Shown one piece after another: positions 1 through 64,000 of a stretch of 64,000 bases of DNA. Position numbers and translations under genes: made by a program. The notes beneath the pieces were generated by a model that was not told the DNA's origin, made no database searches, and saw only the letters and a program-made list of their open reading frames with translations. The stretch's first letter is position 1, and every line of letters begins with the position of its first letter. Origin of the DNA: Hyphomicrobium sp. (GTDB lineage: Bacteria; Pseudomonadota; Alphaproteobacteria; Rhizobiales; Hyphomicrobiaceae); assembly GCA_003987725.1 (NCBI GenBank), contig RXJH01000003.1:371524-435523 (forward strand), written 5' to 3'.

Positions 1-31
1 CCTGGCCTCGCTTCATCCCATGCATTGCCGA

Positions 32-679
32 TCATCGTCCTTGCAGGGCGCTCAAATCGAGATTGTGAGCGAAATATTCTATCTCGTTGTCGCGCCATGC
101 CGCGGGATGTCCTGCAAATCCCTTCTTCGTGCTTACCTCATTGTAGTTGTGCTCGCCTGCTTGAATGAGGTCAGGTCCCTCAGCAGCGATCGCATCGGCA
201 CTCTTGTCGCTGGGGCGCACGATTGCGATGTGTCCAGGCTTATCGTCGTGATGATTGTGGTACGAGGCGACAACAAGCTGGCCAAGATTGGCCGCGCTCT
301 GAGCGTCGATGGCGTCCTTGAGGCGCTGCCAGCCTTGTGCAAGTCCTTCGGTCGCGAGCCATTCGTTCTGGGCATTGGCGAGAAGTTTCTGACCGTGCTC
401 GGGCGGCCGCAAAATGTAGATGCCAAACTGCTTTGCGGCTGACGCGACGAAGGCACTGCAGTGTGTGTGCTTTCCCTCGGTTTTTTCAGGAACACCGGTA
501 GGGATGCCGGTTTCCCAGTTGATGCGCACGCCCGCGGGCCAGTGCTTTTCGACCTCGAAGCTGTCGAGCTTCTGAGCAAGTAGCTTGCCTGCGTCGGAAA
601 TCTCACCCGCTGCGGCTGGTCCGAGCAAGCCGGCGGACGCAAAAAGGGCGGAGAACGCGGCTCGGAAGACAATGGACAT
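32..679 (-). CDS. Exported Cys/His hydrolase-like protein (NlpC/P60- or CHAP-like)
   Basis: The 215-residue protein has an N-terminal signal peptide (hydrophobic stretch 6-23, likely cleavage after PAAAG). Two spaced motifs suggest a papain-like cysteine amidase fold: HTHCSAFVA with Cys74, and PGHIAIV with His150, the order seen in NlpC/P60 and CHAP domains. A polar residue that would complete the triad could lie near Glu167 or Gln173. Such enzymes usually act on periplasmic peptidoglycan peptides. No neighbouring gene informs the substrate, and the next gene upstream on the same strand (RpiR) is 226 bp away. The family assignment is my inference from motif spacing; the reading frame and its export are well supported. 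Confidence 0.6.
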   Translation of the reverse strand: MSIVFRAAFSALFASAGLLGPAAAGEISDAGKLLAQKLDSFEVEKHWPAGVRINWETGIPTGVPEKTEGKHTHCSAFVASAAKQFGIYILRPPEHGQKLLANAQNEWLATEGLAQGWQRLKDAIDAQSAANLGQLVVASYHNHHDDKPGHIAIVRPSDKSADAIAAEGPDLIQAGEHNYNEVSTKKGFAGHPAAWRDNEIEYFAHNLDLSALQGR

Positions 680-905
680 TGTGCAGCTCCTAAATCACGA
701 CGTCTTTGCTTCTTGTTGATTAGGAATGCGCGATCACAATGCGGCGCATCATTCGCCATCAGCCATCCGCTCGGCGGTTGCGTTTGTCTTGATCGGAAAT
801 GGCGCCAAGGTCCAAGCGCACAGCTCCGCTGACGAGCGCCGCACTCCCTCATCGTGACAATGCTGAAGAGATCGCCGCGCGACCCTCTCAGGTTACCTTT
901 CCCCG

Positions 906-1802
906 TCACTCCAGTGGGAGGCCGGCTTCATGTGGAGGCTGCGGCGCAGCCTCCACGCTGCCGCTCATGGCCTCTGGTCCGCCTGATGCGATCACGAATG
1001 CAATGATCGCTTCGAGAAGCGACATCAGCGCGACGCTTGACGCAAAGACCTGCGGCGTGCCCATGGGCACCACGAACCGGTGACCGGCCTCAGCCATGAT
1101 CGGGCAGGCAGGACTATCCGAAATGCAGATGACCTTGATCCCACGCGACACCGCCGACGCAACCGCTTCGACGACTTCACGCGGATATGGCTTGAATGCC
1201 ATGGCGAGAAGAACGTCCTTCCTCTCCGCACGTGCAAGGCCGTCTATGGGCCGCAGGCCGTCTCGTGGGATGGCGGTGACCTTGCCCATCGCCGCCAGCC
1301 CCGCGACAAACGCGAAATATGCGGCAATCGAATTGCCCATTCCCGTTCCCAGGACATAGGTCATCGGAGCTTGGACGATATCGTCCGCGGCGGCCTTGAT
1401 TGCGAGGGATGTCGTCTCGGAAAAGAGCCGCTCGATGTTAATGATCGAGGCGGTCGCAAGATCGGTATAGAGACCCGCGAGCCTGCCGCCCTCCGACAGC
1501 GAAAGGAGCCAGCTGAGCCGGTCTGGAAAGTCGTCGTGGCCTTTGATGACCTTTTCCCGGAACGGCCTCCGGAAATCCTCGTAGCCATCGAAGCCAACGG
1601 CGCGGGCCATCCTCACGAGCGTGTTCGGTTTGACGTCGGCCTGATGAGCCATCTCCCGAATGGAAGTCACGCTGATAAGGTTCGAATTTTCCAGAACATG
1701 GGTGGCCGCCTTCCTGAGCTCCGGCGTCAGGTCACCGAGGCTCCGGGTCAGCAGATCGAGAACTTCGGCGGCAGATTCTGCTCGAATAGAGGAATTGCTC
1801 AT
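906..1802 (-). CDS. MurR/RpiR family transcriptional regulator
   Basis: The 298-residue protein has the two-domain RpiR layout: an N-terminal HTH_6 domain (about 1-80, with LISVTSIREMAHQADVKPNT resembling the recognition region) and a C-terminal SIS sugar-phosphate-binding domain (about 125-265, including the GTGMGNS loop). Family members repress or activate sugar, amino-sugar or organic-acid catabolic genes in response to phosphosugars. The start is the ATG at 1802, preceded by AAGAGAA. It is divergent from the TorF-type porin gene across 490 bp. No catabolic operon adjoins it here, so the effector is unknown; control of the porin is possible but only inferred from position. Confidence 0.85.
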   Translation of the reverse strand: MSNSSIRAESAAEVLDLLTRSLGDLTPELRKAATHVLENSNLISVTSIREMAHQADVKPNTLVRMARAVGFDGYEDFRRPFREKVIKGHDDFPDRLSWLLSLSEGGRLAGLYTDLATASIINIERLFSETTSLAIKAAADDIVQAPMTYVLGTGMGNSIAAYFAFVAGLAAMGKVTAIPRDGLRPIDGLARAERKDVLLAMAFKPYPREVVEAVASAVSRGIKVICISDSPACPIMAEAGHRFVVPMGTPQVFASSVALMSLLEAIIAFVIASGGPEAMSGSVEAAPQPPHEAGLPLE

Positions 1803-2292
1803 TTGTTCTCTTGGGCAAAATAAATGCGTGAAATTCAGAGACGCAAATAGAAGCGACGCGTGGAATACCGAAACAACAGGCCGGACGGCCTATGCAATCT
1901 GGAGAAATGAAGAAGCGAAAAACGCCCCCGAGTCTCAATTACTCAGTACACAGTCCAACATATCGGTACCCCGTCATCAAGTCTGTCTCAGGGCAACACT
2001 CACAGCGTGCGATTCGCGCTCTGGCACGAAATTCCCCTCTGACAGCCCTGTTTTGCCGCCCCAAACACGGCCAAAGCGAACGAATTCTAGGCAGAAATGC
2101 TCATTTTGTTGCGAGTTCGTCACACAGTTCTCCAACAGAAACAAACATTCGTACTATTTGGTTGAATGGAACGACCGTACCATTACAAAAAAGTATGCGC
2201 GATCGAAGCCACGACGAAGTCGGCTTGGGTCCAACGAGGCGGTCGGGGTCAGAGGGGCGCGGGGACGCCGCTCTGTAGGATAGGGGATTTAA
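1803..2292. other. Divergent intergenic region, rpiR / torF-type porin
   Basis: This 490-bp stretch has no convincing gene. It is visibly richer in A and T than its surroundings, as expected of a regulatory region. A compact inverted repeat AGGCCG-GA-CGGCCT lies at 1878-1891, about 76 bp upstream of the rpiR start, and could be an operator. ORFs on the plus strand through here look non-coding, with no family-like sequence. No confident sigma-70 promoter was picked. Confidence 0.5.
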
Positions 2293-3072
2293 ATGTTCGG
2301 ACGGAAAGTTACAGGTGGGGCTTGTGCTGCAGCCCTGGCATTGTTCGCCGCTGCCAACGTTGCTTCGGCGGAAGAGAGACAGTTCGGCTACTCGCTGACG
2401 ATCACGGGTTCATCTGATTATCTGTTCCGTGGCATCTCGTTCACGAACAATGATCCGACAGCCAACGTTTACAACGAATTCACGTACGGCATCGCCTACC
2501 TCGGGCTCTGGACATCCACCATCAACAATGGTGATTTGGGCCCCTGGGAGCAGGATATCTATCTCGGCATTCGACCGACAACCGGTCCAATAAGCTGGGA
2601 TCTGGCCGCGTATTATTATCTGTACGGCAATCGCGCCAAAAGCCCGAGGCTCGGCTCCGGCGATCCGCACGACTCAGTGTTCGACACGTCCTATCTCGAA
2701 TTCAAGATCGGCGCGACGACCCCGATCAGGGAAGGCTTCGTAGTTGGTGCGAACGTTTGGCTGACGCCTGATCAGGGTTATGCGGCTACCGACAACATCT
2801 CGATTGAAGGCACGGTTTCCTACGACCTTCCGAAATTTGGCGTGTTCGCTCCGCAATTCACTGGCTTGGTCGGCTGGACGCATTCGGGAACGAACAGCAC
2901 CTACCAGACGGGTTACTGGCTGGGTCAGCAGGAATACACGTATTGGAACGCCGGCGTGAAGGTCAACGTCGACAAGTACTTCATGGACTTCCGCTACTCT
3001 GACACGACGATCAACAGCGACTTCGCAGACTCGCGCTTCGTGTTCTCGGCAGGTGTGAACCTCCTTCCGTAA
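2293..3072 (+). CDS. TorF family putative porin (Gcw_chp type)
   Basis: The 259-residue protein has a signal peptide ending about residue 26 (NVASAEE). The mature chain resembles the Gcw_chp/TorF family of outer-membrane beta-barrel proteins: it opens with a strand containing SSDYLFRGIS, and repeated alternating aromatic strands follow (YGIAYLGLWTS, WDLAAYYYLYGN, YFMDFRYSDT). Length fits the family (about 230-270). The start ATG follows AGGGGAT. Members are thought to form channels, but substrates are mostly unknown. The gene stands alone, divergent from the RpiR regulator and followed by a strong hairpin. Confidence 0.75.
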   Translation: MFGRKVTGGACAAALALFAAANVASAEERQFGYSLTITGSSDYLFRGISFTNNDPTANVYNEFTYGIAYLGLWTSTINNGDLGPWEQDIYLGIRPTTGPISWDLAAYYYLYGNRAKSPRLGSGDPHDSVFDTSYLEFKIGATTPIREGFVVGANVWLTPDQGYAATDNISIEGTVSYDLPKFGVFAPQFTGLVGWTHSGTNSTYQTGYWLGQQEYTYWNAGVKVNVDKYFMDFRYSDTTINSDFADSRFVFSAGVNLLP

Positions 3073-3079
3073 TCAGATC

Positions 3080-3106
3080 ATCGGCCGCGTCTCTCACGCG
3101 GCCGAT
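3080..3106 (+). terminator. Hairpin after the porin gene
   Basis: A perfect 11-bp inverted repeat (ATCGGCCGCGT / ACGCGGCCGAT) with a CTCTC loop begins 8 bp after the porin stop codon. There is no T-run behind it, so it may terminate weakly or protect the 3' end rather than act as a classical intrinsic terminator. Confidence 0.55.
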
Positions 3107-3206
3107 AGTGCTGGAGTTGAACTCTCTCAAGCTCAAGTCCCAGCTGAATGGCCGCTGCACGCCCCCGTGCGGCGGCTTTCGTTTTGGAGATGCTTGTTCG
3201 ACGCGT

Positions 3207-4106
3207 TCAACGCACCGCGGCGCGAATGAAATCGACGAACGCGCGAACCTTTGCTGCCGGATGGTGGCGCGAAGGATAGTAGGCATAAAGCGGAAATGTC
3301 TCTTCCGCCCACTCCGGGAAGAGTTCGACAAGCTTGCCCGCTTCGATCAGGTCGTTGGCGACCACTTCGAAAACTTGCGCGATCCCGGTGCCTGCCAGTG
3401 TCTCGGTGAGCATTGTCGCAGCATCGCTCAACAGAAGCCGGCTTTTGGTCTTTACCGAGAGAATCTTCCGACCCTTGTGAAATTCCCACGCGTAGGGCTG
3501 CCTCGTCATTGGATCGCGGAAATCAATGCAGGCGTGGGTGGCGAGATCGTTCGGATGTTCCGGACGTCCGCGGAGCTTCAAATAGCCGGGCGCCGCGACC
3601 GTGACGACCCGCAGGTCCGCGAGCTTGCGGATGATGAGCGAGGAAGGCGAGGGCTCACCGAATCGCACGGCTACGTCGATCCCATCAGCGACGAGATCGC
3701 CAACGTGTTCGCGTGTGACGCAGTCGAGCGAGAGATCCGGATGGAGGTCTAGAAATTTGCCGAGTCGCCCCGGCAGGATAAGCTGCGAGACGACGGGATC
3801 GATATTCACCCGCAAACGCCCACGCACGATATTGGCGGCACCGGAGGCAACGGTCGCCGCATCCTCGATGTCGGTAAGGCTCGGCTTCACCCGTTCGTAG
3901 AAACGGCGTCCCTCATCGGTTAGCGCCACCGAGCGCGTCGTCCGGTCGAGGAGACGCGCGCCGAGCCGCTCCTCGAGTCGCGAAATTGCGCGGCTGACCC
4001 CCGACGTCGTGATGCCGAGTGCATCCGCAGCCCGTACGAAGCTCCCGCCCTCGATGACCGCGGAAAGGACCGATACGCCGGAAAGCAACCGTCCGTCGAA
4101 CGCCAT
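3207..4106 (-). CDS. LysR family transcriptional regulator
   Basis: The 299-residue protein is a full-length LysR regulator. The N-terminal winged helix-turn-helix (about 1-63) includes the family-typical GITTSGVSRAISRLEERLGA, followed by RLLDRTTRSVALTDEGRRFY. The C-terminal part (about 90-295) is the periplasmic-binding-protein-like effector domain. It is divergent from the NmrA-like gene with a 116-bp gap, the usual arrangement of a LysR regulator and its target. A TTGAT-N8-ATCAA repeat sits 14 bp in front of its start codon. The effector cannot be read from the sequence. Confidence 0.9.
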   Translation of the reverse strand: MAFDGRLLSGVSVLSAVIEGGSFVRAADALGITTSGVSRAISRLEERLGARLLDRTTRSVALTDEGRRFYERVKPSLTDIEDAATVASGAANIVRGRLRVNIDPVVSQLILPGRLGKFLDLHPDLSLDCVTREHVGDLVADGIDVAVRFGEPSPSSLIIRKLADLRVVTVAAPGYLKLRGRPEHPNDLATHACIDFRDPMTRQPYAWEFHKGRKILSVKTKSRLLLSDAATMLTETLAGTGIAQVFEVVANDLIEAGKLVELFPEWAEETFPLYAYYPSRHHPAAKVRAFVDFIRAAVR

Positions 4107-4119
4107 GGCCAGTCCATAG

Positions 4120-4137
4120 TTGATAGCAAGTCATCAA
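4120..4137. promoter_or_regulatory. Putative LysR operator (TTGAT-N8-ATCAA)
   Basis: A 5-bp interrupted palindrome in the 116-bp divergent gap, 14 bp upstream of the lysR start and 86 bp upstream of the NmrA-like gene. It contains the T-N11-A signature associated with LysR binding sites. Placement fits autoregulation plus control of the divergent gene. The call rests on symmetry and position only. Confidence 0.4.
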
Positions 4138-4222
4138 TATGTGGACGAAAGCGCACTTCAGTCAACAGTGTGTCGATGAGAAAAAGACCTCACGATCAAT
4201 CCCAAAGTGAGGAGTCACGACC

Positions 4223-5089
4223 ATGTACGCAGTCACTGGAATAACCGGACAAGTCGGCGGAGCGGCCGCTCGCAGGCTGTTAGAGGCTGGCCAGCCAGTC
4301 CGCGCCGTCATCCGGAACGCCGCAAAGTGCGCGCTTTGGGCTCGGAAGGGTTGCGAGATCGCAGTCGCCGATATGCAGGATGCCGACGCTCTCGCCCAAG
4401 CCTTCAAAGATGCCGACGGTGTCTTCATCCTCCCGCCCAGCGAATTCGATCCGTCACCGGGCTTTCCAGAGGCGCTGGCCGTTATCGAGGCCGTCAAACA
4501 GGCGCTCGAAATAGCGCGTCCGCGCCACGTCGTATGCCTTTCGACCATCGGTGCGCAGGCAGTTCAGCCCAATCTGCTCACGCAGCGCCAGCTGATGGAG
4601 GAGGAGCTTGGCAAACTCAATATCCCGATGACCTTCTTGCGTCCGGCATGGTTCATGGAGAATTTCGCGTGGGACGTCGCCTCCGCGCGTGACGAGGGCG
4701 TCATCGCGTCCTTTCTTCAGCCGCTCGACAAGCCTGTTCCGATGATTGCGACGGCCGACATCGGCCTCTGCGCGGCGCAGCTTCTTCAAGAAAAGTACGA
4801 AGGCAAGCGCATCGTCGAACTCGAGGCGGCGAAGCGCTACTCACCCAATGACGTCGCGGCGACGTTCGCGGAATTACTCGGGCATCCCGTAAGCGCAGAA
4901 CCGGTGCCGCGCGAAACGTGGGGCGCACTGTTCAAATCCCAAGGCATGAAAGACCCGATACCCCGCATCCAGATGCTCGACGGCTTCAATGAAGGATGGA
5001 TCGAATTCGAGAGGAGCCCGGCAACGCGCCAAAAAGGCACGACGGGCCTCGCAACCGTGTTGAAAGCCCTGATCGACGCAGGTGAGTGA
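4223..5089 (+). CDS. NmrA-like NAD(P)-binding oxidoreductase (atypical SDR)
   Basis: The 288-residue protein starts with a Rossmann dinucleotide motif, YAVTGITGQVGGAAARRLLE (residues 2-21), matching the GxTGxxG pattern of NmrA/atypical short-chain dehydrogenases. It continues with AVIRN and the conserved hydrophobic FLRPAWFMENF segment near residue 138. Length is normal for the family. Members act as NAD(P)H:quinone reductases or redox-sensing proteins; no classical YxxxK catalytic pair is evident. It is divergent from a LysR regulator, which suggests inducible expression. The substrate is unknown. Confidence 0.85.
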   Translation: MYAVTGITGQVGGAAARRLLEAGQPVRAVIRNAAKCALWARKGCEIAVADMQDADALAQAFKDADGVFILPPSEFDPSPGFPEALAVIEAVKQALEIARPRHVVCLSTIGAQAVQPNLLTQRQLMEEELGKLNIPMTFLRPAWFMENFAWDVASARDEGVIASFLQPLDKPVPMIATADIGLCAAQLLQEKYEGKRIVELEAAKRYSPNDVAATFAELLGHPVSAEPVPRETWGALFKSQGMKDPIPRIQMLDGFNEGWIEFERSPATRQKGTTGLATVLKALIDAGE

Positions 5090-5120
5090 TCAGATCCTTC
5101 TGTCGTCGCTGATCAAGCGA

Positions 5121-6236
5121 TCACTTGAACAACGACGTCAGCGAGAATGAAGAAGCGACGACGATCGGCGGGTTCTCGGCCACCTGCGGATAAGGCTCGT
5201 CGATATAAACGCTGACGCCGGTAGCGCGATTGTCTTTGATCAACGAAGCGACATAAGCCCAGCCCTTCGGCTCGAGGCCGAGGCACGCTTCCGACATTTC
5301 GCCCTTCAGCCGCTCGTGAATGGCGATGTTTCCTCGCGCCAGGATCGCCGCGGTCTGCTGCGGTGTGAACCTGTCTCTGTTCCATAGCTTCCGAAGGTAA
5401 ATTCCGGCGACGTTTCGCTTGGTTTTTGGGCCCCAGGTGATTCGCGGGCCGCTGTCCGATCCAAAGGAATACTCGCCCGGCGGCAACGGTCCGACGGCGC
5501 GTGTGGCAAGGCAGTCGGGATCGGGATTGTTGCGGCACACGTCCCGGCCGGAGATCGCCCAGGCAATCGTCTGGCCCCGCACGGACGGATCGTCGGCAAG
5601 GACGAACAGGCGGCCCGTCCGGATTGTGTAGCCGAGCCGGAAATGGGGGACGGTCGGCGAAACCTCGCGGACGACGTCGTCGAACGGATTGCAGATCTCG
5701 CCGCCCGTTAGCTTTCGCGGATAACCGTTGAGCTGAATGGTGACGTAATCGACGCCGGGCGCGCAATCCCATTGCGGCAAGGTCTTCTTGGCTGCCAGAA
5801 CGATCGGTGACGGCAAAGGCTTCGGCTGCGGCGCTGGGCCGACGGCGATCGTGGGCTTTTCGACAATCGGTGGCGGAATATTGGTGGTCGGGGCGATGAC
5901 CTTAGGTAGATGCCGAATCTGCTCGCACTTCGCGGAGACTTTCGGCGGCTGGATCTGTTTCACCGCCAGACGGCGGGCGACCGAGCTGCTGGCTCCGGCT
6001 TTGATGTAGGCGAGAATGAGCGCCTGCTGAACTTCGATCTGCTCCTGCGACAATTCAAAGATGCAGTCTTCGTAGATCTGATCGCCGACCTGACTGAAGA
6101 AATCGGCAATCTGGCCGGCGGCCGCGCCCGCAGCCGCTTTCGCGTCGGCTTTTACCGGCTGCTGCGCGTGGCCATAATTGGTCGTGAGCAGCAGTGCCGC
6201 GAGGGCGCCGAGAAGCGCCACATGGAATTGAGCCAT
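5121..6236 (-). CDS. Secreted protein with a divergent L,D-transpeptidase-like (DUF2778/Tlde1-like) C-terminal domain
   Basis: The start at 6236 (371 residues) is preferred over the upstream in-frame Met because AGGA lies upstream and a signal peptide follows at once (hydrophobic stretch about 7-20, cleavage near GHAQQ). After a helical segment and a Pro-rich linker (about 110-140), the C-terminal half shows AVGPLPPGEYSFG, then IHERLKGEMSEACLGL with His307 and Cys318. That resembles the GPIPxGxY and IHG...SxGC signature of DUF2778/Tlde1-type L,D-transpeptidase folds, except that Ala replaces Gly before the Cys. The activity would be on periplasmic peptidoglycan. The gene converges on the NmrA-like gene. 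The domain call is inference; export is well supported. Confidence 0.5.
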   Translation of the reverse strand: MAQFHVALLGALAALLLTTNYGHAQQPVKADAKAAAGAAAGQIADFFSQVGDQIYEDCIFELSQEQIEVQQALILAYIKAGASSSVARRLAVKQIQPPKVSAKCEQIRHLPKVIAPTTNIPPPIVEKPTIAVGPAPQPKPLPSPIVLAAKKTLPQWDCAPGVDYVTIQLNGYPRKLTGGEICNPFDDVVREVSPTVPHFRLGYTIRTGRLFVLADDPSVRGQTIAWAISGRDVCRNNPDPDCLATRAVGPLPPGEYSFGSDSGPRITWGPKTKRNVAGIYLRKLWNRDRFTPQQTAAILARGNIAIHERLKGEMSEACLGLEPKGWAYVASLIKDNRATGVSVYIDEPYPQVAENPPIVVASSFSLTSLFK

Positions 6237-6511
6237 ATTGGTCCTGCGAAAGAGCCACGCGTGCAATACGCGGATCCACACACGTCCGCTCCGAGGCGTT
6301 CGAAGGCACTGCCGGTGGATCATTTGGTTCGCGATAGCGCAGGAATGGTTCATGCGTCATTCCTACCCCAGAAGTCGAGGCAAGAGAGTGGCTATCTTGG
6401 AAATCCGCGTATTTCTTCAACGATTCCCGGTCCGGAGCAGGCTAAGTTCGCCTCGTGAGTTAAGCGATCCCGGCACCGTCGCGTGCGACAGGGGTAGAGA
6501 GATGATGTGCA

Positions 6512-6961
6512 ATGCAAATCTACGTCGACGCCGACGCCTGCCCGGTGAAAGCCGAAGTGGTGCGCGTGGCTGCGCGGCACGATATTCCGGTTCACATGGT
6601 GGCCAACAGCTGGATGCGGATCGAGGCCAGCCCGCTCGTCAAGCTTGTTGTCGTCGAGGAAGGCCCCGACGCGGCAGATGATTGGATTGCCGAGCGAATT
6701 GGGCCGTCCGACATCGCGATTACCGCGGATATTTTACTCGCTGCCCGGTGTCTCAAAGCGGGCGCCCAATGCATCGGTCCGACGGGCAAGGCCTTCAGCG
6801 ATGCCAACATCGGCATGGCGATTGCGATGCGCGATATGCAACGGCATTTGCGTGAAACGGGAGAAAGCCGCGGGTTCAATCCCACATTTACCCCGCGTGA
6901 CCGCTCGCAGTTTTTGCAGGCGCTCGAAAACGCGGTCCAGGCTGCGAAGAGAAGAGGGTGA
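6512..6961 (+). CDS. YaiI/YqxD family protein (DUF188)
   Basis: The 149-residue protein matches the DUF188 (YaiI/YqxD) family throughout: it opens with IYVDADACPVK, a conserved acidic and cysteine-containing N-terminus, and has the PSDIAITADILLAARCL and FNPTFTPRDRSQFLQALE segments. Length is typical. The fold is related to PIN-like nucleases, but the biochemical role of the family is not established. The start ATG at 6512 lies downstream of GAGAGATGATG. It is a single gene between two minus-strand exported-protein genes. Confidence 0.9.
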   Translation: MQIYVDADACPVKAEVVRVAARHDIPVHMVANSWMRIEASPLVKLVVVEEGPDAADDWIAERIGPSDIAITADILLAARCLKAGAQCIGPTGKAFSDANIGMAIAMRDMQRHLRETGESRGFNPTFTPRDRSQFLQALENAVQAAKRRG

Positions 6962-7054
6962 GCCTCCGATGACTGACAATCTCCACGCCGCCCGCGATCG
7001 GCATGGAGAGAGCGCAGGGAGCTTCTTCAGGTCAGATGGTCCCGCCGAAGCGGA

Positions 7055-7417
7055 TCATCGCCAACCCCGGTGACCGCCGAAGCGATGTCCGTAGCCGCCA
7101 CCATACCAGCCGCGGCCACCGCCGTACCAACCACGTCCGCCGTACCAGCGGGGGCCTCCGCCCCAGCGATACGGATAATATCCGGCATAGTAGGGATATG
7201 GACGATAATACCGTCGGCCGTAAAAGGCCGGCCCGTAATAGATCGGGCCATCATAATAATAGTCGTCGTAACTGTACGCGCGCGCGACCGGCGGACCTTC
7301 GACGACAGCACCTCGGCCTTCGCAGCATTCGTCGCCCCCGAAATCCGCCGCTGTCGCCGCATGAGGCGTAAAGCTCGCCAACGCGAAAACCGGAAGTGCA
7401 TAAATCAGATTTCTCAT
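7055..7417 (-). CDS. Small exported Gly/Tyr/Arg-rich protein
   Basis: The start at 7417 (120 residues) is chosen because GGGAG lies upstream and a clear signal peptide follows (MRNLIYALPVFALASF, cleavage near TAADF). The mature protein is low-complexity: Tyr-rich (YYYDGPIYYGPAFYGRRYY) and then Gly/Trp/Tyr repeats of the form GGRGWYGG. Two adjacent cysteines occur near residue 31. Such Gly-Tyr-rich exported proteins are common in Hyphomicrobiales genomes, but no function is known. Confidence is high for a real exported protein and low for any role. Confidence 0.65.
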   Translation of the reverse strand: MRNLIYALPVFALASFTPHAATAADFGGDECCEGRGAVVEGPPVARAYSYDDYYYDGPIYYGPAFYGRRYYRPYPYYAGYYPYRWGGGPRWYGGRGWYGGGRGWYGGGYGHRFGGHRGWR

Positions 7418-8119
7418 GAAAATGCTCCCTGAAGAAACCGCATTCAAAAAACGCCCCGAGCTGTGAATGATTGCTGAACAATCGCGTCGGGTGACGAAGT
7501 TAATCCGCATAAGGAGTAGTGCTCAAATCATTTGAAATACAGGCAGATATATACGGAGTGGTTACAAGGTGCTCGGCACGGAATAGGCGGCGGTGTTGGC
7601 GATATTTCCAATGTCGCGATCGAATGAATAGTCGCGCGGCCCATCGTTCTTTGCAGTCCTTCGTCATCCTCAAAAAGAACGGCGAATGAACCTCGCTGAT
7701 ATTCTCGACCGTCAGCAACGCGCGAGCGAAATGACAGCGCAGTGAATGTGCACCGGCGTGCGAACGCGATCGTGTTGAGACGCATCGTTCGCGCCACCGC
7801 ATCGGCATGTGCGGCATCCCGCGCGCGCAATCTGGAGGACCGGAGCGGCTGGCCGATCGGGTGCGATTGACGAATAAGCCTGGCCGCCGTCCCCCGCGCG
7901 CGTGATCGAGCTTCCGCCCGCCGCCAACGGCTGTGTGACAGATGTGACAGATTGCCGTGGCAGCTTCCGAAGGGTGGAGAAGAAAGCATCGTACCGGCGG
8001 TTTCCCAGCTTTGAAAAACCTGAGCGGGAGCAGGGGTGTTGCGCGTAAGAACGCCCTGCGTTAACACCGACGCAACGGCCAAAGCGCTGAGACTCGGCCG
8101 TATTACCGGATTGACGGCG
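7418..8119. other. Gene-free region upstream of the nuo operon
   Basis: In 702 bp there is no supported coding sequence. It holds the promoter of the minus-strand exported-protein gene and presumably that of the nuo operon. Visible signals are a tandem 9-mer TGTGACAGA-TGTGACAGA at 7934-7951, and a partly symmetric element at 8031-8068 (outer arms GGTGTT/AACACC, overlapping arms CAGGG/CCCTG) ending 51 bp before nuoA. No confident -35/-10 pair was found. Confidence 0.5.
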
Positions 8120-8485
8120 ATGATTGATCTGACCTCGCAATACCTGCCGATCGCCATTTTCATCGGCGTCGCGCTGTTCATTGGCGCCGCCCTGATGATT
8201 GCGCCATTTCTCGTTGCCGTCAGGAACCCGGACCCTGAGAAGGTCTCCGCGTACGAGTGTGGTTTCAGTGCCTTCGACGATGCACGCATGAAGTTCGACG
8301 TGCGGTTCTATCTCGTGTCGATTCTCTTCATCATCTTCGATCTCGAGATCGCGTTCCTCTTTCCTTGGGCTGCCGCCTTCAAGGAGGTCGGCGTTTACGG
8401 CTTCTGGTCGATGATGGTCTTTCTGGGCGTGCTGACGGTCGGCTTCATTTACGAATGGAAGAAGGGCGCGCTGGAATGGGATTGA
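8120..8485 (+). CDS. nuoA: NADH-quinone oxidoreductase subunit A
   Basis: NuoA is a small membrane subunit of complex I (NADH + quinone to NAD+ + quinol, coupled to proton export). The 121-residue protein has three transmembrane helices (about 10-32, 62-83, 90-110). It carries the conserved loop [16 protein letters not shown] with its cysteine and the FLFPWA segment. The start ATG at 8120 gives the family length; a longer in-frame start at 8036 would add 28 residues that look unrelated. It is the first gene of the nuo cluster and overlaps nuoB by 10 bp. Confidence 0.97.
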
Positions 8486-9069
8486 TCATCAAGGACGAGC
8501 GTCCGGGTGGCCTTGTCTTCGATCGCGTCTTTGACCGGGCGCAGGAAGGCGCCCCAGGCGCGGTATCGCCCGCCGCAGATCCGTTCTTCACCGAAGTTTC
8601 GAACGAGTTGGCCGACAAGGGCTTTCTCGTCACGACCGTTGACGACTTGATCAATTGGGCCCGCACGGGCTCGCTGATGTGGATGACGTTCGGCCTCGCC
8701 TGCTGCGCCGTCGAGATGATGCAGGCATCGATGCCGCGCTATGACGTCGAGCGATTCGGCTTCGCGCCGCGCGCTTCGCCAAGGCAGTCCGACGTCATGA
8801 TCGTCGCCGGCACGTTGACCAACAAGATGGCCCCCGCGCTTCGCAAGGTCTATGACCAGATGCCCGAGCCGCGCTATGTCATCTCGATGGGAAGCTGCGC
8901 CAACGGCGGCGGCTATTATCATTATTCCTATGCCGTCGTCCGCGGCTGCGATCGTATCGTGCCGGTGGATGTCTACGTGCCGGGCTGCCCGCCGACCGCC
9001 GAGGCGCTGCTTTACGGAATTCTGTTGCTGCAGCGGAAGATACGCCGCACCGGCACGATCGAACGCTGA
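8476..9069 (+). CDS. nuoB: NADH-quinone oxidoreductase subunit B
   Basis: NuoB carries the terminal cluster N2 next to the quinone site. The 197-residue protein starts at the ATG overlapping the nuoA end. All N2 ligands are visible: the tandem cysteines in GLACCAVEM, the cysteine in GSCANGGG, and the one in [11 protein letters not shown]. The N-terminal 40 residues are a variable extension common in alphaproteobacteria. A longer in-frame extension back to 8257 is antisense-like and is rejected. Translational coupling with nuoA is likely. Confidence 0.97.
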
Positions 9070-9098
9070 GCCGACCCGATTTTGGAGATCGTCACGCA

Positions 9099-9704
9099 AT
9101 GACGGAGTTGATCGCGCTGCAGGAGATCGCTCAGGCGGCCGCGGGCGATGCCCTGCGGCAGGCTGTTATTTCCTTCGATGAGCTCACGATCACCGTTGCT
9201 CGTGACGACATCGTCAAGGTTTTGACCAAGCTTCGCGACGATCCGAAGTGCCAGTTCGAAGTCCTGATCGATATCTGCGGCGTCGATTATCCCGAGCGCG
9301 CCGAGCGCTTCGACGTCGTCTATCACCTGCTGTCTCCGCGCCTCAATCAGCGGCTGCGGCTCAAGATCTCGACCGACGAGGCGACGCCCGTCGCAAGCGT
9401 CAACGATGTTTTTCCGGCGGCCAACTGGTACGAGCGGGAAGCCTACGACCTTTACGGCATCCGTTTCACTGGGCACCCCGATCTTCGCCGCATCCTCACC
9501 GACTATGGCTTTCAGGGGTATCCCCTCCGCAAGGATTTTCCCCTCACCGGTTACGTCGAAGTTCGCTACGACGATGAAAAGAAACGCGTCGTCTATGAGC
9601 CGGTGAAGCTTACGCAGGAATTCCGCGATTTCGATTTCGAGAGCCCTTGGGAAGGGCCGAGCCACGTTCTTCCGGGCGATGAGAAAGCCGGCCCGAAGTC
9701 GTGA
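9099..9704 (+). CDS. nuoC: NADH-quinone oxidoreductase subunit C
   Basis: This is the 30-kDa-type subunit of the complex I peripheral arm, 201 residues, separate from NuoD (as in mitochondria and alphaproteobacteria, unlike the E. coli NuoCD fusion). Signature segments are [20 protein letters not shown] and the family motif [20 protein letters not shown], followed by [20 protein letters not shown]. It is 29 bp after nuoB. The usual next gene would be nuoD, but two unrelated genes are inserted first. Confidence 0.97.
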
Positions 9705-9838
9705 ATCGCACGTCACGCCGTCTGCAGCGCCGTCTTCCTGGCGCTGTTGCCATCGACTTCGAATTCCACGTTTTCGAGCGGTCCTTTGCTTCCCATCGGG
9801 CCGGGCCGCTCCGCTAGTCGTTCGGCCGGGAAACCGGA

Positions 9839-10162
9839 ATGATTCGTGAGGCCAGGGTCGGAATGCAGTTCGAGGCCAGTGTCGCGCTAGCGGCAGTGTT
9901 CATGATCGGGGCTTTCATATTGGATTGGCCCCGCGCCGTCGCCGGACTGCTGCTCGGCGTGATCTGCCGCTATCTGCCCTATGGAACGATCACGATTCCG
10001 GCCGGCGTTGTTTTGGTCTCGGGCGCGGCAGAATTGGTCTATCCCTGGTTCGGCCGCACGACCGGGCCGCACTTCTGGGGCTTTTTCTTCGGGCTCTTTG
10101 CGGTCGCAGGCACCGCGTCCAGCCTTTACATCACCATACGCAACCTGAAAGACCGGCTGTGA
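9839..10162 (+). CDS. Small membrane protein inserted between nuoC and nuoD
   Basis: The 107-residue protein is almost wholly hydrophobic with about four membrane segments (roughly 10-26, 31-46, 49-64 and 76-99). It ends in the cytosolic-looking tail TIRNLKDRL. No family was recognised. The ATG at 9839 is used; a second ATG at 9863 (99 residues) has a somewhat better AGGG in front and may be the true start. It lies 134 bp after nuoC and 10 bp before the thioesterase start, so it is probably transcribed with the nuo genes. The intergenic part contains a 7-bp hairpin (9725-9746). A role in complex I assembly would be guilt by position only. Confidence 0.65.
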   Translation: MIREARVGMQFEASVALAAVFMIGAFILDWPRAVAGLLLGVICRYLPYGTITIPAGVVLVSGAAELVYPWFGRTTGPHFWGFFFGLFAVAGTASSLYITIRNLKDRL

Positions 10163-10172
10163 GGATTTGGCC

Positions 10173-10622
10173 GTGAAAGAAACGCTTCACGCCGGAGCGA
10201 AAACCAGTTTTTCCTTTCGCGTTCCGGCCGAGAAAACGGTGCCGCATCTCTATCCCGAGGCGCACGAATTTCAGCTCATGCCGACCGTTTTTGCGACCGG
10301 CTTCATGGTCGGGCTAATGGAATGGACCTGTCTTAACATCATTGCCCCCCATCTCGAAGAGGGTGAGGGCTCGCTCGGCGTTCACATCAATGTTTCACAC
10401 CTCGCCGCCACGGTGCCGGGACAGACGGTGACTGTCGAAGCGGAGTGCACGAAAGTCGCAGGCCGCCGGGTATTCTTTCATGTGAAAGCACATGACGGGA
10501 TTGATTTAATCGGCGAGGGCGAGCATCAGCGTATGGTCGTGAACTGGCAGAAGTTTGAGCAACGCGTGAACGAGAAGGCGAAGCTCGCCAGAGTAGCACC
10601 GATTACCCGCGGGACCGTTTGA
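10173..10622 (+). CDS. FlK-like hotdog thioesterase
   Basis: The protein belongs to the FlK-type hotdog acyl-CoA thioesterase group. The GTG start at 10173 is chosen because GAGG lies 8 bp upstream; a TTG at 10167 lacks that spacing. With it, the protein has 149 residues and its Thr42, Glu50 and His76 coincide with the catalytic Thr42/Glu50/His76 of Streptomyces FlK (segments [13 protein letters not shown] and [12 protein letters not shown]). FlK's Phe36 position is Met here, so fluoroacetyl-CoA specificity is unlikely. It is followed after 2 bp by nuoD. The reaction is probably hydrolysis of a small acyl-CoA; the substrate and any link to complex I are unknown. Confidence 0.8.
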
Positions 10623-10624
10623 AC

Positions 10625-11815
10625 ATGGCCGAGACCGAGATCCGTAATTTCAATATCAATTTCGGGCCGCAGCACCCTGCCGCGCACGGCGTGCTTCGCC
10701 TCGTGCTCGAGCTGGACGGCGAGGTCGTTGAGCGCGTCGATCCGCACATCGGCCTCCTCCATCGCGGTACCGAGAAGCTCATCGAGCATAAGACGTACAT
10801 GCAGGCGATCGGCTATTTCGACCGTCTCGATTATGTCGCCCCGATGAATCAGGAGCATTCGTTCTGCCTTGCCGCGGAAAAGCTCTTGGGCCTCGAGGTC
10901 CCCTATAGGGCGCAGCTCATCCGCGTACTTTACTCCGAAATCGGCCGGCAGCTGTCGCATCTCTTGAACGTCACGACGCAAGCCATGGACGTCGGCGCGC
11001 TGACCCCGCCGCTCTGGGGCTTCGAAGAACGCGAAAAGCTGATGGTGTTCTACGAGCGCGCCTCGGGCTCGCGCATGCATGCAAAATACTTCCGCATGGG
11101 TGGCGTGCATCAGGATCTGCCGGAGAAGCTGATCGACGATATCTATGCTTGGTGCGATCCGTTCCTGAAGGTCGTCGATGATATCGACGGCCTGTTGACC
11201 GAAAACCGCATCTTCAAGCAGCGCAACGTCGACATCGGCGTCGTGTCGCTGGATGACGCTTTCGCGTGGGGTTTCTCAGGCGTGATGGTGCGCGGCTCGG
11301 GCGCGGCCTGGGACCTTCGCAAGTCGCAGCCTTACGAATGCTACGCCGACCTCGATTTCGATATCCCGATCGGCAAGAACGGCGACTGCTACGACCGCTA
11401 CTTGATCCGCATGCAGGAAATGCGCGAAGCGACCAAGATCATGAAGCAGTGCTGCGAGCTGCTGAAGTCGCCGCGCGGCAAGGGTCCGCACGTCGCCGAA
11501 AATAAGAAAGTCGTGCCGCCGAAGCGCGGAGAGATGAAGCGCTCGATGGAAGCGCTGATCCACCACTTCAAGCTCTACACCGAAGGCTTCCACGTTCCGC
11601 CCGGCGAGGTCTACGCCGCGGTCGAGGCGCCGAAGGGCGAATTCGGCGTCTATCTCGTGTCCGACGGCTCCAACAAGCCCTATCGCTGCAAGATCCGCGC
11701 TCCCGGATTCCCGCACCTCGCGGCCATGGATTTCCTGAACCGCGGCCATATGCTGGCGGACGTCTCGGCAATCCTCGGCTCGCTCGACATCGTCTTCGGC
11801 GAAATCGATCGCTGA
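10625..11815 (+). CDS. nuoD: NADH-quinone oxidoreductase subunit D
   Basis: NuoD is the 49-kDa-type subunit forming the quinone pocket with NuoB. The 396-residue protein starts at the ATG at 10625, 2 bp after the thioesterase stop; a TTG at 10619 is less likely. It has the [14 protein letters not shown] quinone-site loop near residues 14-27, the [14 protein letters not shown] segment, and the C-terminal DIVFGEIDR ending. Length matches the family. Tight spacing with the thioesterase gene suggests translational coupling. Confidence 0.97.
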
Positions 11816-11823
11816 AAACAGCT

Positions 11824-12255
11824 ATGGCGCGCGCGATCGAAACATCGATTTTGATCGCGGCGCCAGCTTCCCGCGTCTGGTCCGTCTTGATGGATTTCGG
11901 CGGTTATCCCGCATGGAACCCATTCATCCGCACCATCAAGGGTGAAAAGCAGATAGGCGCGAGGCTCGAGGTCGGTATCGAGGCCCCGGGGCTCAAAGCA
12001 CAGACGTTTCGACCCGTCGTCGTCGAAGTCGAGCCCGAGCGGGCTTTCTCCTGGCGCGGCTCGCTCCCAATTCCAGGTCTCTTTGTCGGCGTGCACCGGT
12101 TCGCGCTCAAAGCCGAAGGGGCGGACACGCGCTTCGAGCATTCGGAACGGTTTTCAGGGCTGCTTATTCCCTTCGTTGGTAGCGTCTTTGATGCCACGGA
12201 GCGCGGCTTTCGGGCCATGAACGAAGCGCTGAAGGCAAAGTCCGAAGGCCGGTAA
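11824..12255 (+). CDS. SRPBCC (START-like) family protein
   Basis: The 143-residue protein has the SRPBCC layout: the N-terminal strand and helix IETSILIAAPASRVWSVLMD, the motif GGYPAWNPFIRTI typical of this superfamily, and a long C-terminal helix (GFRAMNEALKAK). Such proteins have a deep hydrophobic ligand cavity; relatives include the Coq10 quinone-binding proteins. It starts 9 bp after nuoD, so it is certainly in the nuo transcript. Binding a quinone or lipid for complex I is attractive but inferred only from position; the ligand is not visible in the sequence. Confidence 0.85.
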   Translation: MARAIETSILIAAPASRVWSVLMDFGGYPAWNPFIRTIKGEKQIGARLEVGIEAPGLKAQTFRPVVVEVEPERAFSWRGSLPIPGLFVGVHRFALKAEGADTRFEHSERFSGLLIPFVGSVFDATERGFRAMNEALKAKSEGR

Positions 12256-12345
12256 CGGCAGTTCTGCTTGACGCGAAACGATCTGGCGCTTGTCACGAAG
12301 CCCTGGCAGATTGCGGTCAGGGCCGAGCGTCAAAAGGAGCCGCGC

Positions 12346-12825
12346 ATGCTTCCCGGTGCAGCACCGATGGTCGACAACTTGTTCTTGCTCGCCGTAGCAG
12401 CGGTCGGCTGGGGCTTGAGCCTTGCAACCTATCGCCTTTTCGCCCGCTCCCGGAGCTGGCCCATGGGCGCGCTGCAAACCGATCTCCCCTTCATTCCGGT
12501 TCTGATTGGTTTAGCCGGGCTGTTCGCCGGCCTGCTGTTCGCGACAGCCCGCGGCGCCGACGATGGCGGGTGGATGATCATCGTGCTTGGTCTTTTGTTC
12601 GCAGGGCTTTGGACGGGCTTCCTGCGCGTCGGTTCGCAGGTCGCGCTTTTCCTCGCGCCAATCGCTACGTTCCTGCTGCTGCTTGGCTGGCTCGCAGTGC
12701 CACTCGGATTTTCTGAACGCCGATGGGCAACGGAGCGTCCCAGCGAGACGCTTCAACGTCGCGGCATTCTCGCTCCGGATGACACAACGACGACGCCGGC
12801 GCCTTCGCCGAAATCGACTCCATAG
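12346..12825 (+). CDS. Hypothetical membrane protein within the nuo operon
   Basis: The ATG at 12346 follows AAAGGAG by a good spacing and gives 159 residues. The protein has about four membrane helices (roughly 9-27, 47-64, 71-90, 96-116) and a polar C-terminal tail rich in Pro and Thr (TTTTPAPSPKSTP). No family was recognised. It lies between the SRPBCC gene and nuoE, 229 bp before the latter. A TTG at 12268 would extend it by 26 residues and is less likely. Co-transcription with nuo is likely but function is unknown. Confidence 0.65.
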   Translation: MLPGAAPMVDNLFLLAVAAVGWGLSLATYRLFARSRSWPMGALQTDLPFIPVLIGLAGLFAGLLFATARGADDGGWMIIVLGLLFAGLWTGFLRVGSQVALFLAPIATFLLLLGWLAVPLGFSERRWATERPSETLQRRGILAPDDTTTTPAPSPKSTP

Positions 12826-13054
12826 CGGTGAGCTTTTCGTCGCACCCGAATATCGTCGAATATCGTTGCTTCCTCACCCAAATAATTAGGCAAATGCTTG
12901 CCTTGTTGCCGCATTCCTCGTACTGGACCGCTTCGGTGGCTGAGGGTTATGTCACTCTGCGAGTCGACATTGGGGCGTAACGGTCCAGATCACGCTTGTG
13001 ACGTGGATACGTTGGGTATTCGGCGCCACACGACTGACGTTCGAGGAGCCATGG

Positions 13055-14242
13055 ATGGCCGTTCGCCGACTGAATGCGGTGCAGCCTGCGCAATTCGCTT
13101 TCACGCCTGAGAATTTGGCGTGGGCGAACAAGACGATCGCCAAATATCCTGAAGGCAAGCAGGCGTCGGCGATCATCCCTCTGCTTTGGCGGGCGCAGGA
13201 ACAGGCCGGCTGGCTGCCCGAACCCGCGATCAGGCTCGTCTGCGATATGCTGGGCATGGCCCACATCCGCGGCCTGGAGGTCGCAACCTTCTACACCATG
13301 TTCCACCTTTCGCCGGTGGGATCGAAGGCCCATATACAGGTATGCGGAACCACGCCCTGCATGCTCCGCGGTTCGGGTGAACTCATCGCCGTCTGCAAGA
13401 ACCGCATCGATGGCCATTCGCACACGCCGAACGCCGACGGCACGCTGTCGTGGGAAGAGGTCGAATGCATCGGCGTCTGCGCCAACGCGCCGGTCGTACA
13501 GGTCGGTAAGGATACCTACGAAGACCTGACGCCCGAGCAGCTGACCAAGATCATCGACGCCTTTGTTGCCGGCAGGCAGCCGAAGCCGGGTTCGCAGATT
13601 GGCCGCGTGGCGTCCTCTCCGGTCACCGGCCCGACGACATTGACCGACCCCGCGCTTTACGATGGCTCTTCCATCGGCGCCTGGAAAAAGCGTTTCGAAG
13701 AAACATCCGGCGACCAAGCCGATAAGGCTGAAGAATCGCCGCCGGCGTCCGCGCTCACCTCTCCGGCCCATAAGGCCCAGGTCGAAGCGCCGGGGGAAGC
13801 CAAGGCCCCGCCGGTTCATCCGGCAGCGCTGACCGCGATGGCCAACGCCGGTCTCGTCAAGGAACTCGAAGAGCGCGGTGGCGGCAAGCCGCTGTCCGCC
13901 GGAGAAATTGATAAGATCAAGGGCGATATGATCCGTGACAGGGCGGCCGCCGCGAGCCGGAATGTCGAGCCCGAGCTGTTGAAGGAGCCGCGCGGCGGTA
14001 AGGCCGATGACCTGTCGCTGATCCCGGGTGTTTCAGCCGACGTCGTCGATAAGCTTCACGCAATGGGCATCTGGCATTTCGACCAGATTGCCAAGTGGAC
14101 GCCTCAGAACGTCGCCTGGTTCGAAGTTCAGTTGGACGGCTTTATGGGCCGTGTAACGCGTGACAAATGGATCGAGCAGGCGCAGAAGCTCGCATCCGGT
14201 TGGCGTCCGGAAAGCAAAGCCGGCAAAAGGCCGAAAGGGTAG
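13055..14242 (+). CDS. nuoE: NADH-quinone oxidoreductase subunit E with C-terminal helix-hairpin-helix-like extension
   Basis: NuoE is the 24-kDa-type subunit with [2Fe-2S] cluster N1a. Ligands are Cys97, Cys102, Cys138 and Cys142 ([21 protein letters not shown]). The protein has 395 residues against about 165-220 for a minimal NuoE. After residue 180 comes an Ala/Pro/Lys-rich linker, then a compact domain at about 316-381 beginning [20 protein letters not shown] and ending [10 protein letters not shown] closely similar domain ends ribosomal protein S2 at 37864-38058. The start at 13055 follows GAGGAG with 6-bp spacing. The extension is known in alphaproteobacterial NuoE genes but its role is not. 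Confidence 0.95.
13997..14197 (+). other. Helix-hairpin-helix-like domain of NuoE (shared with S2)
   Basis: This sub-gene segment encodes the terminal domain of NuoE. It shows a helix-hairpin-helix-like [13 protein letters not shown] followed by [13 protein letters not shown], then a second helical part ending WIEQAQKLA. Aligned by eye with the S2 tail ([35 protein letters not shown]) there are about 24 identities in about 65 positions. Confidence 0.8.
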
Positions 14243-14247
14243 CGCCC

Positions 14248-15534
14248 ATGCTGCATGATCGCGACCGCATATTCCGCAACATCTACGGCTTCCACGACGT
14301 GGGCCTGAAGGGCGCGATGCGCCGTGGCGCGTGGGATGGCACAAAGTTCTTTATCGACAAGGGCCACGACTACATCATCGATGAGGTGAAGAAGTCGGGT
14401 CTCCGCGGCCGGGGCGGCGCCGGCTTCCCGACGGGCCTCAAGTGGTCGTTCATGCCGAAGGCCGATGCGCGGCCGAGCTATCTCGTCATCAACGCCGACG
14501 AGTCGGAGCCCGGCTCCTGCAAGGATCGCGAGATCCTTCGGCACGATCCGCATCTCATGATCGAAGGCGCGCTGCTCGCGTCCTTCGCGATGCGCGCGCA
14601 CACCTGCTACGTTTATGTGCGCGGCGAATACATCCGCGAGCGCGAGGCGCTCCAGCGCGCCATCGATGAAGCCTACGAAGCCAAGCTCGTCGGCAAGAAC
14701 AACGTCCACGGCTGGGACTTCGACATTTTCGTCCACCATGGCGCCGGCGCCTACATCTGCGGCGAAGAAACCGCGATGCTCGAAAGCCTCGAAGGCAAGA
14801 AGGGCCAGCCGCGCCTGAAGCCGCCGTTCCCGGCGAACGTCGGCCTCTACGGCGCGCCGACGACCATCAACAACGTGGAAAGCATTGCGGTCGCGGGCGA
14901 AATCCTGCGTCGCGGGTCGGCGTGGTTCGCCGCGCTCGGCAAGCCGAATAATACCGGCACCAAGCTCTTCCAGATCTCGGGCCACGTCGAGCGTCCGTGC
15001 GTTGTCGAAGAAGAGATGGGCATCCCCCTCAAGGAATTGATCGACAAGCATTGCGGCGGCATCCGCGGCGGCTGGGATAATCTGCTCGCCGTCATTCCGG
15101 GTGGATCCTCCGTCCGCTGCATCACGGCGGAACAGGCCGAAGCCGTGACGATGGATTTCGACGCGCTGGGCAAGCTCGGCTCCGGTCTCGGCACCGCCGC
15201 CGTGATCCTGATGGACAAATCGACGGACATCATCGCCGCGATCCGGCGCATCGCCTACTTCTACAAGCACGAGAGCTGCGGCCAGTGCACGCCGTGCCGC
15301 GAAGGCACCGGCTGGATGTGGCGCGTGCTCGAACGCATGGAGCGCGGCGAAGCGGAAAAACGCGAGATCGATCTGCTGTTCGATGTCACGAAGCAGGTCG
15401 AAGGCCATACCATTTGCGCGCTCGGCGATGCCGCGGCATGGCCAGTACAAGGTTTGATCAAGAATTTCCGTCCGGTGATCGAGGCGCGTATCGACGATTA
15501 CCAGAGGAAGCACGCCCGCGTGGCGGCAGAGTAG
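14248..15534 (+). CDS. nuoF: NADH-quinone oxidoreductase subunit F
   Basis: NuoF binds NADH and FMN and holds [4Fe-4S] cluster N3. The start ATG at 14248, 5 bp after nuoE, gives 428 residues, the family length. Visible motifs are the glycine-rich [10 protein letters not shown] (54-63) for [19 protein letters not shown] for FMN, and the N3 ligands Cys344, Cys347 and Cys350 in [12 protein letters not shown] plus Cys390 in HTICALGD. An in-frame upstream start at 14167 lies inside nuoE and is rejected. Confidence 0.98.
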
Positions 15535-15546
15535 GCGCGGAAAACG

Positions 15547-17643
15547 ATGTCCAAGCAACTGATCGTCGACGGCATACCGATTGAGGTCGAGGACGGCACG
15601 ACGCTGATGCACGCCTGCGAAATGGCGGGCTCGGTCATTCCGCGCTTCTGCTATCACGAGCGGCTGTCGATCGCCGGTAACTGCCGCATGTGTCTCGTCG
15701 AGGTTCAGGGCTCGCCGAAGCCGGTCGCCTCCTGCGCGATGCTCGTCAACGATTTGCCGCCGAACAAGGATGGTTCGCCGAAGATCGTAACCACCGGCTC
15801 GCCGATGGTGAAGAAGGCGCGCGAAGGGGTGATGGAGTTCCTGCTCATCAACCATCCGCTCGACTGCCCCATCTGCGATCAGGGCGGCGAATGCGATCTG
15901 CAAGATCAGGCGATGGCCTTCGGCATGGGCGGCTCGCGCTATACCGAGAACAAGCGCGCCGTCGAAGAAAAGCACATCGGCCCGCTCATCAAGACGATGA
16001 TGACGCGCTGCATTCACTGCACGCGCTGCGTCCGCTACATGACGGAAGTCGCGGGCGTCGAAGAGCTCGGCCTGATCGGCCGTGGCGAGGACGCCGAAAT
16101 CACGACATATCTCGAGCGCGGCATTCTCTCCGAAATGAGCGCCAACGCCGTCGATCTCTGCCCCGTCGGCGCGCTGACGCATCGCCCCTGGGCTTTCGCT
16201 GCCCGGCCCTGGGAGATGGAAACCTTCGAAACCATCGACGCGATGGACGCCGTCGGCTCGTCGATCAGCGCAGACGTGCGCGGCGCCGCCGTCATGCGCA
16301 TCCTTCCGCGCAACAACGACGCCGTGAACGAGGAATGGATTTCGGACAAGACGCGCCACGTCGCCGACGGTCTGAAAACGCAGCGTCTCGACCAGCCGTA
16401 CATTCGCAAGAACGGCCGCTTCGAACCCGCCACCTGGGACGATGCGTTGAACCTCGTCGCCGCAAAACTGAAAGCGGCATCGGCTGAGAAGATCGGCGCC
16501 ATTGCGGGCGATCTCGCAGGCGCCGAGGAAATGTTCGCGCTGAAGGATCTTTTGACCAAGCTCGGCTCAGCATCGCTCGATTGCCGTCAGGCAGGAGACA
16601 AGCTCGATCCGAAGCTGGGCCGCGCCAGCTATCTCTTCAATTCCGGTATCGAAGGCATCGAGCAGGCCGACGCGATCCTCATCGTCGGCGCCAATCCACG
16701 CCTTGAAGCGGCAGTCCTGAACGCCCGGATCCGCAAGCGCTGGCGCACCGCGCCGACCAAGATTGCCCTCGTCGGCGCGAAGGTCGATCTTGCGTACCCC
16801 TACGAATATCTCGGCGCCGGACCCGAGACCCTCGCCGAGATCGCGAACGGCAAGCACCCATTCGCCGAAGTGTTGAAAGCAGCAGCGAAGCCGATGGTCA
16901 TCGTCGGGCAGGGCGCATTCGCCCGCGCCGATGGTCTTGCGTCGCTATCGCTCGCAGCGCGCATCGTACTTGCGGCGTCGGCCGGCAAGGACTCGGCGTG
17001 GAACGGCTTCAACGTCCTTCACACCGCCGCCGCGCGCGTTGCGGGTCTCGATCTCGGCTTCGTCCCGGGGAAGGGCGGCAAGGATGCCGCTGGCATTCTC
17101 GGCCCCGGCATGGAGTTCGTCTATCTGCTCGGCGCCGACGAATCCGATTTCTCGAAGCTCAGCCCATCGGCGTTCGTCGTCTACCAGGGCACGCACGGCG
17201 ACAAGGGCACCGAACGTGCCGACGTGATCCTGCCGGGCGCCGCCTACACCGAGAAGAATGCAACCTACGTGAACACCGAAGGCCGCGCGCAGCAGACGCT
17301 CAAAGCCGTGTTCCCGCCGGGTGCCGCCAAGGAAGATTGGACGATCGTTCGCGCGCTCTCGGAACGTGCCGGCGCCAAGCTTCCCTATGACACCATAAGC
17401 GATCTTCGCGCGGCGATGTACCGGGCGAGCCCGCAGCTCGCGGCACTCGACACCATCGAAACCCGCGCCGTATCTGGGCTCGAGACGCTCGCGAAGCTGA
17501 CCGCGCAACCGTCATCGGAACCATACGCTCCGGTGATCGCCGACTTCTATATGACGAACCCGATCGCGCGAGCCTCCGCCGTGATGGCGGGTATGAGTGC
17601 GCTTCGGGCCTCGCATGAACAAAAACTCAACGCAGCGGAATAG
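15547..17643 (+). CDS. nuoG: NADH-quinone oxidoreductase subunit G
   Basis: NuoG is the largest peripheral-arm subunit and carries several Fe-S clusters; 698 residues is normal for alphaproteobacteria. Ligands are all present: [2Fe-2S] N1b at Cys35, Cys46, Cys49 and Cys63; [4Fe-4S] N5 at His103, Cys107, Cys110 and Cys116; N4 at Cys155, Cys158, Cys161 and Cys205. The rest is a molybdopterin-oxidoreductase-like fold that has lost its cofactor in this family. The four-Cys N7 site of the E. coli type was not seen. It starts 12 bp after nuoF. Confidence 0.97.
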
Positions 17644-17648
17644 GGACC

Positions 17649-18719
17649 ATGCTCGACACGCTGCAGACATTCATGAACGACTACGGCTGGAACATACTGG
17701 CGCTCATCGGCTTTTCGCTGCTGCTGCTCGTCGTGCTCCTGGTCATCATCGCCTTCCTTTTGCTGATGGACCGCAAGGTGTGGGCCGCCGTGCAGATGCG
17801 CCGTGGACCGAACGTCGTCGGACCCTTCGGCCTATTGCAGTCGTTTGCGGATCTTTTGAAGTTCGTTCTGAAGGAACCGATCATTCCGTCGGGATCCGAC
17901 AAGGTCGTTTTCCTGCTTGCGCCACTCGCAACGGCAACCTGCGCACTCGCATCGTGGGCGGTCATCCCGGTCAACGAAAACAGCTGGGGCAAGTGGGTGA
18001 TCTCCGACATGAACGTCGGAATTCTCTACCTGCTCGCGATATCGTCGCTGGGCGTCTACGGCATCGTCATGGGCGGCTGGGCATCGAACTCAAAATACCC
18101 GTTCATGGGCGCGCTTCGCTCCGCGGCGCAGATGGTGTCCTATGAGGTCTCGATCGGCTTCGTCATCATTAGCGTGCTGCTCTGCGTCGGCTCGCTCAAC
18201 GTAACGGATGTCGTCAACGCCCAGAAGACGGGCGTCGGCACCACGCTCGGAATGACGAGCTCGCTGCTCGATTGGCATTGGCTGCCGCTCTTTCCGATGT
18301 TCGTCATCTTCTTCATTTCGGCGCTGGCCGAAACGAACCGCCCGCCGTTCGACCTGGTCGAGGCCGAATCCGAACTCGTCGCCGGCTTCATGGTCGAATA
18401 TTCCTCGACGCCGTATCTGCTCTACATGCTTGGCGAGTACGTCTCGATCGTTGCGATGTGCGCGATGACGACGATCCTCTTCCTTGGTGGCTGGCTGCCG
18501 CCGCTCGACATCTGGCCGCTCAACGCCGTGCCCGGCCTCTTCTGGTTCCTGATCAAAGTCGTATTCGTCTTCTTCATGTTCGCGATGGTGAAGGCGATGG
18601 TGCCGCGGTATCGCTACGATCAATTGATGCGCCTTGGCTGGAAGGTATTCCTGCCGCTGTCGCTCTTAATGGTCGTCATCACGGCCGCCGTGCTCCAATT
18701 CGGAGGCTTCCTCTCATGA
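17649..18719 (+). CDS. nuoH: NADH-quinone oxidoreductase subunit H
   Basis: NuoH is the membrane subunit linking the quinone site to the proton-pumping arm. The 356-residue protein has about eight transmembrane helices and conserved family loops: [20 protein letters not shown], the acidic loop [20 protein letters not shown], and [12 protein letters not shown] near the C-terminus. It starts 5 bp after nuoG and overlaps nuoI by 4 bp (ATGA). Confidence 0.98.
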
Positions 18720-19204
18720 GCGTAGCGCGCGCAACAAAATCGCTTTTCCTCTTGGAGTTCGTTTCGGCGTTCTTCTTGACGATGCGCTACTTCTTCTCGC
18801 CGAAGAAGACGCTGAACTACCCTTATGAAAAGGGCCCGCTATCGCCGCGCTTCCGAGGTGAGCATGCGCTCCGCCGCTATCCGAACGGCGAAGAGCGCTG
18901 CATTGCCTGCAAGCTCTGCGAGGCGATTTGCCCGGCCCAGGCGATTACGATCGAAGCCGGCCCGCGCCGTAATGACGGCACGCGCCGCACGACGCGATAT
19001 GACATCGACATGACGAAGTGCATCTATTGCGGCCTCTGCCAGGAGGCCTGCCCGGTTGACGCCATCGTCGAAGGCCCGAACTTCGAATTCGCGACCGAGA
19101 CGCGCGAAGAACTTTTCTACGACAAGGAGCGGCTGCTCGCGAACGGCGACCGCTGGGAACGCGAAATCGCAAAGAACATCGCGCTCGACGCGAAGTATCG
19201 ATAG
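18716..19204 (+). CDS. nuoI: NADH-quinone oxidoreductase subunit I
   Basis: NuoI is the ferredoxin-like subunit with two [4Fe-4S] clusters (N6a, N6b). The start ATG at 18716 overlaps the nuoH stop and gives 162 residues, the alphaproteobacterial length. The two binding motifs are clear: [15 protein letters not shown] and [17 protein letters not shown]. An amphipathic N-terminal segment (about 5-25) lies against the membrane arm. A longer in-frame upstream ORF is inside nuoH and is rejected. Confidence 0.98.
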
Positions 19205-19215
19205 AAGGCAACGCG

Positions 19216-19857
19216 ATGGCATCGGCGCTCTTTTTCTATCTCTTTGCAGTGCTCGCGGTGGCGTCGGGCGCGTCCGTCATTCTGACGAAGAACCCCGTCC
19301 ACGCCGTCCTGTTCCTGATCCTGGCGTTCTTCAACGCTGCGGGACTTTTCGTCTTGCTCCAGGCCGAGTTCCTGGCGATGCTGCTCGTCATCGTCTACGT
19401 CGGCGCGGTTTCCGTGCTCTTCCTGTTCGTCGTGATGATGCTCGACGTTGACTTCGCCGAGCTGAAAGCCGGCTTCATCAAGAATGCGAAAGTCGGCGCG
19501 CTCATCGGCGGTGTCGTGCTGGTGGAACTCATCGCGCTCTTCGGATATCGCGGCCTCGCGCTCTCGCCAGTGATGAATCCGTCTGCACCTATTCCCGCAA
19601 ACATCACGAACACGCGGGCGCTGGGTCAAATTCTCTATACGAACTACGTCTACTACTTCCAGGGAGCCGGGCTCATCCTGCTCGTCGCGATGATCGGCGC
19701 CATCGTGCTGACGCTGAAGCACCGGCAAGGCGTCAAGCGCCAATCGATCAGCGCGCAGGTCGCGCGCGGACCCGCAACGGGTCTCGAAGTCATCAAGGTT
19801 CCGAGCGGTGGTTCGGTCATCCCGCCGGCCGTCAAACATCCGGAGGCTGCCGAATGA
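19216..19857 (+). CDS. nuoJ: NADH-quinone oxidoreductase subunit J
   Basis: NuoJ is a hydrophobic membrane-arm subunit. The 213-residue protein has about five transmembrane helices. It includes the family segment [20 protein letters not shown], whose central helix forms a pi-bulge in known structures. A polar cytoplasmic tail of about 40 residues follows. It starts 11 bp after nuoI and overlaps nuoK by 4 bp. Confidence 0.97.
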
Positions 19858-20162
19858 CCATAGGTCTCGGACATTATCTCGTTGTGGCCGCGTGCCTTTT
19901 TACGCTCGGCATCTTCGGCATCTTCCTGAACCGCAAGAACGTCATCGTCATCCTGCTCTCGATCGAGCTGATGCTGCTGGCGGTGAACATCAACCTCGTC
20001 GCGTTCTCTCATTTCAATGGCGACCTCGTCGGCCAGGTCTTCGCGCTCTTCGTGCTGACTGTCGCCGCCGCCGAATCCGCCATCGGTCTCGCGATCATGG
20101 TCGTCTACTTCCGCAACCGCGGCTCCATCGCGGTCGAAGACATCAACATGATGAAGGGGTGA
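19854..20162 (+). CDS. nuoK: NADH-quinone oxidoreductase subunit K
   Basis: NuoK is a three-helix Mrp-related membrane subunit involved in proton translocation. The 102-residue protein has the expected length, with the conserved membrane glutamates in [18 protein letters not shown] and [16 protein letters not shown]. It is translationally coupled to nuoJ (ATGA overlap) and 7 bp from nuoL. Confidence 0.98.
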
Positions 20163-20169
20163 GGCGGGC

Positions 20170-22128
20170 ATGATCTACGCCGCCATCGTTTTTCTGCCGC
20201 TTGCGGGCGCTCTGATCGCAGGTTTGTTCGGCCGTGCCATCGGCGATCGCGCAAGCGAAGCCGTCACGACCGCGTTCCTGTTGATCGCCGCCGTACTATC
20301 GTGGGTGGCGTTCTTCCAGGTCGCCCTCGGACACGAGACGCACGACGTCCAACTACTGCGCTGGATCACCTCGGGCGAACTCGACGTGTCATGGGCGCTC
20401 AAGATCGACACGCTGACATCCGTCATGCTCGTGGTCGTAACGACCGTTTCATCGCTCGTGCATCTCTATTCCATCGGCTATATGCACGAAGACCCGTCGC
20501 GGTCTCGGTTCTTTGCCTATCTCTCGCTCTTCACCTTCGCGATGCTGATGCTGGTGACGAGCGGTAACCTGGTGCAGATGTTCTTCGGCTGGGAAGGCGT
20601 CGGCCTCGCGTCGTACCTCCTCATCGGCTTCTGGTACCAGAAGCCGTCCGCTAATGCGGCCGCGATAAAGGCGTTCATCGTCAACCGCGTGGGCGATTTC
20701 GGCTTCGCGCTCGGCATCTTCGGGCTCTTCTTCGTTTTTCACACGGTCAATCTCGATGCGCTGTTCGCCGCCGCTCCAAGCGCCGTCGGCAAGACTTTCA
20801 ACTTCGCGGGGCATGACGTCGATATCCTGACGACGCTCTCGCTGCTGCTGTTTGTCGGCGCGATGGGTAAGTCCGCCCAGTTCCTGCTCCACACGTGGCT
20901 GCCGGACGCGATGGAAGGGCCGACGCCCGTCTCCGCACTCATTCATGCCGCGACGATGGTGACGGCCGGTGTGTTCATGGTAGCCCGCATGTCGCCGATC
21001 TTCGAACTGGCGCCCAACGCGCTCATGTTCGTGACGTACATCGGAGCGATCACGGCCTTCTTCGCGGCAACCGTCGGCCTCGTACAGAACGACATCAAGC
21101 GCGTCATTGCCTATTCGACGTGCTCGCAGCTCGGCTACATGTTCGTAGCATGCGGCATCGGCGCATACGGCGCGGGCATTTTCCATCTCTTCACGCACGC
21201 ATTCTTCAAGGCGTTGCTGTTCCTCGGCGCGGGCTCGGTCATTCACGCCATGCATCACGAGCAGGACATGCGCGCGATGGGTGGCCTCCGAAAGAAAATC
21301 CCCTGGACGTTCGCCGCGATGCTGATCGGCACGCTCGCGTTGACCGGCGTCGGCATTCCGCATCTCGCGGGCTTCGCAGGCTTCTATTCGAAGGATGCCA
21401 TCATCGAAGCGTCGTATGCGGCCAATACGCCGAACAACTTCGCATTCTGGCTCCTCGTTATCGCTGCGCTGATGACGTCGTTCTACTCTTGGCGTCTTGT
21501 CTTCATGACGTTCTATGGCGAAACGCGCGCCGATCATCACACCTACGATCATGCGCACGAAAGCCCGCCGACGATGATGATACCGCTCTTGGTACTGTCG
21601 CTCGGCGCGGTGCTGGCCGGTATCCTCTTCGCACCGTATTTCATCGGCCACGACGAGACCGCGTTCTGGGGCGCGGCAATCTTCCGCGGTGAGCACAACC
21701 ATATCCTGCACGAGATGCACGAAGTGCCGGGTTGGGTTTCCTACTCGTCATTGATCGCGATGATTGCGGGCTTTGCAATTGCCTGGGTCTACTACATCGG
21801 AGCACCGTGGCTGCCGGCGGCAACGGCGCGGGCCTTCCGCCCGATCTACCTGTTCCTGCTGAACAAGTGGTACTTCGACGAGCTCTACAATCTGATCTTC
21901 GTGCGACCGGCGTTCGCCATCGGCCGCTTCCTATGGAAGGACGGTGACGGTGTCGTCATCGATGGCGCCATCGATGGCACCGCTGCAGGCGTCGTCCGGA
22001 TCACCGACCGCGTCGTCAAGCTGCAGACGGGCTACATGTACCACTATGCCTTCGCGATGCTGATCGGCGTCGCGGCCATCCTGACATGGCTCACTTACAA
22101 CGGGCTCTTTGGCGGGGTGCTCAAATGA
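20170..22128 (+). CDS. nuoL: NADH-quinone oxidoreductase subunit L
   Basis: NuoL is the distal antiporter-like proton pump subunit. The 652-residue protein has the usual many helices (about 16) including the long lateral helix region near the C-terminus. Signature segments are [19 protein letters not shown] with the pump glutamate, the [20 protein letters not shown] loop, and [11 protein letters not shown]. It overlaps nuoM by 4 bp. Confidence 0.98.
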
Positions 22129-23624
22129 GCAACATTCTTTCGGTCGTCACGTTCCTGCCGCTCGTCGGCGCGCTGCTGATCGCAACGCTCAATGCCGAGG
22201 CGAAAGGCAACGCACGCTGGATCGCGCTGTGGACGACGCTCGTCACCTTCGCGGTGTCGCTGCTCATTTGGATCAACTTCGATACCAACACCGCAAGCTT
22301 CCAGTTCGTCGAGGAACACGCCTGGCTCGGACCGCTGAAGTACAAGATGGGCGTCGACGGCATCTCGATGCTGTTCGTCATCCTGACCACGTTCCTGATG
22401 CCGCTCTGCATTCTCGCGAGCTGGGTGTCGGTGCAGGACCGCGTCAAGGAATACATGATCGCGTTCCTCGTTCTGGAAACGCTGATGCTCGGCGTCTTCT
22501 GCGCGCTCGATATGGTTCTTTTCTACCTCTTCTTCGAGGGCGGCCTGATCCCGATGTTCATCATCATCGGCGTCTGGGGCGGCAAGCGGCGCGTCTACGC
22601 AAGCTTCAAGTTCTTCCTCTACACGTTGCTCGGCTCGGTGCTGATGCTGCTCGCCATGATGGCGATGTACTGGCACGCGGGAACAACCGACATCCCGACC
22701 TTGCTGCAAACGAAGTTCCCGCCGGACATGCAGTGGTGGCTCTGGATTGCGTTCTTTGCGTCGTTCGCGGTGAAGATGCCGATGTGGCCCGTCCACACCT
22801 GGCTTCCCGACGCGCACGTCGAAGCGCCGACGGCCGGATCGGTCATCCTCGCCGGCATTCTGTTGAAGATGGGCGGCTACGGCTTCCTGCGCTTCTCGCT
22901 GCCGATGTTCCCGAACGCCTCGGCTGAACTCGCGTCCTTCGTCTTCACGCTCTCGATCGTCGCGATCATCTACACCTCGCTCGTCGCGCTGGTGCAGGAG
23001 GATATCAAGAAGCTCATCGCCTATTCGTCAGTCGCCCACATGGGCTACGTGACGATGGGCATCTTCACGGCGTCCCAACAGGGCATCGACGGCGCGATCT
23101 TCCAGATGCTGTCGCACGGCATCGTCTCATCCGCGCTCTTCCTTTGCGTTGGCGTCATCTATGACCGCACCCATACGCGCGAGATCGCGGCCTATGGCGG
23201 GCTCGTCGAGCGGATGCCGAAATACGCCGTCGCGTTCATGGTGTTCACGATGGCGAACGTCGGCCTACCCGGAACGAGCGGCTTCGTCGGCGAATTCCTG
23301 ACGCTGCTGTCGGCCTTCAAGGCCAACACGTGGGTCGCAATTCTGGCGACGACGGGCGTCATTCTGTCCGCAGCCTACGCCCTCTACCTCTATCGCCGCG
23401 TGATTTTCGGGGTGCTCGAAAAGGCCAGCCTGAAGAAGCTTCTCGATCTCTCGCCGCGCGAGATCGCGATACTCGCGCCGCTCGTGCTGCTCACGATCTT
23501 CTATGGCGTCTATCCCGCTCCCGTTCTCGACGTGACGGCGACGTCGGTGAAGAACCTCGTGCAAAACTATCAATCCGCTCAGGGGACGGCGGCCGCATCG
23601 GCGGCGCCTCAAGGAACCCAATAA
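22125..23624 (+). CDS. nuoM: NADH-quinone oxidoreductase subunit M
   Basis: NuoM is the middle antiporter-like subunit of the membrane arm. The start at the ATG overlapping the nuoL stop gives 499 residues, with about 14 transmembrane helices. Diagnostic segments are [20 protein letters not shown], carrying the pump glutamate, [20 protein letters not shown], and [11 protein letters not shown]. The stop is immediately followed by the nuoN ATG, so the genes are coupled. Confidence 0.98.
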
Positions 23625-25079
23625 ATGGATAGCTCGGTCCTATATGTCATTCTGCCGGAGCTGATACTCGCGCTCGGCGCCATCTCGCTTTTGATGATCG
23701 GCGTCTTTTCACCGAATGGCGAAACGTCGGGCCGCAATGTCACATGGCTGGCGATTGCCGTGCTCGTCGCGGCCGCAGTCGCCGTATTCGAGGGCAGCGG
23801 ATCGTCGACCATTTTTGGCGGCGCGTTCGTTTCCGACAGCTTCACGCGCTTCTTGAAGATCGTCATTCTCATCGGCGCTGCGTTGACGCTGCTGATGACG
23901 TTCGACAGCTTCAGCCGCGCCAAGCTTTTGCTGTTCGAATATCCGGTGCTCGTGCTGCTCGCGACCCTCGGCATGCTGATGATGGTCTCGGCGAATGACC
24001 TCATCGCGCTTTATCTCGGCCTCGAGCTGCAGTCTTTGGCGCTCTATGTCGTCGCCGCGTTCAAGCGCGACGATGTGAAATCCAGCGAAGCCGGCCTCAA
24101 GTATTTCGTTCTCGGCGCGCTCTCGTCGGGCATGCTGCTTTACGGCGCTTCGATGCTGTACGGCGTGACGGGTTCGACGAGCTACGCAACGATCGCCGCC
24201 GCGGCGAAGATGCCGGAAATGGCGACGAACATCGGGCTGACGTTCGGCCTCGTGTTCGTCCTCGTCGGATTGGCGTTCAAGGTTGCGGCCGTGCCGTTCC
24301 ACATGTGGACGCCCGACGTCTATCAGGGCGCGCCGACGCCGGTCACCGCGTTCTTCGCCGGTGCGCCGAAGATCGCCGCCATGGCGCTGCTGTTGCGCTT
24401 TACTCAGGCCGCGCTCCCGGGCGTCTCGTCGCAATGGGAACAGATCATCATCTTTGTGTCGATCGCCTCGATGGCGCTGGGGTCCTTTGCGGCCATCGGC
24501 CAGACCAACATCAAGCGGCTGCTCGCCTATTCCTCGATCGGCAACGTCGGCTTCGCATTGATCGGCCTCGCGGCGAACAACACCGAAGGCACGGCCGGCG
24601 TTCTCATTTATCTGGTGATCTACGTGGCGATGACGCTCGGCGCCTTCGCCTGCGTTCTCGCGATGCAGCGTAACGGCCGCTTCGTCGAAAGCATCTCCGA
24701 CCTTTCGGGCCTCGCGAAAACCAACCTGACGTTCGCGACGATACTCGCTGTGCTGATGTTTTCGCTTGCAGGCATTCCTCCGCTCGCCGGTTTCTGGGCG
24801 AAATGGTACGTCTTCCTGCCGGCAATCAAGGCTGGTCTTTATCCGCTGTCGGTCATCGGAGTTGTCACGAGCGTTGTCGGCGCCTACTACTATTTGCGGG
24901 TCGTGAAGATCATGTTCTTCGATGAGCCCGCCGAGGGCTTCTCGCCGACTGAAGGCCGGACCTTCGCGGTGATGGCGCTATCGGCGGCATTCGTCGTGGC
25001 GTTTGTTCTGCCCTTCGTCGGCGGAACTGTGGTAGATGCGGCAACGGCGGCAGCTTCGGTGCTGGTGCCTGCCCACTAG
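23625..25079 (+). CDS. nuoN: NADH-quinone oxidoreductase subunit N
   Basis: NuoN is the third antiporter-like subunit, nearest the peripheral arm. The 484-residue protein has about 14 transmembrane helices, the segment LIALYLGLELQSLALYVVAA, and PFHMWTPDVYQGAPTPVTAF, both typical of NuoN. It is the last complex I gene in the cluster; birA follows after 6 bp, so transcription probably continues. Confidence 0.98.
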   Translation: MDSSVLYVILPELILALGAISLLMIGVFSPNGETSGRNVTWLAIAVLVAAAVAVFEGSGSSTIFGGAFVSDSFTRFLKIVILIGAALTLLMTFDSFSRAKLLLFEYPVLVLLATLGMLMMVSANDLIALYLGLELQSLALYVVAAFKRDDVKSSEAGLKYFVLGALSSGMLLYGASMLYGVTGSTSYATIAAAAKMPEMATNIGLTFGLVFVLVGLAFKVAAVPFHMWTPDVYQGAPTPVTAFFAGAPKIAAMALLLRFTQAALPGVSSQWEQIIIFVSIASMALGSFAAIGQTNIKRLLAYSSIGNVGFALIGLAANNTEGTAGVLIYLVIYVAMTLGAFACVLAMQRNGRFVESISDLSGLAKTNLTFATILAVLMFSLAGIPPLAGFWAKWYVFLPAIKAGLYPLSVIGVVTSVVGAYYYLRVVKIMFFDEPAEGFSPTEGRTFAVMALSAAFVVAFVLPFVGGTVVDAATAAASVLVPAH

Positions 25080-25085
25080 CCATTG

Positions 25086-25859
25086 ATGAACGGCCATTCC
25101 TTGCCTCGCATTATCCATCTCGCCGAGACTGGATCGACAAACGCCGATGCCATGCGCCTTGCCCTCACCGGTGAGGAGCTTCCCTTATGGGTTGTCGCCG
25201 ACAGCCAGACAGGTGGCCGGGGCCGGTCCGGCCGCACCTGGGTTTCACGGCCGGGTAACCTTCACGCCAGCGTCGCCTTCCGGTGCGGCGCACCAGTGGA
25301 GAAAGCGGGCCAATTGTCACTACTTGCTGGAATTGCGGTGATAGACGCCGTTCGGGCCACAATGGATCTTGCGCCGGGAACCGATCTTCGCCTCAAATGG
25401 CCGAACGATATTTTGATAGGAAGTGCCAAGGCCGGAGGAATCCTCGTCGAGAGCACGTCTGCTCGCATAGGCCCCGGCTTCTTAGCGATTTTAGGTTTTG
25501 GATTGAATTTGATCACCTCACCCGACACGCTTGGCCGTGCAGTCACGGCGTTCAGCCAACATGGGAATATTCCCAAGCCGCTCGCCTTCACCGAGACGCT
25601 GTCAGAAAAAATCTTCTTCTGGCTAGACCGTTGGCAGGAGGGGCAGGGCTTCCCCGCCATCCGCGAGGCGTGGATCGAACGCGCAGGCACGATGGGTGAA
25701 CCCATCATAATCAACACGTCTTCCGGACCGTTATCTGCAACCTATCAAGGGCTTTCGGAAATCGGCGCCCTACGTGCGGATATCGGCGGCGAGATCCAGG
25801 AAATCAGCTACGGCGACGTCATGCTCGTCGGGCAGGTCGCGGGCGATGAAATTCCATGA
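25086..25859 (+). CDS. birA: Biotin--[acetyl-CoA-carboxylase] ligase (group I, no HTH)
   Basis: BirA activates biotin with ATP and attaches it to carrier proteins such as AccB. The 257-residue protein has the catalytic domain with the biotinyl-AMP loop GGRGRSGRTWVS (near 43-54), the LKWPNDI lysine motif, and GGILVEST. It lacks the N-terminal helix-turn-helix of E. coli BirA, so it is a ligase without repressor function. The ATG at 25086 is used, since the preceding TTG adds only one residue. It overlaps rnj by 4 bp, the usual nuoN-birA-rnj order in this bacterial group. Confidence 0.95.
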   Translation: MNGHSLPRIIHLAETGSTNADAMRLALTGEELPLWVVADSQTGGRGRSGRTWVSRPGNLHASVAFRCGAPVEKAGQLSLLAGIAVIDAVRATMDLAPGTDLRLKWPNDILIGSAKAGGILVESTSARIGPGFLAILGFGLNLITSPDTLGRAVTAFSQHGNIPKPLAFTETLSEKIFFWLDRWQEGQGFPAIREAWIERAGTMGEPIIINTSSGPLSATYQGLSEIGALRADIGGEIQEISYGDVMLVGQVAGDEIP

Positions 25860-27568
25860 GCGATCGCGCCTCGCCTTCGCGATCGGGAAGCTCAAGACCC
25901 GACGAACTCGTATTCGCGGCGCTCGGCGGCCTCGGCGAGATTGGCATGAATGTCTATCTCTATGGCTTCGGGCCGCCGAGAGCGCGCACCTGGCTGATGG
26001 TCGATCTCGGCGTCACGTTCCCTCATGAGACGGAGCCGGGCGCCGATGTCGTGCTGCCCGATCTTCGTTTCATCGTTGCCGAACGAAAAAATCTCGCCGG
26101 GCTCGTGTTGACCCACGCGCATGAAGATCACGTCGGAGCCGTTATCGATCTCTGGCCATCGCTCGAATGTCCGATCTTTGCGACGCCGTTCACGGCCGGA
26201 ATGCTGAAGACGAAGCTCGGTGAATTCGGCGGCGCGCAAACCCTGCCGATCAAGGAAGTGCCGCTCGGCGGCCGCTTCAACGCCGGTCCTTTCGACGTTG
26301 AATTCGTGAGCCTCACGCATTCGATCCCCGAGCCCAATGGTTTGGCGATCCGCACGCCAGCCGGGCTTGTCTTCCACACCGGCGATTGGAAGCTCGATCC
26401 GACGCCCGTCGTCGGCAGGCCGCACGATGCCGCGCGCCTGCAGCAACTCGGCGACGAAGGCGCGCTAGCGCTGATCGGCGACTCGACAAACGCGATGCGC
26501 GAAGGCCGCTCGGCGTCGGAAACAGACGTCGCCAAGACGTTGCAAAAGCTCATCGCCGATGCACCACGCTGTGTCGCCGTAACGCTCTTCGCGTCGAATG
26601 TCGCCCGTGTCGCCTCGATCGTGGCCGCATGCCACGCTGCGGGCCGCACGCTTGTCGTTGCTGGGCGCGCGCTTCATCGCATCATCGAAGTCGCGATCGA
26701 GACGGGCTATCTCCCGCAAGGGTTCACCTATCTCGATCAGCAGCGCTTTTCGGATCTGCCGCGAGACAAGGTCGTCGTGCTCTGCACCGGCAGTCAGGGC
26801 GAGCCGCGCGCGGCGATGGCGCGCGTAGCGGAAAACGAGCATCCCGATATCTCACTCGATAAGGGCGATCTCGTCATTTTCTCCTCGCGCACCATTCCTG
26901 GAAACGAGAGAGCCGTCTCGCGCATCCAGAATGGTCTCGCCCGCCTCGGCGTCGACGTCATCACCGACGCCGAAGCGCTCGTGCACGTAACGGGTCATCC
27001 GCGTCGCGACGAATTGAAGGACATGTACGCCTGGATTCGCCCGAAGATCGCCGTTCCGATGCATGGTGAAGCGCGGCACCTGAAGGCCCACGCCCGGCTC
27101 GCGCGCGAATGCGGAGTGAGCGAAACATTTTCGATCGTCGATGGCGATCTCTTGAAGCTTTGGCCCGAGCCCGCGGCCGTCGTCGATCAACTGCCGGTCG
27201 GACGCCTGTTTCGAGACGGCAATCTGATCGTTCCGGAAGTTGAAGGACCGGTGAAGAGCCGGCGCAAGCTGTCGTTCGTCGGCATCGCGGTCGTCTCGAT
27301 GGCGCTATCGCGGCGCGGCGAAATCATCGCCGAGCCGGGCGTCGTGCTCGAGGGCATACCGGCCGCCGACCAAGACGGGGAATCGATGCGCGAAATCGTG
27401 CTCGACGCGATCGACGGCACGCTCCGCTCGATTCCGCCGAAGCGGCGCGGAGACCACGCCATGGTGCAGGACGCGGTGCAGCGAGCCGTGCGTTCCGCAA
27501 TTAACGAGGCATGGGGCAAGAAGCCGGTTGTCAAAGTGCTGGTCTCCGTGGTGGATGGCAGAAACTAA
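25856..27568 (+). CDS. rnj: Ribonuclease J
   Basis: RNase J is a metallo-beta-lactamase/beta-CASP ribonuclease (5' exo- and endonuclease) taking part in RNA decay and rRNA maturation. The 570-residue protein has the zinc motif THAHEDHVGA (HxHxDH), the GLGEIGMN N-terminus, the beta-CASP segment GSQGEPRAAMARVA, and MHGEARHLKAHARLA near the end of the core. Length is family-normal. The ATGA overlap with birA implies translational coupling. Confidence 0.96.
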   Translation: MSDRASPSRSGSSRPDELVFAALGGLGEIGMNVYLYGFGPPRARTWLMVDLGVTFPHETEPGADVVLPDLRFIVAERKNLAGLVLTHAHEDHVGAVIDLWPSLECPIFATPFTAGMLKTKLGEFGGAQTLPIKEVPLGGRFNAGPFDVEFVSLTHSIPEPNGLAIRTPAGLVFHTGDWKLDPTPVVGRPHDAARLQQLGDEGALALIGDSTNAMREGRSASETDVAKTLQKLIADAPRCVAVTLFASNVARVASIVAACHAAGRTLVVAGRALHRIIEVAIETGYLPQGFTYLDQQRFSDLPRDKVVVLCTGSQGEPRAAMARVAENEHPDISLDKGDLVIFSSRTIPGNERAVSRIQNGLARLGVDVITDAEALVHVTGHPRRDELKDMYAWIRPKIAVPMHGEARHLKAHARLARECGVSETFSIVDGDLLKLWPEPAAVVDQLPVGRLFRDGNLIVPEVEGPVKSRRKLSFVGIAVVSMALSRRGEIIAEPGVVLEGIPAADQDGESMREIVLDAIDGTLRSIPPKRRGDHAMVQDAVQRAVRSAINEAWGKKPVVKVLVSVVDGRN

Positions 27569-27615
27569 ATCGCCGTAACATTTCGCTCGCCTTTTGCCGT
27601 GCCGGAGACCCAAGC

Positions 27616-28020
27616 ATGATTGGACGCCTTAACCACGTCGCCATAGCTGTCAAAGACCTCGCAAAGGCTTCAGGCGTTTATAAAAACGCCCTCGGCGCGA
27701 AGGTCGGTCCGGCGCTCGAGCAACCGGAGCACGGCGTCACCGTCGTTTTCATCGAGCTTCCGAACACCAAGATCGAGTTGCTCGAACCGCTTGGTGAAGG
27801 TTCGCCAATCGCGAAATTTCTCGAAAAATCTCCCGACGGCGGAATTCACCATGTATGCTACGAGGTGGATGATATCATCGCCGCGCGCGACCAGTTGAAG
27901 GCTCAGGGGGCTCGCGTGCTCGGCGATGGGACACCGAAGATCGGCGCACACGGCAAGCCCGTGCTGTTCCTGCATCCGAAGGACTTCTGCGGCACCCTCG
28001 TCGAGTTGGAGCAGGTCTGA
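27616..28020 (+). CDS. mce: Methylmalonyl-CoA epimerase
   Basis: The enzyme interconverts (R)- and (S)-methylmalonyl-CoA, for propionyl-CoA use or, in methylotrophs, the ethylmalonyl-CoA pathway. The 134-residue vicinal-oxygen-chelate protein has two paired beta-alpha modules: GRLNHVAIAVKDLAKA with the first metal His, GGIHHVCYEVDD with another, and the terminal GTLVELEQV glutamate. The start ATG at 27616 is internal to a longer ORF but aligns with the family N-terminus. It is 47 bp after rnj. Confidence 0.95.
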   Translation: MIGRLNHVAIAVKDLAKASGVYKNALGAKVGPALEQPEHGVTVVFIELPNTKIELLEPLGEGSPIAKFLEKSPDGGIHHVCYEVDDIIAARDQLKAQGARVLGDGTPKIGAHGKPVLFLHPKDFCGTLVELEQV

Positions 28021-28059
28021 AGCAGCTCCAGTGCGGTTTGGAAAATAGGGATTAGTGTG

Positions 28060-28284
28060 ATGCGTACGTCCGTAGCGGTCGCGACATTCTTTTGCCTGTG
28101 GTTCATCACGCTGTTCGCGGTGCTGCCCTTCTTTGCGAAGACGCAGGACGAAGCGGGTGAGGTCGTTCCAGGCACCCCCGAAAGCGCTCCTCACAAAATG
28201 AACGTCTTCAGGCTCTTCTGGGTCAATACGATCGTTGCGGCCATTGCCTTCGCCGGCGTCTATGCGGTGATCGCGAATATCTGA
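28060..28284 (+). CDS. DUF1467 family membrane protein
   Basis: The 74-residue protein has two transmembrane helices (about 3-25 and 50-70) separated by a polar loop (AGEVVPGTPESAPHK). It matches the DUF1467 family found almost only in alphaproteobacteria, usually at this same place after mce. The function is unknown. GTG at 28057 directly before the ATG would add one residue. Confidence 0.9.
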   Translation: MRTSVAVATFFCLWFITLFAVLPFFAKTQDEAGEVVPGTPESAPHKMNVFRLFWVNTIVAAIAFAGVYAVIANI

Positions 28285-28593
28285 GACCCGCCCCTCCCAA
28301 GGCCCGATTGAAGCGCCAATCGGACCACCAGGCCCGCGGTACCACTATTGCGCCGCTTCTATCCATCGGGCCGAACGAACAAATTCCCCAAGTCGAACCT
28401 GTGGCCCGAACGCTTTGCATCGTTGCAACGCCAGCATGAAAAGGCTATTCGGCTGAGGCTCAATTCCTGACTTTCGAGAGACTAAGGCGCGGCTCGCCCG
28501 CGCGGATTTAACGAGCGAGCCCGCAATGCGCATGTTCAAGGCCTTATCCTGCTGTCCATCTCGTTCGCGCGCTGGCGCGCCGGAGGCTGCACG
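28285..28593. other. Intergenic region before proS
   Basis: There is no gene in these 309 bp. A CCGATT/AATCGG hairpin (28304-28323) lies 20 bp after the DUF1467 stop and may mark the end of the nuo-birA-rnj transcript, though without a T-run. A second symmetric element (GGCTCGC...GCGAGCC) lies about 100-75 bp before proS. The proS ribosome-binding site GGAGG is well placed. Confidence 0.4.
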
Positions 28594-30126
28594 ATGAGCA
28601 AGCGAGCCCTTTCCGTCACCCGCGAGCAGAACTTTCCGGACTGGTATCAGGCGATCGTCCGCGACGGCGACATGGCCGAGACGAGCCCTGTACGCGGCTG
28701 CATGATCATCAAGCCTTGGGGCTGGGGCGTCTGGGAACGCATCCAGGCCGAGCTTGACGCCCGCATCAAGGATACGGGCCACGACAACTGCTACTTCCCG
28801 CTTTTCATCCCGATGAGCTTCCTCGCCAAGGAGGCGGAGCACGTCGAAGGCTTCGCCAAGGAAATGGCGGTCGTCACGCATCACCGCCTGAAAAACGAAG
28901 GCGGCAAGCTGGTGGTCGATCCCGACGCCAAGCTCGAAGAGCCGCTGATCGTCCGCCCGACGTCCGAGACCATCATCGGCGATGCGTTTCAGCGCTGGAT
29001 CAAAAGCTATCGCGATCTGCCGCTGCTCATAAACCAGTGGGCGAACGTCGTCCGTTGGGAGATGCGCACGCGTCTGTTCCTGCGCACGGCGGAGTTTCTC
29101 TGGCAGGAAGGGCACACCGCCCACGCCGACCGCGAGGACGCTGTCGCCGAGACCCTGAAGATGCTCGAGGTTTATCGAACGTTCGCAGAGGACGTTCTGG
29201 CGATGCCGGTCGTCGCAGGCGAAAAGCCGGCGAACGAACGCTTCCCTGGCGCCGACAATACCTATTCGATCGAAGCGATGATGCAGGACGGCAAAGCCCT
29301 TCAGGCCGGCACGTCGCATTATCTCGGCACGCACTTCGCCGAAGCGCAGAACATCCAGTTTCAGAATGCGAAAGGTGAGCTCACCTATTGCCACACGACG
29401 AGCTGGGGCGTCTCGACGCGCCTGATCGGCGGCGTGATCATGACCCACGGCGACGACGACGGTCTGCGCCTGCCGCCGATGATCGCTCCGCGCCAGATCG
29501 TCCTTGTTCCGATGCTCCGTGAAAAGCCCGAGGACGCCGAGCTCATCGCCTATTGCGCCGCTCTCGAGAAAGATCTGAAGGCCGCAGGCATCCGCACGCT
29601 CGTCGACGTGAAGCCGATCAAGTCTGCGGAGAAGCGCTGGAACTGGGTGCGCCGCGGCGCGCCCGTGATCGTTGAGATCGGCGGCCGCGATGCGAGCGGC
29701 GGCAACGTCACGTTCATGCGCCGCGACCGCTTGCGCGACGGCGACAAGGTCATCTCACACACGCTGCCGCGCGCTGACTTCGTCACCGGTGCGCCCGCGC
29801 TCCTGAAGGAGATTCAGGCAAACCTCTTCAATGAGGCAAAGGCGCGGCTCGATGGCAACATCCTATCGAATATCAAGTCGTTCGAAGAACTTGAGGCCTA
29901 CTTCGGGCCGGGCGAAGGGGATGACGAGGCAGGGGCCTTCAAAGGCTGGGTTCGCGTGCCCTGGTCGCGCCCCGAAGGTGCGGCACTCGAAAGCATCGCG
30001 GATCGGCTGAAAGCCTTGAAGCTGACAATCCGCAATGCGCCGCTGGAGCAGGGGAAAGTCACAGGGGCATGCTTCTTCACCGGCGAGCCGGCCAAGGAGC
30101 ATGTGCTGATAGCACGCGCATACTAA
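28594..30126 (+). CDS. proS: Prolyl-tRNA synthetase, archaeal/eukaryal type (type 3)
   Basis: The enzyme charges tRNA-Pro with proline. At 510 residues it follows the archaeal/eukaryal plan: no editing insertion between motifs 2 and 3; motif 2 as RLFLRTAEFLWQEGHTAH; motif 3 region GGVIMTHGDDDGLRLPP; an anticodon domain from about 300; and an extra C-terminal domain ending in Tyr (IARAY). Most alphaproteobacteria have a short bacterial-type ProRS of about 440 residues at the same locus (mce-DUF1467-proS-lolC). The RBS GGAGG is 8 bp upstream. The class is read from motifs; replacement by transfer is inference. Confidence 0.95.
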   Translation: MSKRALSVTREQNFPDWYQAIVRDGDMAETSPVRGCMIIKPWGWGVWERIQAELDARIKDTGHDNCYFPLFIPMSFLAKEAEHVEGFAKEMAVVTHHRLKNEGGKLVVDPDAKLEEPLIVRPTSETIIGDAFQRWIKSYRDLPLLINQWANVVRWEMRTRLFLRTAEFLWQEGHTAHADREDAVAETLKMLEVYRTFAEDVLAMPVVAGEKPANERFPGADNTYSIEAMMQDGKALQAGTSHYLGTHFAEAQNIQFQNAKGELTYCHTTSWGVSTRLIGGVIMTHGDDDGLRLPPMIAPRQIVLVPMLREKPEDAELIAYCAALEKDLKAAGIRTLVDVKPIKSAEKRWNWVRRGAPVIVEIGGRDASGGNVTFMRRDRLRDGDKVISHTLPRADFVTGAPALLKEIQANLFNEAKARLDGNILSNIKSFEELEAYFGPGEGDDEAGAFKGWVRVPWSRPEGAALESIADRLKALKLTIRNAPLEQGKVTGACFFTGEPAKEHVLIARAY

Positions 30127-30214
30127 AACGGCTGGAATTCGGTCATACGGCCTTAACTGCGACACAGGGAGCTGCGATGCGGCGCGCGATTGAGGTAACG
30201 GCGGTGGGACCACG

Positions 30215-31531
30215 ATGACTGTTTCAGGGCACAGCGAAGCCTCGGCTGGATTGGCTGGAGAACGGGCGGCATCGGGTAGCACGGCGCCATTCTCGGCTTT
30301 CGAGTGGATGATCGCGGGACGTTATCTCCGCGCACGCCGCAAGGAAGGCTTCATCTCGGTTATTGCCGGTTTTTCGTTTCTCGGCATCATGCTCGGCGTT
30401 GCGACGCTCATTATCGTCATGGCCGTGATGAACGGCTTCCGGCACGATCTGTTCGGCAAGATCATGGGCCTCAACGGTCACGTCATTGCCCAGAAGATCG
30501 GCGATCCGTTCACCGACTATTCTGAAGTCGCAAGCGCCATTTCGAAAGTGCCCGGCGTCGTCATCGCCATGCCAGTGATCGAAGGCCAGGTGATGGTCTC
30601 CTCGAGCACGCAGGCGCTCGGCGGTCTCGTGCGGGGCGTACGCGAGGCCGATCTGAAATCGCTGAAGCTCGTTGCAGACAACGTCCGCGCTGGCACGCTT
30701 GACGGCTTCGACAAGCAGACCGGAATCGCGATGGGCGTGCGTCTGGCGAACCAGCTGCGCGTCGGCCTTGGCGATACGGTGACGCTCGTCTCTCCACGCG
30801 GCGCCGCTACCCCGTTTGGAACCGCGCCCCGCTCAAAGGCATATCAAATCACGTCGATCTTCGAATTGGGCATGTCCGAATACGACCGCATGATGATCTT
30901 CATGCCGCTGCCCGAGGCGCAGAGATATTTCTCGAAGAACGGCGAGGTCGATGTCGTCGAAGTCGTCGTCGATCGCCCCGATGATGTCGATCGCTACAAC
31001 GCGCTGATCAAGGACGCGGGCGGCCCGTCGATCACCGTCAACGACTGGCGCCAGCGCAACGAAACATTCTTTAACGTGCTCGCCGTCGAGCGAAACGTGA
31101 TGTTCATCATCCTCTCGCTCATCGTGCTCGTCGCCGCGCTGAATATCATCTCGGGTCTGATGATGCTCGTGAAGGACAAAGGCCGCGATATCGCGATCCT
31201 GAGAACGATGGGCGCGACCAAAGGCGCCGTGATGCGGATATTCCTGATTACCGGCGCCTCCATCGGCGTCGTCGGCACGCTCGCGGGTCTGGTCCTCGGC
31301 GTCGTCTTTTGCTGGAACATCGAGAGCATCAAGAACTTCGTGTCGTGGGTCTCCGGTACGACGGTCTTCGATCCGAGCGTCTACTATCTGACGAAGTTGC
31401 CCGCCGAGATCGATATCCACGAAACGGGGGGCATCGTCCTGATGGCGCTTCTGCTATCGGTCGTCGCGACGATCTATCCGTCGTGGAAGGCGTCGAAGCT
31501 CGATCCGGTTGAAGCGTTGCGGTACGAGTGA
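30215..31531 (+). CDS. lolC: Lipoprotein-releasing ABC transporter permease (LolC/LolE family)
   Basis: This inner-membrane permease extracts outer-membrane-destined lipoproteins for transfer to LolA. The 438-residue protein has the LolCE plan: after a non-conserved 28-residue N-terminus comes FEWMIAGRYLRARRKEGFIS, then one membrane helix, a large periplasmic domain (about 75-280), and three C-terminal helices with NIISGLMMLVKDKGRDIAIL. The tail PSWKASKLDPVEALRYE is typical. It is directly upstream of lolD. A single permease presumably forms a homodimer, as in species lacking separate LolC and LolE. Confidence 0.93.
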   Translation: MTVSGHSEASAGLAGERAASGSTAPFSAFEWMIAGRYLRARRKEGFISVIAGFSFLGIMLGVATLIIVMAVMNGFRHDLFGKIMGLNGHVIAQKIGDPFTDYSEVASAISKVPGVVIAMPVIEGQVMVSSSTQALGGLVRGVREADLKSLKLVADNVRAGTLDGFDKQTGIAMGVRLANQLRVGLGDTVTLVSPRGAATPFGTAPRSKAYQITSIFELGMSEYDRMMIFMPLPEAQRYFSKNGEVDVVEVVVDRPDDVDRYNALIKDAGGPSITVNDWRQRNETFFNVLAVERNVMFIILSLIVLVAALNIISGLMMLVKDKGRDIAILRTMGATKGAVMRIFLITGASIGVVGTLAGLVLGVVFCWNIESIKNFVSWVSGTTVFDPSVYYLTKLPAEIDIHETGGIVLMALLLSVVATIYPSWKASKLDPVEALRYE

Positions 31532-31536
31532 GACAC

Positions 31537-32247
31537 ATGGATACCAGATCTGTCGCGCCGATTTTGCAGCTCGAGAACGTCACGCGATCCTTCCGCCAGG
31601 GCGAAAAGGAGATCGTGGTTCTACAAGGCGTCGACGCCGTGCTGTGGCCCGGTCAGGCCGTGGCGCTCGTTGGACCTTCCGGCGCCGGTAAATCGACGCT
31701 GTTGCACATCACGGGATTGCTTGAATCACCGACCAGCGGCCGCGTGATCATCAATGGCCGCGATTGCGCAACGCTTTCGGAAGCTGAGCGCACGAAACTT
31801 CGCAGACGTGAGATCGGTTTCGTCTATCAGTTCCATCAGTTGCTGCCGGAATTCAGCGCGCTTGAAAACGTCGTCATTCCGCAGCTCATCTTGGGCACCA
31901 GCCGGAAGGCTGCCGACGCCCACGCGCGCGAGTTGCTGGCGAGCGTCGGCCTCGCCGGGCGCGCAGAGCATCGCCCAGCGGAGCTATCAGGCGGCGAACA
32001 GCAGCGCACCGCCATTTGCCGTGGACTGGCCAACAGCCCGCGGCTTCTGCTCGCCGACGAACCGACCGGCAATCTCGACCCTCATACGTCCGAGCATGTG
32101 TTCCGTCAGCTGATCGATGTCATTCGCCGCCAGGGGGTTGCCGCGCTGATCGCGACCCACAATCTGGAGCTTGCGAGCCGAATGGACCGCGTTTTGCAGG
32201 TTCATGAGGGTCGCCTCGTCGAGATATCGCTGGCCCATACACGCTGA
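31537..32247 (+). CDS. lolD: Lipoprotein-releasing ABC transporter ATP-binding protein
   Basis: LolD is the ATPase of the Lol system. The 236-residue protein has Walker A GPSGAGKST, the Q-loop region VYQFHQLLPEFSALENV (FHQLLPEF is LolD-typical), signature LSGGEQQR, and Walker B LLLADEPTGNLDP. The ATG at 31537 is preferred; a GTG at 31528 overlapping the lolC stop is possible. It is tightly linked to lolC, so the pair is one operon. Confidence 0.95.
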   Translation: MDTRSVAPILQLENVTRSFRQGEKEIVVLQGVDAVLWPGQAVALVGPSGAGKSTLLHITGLLESPTSGRVIINGRDCATLSEAERTKLRRREIGFVYQFHQLLPEFSALENVVIPQLILGTSRKAADAHARELLASVGLAGRAEHRPAELSGGEQQRTAICRGLANSPRLLLADEPTGNLDPHTSEHVFRQLIDVIRRQGVAALIATHNLELASRMDRVLQVHEGRLVEISLAHTR

Positions 32248-32338
32248 ATGTACTCGACCTGTGGAAGGCTCCCGAACCGCGTCCACGGCTGCGTGGTACG
32301 GGTCCATTTAACGTTGCGACTCGGGTACATCTGACGGC

Positions 32339-35300
32339 ATGGAAAACTCGAATCGGCCACCCGCGCGAAACCCGAAGTTCATTCACCTCAAGGTGCATTC
32401 GGCCTACTCGTTGCTCGAAGGCGCGCTACCGATAGCGAAGCTCGCCAAGCTCGCGACCGCAATGAACCTTCCGGCGCTCGGCCTGACGGATACGAACAAT
32501 CTCTTCGGTGCGCTCGAATTTTCCGAGAAGCTTTGGGGCGCGGGCGTACAGCCGATTTCCGGCACGACGGTCGATCTCGACTTCGGCGACAATCGCGACA
32601 ACGGCACGGCCGCTCTGAAGGCGATGAGCAACGAGCCGCGCGTCAAGCCCGCCGGCAAGCTCGCACTGCTCGCCATGAACGCCGAGGGATTTGCGAACCT
32701 CATGCGGCTTTCCAAATCCCTGAATTTCGAGCCATCGCCTGACGAGCCCGCACACATCAAAGTCGCGCGCCTGGAAGAAATGTCGGCAGGGCTCATCGCG
32801 CTGACCGGTGGCCCGCAAGGCCCGATCGATGCGGCTCTTCGCGACGGTCAGCATGAGCAGGCCGTCGAACGGCTGAAGACACTCGAGAAGATTTTCGGCA
32901 ACCGGCTTTACGTCGAGCTTCAACGGCACGGTCTTCCCGAGGAAGCCGAAGTCGAACCGCAGCTCCTCGAGCTGGCCTACGAGCGCGGTCTGCCGATCGT
33001 CGCCACGAACGAATGCTATTTTGCCGCCCGCGGTGACTACGAAGCGCACGACGCGCTCCTGTGCATTGCTGATGGCCGCTACGTCGTCGAAGATAATCGC
33101 CGCCGCGCCAGCCCCGAGCACTATCTCAAAACCGAAGACGAGATGGCGGCGCTGTTCGCGGATCTGCCTGAGGCGCTGCAGAACACGGTCGAAATCGCCA
33201 TTCGCTGTGCGTTCCGGCCCGAGGGAAAAAAGCCCATCCTGCCGCGCTTCGTTGCCGCCGACGACAGCCTGAGCGAGATCGAGAACTTCCGTCTCGAAGC
33301 GGCAGAATTGAAGAACCAAGCCGTCGAAGGCCTAAAACGCCGCCTCGACGCGCATGGCCCCGCGGAAGGCTTCACGGTCGAGGATTACGAGAAGCGCCTC
33401 GCCTACGAGGTAGACGTCATCACGCACATGAAGTTTCCCGGCTACTTCCTCATCGTGGCCGACTTCATCAAATGGTCGAAAGCGAACGGCGTGCCGGTCG
33501 GTCCGGGCCGTGGCTCGGGTGCCGGTTCGCTCGTCGCTTACGCATTGACGATCACCGATCTCGATCCGCTGCGCTTCGGCTTGCTCTTCGAACGCTTTCT
33601 CAATCCCGAGCGCGTCTCGATGCCGGACTTCGACATCGACTTCTGCCAGGAAAAGCGCGATCGCGTCATCGACTACGTGCAGAAGAAATACGGCGACGAT
33701 CGCGTCGCGCAGATCATCACGCACGGAAAGCTGCAAGCGCGCGCCGTGCTGCGCGACGTCGGCCGCGTGCTGCAAATGCCTTACGGTCAGGTCGACCGGC
33801 TCTGCAAGCTCGTGCCGAACAATCCCGCAAATCCGGTGACGCTGCGCGAGGCGATCGACGGCGAGCCCAAGCTTCAGGAAGAGCGCGACAGCGAACCAAT
33901 CGTCGCCCGCCTGCTCGAAATCGCCGAAAAGCTCGAAGGCCTCTATCGCCACGCCTCGACCCACGCCGCCGGCATGGTGATTGGCGATAGACCGCTCGAA
34001 GAACTCGTGCCGCTCTATCGCGATCCCAAATCAAACTTCCCGATTACGCAATACAACTGGAAAATGGTCGAGGCGGCGGGCCTCGTGAAGTTCGACTTCT
34101 TGGGTCTCAAGACGCTGACCGTTCTTGAAAAGGCCGTGCAGCTCATCAAGCGCGTGCGTGGCATTACCGTCGACCTTCCAAGTTTGCCGCTGGACGACAA
34201 ACCCGCCTACGAGATGCTCGCCAAGGCCGATACGGCTGGCGTGTTCCAGCTCGAAAGTACGGGCATGCGCGAAAGCTTGAAGCGCCTGAAGCCTGACCGC
34301 TTCGAGGACATCATCGCCATGGTGGCGCTCTATCGCCCCGGCCCGATGGACAACATCCCGACGTACATCAACCGCAAGCACGGCGAAGAGCCGGTCGATT
34401 GCCTGCATCCGATGCTCGAAGGCATTCTGAAGGAGACATACGGCGTCATCATCTACCAGGAGCAGGTCATTCAGATCGCTCAGGTGATGGGCGGCTATAC
34501 GCTCGGACAAGCCGACCTGTTGCGGCGAGCGATGGGTAAGAAAGACAAGGCCGAGATGGCGAAGCAGCAAGCACGCTTCGTCGAAGGCGCGCTCGCCAAC
34601 GGCGTCAAAGAAAAAGACGCAATCTATATTTTCGAACTCGTCGATAAATTCGCTGGCTACGGCTTCAACAAATCGCATGCGGCCGCTTATGCGCTCGTCA
34701 GCTATCACACCGCCTACTTGAAGGCGAACTTCCGCGAGGAATTCTTTGCGGCATCGATGACGCTCGATATGGGCAATACGGACAAGCTTGCGATGTTTGC
34801 GTCCGAAGCGCGAAAGTCCGGCATTAAGATGCTGCCGCCGTGCGTCAATCAATCGGGGGTCGATTTTGGTGTCGAGCCGCCGTCGGGCGATTCCAAATTG
34901 GGCGCTATCCGCTATTCGCTCGCGGCGTTGAAGAACATCGGTGCTGGCGCCGTTGAAGCAATCGTCAGCGAGCGCAATACCGGCGGCGGCCCATATACGT
35001 CACTCGGCGATTTTGCGGGCCGCGTCGATGCGAAGGCGATGAATAAGCGCGCGGTCGAAACGATGGCCAAGGCCGGAGCGTTCGACGGTCTGAATTCCAA
35101 TCGCGCTCTCGTTGCAGCGAACGCCGATACGATCCTCGCTTCGGCTCAGCGGCGGACGGCCGACGCGGCGCAGGGGATTACGGATCTCTTCGGCTCAGGC
35201 GGGAAGCCCGCCGATCTGGTGTTGCGCGCAACGCCGGCCTGGACCGGCATGGAGAAGCTCTCCGCCGAATTCGAGGCGATCGGATTTTATCTGTCCGGCC

Positions 35301-35887
35301 ATCCGCTCGACCAATACGACCGCGTGCTTGGCAAGCTCGGCGTGAAGCGGGTGAGCGAGTTCGAGGCGTTGGTAATGCGCGGCGCAACGGCGGGACGTCT
35401 CGGCGGGATCGTCATCGCGGCCCGCGAACGGCGCTCTCAAAAGGGCAACAAGTTCGCCTTTGCCACCTTCTCGGACGCGACCGGGCAATTTGAGGCGATC
35501 ATCTTTTCGGACACGTTGGCCGCGAGCCGGCATCTGCTCGAGCCGGGAACGCCGGTGATTGTCTCTGTCGAAGCCGAGCGCGACGGCGAAACGATGAAAT
35601 TGCGCGTGCAATCAATGGAAGAGCTGGATAAGGCCGCCGCTGCCGTGCCGCGCAATCTGAAGCTCGTGCTCGATCGCAAGTCCGTGCTGGCGAAGGCCGC
35701 GCCTGTTTCCGACGTCGGCAAATTTCTGAAGCCGAATGCACGCGGCGGCGAGATTCGCATTGTCCTGGCACTCGAAGATCGCAACCGCGAAATGGAATTC
35801 CTATTGCCGGGCCGATATGACGTCTCTCCGCGCGAAGCCCTTCGTATTGAAGCGCTGCCTATCGTTGCCGAAATCATTGAGATTTGA
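32339..35887 (+). CDS. dnaE: DNA polymerase III subunit alpha
   Basis: DnaE is the replicative polymerase catalytic subunit. The 1182-residue protein has the PHP domain at the N-terminus (LKVHSAYSLLEGALP), the C-family polymerase palm with GPGRGSGAGSLVAYAL and the acidic motif MPDFDIDFCQEKR (near 427-438), fingers with FVEGALANGVK, tandem helix-hairpin-helix and OB-fold segments (ITVSVEAERDG-like region about 1050-1100). It is the standard dnaE1 length. The gene lies 91 bp after lolD, the usual alphaproteobacterial order. Confidence 0.97.
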   Translation: MENSNRPPARNPKFIHLKVHSAYSLLEGALPIAKLAKLATAMNLPALGLTDTNNLFGALEFSEKLWGAGVQPISGTTVDLDFGDNRDNGTAALKAMSNEPRVKPAGKLALLAMNAEGFANLMRLSKSLNFEPSPDEPAHIKVARLEEMSAGLIALTGGPQGPIDAALRDGQHEQAVERLKTLEKIFGNRLYVELQRHGLPEEAEVEPQLLELAYERGLPIVATNECYFAARGDYEAHDALLCIADGRYVVEDNRRRASPEHYLKTEDEMAALFADLPEALQNTVEIAIRCAFRPEGKKPILPRFVAADDSLSEIENFRLEAAELKNQAVEGLKRRLDAHGPAEGFTVEDYEKRLAYEVDVITHMKFPGYFLIVADFIKWSKANGVPVGPGRGSGAGSLVAYALTITDLDPLRFGLLFERFLNPERVSMPDFDIDFCQEKRDRVIDYVQKKYGDDRVAQIITHGKLQARAVLRDVGRVLQMPYGQVDRLCKLVPNNPANPVTLREAIDGEPKLQEERDSEPIVARLLEIAEKLEGLYRHASTHAAGMVIGDRPLEELVPLYRDPKSNFPITQYNWKMVEAAGLVKFDFLGLKTLTVLEKAVQLIKRVRGITVDLPSLPLDDKPAYEMLAKADTAGVFQLESTGMRESLKRLKPDRFEDIIAMVALYRPGPMDNIPTYINRKHGEEPVDCLHPMLEGILKETYGVIIYQEQVIQIAQVMGGYTLGQADLLRRAMGKKDKAEMAKQQARFVEGALANGVKEKDAIYIFELVDKFAGYGFNKSHAAAYALVSYHTAYLKANFREEFFAASMTLDMGNTDKLAMFASEARKSGIKMLPPCVNQSGVDFGVEPPSGDSKLGAIRYSLAALKNIGAGAVEAIVSERNTGGGPYTSLGDFAGRVDAKAMNKRAVETMAKAGAFDGLNSNRALVAANADTILASAQRRTADAAQGITDLFGSGGKPADLVLRATPAWTGMEKLSAEFEAIGFYLSGHPLDQYDRVLGKLGVKRVSEFEALVMRGATAGRLGGIVIAARERRSQKGNKFAFATFSDATGQFEAIIFSDTLAASRHLLEPGTPVIVSVEAERDGETMKLRVQSMEELDKAAAAVPRNLKLVLDRKSVLAKAAPVSDVGKFLKPNARGGEIRIVLALEDRNREMEFLLPGRYDVSPREALRIEALPIVAEIIEI

Positions 35888-36023
35888 AACCGGCGGTTGC
35901 GAATCGAAATATTTTGCGACTGTCAAAAATATTTCTCTTCATCATCGACGGCTTTTTTCTCGAATGGACGTTAAGGAGCCAGACGTGAGAGACGCGTCTG
36001 ATTTCTCGATAGGAGCCTATCCA

Positions 36024-36284
36024 ATGAAAAAGAGCTTGATCGCTGCAGCGGTGCTCGCAGCCATCACCCTCGGCGCCGCTGGTGCAGCCAACGCCGGAGT
36101 AGCCGGTGCCGGTCTGAACGGCATCAGCACCCACGCCAGCAAGTCCGTTGCCGAGCATGTCGATTATAGGAAGCCGTACTACAAGAAGCGGTACCACAAG
36201 CGCCACTACTGGGGCCACCCCCGTCACGGAAAGAAGTGGGTCTGCCGCTATCGTCACGGCCATCGCCACTGCTTCTGGCGCTAA
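36024..36284 (+). CDS. Small exported His/Lys/Tyr-rich protein
   Basis: The 86-residue protein starts at the ATG at 36024 with AGGAG 9 bp upstream. It has a clean signal peptide (KKSLIAAAVLAAITLGAAG, cleavage near ANAG). The mature part is very basic, rich in His, Tyr, Lys and Arg (YYKKRYHKRHYWGHPRHGKK), and ends with two cysteines in CRYRHGHRHCFWR that could form a disulfide or bind metal. No family was recognised. A perfect terminator hairpin follows at 36302-36330, so it is a separate transcription unit. Confidence 0.75.
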   Translation: MKKSLIAAAVLAAITLGAAGAANAGVAGAGLNGISTHASKSVAEHVDYRKPYYKKRYHKRHYWGHPRHGKKWVCRYRHGHRHCFWR

Positions 36285-36301
36285 GCGCCTTTGACGTAAG
36301 C

Positions 36302-36330
36302 GAAGGCAGCGCATCGGCGCTGCCTTCTTC
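36302..36330 (+). terminator. Intrinsic terminator after the His-rich protein gene
   Basis: A perfect 11-bp stem (GAAGGCAGCGC / GCGCTGCCTTC) with an ATCG loop is followed by TTCT. It starts 18 bp after the stop codon. The T-run is short but the stem is very stable. Confidence 0.75.
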
Positions 36331-36388
36331 TGACACAGTTTGCGTACATAGCTCCGCTCCATTGAGCTAGCCAAATAAGAGGCAAAAC

Positions 36389-36733
36389 ATGTCGAAGTTC
36401 TACGCCGCCCTGGTCGCTGGTTTGCTGCTCGCTCCAGGCGTTCACGCAGCTGACCAGAAAATGGGCGCTGCCGATATCAAGAAGAATCTCGAGGCAGCCG
36501 CATCCGATCCGGCAAAGGTCACAGCCTATTGCGCGATGTCGAAGAAAATGGACGAAATCGGCGACGACGAGAAGAAAGCCCAAGCGGCTGGCGATGAAAT
36601 CGACGGCTACTTCAAGACACTCGGCGACGATTTCGAGAACGCATGGGACGCTGGCCAGGATGCAGCCGACGGATCGGCTGAAGCAACCGCCATGGACCAG
36701 GCCGTATCGACCCTCGACGGCAAGTGCAAGTAA
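36389..36733 (+). CDS. Small periplasmic protein of unknown function
   Basis: The 114-residue protein has a signal peptide (SKFYAALVAGLLLAPGVHA, cleavage before ADQK). The mature chain of about 94 residues is acidic and mostly helical, with two cysteines (near residue 48 and at the C-terminus, GKCK) that could pair. A weak resemblance to other small helical periplasmic proteins gives no function. It is a single gene between two terminators; the downstream one has a 9-T run. Confidence 0.75.
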   Translation: MSKFYAALVAGLLLAPGVHAADQKMGAADIKKNLEAAASDPAKVTAYCAMSKKMDEIGDDEKKAQAAGDEIDGYFKTLGDDFENAWDAGQDAADGSAEATAMDQAVSTLDGKCK

Positions 36734-36781
36734 GTCGACGAACGCCCGCCGTTGCACCTAAAATAGCCTGAAAAATCATGG

Positions 36782-36833
36782 GCGCACTGCGAGCCGCGCG
36801 GCAATGACCGCCGGCCGCGGTGCGTTTTTTTTT
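36782..36833 (+). terminator. Strong intrinsic terminator upstream of rpsB
   Basis: A long GC-rich imperfect hairpin (left arm from GCGCACTGCGAGCC, right arm CCGCCGGCCGCGGTGCG) ends in nine T residues at 36825-36833. It closes the 36389-36733 gene and insulates the rpsB promoter. Confidence 0.85.
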
Positions 36834-36911
36834 CTCATCAAGGGACGGGGAGGGGCGGGCCTTGGACCCCTCGCAAGTCCGGGGCACGGCGATCAAAACG
36901 TCACCCGTGGG

Positions 36912-36940
36912 TTGCGCAATCCGACGATCCCCCGTATACA
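36912..36940 (+). promoter_or_regulatory. Putative sigma-70 promoter for rpsB-tsf
   Basis: TTGCGC (36912-36917) and TATACA (36935-36940) are spaced by 17 bp, in the 353-bp gap after the terminator. Transcription would start near 36947, giving a leader of about 140 nt. The leader holds a TGCGG/CCGCA hairpin, a candidate for S2 autoregulation, and ends with good ribosome-binding sequences (GGAGG, then AAAAGGAAAC). Read from consensus only. Confidence 0.45.
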
Positions 36941-37086
36941 GCCGCCATCTCACACGCGAGACGCTCGCGCAATGCGGATGAAAAGCCCCGCATCGTGCTC
37001 CGGTGGAGATGAGCTAAGCCTTTGAAAAGGCCAGCAAATCTCTTCTCAAGTCTCGCGGAGGTCTAACCGGAAAAGGAAACGTTACG

Positions 37087-38076
37087 ATGGCACTTCCTGC
37101 CTTCAACATGCGTCAGCTATTGGAAGCTGGCGTCCACTTCGGCCACCAGGCCCACCGCTGGAACCCCAAGATGGCACCGTTCATCTATGGGTCGCGCAAC
37201 AAAATCCACATTCTCGATCTGACGCAGACGGTGCCGCTGTTGCATCAGGCGCTGCTCAAGGTCTCCGACACGGTCGCCGGCGGCGGCCGCGTGCTGTTCG
37301 TCGCGACGAAGCGCCAGGCTTCCGATGGCATTGCCGAAGCCGCGAAGCGCAGCGCCCAGTACTTCATCAATCACCGTTGGCTCGGCGGCACGCTGACCAA
37401 CTGGAAGACCGTTTCACAGTCGATCCGCCGTCTTCGCCAGCTTGACGAGATCCTTGCCGATCCGCAGGGCCGCACGAAGAAGGAAATCCTGAACCTCACG
37501 CGCGAACGCGACAAGCTCAACCAGTCGCTCGGCGGCATCAAGGACATGGGCGGCACGCCCGACCTCCTCGTCGTCATCGACACGAACAAGGAAGCGATCG
37601 CCATCCAGGAAGCCCGCAAGCTCGGCATCCCGATCGTCGCGATCGTCGACACCAACTGCGATCCGGACGGCGTCGATTATCCGGTTCCGGGCAACGACGA
37701 CGCTGGCCGCGCCATCACGCTGTATTGTGATCTGATGGCACGCGCCGCTCTTGATGGTCTGGAGCGCTCGCAGGGCGCCGCTGGCGTCGACGTCGGTGCA
37801 TCCGAAACGCCGCCCGCTGAAGACCTGCCGAAGGTCGTCTTCAAGGGCATCGAAGCGCCGCGCGGCGAAGCTGATGACCTGAAGCGCATCACCGGCATCA
37901 CGCCGAAGATCGAGCAGCGCCTGAACGATGCCGGCGTCTACCATTTCTGGCAGATCGCCGACCTTACCCCGGAGTATGTCGAATCGCTCGACCGTCAGCT
38001 GAAGCTCAGGGGTCAGATCGCCAAGGAAGACTGGGTCGGCCAGGCCAAGAAGCTCGTCGAGGCAGCCACCGTCTAA
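37087..38076 (+). CDS. rpsB: 30S ribosomal protein S2 with C-terminal helix-hairpin-helix-like extension
   Basis: S2 is a late-assembling small-subunit protein. The core matches throughout: [22 protein letters not shown] at the N-terminus, then [12 protein letters not shown] and [16 protein letters not shown]. The protein has 329 residues against about 240-260 for most bacterial S2. The extra part is an acidic linker (about 231-259) and a domain at 260-324 ([20 protein letters not shown] to WVGQAKKLV). The same domain ends NuoE in this window. It leads the rpsB-tsf pair and has its own promoter and leader. Confidence 0.97.
37864..38058 (+). other. Helix-hairpin-helix-like domain of S2 (shared with NuoE)
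   Basis: Encodes S2 residues 260-324. Pattern: [32 protein letters not shown], then WVGQAKKLV; each block has its counterpart in the NuoE tail in the same order with similar spacing. It follows a flexible acidic linker, so it would project from the 30S body near the platform side. Confidence 0.8.
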
Positions 38077-38139
38077 TTGGCGTGGCGCCTGACATCGAAC
38101 TGACGTGCTGCTGAAGCACGAATGTGAATGAACTGATAT

Positions 38140-38161
38140 GAGGCGCCCGTCGTGGCGCCTC
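38140..38161 (+). promoter_or_regulatory. Intercistronic hairpin, rpsB-tsf
   Basis: A perfect 8-bp stem (GAGGCGCC / GGCGCCTC) with a 6-nt loop and no T-run ends 19 bp before the tsf start. It is more likely a processing, stability or attenuation element than a terminator. Confidence 0.4.
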
Positions 38162-38180
38162 GAACCTCATAGGTGACAGA

Positions 38181-39104
38181 ATGACGACGATCACCGCTGC
38201 AGACGTGAAAAAGCTGCGCGATATGACCGGCGCCGGCATGATGGATTGCAAAACGGCGTTGACCGAAACCAACGGCGATATCGAAGCCGCTGTCGATTGG
38301 CTCCGCAAGAAGGGCCTGTCGAAAGCTGCGAAGAAATCCGGCCGCGTTGCCGCCGACGGCCTCATCGGCATCGTCGCGAAGGGCCGCGAAGGCGCCGTCG
38401 TCGAGGTGAACTCCGAAACGGACTTCGTTGCCCGTAACGAGCAGTTCCAGACGCTTGTCCGCGAGATCACCGCGCTGGCTCCGGCCGCGAAGGGCGATCT
38501 GAAGGTGCTTCTGGCTGCAACCTATCCCGGCAGCAAGAACACCGTCGAGACGACGATCCAGGAAGCAGTGGCGACGATCGGCGAAAACATGACCGTTCGC
38601 CGGACCGCGGCGCTCGCCGTCAAGGAAGGCGTCGTCGCCGATTACGTTCACAACCGCGTGGCTGATGGCCTCGGCAAGATCGGCGTGCTCGTCGCACTCG
38701 AAAGCGCAGGCGACGAGCCGTCGCTGTTCGAACTCGCCCGCATGATCGCGATGCACGTCGCCGCGACGAGCCCCGTTGCTCTCGACATCGCCGAGGTGCC
38801 CGCCGAAGTGATCGAACGCGAGAAGGCAATTCTCGCCGACAAGAACCAGGGCAAGAAGCCGGACGTTCTCGAGAAGATCATCTCGGGCGGCATCAAAGCC
38901 TTCGCCAAGGAGAACTGCCTGCTCGAGCAGCAGTACATCCACGACACCACCAAGACGGTCGCGCAGGCCGTCAAGGAAGCCGAGAGCAAGGCCGGTGCGC
39001 CGATCAAGGTCGCAGGCTTCATCCGCTTCGCGCTCGGTGAAGGCATCGACAAGAAGGAAGAGGACTTCGGCGAAGAAGTCCGCAAGCTCGCGAGCGGCGG
39101 TTGA
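38181..39104 (+). CDS. tsf: Elongation factor Ts
   Basis: EF-Ts is the nucleotide exchange factor for EF-Tu. The 307-residue protein has the N-terminal UBA-like motif [20 protein letters not shown], the TDFVAR contact segment in [14 protein letters not shown], and two core subdomains. Length is normal. It follows rpsB by 104 bp; a GAGGCGCC/GGCGCCTC hairpin at 38140-38161 in that gap may attenuate or process the message. A strong terminator follows at 39168-39197. Confidence 0.97.
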
Positions 39105-39167
39105 GCTTTTGCCCGGTCGAATGGCCGGGTAGGCTGGCCGGAATCGTCCGAGCGCGTTAGGTATCAG

Positions 39168-39197
39168 CCGGCCGGTCCCCGTGACCGGCCGGTTTTT
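39168..39197 (+). terminator. Intrinsic terminator after tsf
   Basis: A perfect 9-bp stem (CCGGCCGGT / ACCGGCCGG) with a CCCCGTG loop and a TTTTT run. It ends the rpsB-tsf operon, so pyrH needs its own promoter or read-through. Confidence 0.9.
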
Positions 39198-39236
39198 CAT
39201 GGCTGGTCAATTGTCGTGCCGATGGGAGTGAAGCGG

Positions 39237-39968
39237 ATGCCTGGAGCGCAGGGTCTCAAATACAAGCGGCTGCTGGTGAAGCTCTCCGGCGAAGCTCTGA
39301 TGGGCACGCAACCCTACGGCATCGACATGTCCGTTGCCGACCGTTTGTCGAACGATGTCGCCACGGCGGTCGCGGCGGGCGCCGAAATCGCGATTGTCGT
39401 GGGCGGCGGCAATATTTTCCGCGGACTGACCGGCGCGGCCAAGGGCATGGATCGCGCCACGGCCGATTACATGGGCATGCTTGCGACCGTGATGAACGCG
39501 CTGGCCTTGCAGAATGCGCTCGATCATCGCGGCGTCCAGGCGCGCGTTCTCTCGGCCATACCGATGCCGACGGTGTGCGAGAGCTATATCCGCCCGAAGG
39601 CCTTGGCCTACCTCGCCCGGAGCAACGTCGTCATCTTTGCGGCGGGCACCGGAAACCCCTTTTTCACGACCGATACGGCGGCCGTCCTTCGCGGCATCGA
39701 GATGAACTGCGATGCCGTCCTCAAGGCGACCCAGGTCGACGGCGTCTATTCCGCCGACCCGAAGAAGCATAAGGACGCGGTCCGCTACGACAAGCTGACC
39801 TATTCCGAAGTTTTGGCCAAGGATCTCAAAGTGATGGACGGAGCGGCCATTGCCCTTGCCCGCGATAACGGACTTCCGCTAATTGTGGTCTCGATCGAAG
39901 AACCCGGAAATCTCTTGAAAGCTCTGCGCGGGGAAGCGCGCCAGACCCTTATCGAGGGAACCGGCTGA
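39237..39968 (+). CDS. pyrH: UMP kinase
   Basis: PyrH phosphorylates UMP to UDP in pyrimidine nucleotide synthesis. The start ATG at 39237 is chosen because GGGAG lies 8 bp upstream; GTG 39216 and ATG 39222 are in frame but poorer. The 243-residue protein has the amino-acid-kinase fold with [26 protein letters not shown], the [13 protein letters not shown] triphosphate region, and [20 protein letters not shown]. It is followed by frr, the conserved order. Confidence 0.96.
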
Positions 39969-40051
39969 AAGCGGCTGAAAGCCCCGTCTTCGCGCCGCCC
40001 TTCTGCGGCGGCGATGGTTTTGAGCTTTCGAGCGCTTGGAGGAATAGGAAA

Positions 40052-40615
40052 ATGGCACTCGCAGATCACGACATCAAAGAAATTGAAAAGCGCATGCGCG
40101 CCTCGATCGACGCTCTGAAGCGCGAGTTCTCGGGCCTTCGCACCGGTCGCGCCAGCGCCAACTTGCTCGATCCTGTCCAGGTTATGGTCTACGGCTCGCG
40201 CATGCCCTTGAACCAGGTCGCGACGGTTTCCGTGCCCGAGCCGCGCATGATCACCGTTCAAGTCTGGGACCGCAGCAACGTCATCGCCGTCGATAAGGCG
40301 ATCCGTGAAGCCAACCTTGGCCTCAACCCCATCACCGACGGCCAGATTCTTCGCCTGCCGATCCCGGCGCTGACCGCCGACCGCAGGCAGGAACTCGTCA
40401 AACTTGCCCATAAATATGCCGAGCAGGCCAAGATTTCGATCCGCAACGTCCGGCGCGAAGCGATGGACGTTCTGAAGAAGCTTGAGAAAGACGGCAAAAT
40501 GAGCCAGGACGACCATCGGGGCAATTCCGAGAAGGTTCAGGAGCTGACGGATCGTCTCATCAAGGAGATCGACGGGACGCTCGTCACAAAGGAAGCTGAA
40601 ATTCAGAAGGTTTGA
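40052..40615 (+). CDS. frr: Ribosome recycling factor
   Basis: RRF splits post-termination ribosomes with EF-G. The 187-residue protein has the full two-domain sequence, including LRTGRASANLLDPVQVMVYG, the hinge region, and VRREAMDVLKKLEKDGKMSQ toward the C-terminus. A GGAGGAATAGG ribosome-binding region precedes the start. A CCTGCTC/GAGCAGG hairpin without a T-run lies just after the stop (40619-40638), before uppS. Confidence 0.97.
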   Translation: MALADHDIKEIEKRMRASIDALKREFSGLRTGRASANLLDPVQVMVYGSRMPLNQVATVSVPEPRMITVQVWDRSNVIAVDKAIREANLGLNPITDGQILRLPIPALTADRRQELVKLAHKYAEQAKISIRNVRREAMDVLKKLEKDGKMSQDDHRGNSEKVQELTDRLIKEIDGTLVTKEAEIQKV

Positions 40616-40686
40616 TCTCCTGCTCTTTTGGGAGCAGGAAGGCATGCAACTGATATTGAGATCTTGATCCCAGGGGCCATTCGACA

Positions 40687-41445
40687 GTGGCGGCAGCAGC
40701 GAAGCCTACCGACGATGGGTCCGGAATTCTCGTCCCGCCGCGACATGTCGCTATCATCATGGACGGGAACGGACGGTGGGCGCGTGATCGCGGATTGCCG
40801 CGAGCGCTCGGTCATCGCCAGGGTGTCGAAGCCGTCCGCCGTGCTGTCCGCGCCGCGATCGAACTGAAGATCACGTATCTGACGATCTTCAGCTTTTCGT
40901 CCGAGAACTGGAAGCGCCCGATCGAAGAGGTCGACGACCTCATGGGCCTGATGAAGCGATTCATCAGACGCGATCTGGCCGAGCTGCATGAGGCCGGAGT
41001 TTGCATCCGGGTGATCGGACAGCGCCAGCACGTCGACAACGAGCTGACGACGCTGATCGACGAAGCGGTCGAGTTGACCCGGGGCAATGACGTTCTGACG
41101 CTCGTCATTGCCTTCAATTACGGCTCGCGTTCCGAGATCGCAGGCGCCGCACGCAAGCTTGCTGAGCAAGTGGCGGAGGGCAAGCTGCGTCCCTCGGACA
41201 TCACCGTCGAACGCATTGCCAATGCGCTCGACACATCCGGCATTCCCGATCCTGATCTTCTGATCCGGACATCGGGTGAGATGCGGCTATCGAACTTTTT
41301 GCTCTGGCAGACGGCCTATTCGGAATTCGTCTTTCTGGACTGCTACTGGCCGGACTTCGACAAGGCGGCCTTCGAAATCGCTATCGAAGAATTTCGCTCG
41401 CGTGAACGCCGCTTCGGCGGCCTCTCCAAACGCTCGACCGCTTGA
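40687..41445 (+). CDS. uppS: Isoprenyl transferase (undecaprenyl diphosphate synthase)
   Basis: The cis-prenyltransferase makes undecaprenyl diphosphate, the lipid carrier for peptidoglycan and LPS sugars. The GTG start at 40687 gives 252 residues. Motifs: [20 protein letters not shown] with the catalytic Asp, [13 protein letters not shown], and the C-terminal [20 protein letters not shown]. It begins the uppS-cdsA-dxr-rseP-bamA envelope cluster and is closely followed by cdsA. Confidence 0.96.
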
Positions 41446-41456
41446 GGGCCAGGAAG

Positions 41457-42329
41457 ATGCCGGCCGAGGGTCCCGAAAATCAACGACAGTTTCCTTGGGG
41501 CGCGCTCGATTTCATCCCGCAAGAGCTGAAGCTGCGCATCGTATCGGGCGTCGCCATCGCCGTTATTGCCTTCGTCATGCTCTACTGGAGCCCGGAAGCT
41601 TTCATAGTGCTGACGTTTCTGGTCGCCGCAGCGATGAGCTGGGAGTGGGGCCGCATCGTCAGGGGCGACATGCCGGACCGCGCCCTGATCGCTCACATCG
41701 CTGCGGTCTTTGTTGCCGCAATCTACGTGCTCAACGATATGGCCGGTTGGGGCGTCGCTGCGGCACTTGTTGGTGCAGCCGTGGTTGCGGCGCTTGCCAT
41801 AGGATCCGGTCGCGCGCGGCTTTCGGGCGCTGGCGTGTTCTACACGGCCTTGCCGGTCGTGGCGCTCGGATGGCTACGGTCGGATGAGCCGCTCGGATTC
41901 CTCGCAACGCTTTTCGTGGTGCTGTCCGTCGCGGTAACAGACATCGCCGCCTACGTCTCCGGACGAACCATCGGCGGCCCGAAGCTCTGGCCGGAGGTTT
42001 CCCCGAACAAGACGTGGTCCGGCCTCTTGGGCGGCATTTTCACGGCAGCCGTCGCCGGTTTCCTATTTGGATTTTTCACTGGGACTGGCAGCCCCGGATG
42101 GCTTGCGAGCCTCGGTCTTGCCATAGGATTGGTAGCCCAATGGGGCGATCTGGCAGAATCGGCATTGAAGCGGCATTTCGGATTGAAGGACGCAGGTGAC
42201 TTGATACCGGGGCACGGCGGGTTCATGGATCGCATGGACGGCATCGTCACCGCGAGCATCCTGGCGGCCTTGATCGGTTTCGGCATCGATGCTTTTGCTC
42301 CCGCACGCGCACTTCTCTACGGGTCATAG
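41457..42329 (+). CDS. cdsA: Phosphatidate cytidylyltransferase
   Basis: CdsA makes CDP-diacylglycerol for phospholipid synthesis in the inner membrane. The 290-residue protein has about seven hydrophobic segments and the family signature SALKRHFGLKDAGDLIPGHG continuing into GFMDRMD. The ATG at 41457 is used with GAGG 8 bp upstream; a TTG at 41442 overlapping the uppS end is the alternative. dxr follows after 4 bp. Confidence 0.95.
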   Translation: MPAEGPENQRQFPWGALDFIPQELKLRIVSGVAIAVIAFVMLYWSPEAFIVLTFLVAAAMSWEWGRIVRGDMPDRALIAHIAAVFVAAIYVLNDMAGWGVAAALVGAAVVAALAIGSGRARLSGAGVFYTALPVVALGWLRSDEPLGFLATLFVVLSVAVTDIAAYVSGRTIGGPKLWPEVSPNKTWSGLLGGIFTAAVAGFLFGFFTGTGSPGWLASLGLAIGLVAQWGDLAESALKRHFGLKDAGDLIPGHGGFMDRMDGIVTASILAALIGFGIDAFAPARALLYGS

Positions 42330-42333
42330 ACGA

Positions 42334-43578
42334 ATGGCAGTGACAGCTAGCGTTCCTTCACGATTGACTGGGCTGGCGTCGGCCACGCGTCCGGCACCCG
42401 CGGACGTATCCCGGCCGATGCGCCTGTCCGTTCTGGGCGCGACTGGCTCGATCGGCACGAGCACGCTCGATCTCGTCGCGCGAAATCCGGGCCGCTTTGA
42501 GATTGTCGCGGTGACGGCTCAATCGAACGCCGGCGAGCTTGCTACGATCGCGCGCAAGCACAAGGCGAAGCTCGCGGTAATTGGCGACGAAAGCCGCTTG
42601 AGCGAATTGAAGGACGCGTTGGACGGAAGCGGCATCAGAGCGGCCGGCGGCGCCGAGGCGCTTGTCGAAGCGGCGCTCGAGCCCGCCGATTGCGTCATGG
42701 CGGCCATCGTTGGTGCGGCCGGATTGCGGCCGACGTTCGCAGCGGCATCGCAGGGAGCCCGCGTCGCGCTCGCGAACAAGGAATGCCTCGTCTCTGCCGG
42801 ACATGTCTTCACGGCCGCAGTCGCGCGCTCTGGAGCCGAGTTGTTGCCCGTGGATAGCGAGCATTCTGCGGCATTCCAGGCAATGGCCGGCGCCGATCCG
42901 AGCGCCATCGAGAAGATCGTGTTGACGGCGTCCGGCGGCCCGTTCCGCACCTGGACGTACGAGCAGATCCAGGCCGCAACGCCCGAACAGGCGCTGAAGC
43001 ACCCGAACTGGTCGATGGGCGCGAAAATCACGATCGACAGCGCCAGCCTTATGAATAAAGGGCTAGAGCTCATCGAGGCGTTTCACCTCTTCCCCATTTC
43101 GGTCGACGCGCTCGACTGCATCGTCCACCCCCAATCGATCGTCCATTGCCTGGTGAGCTACGTCGACGGCTCGGTGCTGGCCCAGATGGCGGCGCCCGAT
43201 ATGCGCACACCCATCGCCGTCGCACTTGCCTGGCCTGAGCGCATGGTCGCACCGACCGAGAAGCTCGATCTCGCCCGTCTCGCGACGCTGACGTTCGAGC
43301 CCCCCGATGAGGCCCGTTTTCCGGCGCTGCGCGTTGCCAAGGCAGCGATGCGGCGAGGCGACACGGCTCCAGCCGTTTTGAACGCCGCCAACGAAATAGC
43401 GGTTAAGGCCTTCCTTGACCGCCGGATCAAGTTTTTGGACATTGCCGCCCTCGTCGAGGAAACGCTTGACGCGGCAGAACGGCAGGGCGCGATTTGCCCC
43501 GCCGAAACCCTGGACGATATACTGGCCGTAGACGAGTTGGCTCGCTATCTGTCGGAAGACAAGCTCAGTGGTTATTAG
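42334..43578 (+). CDS. dxr: 1-deoxy-D-xylulose 5-phosphate reductoisomerase
   Basis: Dxr makes 2-C-methyl-D-erythritol 4-phosphate, the committed step of the MEP isoprenoid pathway, feeding UppS upstream in the cluster. The 414-residue protein (ATG at 42334) has the NADPH motif VLGATGSIGTSTLDLV after a 30-residue variable N-terminus, LPVDSEHSAAFQ with metal-binding residues, and the NWSMGAKITIDSASLMNKGL substrate region. ATG at 42418 would give a minimal protein and is the alternative start. Confidence 0.96.
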   Translation: MAVTASVPSRLTGLASATRPAPADVSRPMRLSVLGATGSIGTSTLDLVARNPGRFEIVAVTAQSNAGELATIARKHKAKLAVIGDESRLSELKDALDGSGIRAAGGAEALVEAALEPADCVMAAIVGAAGLRPTFAAASQGARVALANKECLVSAGHVFTAAVARSGAELLPVDSEHSAAFQAMAGADPSAIEKIVLTASGGPFRTWTYEQIQAATPEQALKHPNWSMGAKITIDSASLMNKGLELIEAFHLFPISVDALDCIVHPQSIVHCLVSYVDGSVLAQMAAPDMRTPIAVALAWPERMVAPTEKLDLARLATLTFEPPDEARFPALRVAKAAMRRGDTAPAVLNAANEIAVKAFLDRRIKFLDIAALVEETLDAAERQGAICPAETLDDILAVDELARYLSEDKLSGY

Positions 43579-43638
43579 GGTTCCGAGGTATAGGCCGCGG
43601 GAACCCGCTGTTCGAAGCAGCACTTAAAGGATTTTCAA

Positions 43639-44781
43639 ATGGAATTTTTGACGTCGGTCGCAGGTGGGATCTGGCAATACGGGATCATGTTCCTGCTCGT
43701 ACTGACGCTGGTCGTGTTCATTCACGAGCTCGGCCATTTCCTCGTGGCGCGCTGGTGCGGCGTCACGGTCAAAGCCTTCTCGATCGGCTTCGGCCCTGAA
43801 ATCTATGGGTTTTACGATAAGCACGGCACGCGCTGGCGCTTCGCCTGGATACCACTCGGCGGTTACGTCAAGTTCATCGACGACGACAACGCGTCCTCGT
43901 TCGGCGGCGAGAAAAAGCTGTCTCCGGCCCAGAAGGCGGGGGCGTTCCATTCAAAGTCCGTCGGAGCGCGCGCAGCCGTCGTTGCGGCAGGACCGCTCGC
44001 CAACTTCCTCCTCGCGATTCTGCTCTATTCGGCCCTCAACGCCACCGTCGGCCTGCGCATTTTGCCGCCGCTGGTCGATGCCGTCGTCGCCAACTCGCCG
44101 GCCGAGAAGGCAGGCTTCAAGCCCGGCGACATGATTCTCGCCATCGACGGCACGAAGATCGCCAAATTCGATGACCTGCAGCGCATCGTCGGCTCGAGCG
44201 CCGGGGAAGAGTTGAAGTTTACCGTACAACGTGGCGACGACACCCTTGTGCTCAATGCAACTCCAAGTGTCGACGAGCAGAAGGATGCGATGGGCCGGAC
44301 GTTCCGGCGGGGCCTGATCGGCATTCAGCGCGCGATTTCCCCAGATAAAGTGAAAACGGTTCAGGTCGGTCTGCCGGAAGCCGTAATGCTCGGCGTATCC
44401 GAGACTTACGGCAATTTAACGCAGACGCTGGCTGGCCTTCGGGACATCATCACCCACCGTCAATCGGCCGAGCAAATGGGCGGCCCGATCATGATGGCCG
44501 AGGTGACGGCCAAAGTCGCGGAACTCGGCATCGAGCCGATGCTGCGCTGGATCGCCTTCATTTCGGCAAACATTGGCTTCTTGAATTTGCTGCCGATACC
44601 GGTTCTCGATGGCGGACACCTTATGTTCTACGCCGTCGAAGCAGTGCGCCGGAAACCCGCGAGCGAACGCCTTCAGCAAATGGGCTTTCAGGTCGGTTTG
44701 GCGCTGCTGATGATGTTGATGGTTTTCGTGAATTTCAACGACATTTTGAACGTTTGGCGGCGTTTGACGGGCACCGGCTGA
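43639..44781 (+). CDS. rseP: RIP site-2 metalloprotease RseP
   Basis: RseP is an inner-membrane zinc protease that cleaves anti-sigma factors and remnant signal peptides. The 380-residue protein has the HELGHF zinc motif in helix 1 (near 30-35), a single PDZ domain (about 130-200: SPAEKAGFKPGDMILAIDG), and the C-terminal FLNLLPIPVLDGGHLM motif supplying the third ligand. One PDZ is usual outside gammaproteobacteria. It lies upstream of bamA as in related genomes. Confidence 0.95.
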   Translation: MEFLTSVAGGIWQYGIMFLLVLTLVVFIHELGHFLVARWCGVTVKAFSIGFGPEIYGFYDKHGTRWRFAWIPLGGYVKFIDDDNASSFGGEKKLSPAQKAGAFHSKSVGARAAVVAAGPLANFLLAILLYSALNATVGLRILPPLVDAVVANSPAEKAGFKPGDMILAIDGTKIAKFDDLQRIVGSSAGEELKFTVQRGDDTLVLNATPSVDEQKDAMGRTFRRGLIGIQRAISPDKVKTVQVGLPEAVMLGVSETYGNLTQTLAGLRDIITHRQSAEQMGGPIMMAEVTAKVAELGIEPMLRWIAFISANIGFLNLLPIPVLDGGHLMFYAVEAVRRKPASERLQQMGFQVGLALLMMLMVFVNFNDILNVWRRLTGTG

Positions 44782-45064
44782 GCCCATGCGGAATCCTGAG
44801 TGAGTGGCGTAAACTTACCACTTTGCGGAGGCTTTCTGAATCGTTAAAAGCGTTATGGTGCGCAGCAGGTTAGGACTTCGAATCGGGGGGCCGAGTTGAA
44901 GTCTTGAGTTTGACTGCCGGGGAACTAAGAGCCTTCACGACCATAAGAAACGTCAAAAAAGACCGATAAGAAACGACGAACGAGAATACGCATGAGTGTG
45001 AGGCTGCCGCCGACAGCTCGCATGTGAATTTGGGGGTCGGCGGCACACGGGGGCAATTCCGCGT

Positions 45065-47461
45065 ATGCAGAAATTTAGGATCATCCTGGCGGGGCTGCGC
45101 CTTATTGTGGCGCTTGCAGTTCTCTCGCCGATGGTCGCCATGGGTGACGCTGCCTGGATTTCGGGTCCCGCGTCGGCTCAGGGTGTGATCAAGAACATCG
45201 AAGTCGTCGGTAACCGGCGCGTCGAACCTGAAACTGTACGCTCGTACCTGCAGTTCGGGGCGGGTGATCCTTACAACGCCTCGAAGATCGACGCGTCGAT
45301 CAAAGCCCTGTTCGGAACCGGCCTCTTCGCCGACGTCTCCATGGACTACAAGGGCCAGACCGTCGTCATCACCGTCAAAGAAAATCCGGTCATCAATCAG
45401 GTTGCCTTCGAAGGCAACAGCGAGGTCGATACTGCGACCCTGACCGGCGAAGTCCAGTTGAAGCCGCGCTCGGTTTTCACGCGCGCCAAGGCTCAGTCGG
45501 ACGTTCAGCGCATTCTCGACGTTTATCGCAGGCAGGGCCGCTTCGCCGCCGCCGTCGAGCCGAAAATCATCCAGCTCGAGCAAGACCGCGTCAACCTCGT
45601 CTTCGAAATCGACGAAGGCGCGGCGACGAAGGTCAAGGGCATTAACTTCGTCGGCAACCACGCCTTCTCGGATAGCCAGCTGCGCGACATCATTTCGACG
45701 ACGCAGGCCGGCTGGTTCGACTTCCTCAAGGGCACGTCGGTCTACGACCCTGACCGTATGAACCTCGATCGCGAACTCATCCGCCAATACTATCTCAAGA
45801 ACGGCTATCCTGACGCTTCGGTCACGGCTGCGAACGCCGAGATCGATCCTGATGGTTCGGGCTTCCTCATCACGTTCGCGATCGACGAAGGCCAGCCATA
45901 TACCTTTGGCGCGATCAATATCGAGAGCTCGCTGCCGGGCATCGATGGCAGCGCGTTCACTGGCGATCTGCTGACGCAGGCTGGCACTACGTACGACGCT
46001 TCGCAAATCGACAAGACGGCGGAGAGGTTGACGCTCAGCATCGCTGACCAGGGCTATGCATTCGCTCGCGTTCGCCCGCGTCCGATCCCTGATGCGGCAA
46101 GCCACACGGTTGCTATCACCTACGTCGTGGACGAAGGCCCGCGCGTTTACATCGAGCGTATCAACATCATCGGCAACACGCGCACGAAGGACTTCGTGAT
46201 CCGCCGCGAGTTCCGCTTGGCTGAAGGCGACGCCTTCAACACGCTGATGGTCGATCGCGCCAAGAAGCGCTTGCAGGGCCTTGGACTGTTCAAGAACGTC
46301 GATATCAAGCGGCGTCCCGGATCGGCACCTGATCGCGTCGTTCTCGACGTGGTTGTCGAAGAGCAGTCGACGGGCGAACTCTCGTTCGGCGCCGGCTACT
46401 CGACGAGTGAAGGCGTGATCGGCGACGTGTCGATCACCGAGCGCAACCTGTTCGGTAACGGCCAGTTCGTTCGCTTGAAACTCGCAGGCTCCTTCGAGCG
46501 CATGCAGGTGGACTTCTCGTTCACCGAACCGCGCTTCCTCGACCGCAACTTGGCGGCCGGCTTTGACCTCTTCTATAAGCAGCTCGACTACACGCAGCAG
46601 TCCGGCTTCGAGCAGAAGAAGATGGGCGGTCAGGTCCGTCTCGGCTTCCCGCTTGCTGAAAATCTCTGGATGCAGACGGCGTATTCGATTTCTCGTGACG
46701 AGATCTTCAACGTCTCGAACGACGCTTCGGCTGCGATCAAGGAGGCTTGCGGCGCCACCGATTTCACACTTGGTGACACTCCCGACTGCAAAAACAGCGC
46801 CTATTGGACGTCGCTGGTCGGCACCACGATCAGCTACGACAAGCGCAACAACGCGCAGAACCCGAACAAGGGTTACTACATCGAAGTCGCCAGCGACTTC
46901 GCGGGTCTCGGCGGCGACGCTCAGTACTGGCGCGTCAATGCCGAAGGTCGCTTCTACTACCCGATCACCGACAAGATCACCTTCGTCGGCCGCGCTGTCG
47001 GCGGCATGATCGAGGGCTGGGGTGGCCAGGACGTTCGACTGCTCGATGCCTTCTTCAAAGGCGGCGAGACGGTCCGCGGCTTCGATCGGTCGGGCTATGG
47101 CCCGCGCGACATCGGTCCAAATTCGCCAAACTCGGACGCGCTTGGCGGCCAGAAGTACTGGGCTGCGACGGCCGAAGTCCGCTTCCCGATCCCTTACGTG
47201 CCTGACGATCTCGGCCTCACCGCTGCGGTCTTCGCCGACGCCGGTTCGCTGTGGGACGCGACGGCAGGCGCAAAGCGTGCGATCGCGTCCGTTGGTACGG
47301 ACACTTTGGGAGACAGCAGCTCTGTCCGCTCGTCGGTCGGCGGCAGCTTGATTTGGAACTCACCGGTTGGCCCGCTGCGCATGGACTTCGCTCAGGTCCT
47401 CACGAAACAGAGCTACGATCAGACGCAGTTCTTCCGCTTCGGTGCACAGACGAAGTTCTAA
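45065..47461 (+). CDS. bamA: Outer membrane protein assembly factor BamA
   Basis: BamA inserts beta-barrel proteins in the outer membrane. The 798-residue precursor has a long signal peptide (cleavage near PASAQG, residue 39), five POTRA repeats (about 40-380; each with a KxxxLxxxG(L/Y)-like helix), and a 16-strand barrel with the VRGFDRSGYGPRDIG lid-lock region. It ends in Phe (FRFGAQTKF), the beta-barrel signal. The 283-bp upstream gap has no gene. A terminator follows, separating it from lpxD. Confidence 0.97.
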   Translation: MQKFRIILAGLRLIVALAVLSPMVAMGDAAWISGPASAQGVIKNIEVVGNRRVEPETVRSYLQFGAGDPYNASKIDASIKALFGTGLFADVSMDYKGQTVVITVKENPVINQVAFEGNSEVDTATLTGEVQLKPRSVFTRAKAQSDVQRILDVYRRQGRFAAAVEPKIIQLEQDRVNLVFEIDEGAATKVKGINFVGNHAFSDSQLRDIISTTQAGWFDFLKGTSVYDPDRMNLDRELIRQYYLKNGYPDASVTAANAEIDPDGSGFLITFAIDEGQPYTFGAINIESSLPGIDGSAFTGDLLTQAGTTYDASQIDKTAERLTLSIADQGYAFARVRPRPIPDAASHTVAITYVVDEGPRVYIERINIIGNTRTKDFVIRREFRLAEGDAFNTLMVDRAKKRLQGLGLFKNVDIKRRPGSAPDRVVLDVVVEEQSTGELSFGAGYSTSEGVIGDVSITERNLFGNGQFVRLKLAGSFERMQVDFSFTEPRFLDRNLAAGFDLFYKQLDYTQQSGFEQKKMGGQVRLGFPLAENLWMQTAYSISRDEIFNVSNDASAAIKEACGATDFTLGDTPDCKNSAYWTSLVGTTISYDKRNNAQNPNKGYYIEVASDFAGLGGDAQYWRVNAEGRFYYPITDKITFVGRAVGGMIEGWGGQDVRLLDAFFKGGETVRGFDRSGYGPRDIGPNSPNSDALGGQKYWAATAEVRFPIPYVPDDLGLTAAVFADAGSLWDATAGAKRAIASVGTDTLGDSSSVRSSVGGSLIWNSPVGPLRMDFAQVLTKQSYDQTQFFRFGAQTKF

Positions 47462-47497
47462 GTCTGAGCCGAACGGCCTGAAGATTTGCTAAATTCG

Positions 47498-47525
47498 AGA
47501 GCGGCGCCAAAAGCGCCGCTCTTTT
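47498..47525 (+). terminator. Intrinsic terminator after bamA
   Basis: A perfect 10-bp stem (AGAGCGGCGC / GCGCCGCTCT) with a CAAAA loop, then TTTTC. It begins 37 bp after the bamA stop and divides the envelope cluster from the lipid A genes. Confidence 0.85.
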
Positions 47526-47649
47526 CCTATGGGTTTAAGCCCGAAGGAATGGGCTATTGCCGTCAGGGACTTGCCAACATCGTTCCGGTCGTTCATTCAA
47601 CCCCTCCAACACTGACAGAACTGTAACCACGGCGACCGGAGGCGGCGTT

Positions 47650-48711
47650 ATGGAGCATCCCGGATTCTTTGAACGCGCCGGACCGTTTTCACTCTCCGAA
47701 GTAGCGGCGGCCACCGGCGCGGAAATTCCAAGCGGCGCGGAGGGCGCCGTCAAAATCGATGACGTGCGCCCGCTGCATGAGGCGGGTCCCTCCCACATCT
47801 CATTCATCGACAACAGGAAATATCTCGCGCAGCTGGACGCGACGAAAGCCGGCGCCTGCCTCGTCGTCCCGGCGCTCGCCGATCGCGTCCCCGCCGGCAC
47901 GGCGCGGCTCATCACCAAGCTGCCCTATCATGGCTTCGCCCGCGCGCTGGCGCTGTTCTATCCCGGCTCCATGCAGCCCCTGGTGGCCACCGCAGGCGCT
48001 CCGCCGATCGATCCGACGGCAAAGCTCGAAACGGGGGTAATCGTCGAGCCCGGCGCGATCATCGGCCGTGAAGCGCAAATCGGCGCAGGGACCCGTATCG
48101 CCGCGGGTGCCGTCGTCGGAGCGCGCGTAACGATCGGACGGGACAGCTTCATCGGCCCGCTCGCCACCGTAACCCACGCCCTCGTCGGCGACCGGGTCAT
48201 CATCCATTCCGGCGTCCGCATCGGCCAGGACGGCTTTGGCTTCGCCATGGGCCGCACCGGGCACCTGAAGGTGCCTCAAATCGGCCGTGTGATCGTCCAG
48301 GACGATGTGGAAATTGGAGCAAATACAACCATAGACCGCGGCGCGCTTAAGGATACGATCATTGGTGAGGGCACGAAAATTGATAATCTCGTCCAGATCG
48401 GGCACAACGTGATTATCGGTCGCCATTGCGTGATCGTTTCGATGTGCGGCATCTCAGGTTCGACCGAGCTTGGCGACTTTGTCGTCATGGGCGGTCAATC
48501 CGGAACTGTCGGCCACATCAAAATCGGCAGCGGCGCGCAGGTGGGCGGGGCTTCGCACCCGACACATGACGTGCCGCCGGGCGCCCGTTATTTCGGCACC
48601 CCGGCAAAGCCCCTGCGCGAATCCGCGCGTGAGCAGGCCCTGATCAAGCGGCTCGTCGCGCGCGATAAAGACAGCTATGAGGACGGGGCGCCGGAGCCTA
48701 AGGAAGGCTGA
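47650..48711 (+). CDS. lpxD: UDP-3-O-(3-hydroxyacyl)glucosamine N-acyltransferase
   Basis: LpxD performs the third step of lipid A synthesis, N-acylating UDP-3-O-acyl-glucosamine. The start ATG at 47650 follows GGAGG and gives 353 residues. An N-terminal uridine-binding domain (about 1-105) is followed by a left-handed beta-helix of hexapeptide repeats ([20 protein letters not shown] and onward) and a C-terminal helix. The acyl-transfer histidine lies in the [12 protein letters not shown] region. It is the first gene of the lpxD-fabZ-lpxA-lpxIB operon. Confidence 0.96.
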
Positions 48712-48756
48712 GAGACGGCAGGTTCGTTCGAGCGCAATTTTTTGGAGCACACGACT

Positions 48757-49260
48757 ATGGAAGGCAAGGCAACAGCGGTCAAAACCCTCGGCACCGCGGA
48801 TATCAACCGTGTGATGAAGCTGCTGCCGCATCGCTATCCGTTCCTTCTGGTCGACCGGATGTACGACATGGACGCGGACGAGAGCTGCGTCGGCGTCAAG
48901 AACGTCACGATCAACGAGCCGTTCTTCCAGGGACACTTTCCCCAGTTCCCCGTCATGCCGGGCGTGCTCATCATCGAAGGCCTCGCGCAGACGGCAGGTG
49001 CGCTCTGCGTCTCCAACGTCGGCCATGACTACAAGGCCGAGCTCGTCTATTTCATGGGCATCGACAACGCCAAGTTCCGTAAGCCCGTTCTGCCCGGCGA
49101 TCAGCTTCACTATCACGTGCGCAAGGTCCGCAATCGCGGCCGCGTCTGGCGCTTCAAGGGCGAAGCGAAGGTGAACGGCAAGACCGTGGCCGAGGCCGAA
49201 ATCAGCGCCATGCTGGCGGACACCGCCGATGCGCGCGCGTTTGCGAGCCAAAATGGCTGA
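48757..49260 (+). CDS. fabZ: 3-hydroxyacyl-[acyl-carrier-protein] dehydratase FabZ
   Basis: FabZ dehydrates hydroxyacyl-ACP in fatty acid elongation and competes with LpxA for hydroxyacyl-ACP. The ATG at 48757 (167 residues) has GGAG upstream. The hotdog fold shows [12 protein letters not shown], the catalytic His in [19 protein letters not shown], and the Glu in the same helix. It overlaps lpxA by 8 bp, consistent with balanced production of the two enzymes. Confidence 0.97.
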
Positions 49261-50059
49261 AGTGGAAGTTCATCCGACCGCCATCGTCGAAGATGGGGCG
49301 AAGCTGGCAGCCGGCGTTAAAGTCGGGCCCTTCTGTGTGGTCGGCCGCGAAGTGACGCTCGCCGAGCGCGTCGAACTCGTGAGCCACGTTGTCGTTGCTG
49401 GAACGACCGATATCGGCCCCGGCACCCGCATCTTTCCGTTCGCATCGATCGGCCATCAGCCGCAGGACCTGAAGTACAAGGGTGAGCCTTGCTCGCTTTC
49501 GATCGGCTCGGAGTGCATCATCCGCGAAGGCGTGACGATGAATCCCGGTACCGCAGGCGGCGGTTCGGTGACGGTCGTCGGCAACGGCTGCGCCTTCCTT
49601 GCGAACAGCCACGTAGGCCACGATTGCCACGTCGGCAACGGCGTCATCTTCTCGAACAACGTCATGCTGGCCGGGCATTGCAACGTCGGTGATTTCGCGA
49701 TCATCGGTGGCGGCGCCGCTGTTATTCAGTATGCGCGCGTCGGCCATCACGCTTTCGTCGGCGGCATGTCGGGCCTCGAAAACGATCTCATCCCCTACGG
49801 CATGGCGCTCGGCAATCGCGCCCATCTCTCGGGGCTGAATATCGTCGGCCTGCAGCGGCGCGGCTTTTCGCGGAATGACATTCACGATCTTCGCCGCGCC
49901 TACCGGCTGCTCTTCGCTGCTGAAGGTACGCTCATCGAGCGTATGGAAGATGTCGCCGAAGAATTCGCCGGTCACGCCTCGGTGCAGGAAATCCTCGCGT
50001 TCATCCGCCAGGGCGGTAAGCGATCGCTGTGCACGCCGAAGAACGGCGAAGAGAGCTGA
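49253..50059 (+). CDS. lpxA: UDP-N-acetylglucosamine acyltransferase
   Basis: LpxA performs the first step of lipid A synthesis. The start ATG at 49253 overlaps the fabZ stop region and gives 268 residues. The beta-helix repeats begin at [20 protein letters not shown]. The active-site segment [16 protein letters not shown] holds the catalytic His, and the C-terminal helical domain is present ([20 protein letters not shown]). It is 8 bp before the lpxI-lpxB fusion. Confidence 0.97.
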
Positions 50060-50067
50060 AACCGCCA

Positions 50068-52545
50068 ATGGACGATCCGATGAAGCGCATCGGGATCATC
50101 GCTGGAGCCGGTTCGCTTCCTCTTGAAGTCGCCCAAAGCGTCACGCGCCGCGGCGGCGAGGTTCACGTCGTCATGGTCGAGGGCGCAGCCGATCCGGCGC
50201 TCGCCGCGTTTCCGCACACCGTCGTCAATTGGGCCCAGCCTGGACGCGCTATGGCCGCGTTCCGGCGCGCCGGCATCAGTAACGCGCTGCTACTCGGAGG
50301 CTACCGGCGTCCGTCGTTTCTGACGGCGCGCCCCGACCTAGCATTCCTGCGGCTCGCTCCCGCTGTCGTGAAACTCTTGAAGGCAGGCGGCGACGACGCC
50401 GTGCTGCGCGGCGTGCTCGCGCAATTCGAAACACTTGGCCTGCACATCGTCGGCGTCGGTGACGTGGCGCCCGAACTGCTCGTCGGCGAAGGCGACCTGA
50501 CGAAAGTCACGGCCTCGCCGGAAAACGCAGCCGATATCTCACGTGGCTTTGATCTCGTCGCCGCACTCGGACGCTTCGACATCGGCCAGGCCGCCGTCGT
50601 CAGCCGCGGCCACATCGAAGCGATCGAAGGGGCAGAAGGCACGGACCGCATGCTGAAGCGCGTCGCAGAAGCGCGCCGGGCTCGAGGCGACACCGAACGT
50701 TACGGCGTGCTCGTCAAGCGTCCGAAGCCAGGACAGGACCTTCGCGTCGATCTGCCGGCCATCGGCCCGAACACGATCATGGGTGTCGAAGCCGCTGGGC
50801 TCAGCGGCATTGCCGTCATGGCCGATCACGTGCTCGCAGCCAACCGGTCCGAGATGGTCGCGCGCGCTGGCGAGCGAGGCCTCTTCATCGCCGGCATCAA
50901 GGCAGGTGAGGGGACGCGCGAGACGGCGAGCATCCCCAATGTCCGGACGGAAGCGCTGGGTGATCTTGCCGTCAATCCTCCGGCCGAAGCGGATATCGCG
51001 CGCGCCTCCGGCGTTCTTTCCGCGTTGTCCTCTTTTGGCGGCGGCTCGGCGGTCGTCATCAACGGCGGACGCGTCCTCGCCGTTGGCACCTCGGAAGAGC
51101 CAGCAGAAGTCGTCGAACGCGTGCGAACGCTGCGCGGAAAGAATACGCGCCGCCGCGGCATCCTCGTCGTTGGCGAAAAATATCCGCTCGCCGAACCGCT
51201 GGTGACCGCCGCGCGGAACACGCACCTCACAGGCATCGTAACCACCGGCAACGCCGCCGCTCTCGAGGCGTCTCCAAGTGTCATTCGCTTGGCAAACAGT
51301 TCCGCAATGTTCGTCGCCTCTTCAAAATCGGAAACAGGACCGAGGCCGTTGAAAATCTTTCTCGTCGCGGGCGAGCACTCGGGCGACGCGCTCGGCGCCA
51401 AGCTGATCGGCGCGCTGAAGACGCAACATGCGGGCCCGATCGCGTTCTCGGGCGTCGGCGGCGAGGAAATGGCGGCGCTGGGCTTTCGCTCCTTGTTTCC
51501 TATCGAGGACGTCGCCGTCATGGGTCCGATGTCCATCCTGCCAAAGCTGCCGCGCATCGTTCGCCGCGTTTATCAGACCGTCGACGCGGCGATCGCGTTC
51601 GCGCCCGACGTTGTCGTCATCATCGACAGTCCGGAGTTCACGCACCCGATCGCCAAGCGCATCAGGAAACGCGCGCCGGACATCCCGATCGTCGACTATG
51701 TCAGTCCGAGTGTTTGGGCCTGGCGTCCGGGACGCGCCAAGAAAATGCGGCCATACGTCGATCATATTTTGGCGCTTCTGCCGTTCGAGCCGGAAGCGCA
51801 CGCGCGCCTTGGTGGCCCGCCGTGCACTTACGTCGGCCATCCGCTGATCGAAAAGCTCGATGACATTCACAACGCCGATGCGAACGACCTCGCATCCCGC
51901 CTCGGTCTCGCACCCGACCGCCCCGTCCTGCTCGTTCTCCCGGGCAGCCGCACTTCGGAAGTCGAACGCCTGATCGACGTGTTCGGCGAAGCTGTCACGC
52001 GCGTCTCATCTGCGAAGGGGCCGATCGAAGTCGTCATTCCGGCCGTCCGACACTTGCGCGATCGCATCGTCGCTAAAACCGAGGCATGGACACCGAAGCC
52101 GCACATCATCGATGCGTCGGCGGCAAACGACAAATACGCGGCCATGCGTCTTGCCCGCGCCGCGCTCGCGGCATCCGGCACGGTGACGCTCGAACTCGCG
52201 CTCGCCGGTACGCCATCGGTCGTCGCCTACAAGGTCGACAAGGTGATGGCGAACCTGCGGTTCCTGCTGAAGGTGCCGAGCGTCGTGCTGGCGAACCTCG
52301 TGATCGGAAGGAACGTCTATCCCGAATATCTGCAGGAGGCATGCACGGCCGAAAATCTGGCAAACGCCATCGGGCCGCTTCTAGGCGATACCGATGCCCG
52401 TTCGGCGCAACTCGAAGGACTAAGCCTCGCGCCGGAAAAGCTCCGCCTCGCCGCCTCGAGTCCAAGCGAGGCGGCAGCGGCTGTCGTGTTGTCGGTTGCA
52501 GCCGGTCAGGCCGAGGGGAAATCGCGGCGCGGCGGCCCGATGTAG
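50068..52545 (+). CDS. lpxI-lpxB: LpxI-LpxB fusion: UDP-2,3-diacylglucosamine diphosphatase and lipid-A-disaccharide synthase
   Basis: One 825-residue frame covers both enzymes. Residues about 5-140 are the LpxI N-domain ([17 protein letters not shown]) and 155-277 its catalytic domain ([28 protein letters not shown]). Residues about 309-417 resemble a decayed second copy of that catalytic domain, without the DLRVDLP motif. Residues 428-825 are a full LpxB ([38 protein letters not shown]). LpxI converts UDP-2,3-diacylglucosamine to lipid X; LpxB joins the two, so the fusion links consecutive steps. An internal TTG at 51349 with AGGA 9 bp upstream could also give LpxB alone. The 3' end overlaps gltA by 40 bp. 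Confidence 0.92.
50992..51318 (+). repeat. Decayed duplicate of the LpxI C-terminal domain inside the fusion gene
   Basis: The encoded segment [18 protein letters not shown] then [12 protein letters not shown]...ERVRTLR...RRGILV...GIVTTGNAA parallels, in order, [29 protein letters not shown]...KRVAEAR...RYGVLV...GIAVMADHV of the intact LpxI domain just upstream. The catalytic-domain hallmark ([11 protein letters not shown]) is missing. The match was seen by eye at protein level; nucleotide similarity is not obvious, so the duplication would be old. Confidence 0.65.
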
Positions 52546-53816
52546 AGCTGCCGCGGACGGCCGATGCGCTGCTCCGGATCCTCGATCATTTCTTTCCACT
52601 GCGCGATCCAGCCGACCGTCCGCGCGACGGCGAACAGCACGGTGAACATATCGACTGGGAAGCCCATCGCCCGAAGGGTGATGCCGGAATAGAAGTCGAT
52701 GTTCGGATAGAGCTTCTTCTCGATGAAGTACTCGTCCTGAAGCGCAATGCGCTCCAGTTCCATCGCCACCTTCAACAGCGGGTCGTCGCCGTGACCGAGG
52801 GCATCGAGCACTTCGTGGCAGGTCTTCTGCATCACCTTGGCGCGCGGATCGTAGTTCTTGTAGACGCGATGGCCGAACCCCATCAGCCGGAAGCCGGATG
52901 ACTTGTCCTTGGCGCGCTTTACGAATTCAGGAACGCGATCGACGGTGCCGATTTCCTTCAGCATGTTCAGTGCAGCTTCGTTGGCGCCGCCGTGCGCAGG
53001 CCCCCAAAGGCAGGCGATGCCGGCCGAGATGCACGCGAAGGGATTGGCTCCCGATGAGCCCGCCAGGCGCACCGTCGAGGTGGAGGCGTTCTGCTCGTGA
53101 TCCGCATGCAGGATGAAGATGCGATCCAGCGCCCGAGAAATGATCGGATTGACGATGTAGGGCTCGCACGGAACGGCGAAGCACATCTGCAGGAAGTTCG
53201 ACGTGTAGTCGAGATCGTTGCGCGGATAGATGAAGGGCTGGCCCATCGAATATTTGTAGGCCATTGCCGCCATCGTCGGCATCTTCGCGATCATGCGGTG
53301 GCTCGCGACCTCGCGCTGCCCCGGATCGTTGATGTCGGTCGAGTCGTGATAGAACGATGACAGCGCGCCGACAGTCCCGACCATGACCGCCATCGGATGC
53401 GCGTCACGCCGGTAGCCCGTGAAGAATCGGGTCATCTGCTCATGAACCATCGTGTGGTTCGTGATCGTCTTACGGAAGCCGATGAACTCGCTGTTGGTCG
53501 GCAACTCGCCGTAAAGCAGCAGATAGCAGACTGCCAGGAAGTTCGTGTTTTCCGCGAGCTGATCAATGGGATAGCCGCGATAGAGCAACTCCCCCTTGTC
53601 ACCGTCGATGTAGGTGATCGAGCTCTTACAGTTCGCGGTCGAGGTGAAGCCCGGATCGTAGGTGAAGCAGCCGGTATCCTTATAGAGGCTCGTAACGTCG
53701 ATGACGTCCGGGCCAATGGAGCCGGAACGCACCGAAAGCTGAACCTGCTTGTTGTCGACCGTCAATGTTGCGCTGGGCTTCGTTCCGCCCTTAGCAGCTT
53801 TGTCGTGGATGTTCAT
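52506..53816 (-). CDS. gltA: Citrate synthase (type II)
   Basis: GltA condenses acetyl-CoA and oxaloacetate at the start of the TCA cycle. The 436-residue protein has the type II N-terminal extension ([20 protein letters not shown]), the catalytic His segments ([19 protein letters not shown] and [18 protein letters not shown]), and the C-terminal Asp region. Length fits hexameric type II enzymes. It converges on lpxI-lpxB with a 40-bp overlap of coding ends. A candidate promoter lies at 53945-53973. Confidence 0.97.
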
Positions 53817-53944
53817 GCTCGCAACCTCGCCCCGGAAGACACGACCGATGCCTGAAGTAACTATCGCATTTCCCGTGCGCGGGGCTGATGTCGGCGGCCC
53901 GGCGTAGGTTTGGCGGCCTTCAAAAAAGCAATCGGCTAATGAAG

Positions 53945-53973
53945 GATTTAACGGATTTTTTGCGGTGCGGCAA
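53945..53973 (-). promoter_or_regulatory. Putative gltA promoter
   Basis: On the minus strand, TTGCCG (53973-53968) and TAAATC (53950-53945) are 17 bp apart in the 185-bp gap between gltX and gltA. The transcript would begin near 53938 with a leader of about 120 nt. The call is consensus-based only. Confidence 0.35.
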
Positions 53974-54001
53974 GAGATCGTTAAGGTGCCGCTTATCGAG
54001 G

Positions 54002-55543
54002 TTAACCGGCGGCATCCGCGATCCGGTCGAGGCTCTCCTCACGCCCGAGCACCTCGAGCACGTTGAACACCGGTGGCGAAACCGAGCGCCCCGTGAGCGC
54101 CGCGCGAAGCGGCTGTGCGACGTTGCCGAGCTTCAGGCCCTTCTCTTCCGCGTAGGCTTTGACCTTGGCTTCCAAGAAGGCCGCAGACCATTCCGCCTCG
54201 CCGACCTCTGACAAGAGTTTGAGCACGTCGGCGTTCGAGGCGCGGCCTTCCGGCCCGAGCAGCTTCGCCGCCTTGTCCTCGAGCTTCAACGGCCGTTCTG
54301 CAACGATGAACAGCGCACCGCCAACGAGTTCCGCGAGCGTCTTCGAGCGTTCCTTGAGCGACGGAATGGCTTGCGTGAATTTTCTCCAGCCCTTGGCGGC
54401 GAAGAGATCCGCAAGCAGCTTGCCCGACAAGACTGCGGGAAGCTGCCGCAACACTTCGCGCGCCAAAGCGATGTCCGGCCGCGCCGGAGCTTTGGGATCG
54501 GACGGCAGTTCCACGAGCGCCTGAAAATTGAGATGCGGCAGCATTCCGCGAACGTGCTCTTCGAGTTCATCATCACCAGCGGCGCGAATGTAGTGACCGT
54601 TGAGATCGTCGAGCTTCTTGAAGTCGAGCCGCGCCGGGCTCTTGTTGATGCCGTCGATGTCGAACCAGCGGATGAGATCGTCTGTTGAAATGATCTCGTC
54701 GTCGCCATGGCTCCAGCCGAGGCGCACGAGATAATTGCGGAGCGCGACCGGCAGGTAGCCCATGTCGCGATATTCTTCGACACCCTGCGCGCCGTGGCGT
54801 TTCGAAAGCTTCGCGCCGTCCGCCCCATGAATGAGCGGAACGTGCGCGAATTCCGGAACATGCCAGCCCATGCCCTGATAAATCTGCGTCTGCCGCGCCG
54901 CGTTGGTCAGATGATCGGCGCCGCGGATGACGTGCGTGATCTCCATGTCATGATCGTCGACCACGACGGCGAGATTGTACGTCGGGTTGCCGTCGGACCT
55001 GAGGATGATCAGATCGTCGAGATCCTTGTTCGGGAACGCCACGCGGCCCTGCACGTGATCGTTGACGATCGTCTCGCCCTCGCGCGGCGCCTTGAGGCGA
55101 ACGGCCGGCTTCACGTCTTTCGGCGCATCCTTCGGATCGCGGTCGCGCCAGGGCGAAAGGAAAATCTGCGGCCGCCCCTCGGCCTTTGCCTTCTCGCGCG
55201 CGGCCTCGATTTCGGCGGGCGATGAATAACAGTAATAGGCGGCGCCGCGGGCAAGAAGCTCGCTCGCAACCTCCCGATGCCGGTCCGCGCGCGAAAACTG
55301 CGAGACGACCTGGCCGTCCCATTCGAGCCCGAGCCACTTTACGCCGTCGAGGATGGCTGCAACCGCCGCCTCGTTGTTGCGCTCGCGATCCGTGTCCTCG
55401 ATGCGCAGCAGGAACCGTCCGCCGCGGCCGCGCGCGTAGAGCCAGTTGAAGAGTGCCGTGCGCGCGCCTCCGATGTGCAGATAACCCGTCGGAGAGGGTG
55501 CAAATCGTACGATGGGCGCACTCGGTGTAACGGTCTCGGACAT
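54002..55543 (-). CDS. gltX: Glutamyl-tRNA synthetase
   Basis: GltX charges tRNA-Glu. The start at 55543 (513 residues) is set by the N-terminus [20 protein letters not shown] (HIGH motif as HIGG) and AAGG upstream. The class I KMSKS loop reads GAKLSKRHG (near 260), followed by the anticodon-binding domain. The frame stays open for another 324 codons upstream, antisense to comEC; that part is not coding. It is followed on the same strand by gltA after 185 bp. Whether it is the discriminating GluRS or one of two paralogues, common in alphaproteobacteria, cannot be told here. Confidence 0.95.
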
Positions 55544-55654
55544 TGGACCTTTTTTGCTCGCCTGCCATTGAGGGAATGAGGCTCCGCTCGTAGCATGTGA
55601 GGAGGAACAAGTTAAGAGGCCGCAAATAGCGGCTTGGCTTGCAATGGGCGGGGC

Positions 55655-57991
55655 ATGTCGGTCGAAGCGGCGGGGCCAGAGAGCGGATTTCCAGCGCAAC
55701 CGGAGCGCGGATTGGGCCGCGCCGCCCTTCTGTTCGAAGCCGAACGGGAGAGCTTCTTTCTCTGGGCTCCGGTCTGTCTCGGCGCCGGCATCGCTGCCTA
55801 CTTTGCACTCTCCGTCGAGCCGCCGATGCTCATGGCGTTCGCGCCCGTCGTGCTGGCGCTTATTCTGCGTTCGACCGTCCGCGCCGGCACGTTGGCTGCA
55901 ACGATGACGATGGCATTTGTTTTGGCCGGAACCGGCTTTGCACTTGCAAAGCTGCGTGTCGAAGCGGTGCGCGCGCCGGTTTTGACCAAAGCCCTCCACA
56001 GCGTCGAGATCACGGGCACCGTAACGATGGTCGAAGCGAAGATCCCGAGAGGTCAGCGGCTCACGATACGCAAGCCCGAGATTGCGGGCCTGAGCGCCAG
56101 TCAAACCCCCGCGGTCATTCGCATCCGCACGATGTCCGCGCGAGTGCTCGCAGCACCGGGAGACCGCATTCGCATAAAGGCGAACCTGTCGCCGCCTGCA
56201 AAACCGCAGCTGCCCGGCGGCTTCGACTACGCGCGCACTGCCTGGTTCGATTCTGTCGGCGCCGTCGGATATGCCTTCGCGGCGCCCGTTATCGAAGGGC
56301 ACGAGGAATCCGGCACGATTACCCAGTGGTATCGCCAGGCGATCGAAACCGTTCGCCAGGGAATTGCCGTTCGCATTCGCCAGGCGTTGCCGGGAGAAAC
56401 CGGCGAAATCGCGCTCGCGCTGATAACCGGTGAACGCGGCGGCATCACAGCCGAGACGAACAACGCCTTCAAGAATTCCGGCCTCTTCCACATCCTGTCG
56501 ATCTCCGGCCTGCATATGGTGATCGCAGCCGGCGCCGTGTTCTATTCGGTCCGCTTGCTGCTCGCTGCCGTTCCGCTGATCGCGCTGACCTTGCCGATCA
56601 AGAAAATCGCCGCGGCATTGGGAATTCTGAGCGCGATCGCCTATCTCGCGATTTCCGGCGGCCAGTTTGCAACGGTCCGTTCGGCGCTGATGATCCTGAT
56701 CATCTTCGGAGCCGTCCTTCTCGATCGGCCCGCACTGGCGTTGCGCAACGTGGCGCTTGCCGCGTTCCTGATCCTCCTCGTCTATCCCGAAAGCCTGCTC
56801 GACGCCGGCTTTCAGATGTCGTTTGCCGCCGTCACCGCGCTGATCGCGTCACACGAGACTTTGAGTAATTTCCTCGGAAGGGAGTCGCGGCCGCATCCGC
56901 TGCTGAAGATCGTGAAGTTCTTCGGCGAAATCATCGCCTCGACACTTGTTGCGAGCGTCGCCGTCGCGCCGTTCGCCGCCTACAACTTCCACCAGAGCCA
57001 GCAATACGCCGTGCTTGGCAACATGATCGCCATTCCGATCTGCAATATCCTCGTCATGCCGTCGGCGCTGCTCGCGATGGTGCTGATGCCGTTCGGACTG
57101 GAAGGGATCGGTCTGAAGCCGATGGGCTGGGGCATCGAAGGCATGGCGTGGTGCGCGAACAAGGTCGGCGCATTGCCGGGCGCCGTCGGACACATTCCGG
57201 AAATTCCGGCGCTCGCGTTCGTCCTGATGCTCGCGGGCGGAATATGGCTGTCGCTCTGGCAGACGCGCATCCGCCTTCTGGGCATCGCACTCGTGTTTCT
57301 CGGTCTGCTCGTCGCGCCTTGGATGCCACGGCCCGATATTCTGATCGGTCAGAAGGGCTTGATCGCCGTGCGCGACGCTTCCGGAAAACTCTCCGCGTTG
57401 CCGTCGAAAGGCTCGAAATACGATCTCGACCGGTGGCTCGAATATGACGGCGATGGCCGCACTGCGCGCGAGGCACAACGCGGCGACGCGTTCACATGCG
57501 ACGCGGCCGGATGCATCGCCCATGTCAAAGGCGCAACCGTCGCCGTCGCTCAGCATCCCGCGGCGATCGTCGACGATTGCTTGAACGCCGACGTGCTGGT
57601 CATCAACGACCCGAAGCCGGACGACTGCGCCGTGCCCAGAACCGTTATCGATGTCTTCGACCGCTGGCGTAACGGCGCCTACGCGCTCTATGTCGAGCGG
57701 AACGACGACAGCCCGGAACCGCGCGTGCGCCTCGAAACCGTCGCCGCCCATCGCGGCGAGCGGCCGTGGAGCGTGATGCCGGAGCGGAAGACTCCCGGAT
57801 TGCCGAAGCCGCGCATTGCGGAGACGCCGGGGGCGGGGGCCCCGCCAACTGCGCAGGTGCGCTCAGCCGAGCAGGCCGAAGCCGGGCCGCGAACCCGGGC
57901 CGAAGACGATCCGGGGGAGGGGCCAGAACTCGCAAGCGACTGGCCTGAAGATGACCCTCCCGGCTTGGCCCCCACGAGCGAGGCTCAGTAG
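55655..57991 (+). CDS. comEC: ComEC/Rec2-type DNA uptake channel protein
   Basis: ComEC forms the inner-membrane channel for single-stranded DNA in natural transformation. The ATG at 55655 gives 778 residues. An N-terminal hydrophobic part with an OB-like periplasmic domain (about 50-200) is followed by the competence domain with [20 protein letters not shown] and many membrane helices to about 550. A C-terminal soluble part (about 555-700) is a beta-lactamase-like remnant without an HxHxDH zinc motif. The last 80 residues are Pro/Glu-rich. It is divergent from gltX and overlaps the end of lexA by 7 bp. No other competence gene is in view. Confidence 0.9.
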
Positions 57992-58740
57992 CGCCTGAGC
58001 AGCCCGACGAGCCGCCCCTGAATGTCGATTTGATCCGGCCCGAAAATGCGCGTCTTGAATTCCGGATTGGCCGCCTCGAGCGCGATGGTCGAGCCCTTCT
58101 TGCGCAGCCGCTTCAGCGTCGCTTCCTCGCCCTCGACGAGCGCGACGATGATGTCGCCGTTCTCGGCGTTGTTGCAGCGCCGGATGATGACCGTATCGCC
58201 GTCATGAATGCCCGCCTCGATCATCGAATCGCCCTTAACTTCCAGCGCGAAATGCTCGCCATTCGTCAGAATGTCGGGCGGCACGGCGATGTCGTGGGTG
58301 TGGTTCTGAATGGCGCTGATCGGCGTACCGGCGGCGATCCGGCCCATGACCGGGATCGACACCGTTCGTGCATCGATGACGTGCGAAGGCGGCGGCGGAG
58401 CGACGCTCGCCCGCGGCCCGGAACCCTCGATCACGCTCGGCTGGAAACCGCCGCGCTGCGGTGCGATCGAAGCGACGGACGCGCCTGCACCCGCGCTCTG
58501 ACCCACGCTTTGGCCAGCGCTCTGATTGTCCGGAAGCTTGATCACTTCGATGGCGCGCGCCCTGTGCGGCAGACGGCGGATGAACCCGCGCTCTACAAGG
58601 GCGGTGATGAGCCGATGAATGCCGGACTTCGACCGGAGATCCAGCGCATCCTTCATTTCATCGAAGGAGGGAGGCACGCCGCGTTCCTGCATGCGCGCGT
58701 GGATGAAGAGCAGCAGGTCTTTCTGTTTCTCGGTGAGCAT
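57985..58740 (-). CDS. lexA: LexA repressor (SOS regulator)
   Basis: LexA represses DNA-damage genes and self-cleaves when RecA is activated. The start at 58740 gives 251 residues. N-terminal winged helix ([20 protein letters not shown], then [18 protein letters not shown]), then an unusually long low-complexity linker (about 75-125, Ser/Gln/Ala/Gly-rich). The peptidase domain has the cleavage site in GRIAAGTPI, catalytic Ser in [11 protein letters not shown], and Lys in [14 protein letters not shown]7-GTTC box is 111 bp upstream, so it is autoregulated. It converges on comEC with a 7-bp overlap. Confidence 0.96.
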
Positions 58741-58850
58741 CGCGTTTCGTCTCAAGCCTTTGCTGGCTGCGCGAGCGCCGACGGCCGAAACGCTGACCAC
58801 CAGCCGGTCACCCGCAGGATGACGGTACAAATCATGTATGTACGCTACAC

Positions 58851-58865
58851 GTTCTCGTCTCGTTC
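58851..58865 (-). promoter_or_regulatory. SOS box upstream of lexA
   Basis: GTTCTCGTCTCGTTC, that is GTTC-N7-GTTC, is the direct-repeat LexA site established for alphaproteobacteria (GAAC-N7-GAAC on the lexA strand). It lies 111 bp before the lexA start, consistent with autorepression. Confidence 0.85.
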
Positions 58866-58914
58866 CGCAAGTGCACCGTGCAACGCGGCTGTGTTTACGT
58901 TCGAAATTTCGCTT

Positions 58915-59286
58915 TCAGAAAGGAGGATACTTCACCTTCCAACCCGTTGCCGCGGTCAGTCGATCGAAGTTGTCGTCTAATCCCGATGTCAGCCCATATA
59001 ACGTTGCCCGAATCGATCTGACGGGCTCGTCCGCCTCAAAATAAAACCGGATTGACCCTCGCTCGCTTCGTTTAAAGTCCGCCTCGTAATGCGGATAGCG
59101 AAGCGATACGGCAAAGAGTCGAAGGAACCATGGAACACGCTTTTTAAATTCGGCAACGCTGCGCGGCTCTTCCGCTTGGTACCGGAATTCCGTGCCCGGA
59201 AATGCCTCTGACAACTGGCGCTTTATGTCTGCAATGGGGCCAAGAGGACGTCGGTCGGGGCGACGTATAGTGCAACTCAGAGACAT
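58915..59286 (-). CDS. Hypothetical protein
   Basis: The start at 59286 gives a 123-residue protein; an ATG at 59358 would add 24 residues that look unconserved. It has no signal peptide. It is mixed alpha/beta, opening with CTIRRPDRRPLGPIADIKRQ and containing PWFLRLFAVSLRYPHYEADF and an antiparallel-looking GSIRFYFEADEPVRSIRATL. Codon use resembles that of neighbours. The family is not recognised and no role can be proposed. It lies upstream of lexA on the same strand, but the SOS box lies between them. Confidence 0.55.
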   Translation of the reverse strand: MSLSCTIRRPDRRPLGPIADIKRQLSEAFPGTEFRYQAEEPRSVAEFKKRVPWFLRLFAVSLRYPHYEADFKRSERGSIRFYFEADEPVRSIRATLYGLTSGLDDNFDRLTAATGWKVKYPPF

Positions 59287-59534
59287 ATCGGGACCATTCA
59301 GCTGCGATGGGCTTATTACACGTCTTCGGGCGTCTAGGCTTCGGTGCGACCTCATCAATTAAGCCCATAATCTCTTCGACAGTCGAGCGGAGAAGCCGGA
59401 ACCCCCAACGCCCAACTTCCGCCGCGCTGGAGCCGCGCAAATGCACGAAGACCATGCGACGGAAAGCTCGACGCCGCCGGTTCAACACCGGAGCAGCAAT
59501 TTGGACGGCCGTTTGAGCGGGGCATTGTCGGGCC

Positions 59535-59669
59535 ATGCAGGGTTGGTTCTCGCAGATCGTCATTGGCGTCATCGTCACCGTTTTGGGCACCGTCATCGCG
59601 AACGCCGTTACCGGCGGCCGCGCCAGCCATCATTTCGTTCCGAGCTTCTACGACTCGTCGCGCCATTGA
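59535..59669 (+). CDS. Small single-span membrane protein (44 residues)
   Basis: A short frame encodes MQGWFSQIVIGVIVTVLGTV then IANAVTGGRASHHF and a polar tail ending SSRH. An N-terminal helix of about 19 residues is strongly hydrophobic, followed by a His-containing tail. The coherent amphipathic-free helix and in-frame stop suggest a real small protein, but the ribosome-binding site is weak. The tandem-repeat block begins 29 bp after its stop. Function unknown. Confidence 0.5.
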   Translation: MQGWFSQIVIGVIVTVLGTVIANAVTGGRASHHFVPSFYDSSRH

Positions 59670-59697
59670 TCGCCTAGCTCTCTTTTCCGACCGTAGC

Positions 59698-59884
59698 CCG
59701 GCTCCCCGGAGGGGGACCGAAGGATGACGCGACACGTGTGCGCAACCCGCCGGCTCGCGGAACGGAACGAAGAACGATGCAACAGGCATGTGCTGGCGGC
59801 CGGCTCCCCGGAGGGGACCGAAGAACGACGCAACGAGCGTGCGCAACCGGCCGGCTCGCGGAACGCGAGTCGGTTGCGCCAACC
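59698..59884. repeat. Tandem repeat of about 51 bp, 3.6 copies
   Basis: Units begin with CCGGCTC at 59698, 59750, 59800 and 59851 (periods 52, 50 and 51). Odd and even units alternate: odd ones read CCGGCTCCCCGGAGGGG, even ones CCGGCTCGCGGAACG. Both continue with ACCGAAG or AACGAAG, an A/T-variable core GA(T/C)GC(A/G)ACA, and GTGCGCAACC. The last copy is partial. ORFs on either strand here encode only repeat translations and are not counted as genes. Confidence 0.8.
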
Positions 59885-59889
59885 AAAAA

Positions 59890-59956
59890 GCACGGAGCGG
59901 ACGGGTTCCGCGGCTGGGTCGTGCAGCAATGAAGTCTCGGAACCGATCCGCTCCGT
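59890..59956. repeat. Large imperfect inverted repeat (20-bp arms, 27-nt loop)
   Basis: The left arm CACGGAGCGGACGGGTTCCG and right arm CGGAACCGATCCGCTCCGTG pair at 18 of 20 positions around a 27-nt loop. It lies 6 bp after the tandem block. Without a T-run it is not an ordinary terminator; a REP-like or structured-RNA element is possible. Confidence 0.7.
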
Positions 59957-60327
59957 GACAGACCGAGAACAGGGTCTCGAGCAGGGTCACTTTACGTCAG
60001 CGGGATGCTCCGCACACTGGCTTCTCACCCGGTGCGAACCTTGCCGATCGCCTTGTCCGGAAGCGCGCGTCACGCCCCGGGTCGGGCTGCCCCACCCGAG
60101 CCCGGCGCAACGCCTTGCGCACGAACCCTTCGCCGGATGGGCGGAGCGATTATGCGAGAGGAGGCGAGAGCGGGGATAAGTTTTTTCGAGTGCGGGGAAT
60201 TGGCAGAGAATTGCGCGCTGCGCTGCAAGACAGAATCTGCGCGAAACGGGTCTATACAGATCATCTGCTCTGCGCGATGTTAACGGAATTGGGGACGGTT
60301 GCGTTTTGTTGAGTGGGGGTATGGGGG
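59957..60327. other. Gene-free stretch between the repeats and the TPR gene
   Basis: 371 bp with no supported gene. Base composition shifts toward A/T in the last 100 bp, where the promoter of the TPR gene must lie. No clear promoter or hairpin was picked. Confidence 0.4.
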
Positions 60328-61311
60328 ATGTTTGACGAACTTTTGCACGCGATCATGGAGCAATGGGCCCATGTCGCGGTGGCATTTTTTGCAGGTTTGG
60401 GCGTCGCAAAGATTTTGAGTGTCGTAATTCCGCTCTTTCCGGCGGCTTATGGCGTCTACATCAAATGGCGCAATTCTGGATATCGTTTAGCCGATAGGCT
60501 CGAAGAGTTCTTGGGTGATCAAGAAGGGCGATTGAAGAATACCCGTTCCCAATTATCGGCTCTTGTTCAATATCCGTCTCCCGCTCGTTCGCTGGAAGAT
60601 CCCTTCTTTCCGCGCCGACGGCTTAATCGCGCGTTGCGCAAAATGAATTGGGGCTTGGGTTCGGCTGCCGTGAACGATCTCGCAGGAGCTGTTCAAATAT
60701 GCGCGAAACGAGAGCAGCTTTCGCGAGAGCTGGCCGAAGAACACAAGCGCAGACAAGTATTGGCGCACCTTCTTCTAGGCGCCCGCGCGGCCTCTCGCGA
60801 AATCAGAGATCCCTTGGAGCGAAGTGCAGCCCGCGCGGAAGCGCTCGCTCATTTTGAGAGGGCTCTTGAACTTAACCCAGGTGATGGAGAGGCCTTAGAA
60901 TACTCAGGGCTAATGTGCCTCGAACTGGCAAATCCTGCCGGCGCTCTTACAAGATTTAGCAACCTCGTTCAGCTTCGGCAGGCTGAGGGAGGTGTGGCAC
61001 TAGCGAGAGCTTATCAGCTGCAAGCGACAGCTTATCAAAGCCTATCAATTCCTCAGCCGTTGAACGCGAATAATGCCCTTACGAGTGCGCTAAATTGCTT
61101 GCCGCCTAATGGCGGTCTTGAACGGGCCCATTTGCACAAGCAACAAGGCAACGCGCGGCTGAAGCTAGGCAACATTCCATCGGCCAATGGTAGCTATCAA
61201 CAAGCACTCACAATTTATCAGTCTCTGCGGGCTACGGCTGATGGCCAAGCCGGACTAAGTCGCGTTAATGCAGCGATCGCTCAGATCAACCGATCGTCTG
61301 CTAGCGATTGA
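60328..61311 (+). CDS. Membrane-anchored TPR-repeat protein
   Basis: The ATG at 60328 gives 327 residues; an in-frame GTG at 60313 adds five. An N-terminal membrane helix (about 14-38, VAVAFFAGLGVAKILSVVIP) is followed by a basic, coiled region (about 45-145). TPR-like helical pairs follow from about 160 to the end, e.g. AEALAHFERALELNPGDGEA and GNIPSANGSYQQALTIYQSL. TPRs mediate protein contacts; the partner is unknown. A/T-ending codons are commoner than in the flanking genes, which hints at acquisition. It is a single gene next to a repeat block. Confidence 0.75.
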   Translation: MFDELLHAIMEQWAHVAVAFFAGLGVAKILSVVIPLFPAAYGVYIKWRNSGYRLADRLEEFLGDQEGRLKNTRSQLSALVQYPSPARSLEDPFFPRRRLNRALRKMNWGLGSAAVNDLAGAVQICAKREQLSRELAEEHKRRQVLAHLLLGARAASREIRDPLERSAARAEALAHFERALELNPGDGEALEYSGLMCLELANPAGALTRFSNLVQLRQAEGGVALARAYQLQATAYQSLSIPQPLNANNALTSALNCLPPNGGLERAHLHKQQGNARLKLGNIPSANGSYQQALTIYQSLRATADGQAGLSRVNAAIAQINRSSASD

Positions 61312-61350
61312 AATCTCCAGTGAGGTCGCGAGGCAAAATTTGCCTGTGGT

Positions 61351-61704
61351 TCAGGCAAGCAAAGCCCAACGGCTGACCATGCCAAGTCCAAACGCCGCTC
61401 CGCTCGCCAGGATCGCGTGTCCCGCACTTTGCCAGTGCGCCATCGTCAAAACGTGAGAAGCGCCGATGTTGGAAAATCGTGCTGCGAATTTCCGCTGCTC
61501 ACCGAGCGAAATCGAGAAGAGTACGGCAGCGCCGATCAGTGCTGCCCATATCGGTGCGCCCGCGAATGCGGCGAGCGCAGTGAAAAGTATCGATGTGAAT
61601 GCCAGCATTCGTTCCCCCAATTTCGGGGCAGTCAATCGCGATTCGCTGAAATCCCAGTAGTTCGTCGCTGACCGTCCGGGATTCTCCTGTTGATAAGAAG
61701 CCAA
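61351..61704 (-). CDS. Small membrane protein of unknown function
   Basis: The 117-residue frame starts with TTG at 61704 (GGAG 8 bp upstream); the ATG at 61608, with GGGGGAA upstream, would give 85 residues beginning MLAFTSILFTALAAF. It has three hydrophobic segments (about 34-50, 53-66 and 94-114) and a short cytoplasmic region RKFAARFSNIGASHV. No family was recognised. It converges on the TPR gene. Confidence 0.55.
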   Translation of the reverse strand: MASYQQENPGRSATNYWDFSESRLTAPKLGERMLAFTSILFTALAAFAGAPIWAALIGAAVLFSISLGEQRKFAARFSNIGASHVLTMAHWQSAGHAILASGAAFGLGMVSRWALLA

Positions 61705-61756
61705 CGCCCAAGCTCCGCTTAGGTTGCCTCACACTCACTCCGCCCACACCCCCAAA

Positions 61757-61786
61757 ACAAAAAAGGCAGCTCGCGCCGCCTTTTTC
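61757..61786 (-). terminator. Bidirectional intrinsic terminator
   Basis: An A-run, then GGCAGC-TCGC-GCCGCC and a T-run (TTTTTC) on the plus strand. It works in both directions, but its position 37 bp beyond the stop of the minus-strand exported-protein gene suits termination of that gene. Confidence 0.75.
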
Positions 61787-61822
61787 AATCTCGTTTGGGA
61801 GGATCGGTAAGTCTGGGGAAAG

Positions 61823-62263
61823 TCAGGATTCAAGTTGCCAGATGCCTGTCGGCAAACGGCAGGCAACGATTTCGGTCTCTTTCGTCGTGTCGACGCCGCT
61901 CAGCGTGACGACGGCATGGCGGCAGACGCTGCCGCGCGTGTCCTTGAACGACGAGACAGGTTTGACGACACCGGACAGCCGTCCGTGCGCGCGGTGCCAG
62001 ACATAGCTCGAGCCGTCCGCGACCTCGGTCAGGGCGAATTGCACGCTTTCGAGCGCCGCATATTCGTCGTCGCGGTCGAGGGCCGTTTTGACGGTCGTGA
62101 ATTTTGTGTTTTCGCCGAGGGCGCTGGGTTTCGGGCAGGCCGCCGTAGCCAGGGACTGTTCCGCCCCCCAGGCATACCCGTAAGGTATGAAAATCGCCGC
62201 AACCAGCGCGAATGCCGTTGCGCCGGCCGCGGCAGTCGAGAATAGAGACGCATTTGAGGACAT
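61823..62263 (-). CDS. Exported protein resembling RT0821/Lpp0805-type surface proteins
   Basis: The 146-residue protein has an N-terminal hydrophobic export segment (about 12-34). The C-terminal half has LSGVVKPVSSFKDTRGSVCR, then AVVTLSGV and EIVACRLPTGIWQL. This resembles the pattern of alphaproteobacterial RT0821/Lpp0805 surface proteins (two paired cysteines and a final ACRxxxGxW). The cysteine pair may form a disulfide. The family match is moderate; export is likely. It is divergent from pdxH. Confidence 0.6.
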   Translation of the reverse strand: MSSNASLFSTAAAGATAFALVAAIFIPYGYAWGAEQSLATAACPKPSALGENTKFTTVKTALDRDDEYAALESVQFALTEVADGSSYVWHRAHGRLSGVVKPVSSFKDTRGSVCRHAVVTLSGVDTTKETEIVACRLPTGIWQLES

Positions 62264-62460
62264 AACGCTTACTTTCTACTCGGGCGGAACGCGACGCTCG
62301 CCCAACAAGGACGATAGGGTGAGTCTGCCTCAGTATGGTTAAAAGGAGCTGAATAGATATCGTCGTCTGTGCTGAAACGGAGCACATCGGCACCTTGGCA
62401 AAGCCGGTTGAAAGCGCGATCTGCAATCGAGACCGAAGAAACAAGCGTTGGGCATGCAAC

Positions 62461-63117
62461 ATGAGTGACACTGAAACCGCCGCCACCTCGGCTCCCGAAA
62501 CGGCACCCGATTTTTCGATGGCCGAAGATCCGTTTCTACTGTTCGAGACCTGGATGAAGGACGCCGAGCGGACGGAGCCGAACGATCCGAACGCGATGGC
62601 GCTCGCGACCGTCGATGCGGGCGGCATGCCGAACGTCAGGACGGTGCTGCTGAAGGGCCTCGATGCGCCCGGGAGTTCCGATCGCGGCTTCGTCTTCTAT
62701 ACGAACTTCGAAAGCGCGAAGGGACGCGAGCTGCTCGCGAACCCGAAGGCCGGGCTGCTTTTCCATTGGAAGAGCCTCGAACGGCAGGTCCGCATTCGCG
62801 GGCCCGTGTCGCTCGTCTCGCATGGCGAGGCCGACGCCTATTACGCCCAGCGGCCGAGGCTGAGCCGCATCGGCGCCTGGGCCTCGCATCAGTCGCGGCC
62901 GCTGTCGTCGCGCGATGTGCTCGAAGCCAAGGTCCATCACTACGAGGCGAAGTTCCCGGAAGAAGCGATCCCGCGCCCGGCCTACTGGTCAGGCTTCCGC
63001 GTTCTTCCCGTTGAAATCGAATTCTGGAAGAGCCGCGAATACCGGCTCCACGACCGCATCGTCTTCCGCCGCGACGCGCCGCGCGACTCCTGGCACAAGA
63101 CGCGCCTCTACCCATAA
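62461..63117 (+). CDS. pdxH: Pyridoxamine 5'-phosphate oxidase
   Basis: PdxH oxidises pyridoxine/pyridoxamine 5'-phosphate to PLP using FMN. The start ATG at 62461 (218 residues) matches the family N-terminus; a longer in-frame start at 62395 is less likely. Motifs: [56 protein letters not shown], and the C-terminal signature [18 protein letters not shown] then WHKTRLYP. It is a single gene on the plus strand, upstream of the DUF1499 gene. Confidence 0.97.
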
Positions 63118-63184
63118 GTGACGACGAGACGTGCCGTTCGTGGCACAATGCAGCCCGAAGACGTGAGGATCGCTTGAGGCTCGA

Positions 63185-64000
63185 ATGGTAACGGATCGCA
63201 TCGACGAGCGCCGCCCGCGACGGCGGGTCCGCGACCGTTATCAGTCGACGCGGATCTACTACGCGGCCGGCCGGCCGCCGTCGTTCCTCGCGAAGTGGAC
63301 GAGCCGCCTCGCGCTGTTCTCGGCTGTTGCCGCGCTGGTGGCGGCGGCGCTCCATCGCCTGCATCTGCTGCCAACGCCGGTCGCGATGACGATCGCTTAT
63401 ATCGTCATCGTGTGCGCCGGGCTGTCGCTGCTGATGGCGTTCGTCGCCGGGCTCGATATCTGGGTGACGGGGCGGCAAGGCGCGGCGCGCGTGTTCTGCG
63501 GTGCGATCGTCGCGCTGGGACTGCTCGCTATCCCGGCAGGCGTCTGGGCCATGAGCTTGAAGTGGCCGCGCATCAACGACGTTTCGACCGATCTCGCTGA
63601 GCCGCCGGAATTCACCGAGGCGAAGGACGAGCGGCCTCCCGGCGCCAACGCGACCGAATACGAAGGCGATGAGTTCGCCGCCATTCAGCGCGCGCATTAT
63701 CCCGATCTGAAAAGCCTGATCCTGCCGCGGCCGACCGAGGAAAGCTACGAGCTGGTGCTGCAGGCGCTCGCCAAACTCAAGCTGAAGACGACGCTCGAAG
63801 TTCCGCCCGAAGATGAACAGGACGCGCCGGGCTTCATCGAGCTCTCGGACCAATCGCAGATCTTAGGGCTCGTCGACGACATCATCATTCGCGTGCTGGG
63901 CGAGGACGGATCTTCCCGCATCGATGTCCGGTCGCAATCGCGCTTCGGCGAAGTTGATTTCGGCCGCAACGCTACGCACGTGCGCACGATCCTGAAGGAA
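63185..64000 (+). CDS. DUF1499 domain membrane protein (partial, runs past window end)
   Basis: The frame opens at the ATG at 63185 and stays open to the last base, so the gene is truncated by the window; 272 residues are visible. A basic N-terminus (RIDERRPRRRVRDRYQSTR) is followed by three hydrophobic segments (about 40-58, 68-90 and 100-122). The soluble part carries the DUF1499 signature: LVDDIIIRVL, then DVRSQSRFGEVDFGRNATHV. Short DUF1499 proteins are usual; the added membrane part is a known alphaproteobacterial version. Function unknown. It begins 67 bp after pdxH. Confidence 0.85.
   Translation, partial: MVTDRIDERRPRRRVRDRYQSTRIYYAAGRPPSFLAKWTSRLALFSAVAALVAAALHRLHLLPTPVAMTIAYIVIVCAGLSLLMAFVAGLDIWVTGRQGAARVFCGAIVALGLLAIPAGVWAMSLKWPRINDVSTDLAEPPEFTEAKDERPPGANATEYEGDEFAAIQRAHYPDLKSLILPRPTEESYELVLQALAKLKLKTTLEVPPEDEQDAPGFIELSDQSQILGLVDDIIIRVLGEDGSSRIDVRSQSRFGEVDFGRNATHVRTILKE

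Follow-up and report, generated by a model that had tools for sequence, protein, structure and literature searches.

A helix-hairpin-helix-like C-terminal domain common to NuoE, ribosomal protein uS2 and other carriers of Hyphomicrobium and its relatives, a candidate nucleic-acid tether

Introduction

Complex I and the ribosome are unrelated machines, yet in a Hyphomicrobium species the complex I subunit NuoE and the ribosomal protein uS2 (S2) appear to end in the same domain, which raises the question whether the two tails are homologous and what such a portable domain can do on proteins of such different function. Both genes are located in the window analysed here, the whole stretch of 64,000 nucleotides of contig RXJH01000003.1 (positions 371,524 to 435,523, forward strand). 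A previous sequence-only reading of this DNA had placed the NuoE domain at 13997-14197, had counted by eye about 24 identities in 65 positions and had proposed a docking module that links respiration and translation. The relevant features, in window coordinates unless given as residues, are the following.

13055..14242, + strand: nuoE, complex I subunit E, 395 aa (translation; Pfam PF01257, NCBIfam)
NuoE residues 25-169, + strand: thioredoxin-like 2Fe-2S core (Pfam PF01257, NCBIfam)
13565..13990, + strand: NuoE linker, residues 171-312, between Pfam core and tail
13991..14203, + strand: NuoE C-terminal helix-hairpin-helix (HhH)-type tail, residues 313-383 (blocks, alignment, AlphaFold2 model)
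14027..14035, + strand: hairpin 1 of the NuoE tail, Gly-Val-Ser, residues 325-327 (usual carrier sequence Gly-x-Gly)
14150..14161, + strand: arginines 366 and 369 at hairpin 2 of the NuoE tail, both retained
37087..38076, + strand: rpsB, ribosomal protein uS2, 329 aa (translation, Pfam, NCBIfam)
uS2 residues 11-224, + strand: S2 core (Pfam, NCBIfam)
37765..37860, + strand: uS2 linker, residues 227-258
37861..38064, + strand: uS2 C-terminal HhH-type tail, residues 259-326 (blocks, alignment, AlphaFold2 model)
37894..37902, + strand: hairpin 1 of the uS2 tail, Gly-Ile-Thr, residues 270-272, without the second glycine
38014..38025, + strand: hairpin 2 of the uS2 tail, Gln310 and Lys313 replacing the two arginines

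Results

The tails of NuoE and uS2 are homologous

Translation gave the lengths of 395 and 329 residues that the sequence-only reading had stated, and the blocks it had picked out (ADDL, hairpin, HF-QIA-TP, QL and W-QA-KL) were all found, in order, in both tails. Alignment of the two domains, each of about 70 residues, yielded 27 identities in 66 positions; the BLOSUM62 local score was 124, whereas none of 5000 shuffles exceeded 61. The NuoE domain as delimited here encloses the range first proposed. The AlphaFold2 models possess the same helix order (mean pLDDT 85.2 for NuoE and 87.3 for uS2), and several PDB folds are common to the Foldseek match lists of both, none at E < 0.001. With a profile built from the five copies of the own genome, two PDB chains that bear the tail reached 98 and 89 bits and NusA, the nearest ordinary HhH domain in the PDB (E about 0.006), about 20 bits. 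The C-terminal domains of NuoE and uS2 are thus homologous, and their mutual similarity exceeds that to generic HhH domains, contrary to what would have refuted the sequence-only reading.

As the DNA identity over the aligned codons is only 59%, with the same codon at 17 of the 27 identical residues, one tail is not a recent copy of the other; recent copying of one gene's end onto the other was rejected on this ground and on the carrier-wise similarities of the tails described below. Among named contigs, the closest NuoE tails are those of a Proteobacteria metagenome-assembled genome (95% identity) and Hyphomicrobium facile (87%), followed by other Hyphomicrobium. The closest solved NuoE, 8qby_E (239 aa), is tail-less, its match to the window's NuoE stopping at residue 199. 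By eye, nuoF directly follows nuoE in the window, and four short open reading frames of 107, 151, 143 and 185 aa within the nuo operon (9839-12825), which do not look nuo-like, sit between the nuoC-like and nuoD-like and between the nuoD-like and nuoE genes.

The tail appears to be of the helix-hairpin-helix type. Pfam reported no HhH match on the window's NuoE and uS2, even at E 10; among tails of relatives, HHH_5 matched 24 of 32 at E up to 1 (best 3e-6), and two multi-copy carriers exceeded its cut-off of 27 bits with 78.5 and 31.0 bits. The Gly-hydrophobic-Gly hairpin is absent from the window's NuoE (GVS) and uS2 (GIT), while its second glycine, position 13 of the domain (G13), is present in 295 of 363 distinct copies of the domain family. 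Foldseek indicated, for both tail models, weak likeness to RadA/Rad51 N-lobes, Pol IV/iota and SAM domains, none at E < 0.001. A likewise non-significant likeness of both models to the kinetoplastid mitoribosome large-subunit protein 6hix chain BS reached a TM-score of at most 0.62 (query length).

Unrelated carriers share the domain

Searching the own genome (4.25 Mb assembly, 99.98% complete) identified five strong copies, namely on NuoE, uS2 and bL19 and two on one membrane-anchored protein; two further weak matches (E 0.105 and 0.33) were left out of the count. The membrane-anchored protein, about 590 residues long and Ala/Pro-rich, is predicted to have one transmembrane helix, at its N-terminus.

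Own-genome contig C8, 119335-120174: two-domain membrane protein (L005)
Open reading frame 997-1749: own-genome bL19 (L006)

The Pfam model for bL19 matched in two pieces in two genomes of the window's family, G002 and G097 (1-33 and 32-111 or 32-110), the pattern expected if the core were split by a short insertion, which by eye is rich in Lys.

Relatives associate the tail with a broad range of further proteins such as bL21, PHB depolymerase (PhaZ), ABC ATPases, RND pumps and an EAL/GGDEF protein, which brings the carriers to at least nine kinds in all. The 301 distinct carrier reading frames, drawn from 264 loci that were selected because they matched, comprise 103 NuoE, 95 membrane-anchored proteins, 26 uS2, 26 bL21, 15 bL19, 8 PHB depolymerases, 3 ABC ATPases and 25 unclassified frames, some of the latter being incomplete at the ends of the regions taken. 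Carriers were classed by blastp against single reference proteins and by a simple scan of hydropathy, which scored some Ala-rich stretches as membrane helices; on examples, Pfam confirmed the AcrB-type pump, GGDEF, EAL, ABC, PHB depolymerase, L21 and L19 cores. RND pumps and the PAS/GGDEF/EAL protein are counted within the membrane-anchored class. The latter (L245, 1532 residues, weak 7TM match) ends in four tail domains; the RND-pump-like proteins (L246-L249, 1339-1438 residues, found in two genomes of the same genus) have one or two at their C-termini, with the AcrB family confirmed by Pfam for L247 and assigned by eye to L246, L248 and L249. Four frames (L117, L152, L221 and L259) are by eye phasin-like; the NCBI model of the phasin PhaH matches L117, L152 and L259 over tail and linker, and no Pfam phasin domain was found in L117 and L259, the two tested. 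Downstream of nuoE, within at most 1.8 kb, a second tail-bearing frame is encoded in 53 of 74 named NuoE-carrier loci, mostly of Rhodobacteraceae and Hyphomicrobiales; in the examples listed, a low-complexity linker connects a transmembrane hairpin to the tail.

At least one copy was detected in 57 of 61 sampled genomes of the window's order, on NuoE in at least 36/61, uS2 in at least 32/61, bL21 in at least 27/60 and bL19 in at least 11/60, these carrier counts being lower bounds from coordinates matched by eye between tables, with the table of the class sample used for G071. In an even sample of the class the tail was present in 8 of 77 genomes. Sampling the phylum gave 31 of 120 genomes, of which a single one, with a weak match (E 6e-7), falls outside the class. 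Eight of the 61 genomes of the order have a single detectable copy (uS2 in four, NuoE in two, PhaZ and a membrane protein in one each), and three genomes from which all detected copies were retrieved (G122, G125 and G126) are devoid of a membrane-anchored copy. The composed consensus found no match in a phage collection and a phage origin was rejected, as was spread by plasmids, since the eight plasmid records matched by the NuoE tail are all predicted to be non-mobilizable and seven are over 2 Mb.

A tree of 165 tails over 70 columns had little resolution, with 4 of 162 inner branches starred; tails from the same kind of carrier group together on it (51 changes versus a shuffled mean of 98) without forming single clades. 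Of 12 carrier pairs tested, the tails of uS2 and bL21 were more alike within a genome (0.627) than across genomes (0.566), a difference reached in 4/5000 permutations. The pairing of NuoE and uS2 is one among many and not special. With at least nine kinds of carriers, a special link between respiration and translation is not supported; a shared module with a common partner, the other half of that proposal, is.

Two predicted hairpins with conserved residues on a net-acidic domain

Residues conserved among the 363 distinct copies are W57 (363), Q60 (358), D4 (349), R51 (332) and G13 (295), besides R54 (325 of 361). G13, R51 and R54 are located at the two predicted hairpins and are proposed here to form a binding site. 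Averaged over 331 copies, hairpins 1 and 2 carry charges of +2.0 and +2.1 and the remainder of the domain -6.25, the mean net charge being -2.3. The linkers, Ala- and Pro-rich in most classes and less so in bL19, range in net charge from -18 to +17 with no charge pattern in common.

The membrane-anchored tails appear to be cytoplasmic. Among the 86 of 95 membrane-anchored carriers covered by the scoring of Lys/Arg topology, those with a single helix (n = 28) are richer in Lys/Arg after the helix in 24 cases, before it in 2 and tied in 2, with a weaker bias in those with two helices (n = 58; 32 versus 8, 18 ties); this predicted topology agrees with the placement of protein-O discussed below.

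The proposed site is lost in the window's family from tails that remain under selection

Outside the window's family, G13, R51 and R54 are intact together in 99/99 distinct NuoE copies, 9/9 bL19, 8/8 PhaZ, 3/3 ABC, 26/28 bL21, 20/24 uS2 and 109/120 membrane or unclassified copies. Inside the family the site is intact in 0/14 uS2, 0/12 bL19, 3/15 NuoE and 13/31 membrane or unclassified copies. In the own genome, the second hairpin glycine is missing from four of the five copies, and both arginines are missing from those on uS2 and bL19; the window's NuoE has both arginines without G13 and its uS2 none of the three residues. Throughout the 13 genomes of the genus, neither uS2 nor bL19 has G13, and the membrane protein has it, as Gly-x-Gly, in its last domain but not in its first; NuoE has it in 3 and is without it in 10 (counting a truncated copy of G004 as NuoE). 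Position 51 is Gln in all 13 uS2 tails and in bL19 Ala in 12 and Gln in one. As exceptions, one uS2 tail (G006) keeps R54 and a bL19 tail from another genus of the family (G097) keeps R51. In G013 and G020, which belong to other families, the site is complete in every NuoE, uS2, bL19 and bL21 tail seen, G020 encoding an additional copy with Asp13 and Thr54.

Tails of bL19 and NuoE from the window's family are nearest to tails of the same carrier in other families, and its uS2 tails are about equally similar to PhaZ, uS2 and NuoE tails elsewhere and less similar to the other tails of the family. The loss of G13, R51 and R54 from uS2 and bL19 thus looks parallel rather than copied. Copies without G13 also tend to be without R51 (Fisher p 8e-22) and R54 (4e-23) in counts that ignore ancestry, and a test on independent pairs provided only two supported pairs. 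A bL21 tail was found in none of three family genomes checked (frames of 131, 126 and 135 codons).

The site-less uS2 and bL19 tails are under purifying selection, with a median dN/dS of 0.153 (67 of 78 pairs usable) and 0.150 (76 of 78) respectively; the NuoE tail has 0.135 (30 of 66) and the first and second domains of the membrane protein 0.234 (42 of 78) and 0.119 (51 of 78). In two close comparisons of uS2 the tail (dN/dS 0.05-0.07) is more constrained than the linker (0.16-0.21), whereas in 4/4 comparisons of NuoE the linker (0.085-0.122) is no less constrained than the tail (0.128-0.236). As the uS2 and bL19 tails have lost the site and are still constrained, DNA binding cannot be their sole function, and nucleic-acid binding as the only role of the domain in this organism was rejected.

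Discussion

The same conserved residues on otherwise unrelated carriers imply a common partner, which is likely and most probably a nucleic acid; for NuoE and uS2 this is what we infer. Three observations favour nucleic acid over other partners, namely the case of PhaH, the motif at the hairpins and the polarisation of charge. The tail can thus be considered a portable HhH tether which grips a polyanion, most likely nucleoid DNA or RNA, without sequence specificity, a reading to which we assign about an even chance. The flexible linker would give the tail reach away from its carrier, the face formed by the two hairpins with G13, R51 and R54 would hold DNA or RNA as PhaH reportedly does, and a tail on a membrane, ribosomal, respiratory or granule protein would keep the respective machine near the nucleoid. 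Binding of nucleic acid by the NuoE and uS2 tails, and the role of the three residues in it, would follow by analogy, as would a nucleoid tether on complex I or on a transporter. The net-acidic domain (-2.3) and a NuoE linker no less constrained than the tail are points against the tether. With the site degraded on uS2, bL19 and partly NuoE, the tails there must do something else or more; in this organism they have probably lost or changed the contact with nucleic acid and are kept for a second binding role. More tentative, and less likely than not, is the wider proposition that alphaproteobacteria use one mobile nucleic-acid tag to keep complex I, photosynthetic reaction centres, PHB granules, transporters and, by way of uS2, bL19 and bL21, ribosomes at the nucleoid, which would be an unrecognised layer of cell organisation. 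In the window's family, which has no bL21 tail in the three genomes checked, the tails on uS2 and bL19 would then have switched partner in parallel.

Alternatively, all tails could dock on one conserved protein partner which itself does not possess the tail. HhH domains can bind proteins; the AR2 domain of NusA binds the C-terminal domain of the RNA polymerase alpha subunit and SuhB. NusA entries are the nearest HhH sequences outside the domain family in the PDB (E about 0.006), although this match is weak; the conservation of tails without the hairpin site, the net acidity of the domain and the parallel, apparently uncopied change of one family's tails, as if they tracked one changing partner, can also be read in favour of a protein. 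Such a partner would, however, have to serve ribosomes, complex I, RND pumps and PHB granules alike, and we know of no single protein that is a partner of these four together. With PhaH in addition described as binding DNA in a review (PMC13052382), a protein partner appears unlikely.

A third possibility is that tails bind each other, membrane copies with one to four domains recruiting the soluble carriers to the membrane. Such a division of labour could be seen in the last domain of the membrane protein, which keeps Gly-x-Gly in 13/13 genomes of the genus while the first domain, uS2 and bL19, and in 10/13 genomes also NuoE, are without it, and the polarised charge and the weak fold likeness to SAM domains would be compatible with self-association. 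In 8/61 genomes, however, the single detectable copy could pair only with itself, so that the partner need not be another tail and a membrane scaffold built of the domain is not required; moreover, G122, G125 and G126 have no membrane-anchored copy, and of the 12 carrier pairs only uS2 and bL21 are clearly alike within genomes (4/5000 permutations), NuoE and the membrane protein coming next (169/5000) and the other ten being weaker. Mutual binding is therefore improbable as the common function. Very improbable is a dispensable appendage without common function, spread by fusion and easily lost, for which the patchy occurrence (8/77 genomes of the even class sample), the tail-less 8qby_E, the absent bL21 tail in three genomes of the window's family and a NuoE tail no more constrained than its linker could be invoked, but which is at odds with at least one copy in 57/61 genomes of the order, a median dN/dS of 0.12-0.23 in the five domain classes of the own genus (pairs with usable dS) and the retention of W57 in 363/363 and Q60 in 358/363 distinct copies.

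If the nucleic-acid tether holds true, complex I, a subunit of the reaction centre, three proteins of the ribosome, transporters and storage granules of alphaproteobacteria would all bear one attachment tag, and the arrangement of ribosomes, membrane and chromosome would become testable by clipping single tails. The parallel loss of residues in two ribosomal proteins of one family allows tails that have the proposed site to be compared with natural counterparts that lack it.

Parts of this picture are already known: the tail on NuoE, S2 and L21 from NCBI models, the HhH domain on PhaH (PMC13052382) and the tail on protein-O (PMC12079452). New here is, from sequence comparison, a likely site G13/R51/R54 that is intact in most carriers and lost in parallel from uS2 and bL19 of the window's family. 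Among open-licence PMC papers, no literature that links PhaH, NuoE and ribosomal carriers was found, with bL19, RND and EAL/GGDEF carriers and the parallel loss outside the scope of that search.

The mention in the sequence-only reading of such tails on NuoE, S2 and L21 was borne out by the NCBI models PRK12373 (NuoE), PRK12311 (S2) and PRK12278 (L21), whole-protein models which include the tail, but which name the whole protein and neither name the tail nor link it across models; NCBIfam models for bL19 and PhaZ cover only the core in the carriers tested. The orthologous group COG3743, labelled 5' DNA nuclease, is presumably the database name for this kind of domain. Pfam identified only the carrier cores and no nuclease domain in NuoE or S2. 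An H3TH domain assigned to COG3743 on a Halomonas PHA polymerase, read as a sign of DNA binding by the authors of that work (PMC8686332), suggests relatives outside the class.

The closest known system with a reported activity is PhaH, a phasin of Caulobacter crescentus whose C-terminal domain is homologous to the NuoE and uS2 tails. The primary paper on it is Salinas et al. 2023 (doi 10.1111/mmi.15124). The C-terminal part of the NCBI PhaH model (NF045508) matches the NuoE tail at E 6e-12 and the uS2 tail at E 7e-15 and finds 5/5 copies of the own genome, none above the whole-protein cut-off of 250 bits; with 47.0 bits for NuoE and 56.8 bits for uS2, neither is a whole PhaH phasin. In 14 control genomes the model matched only in Caulobacter vibrioides and Methanocaldococcus jannaschii, one of the two, presumably Caulobacter, exceeding the cut-off; given the match in M. 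jannaschii, weak matches to it are not wholly specific. According to the review, PhaH sets the position of PHB granules along the nucleoid, its N-terminal part binding the granule and its C-terminal end binding DNA nonspecifically in dependence on the HhH domain (PMC13052382). That no function was established, as the sequence-only reading had it, is correct for NuoE and S2 and overlooks PhaH. There are differences, as PhaH joins the tail to a granule-binding part whereas the tails of NuoE and uS2 sit on enzyme and ribosome cores, and as DNA binding is reported in these sources for PhaH only, while the copies in the window are without part of the likely site.

Two structurally characterized chains have a C-terminal domain of the same family, protein-O of the RC-LH1 complex of Dinoroseobacter shibae (PDB 8yy9) and the chain of PDB 9wqv named 41 kd complex I subunit; unlike the NuoE and uS2 carriers, both start with an N-terminal transmembrane hairpin. 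According to the 8yy9 authors, the protein-O gene is located between nuoE and nuoF, the ends of the hairpin are assigned to the cytoplasmic side, and the C-terminus is described as similar to the C-termini of NuoE, its function being termed obscure (PMC12079452). If the tether proves true, it would provide a testable function for this obscure C-terminal domain of RC-LH1 protein-O and for that of rhizobial NuoE.
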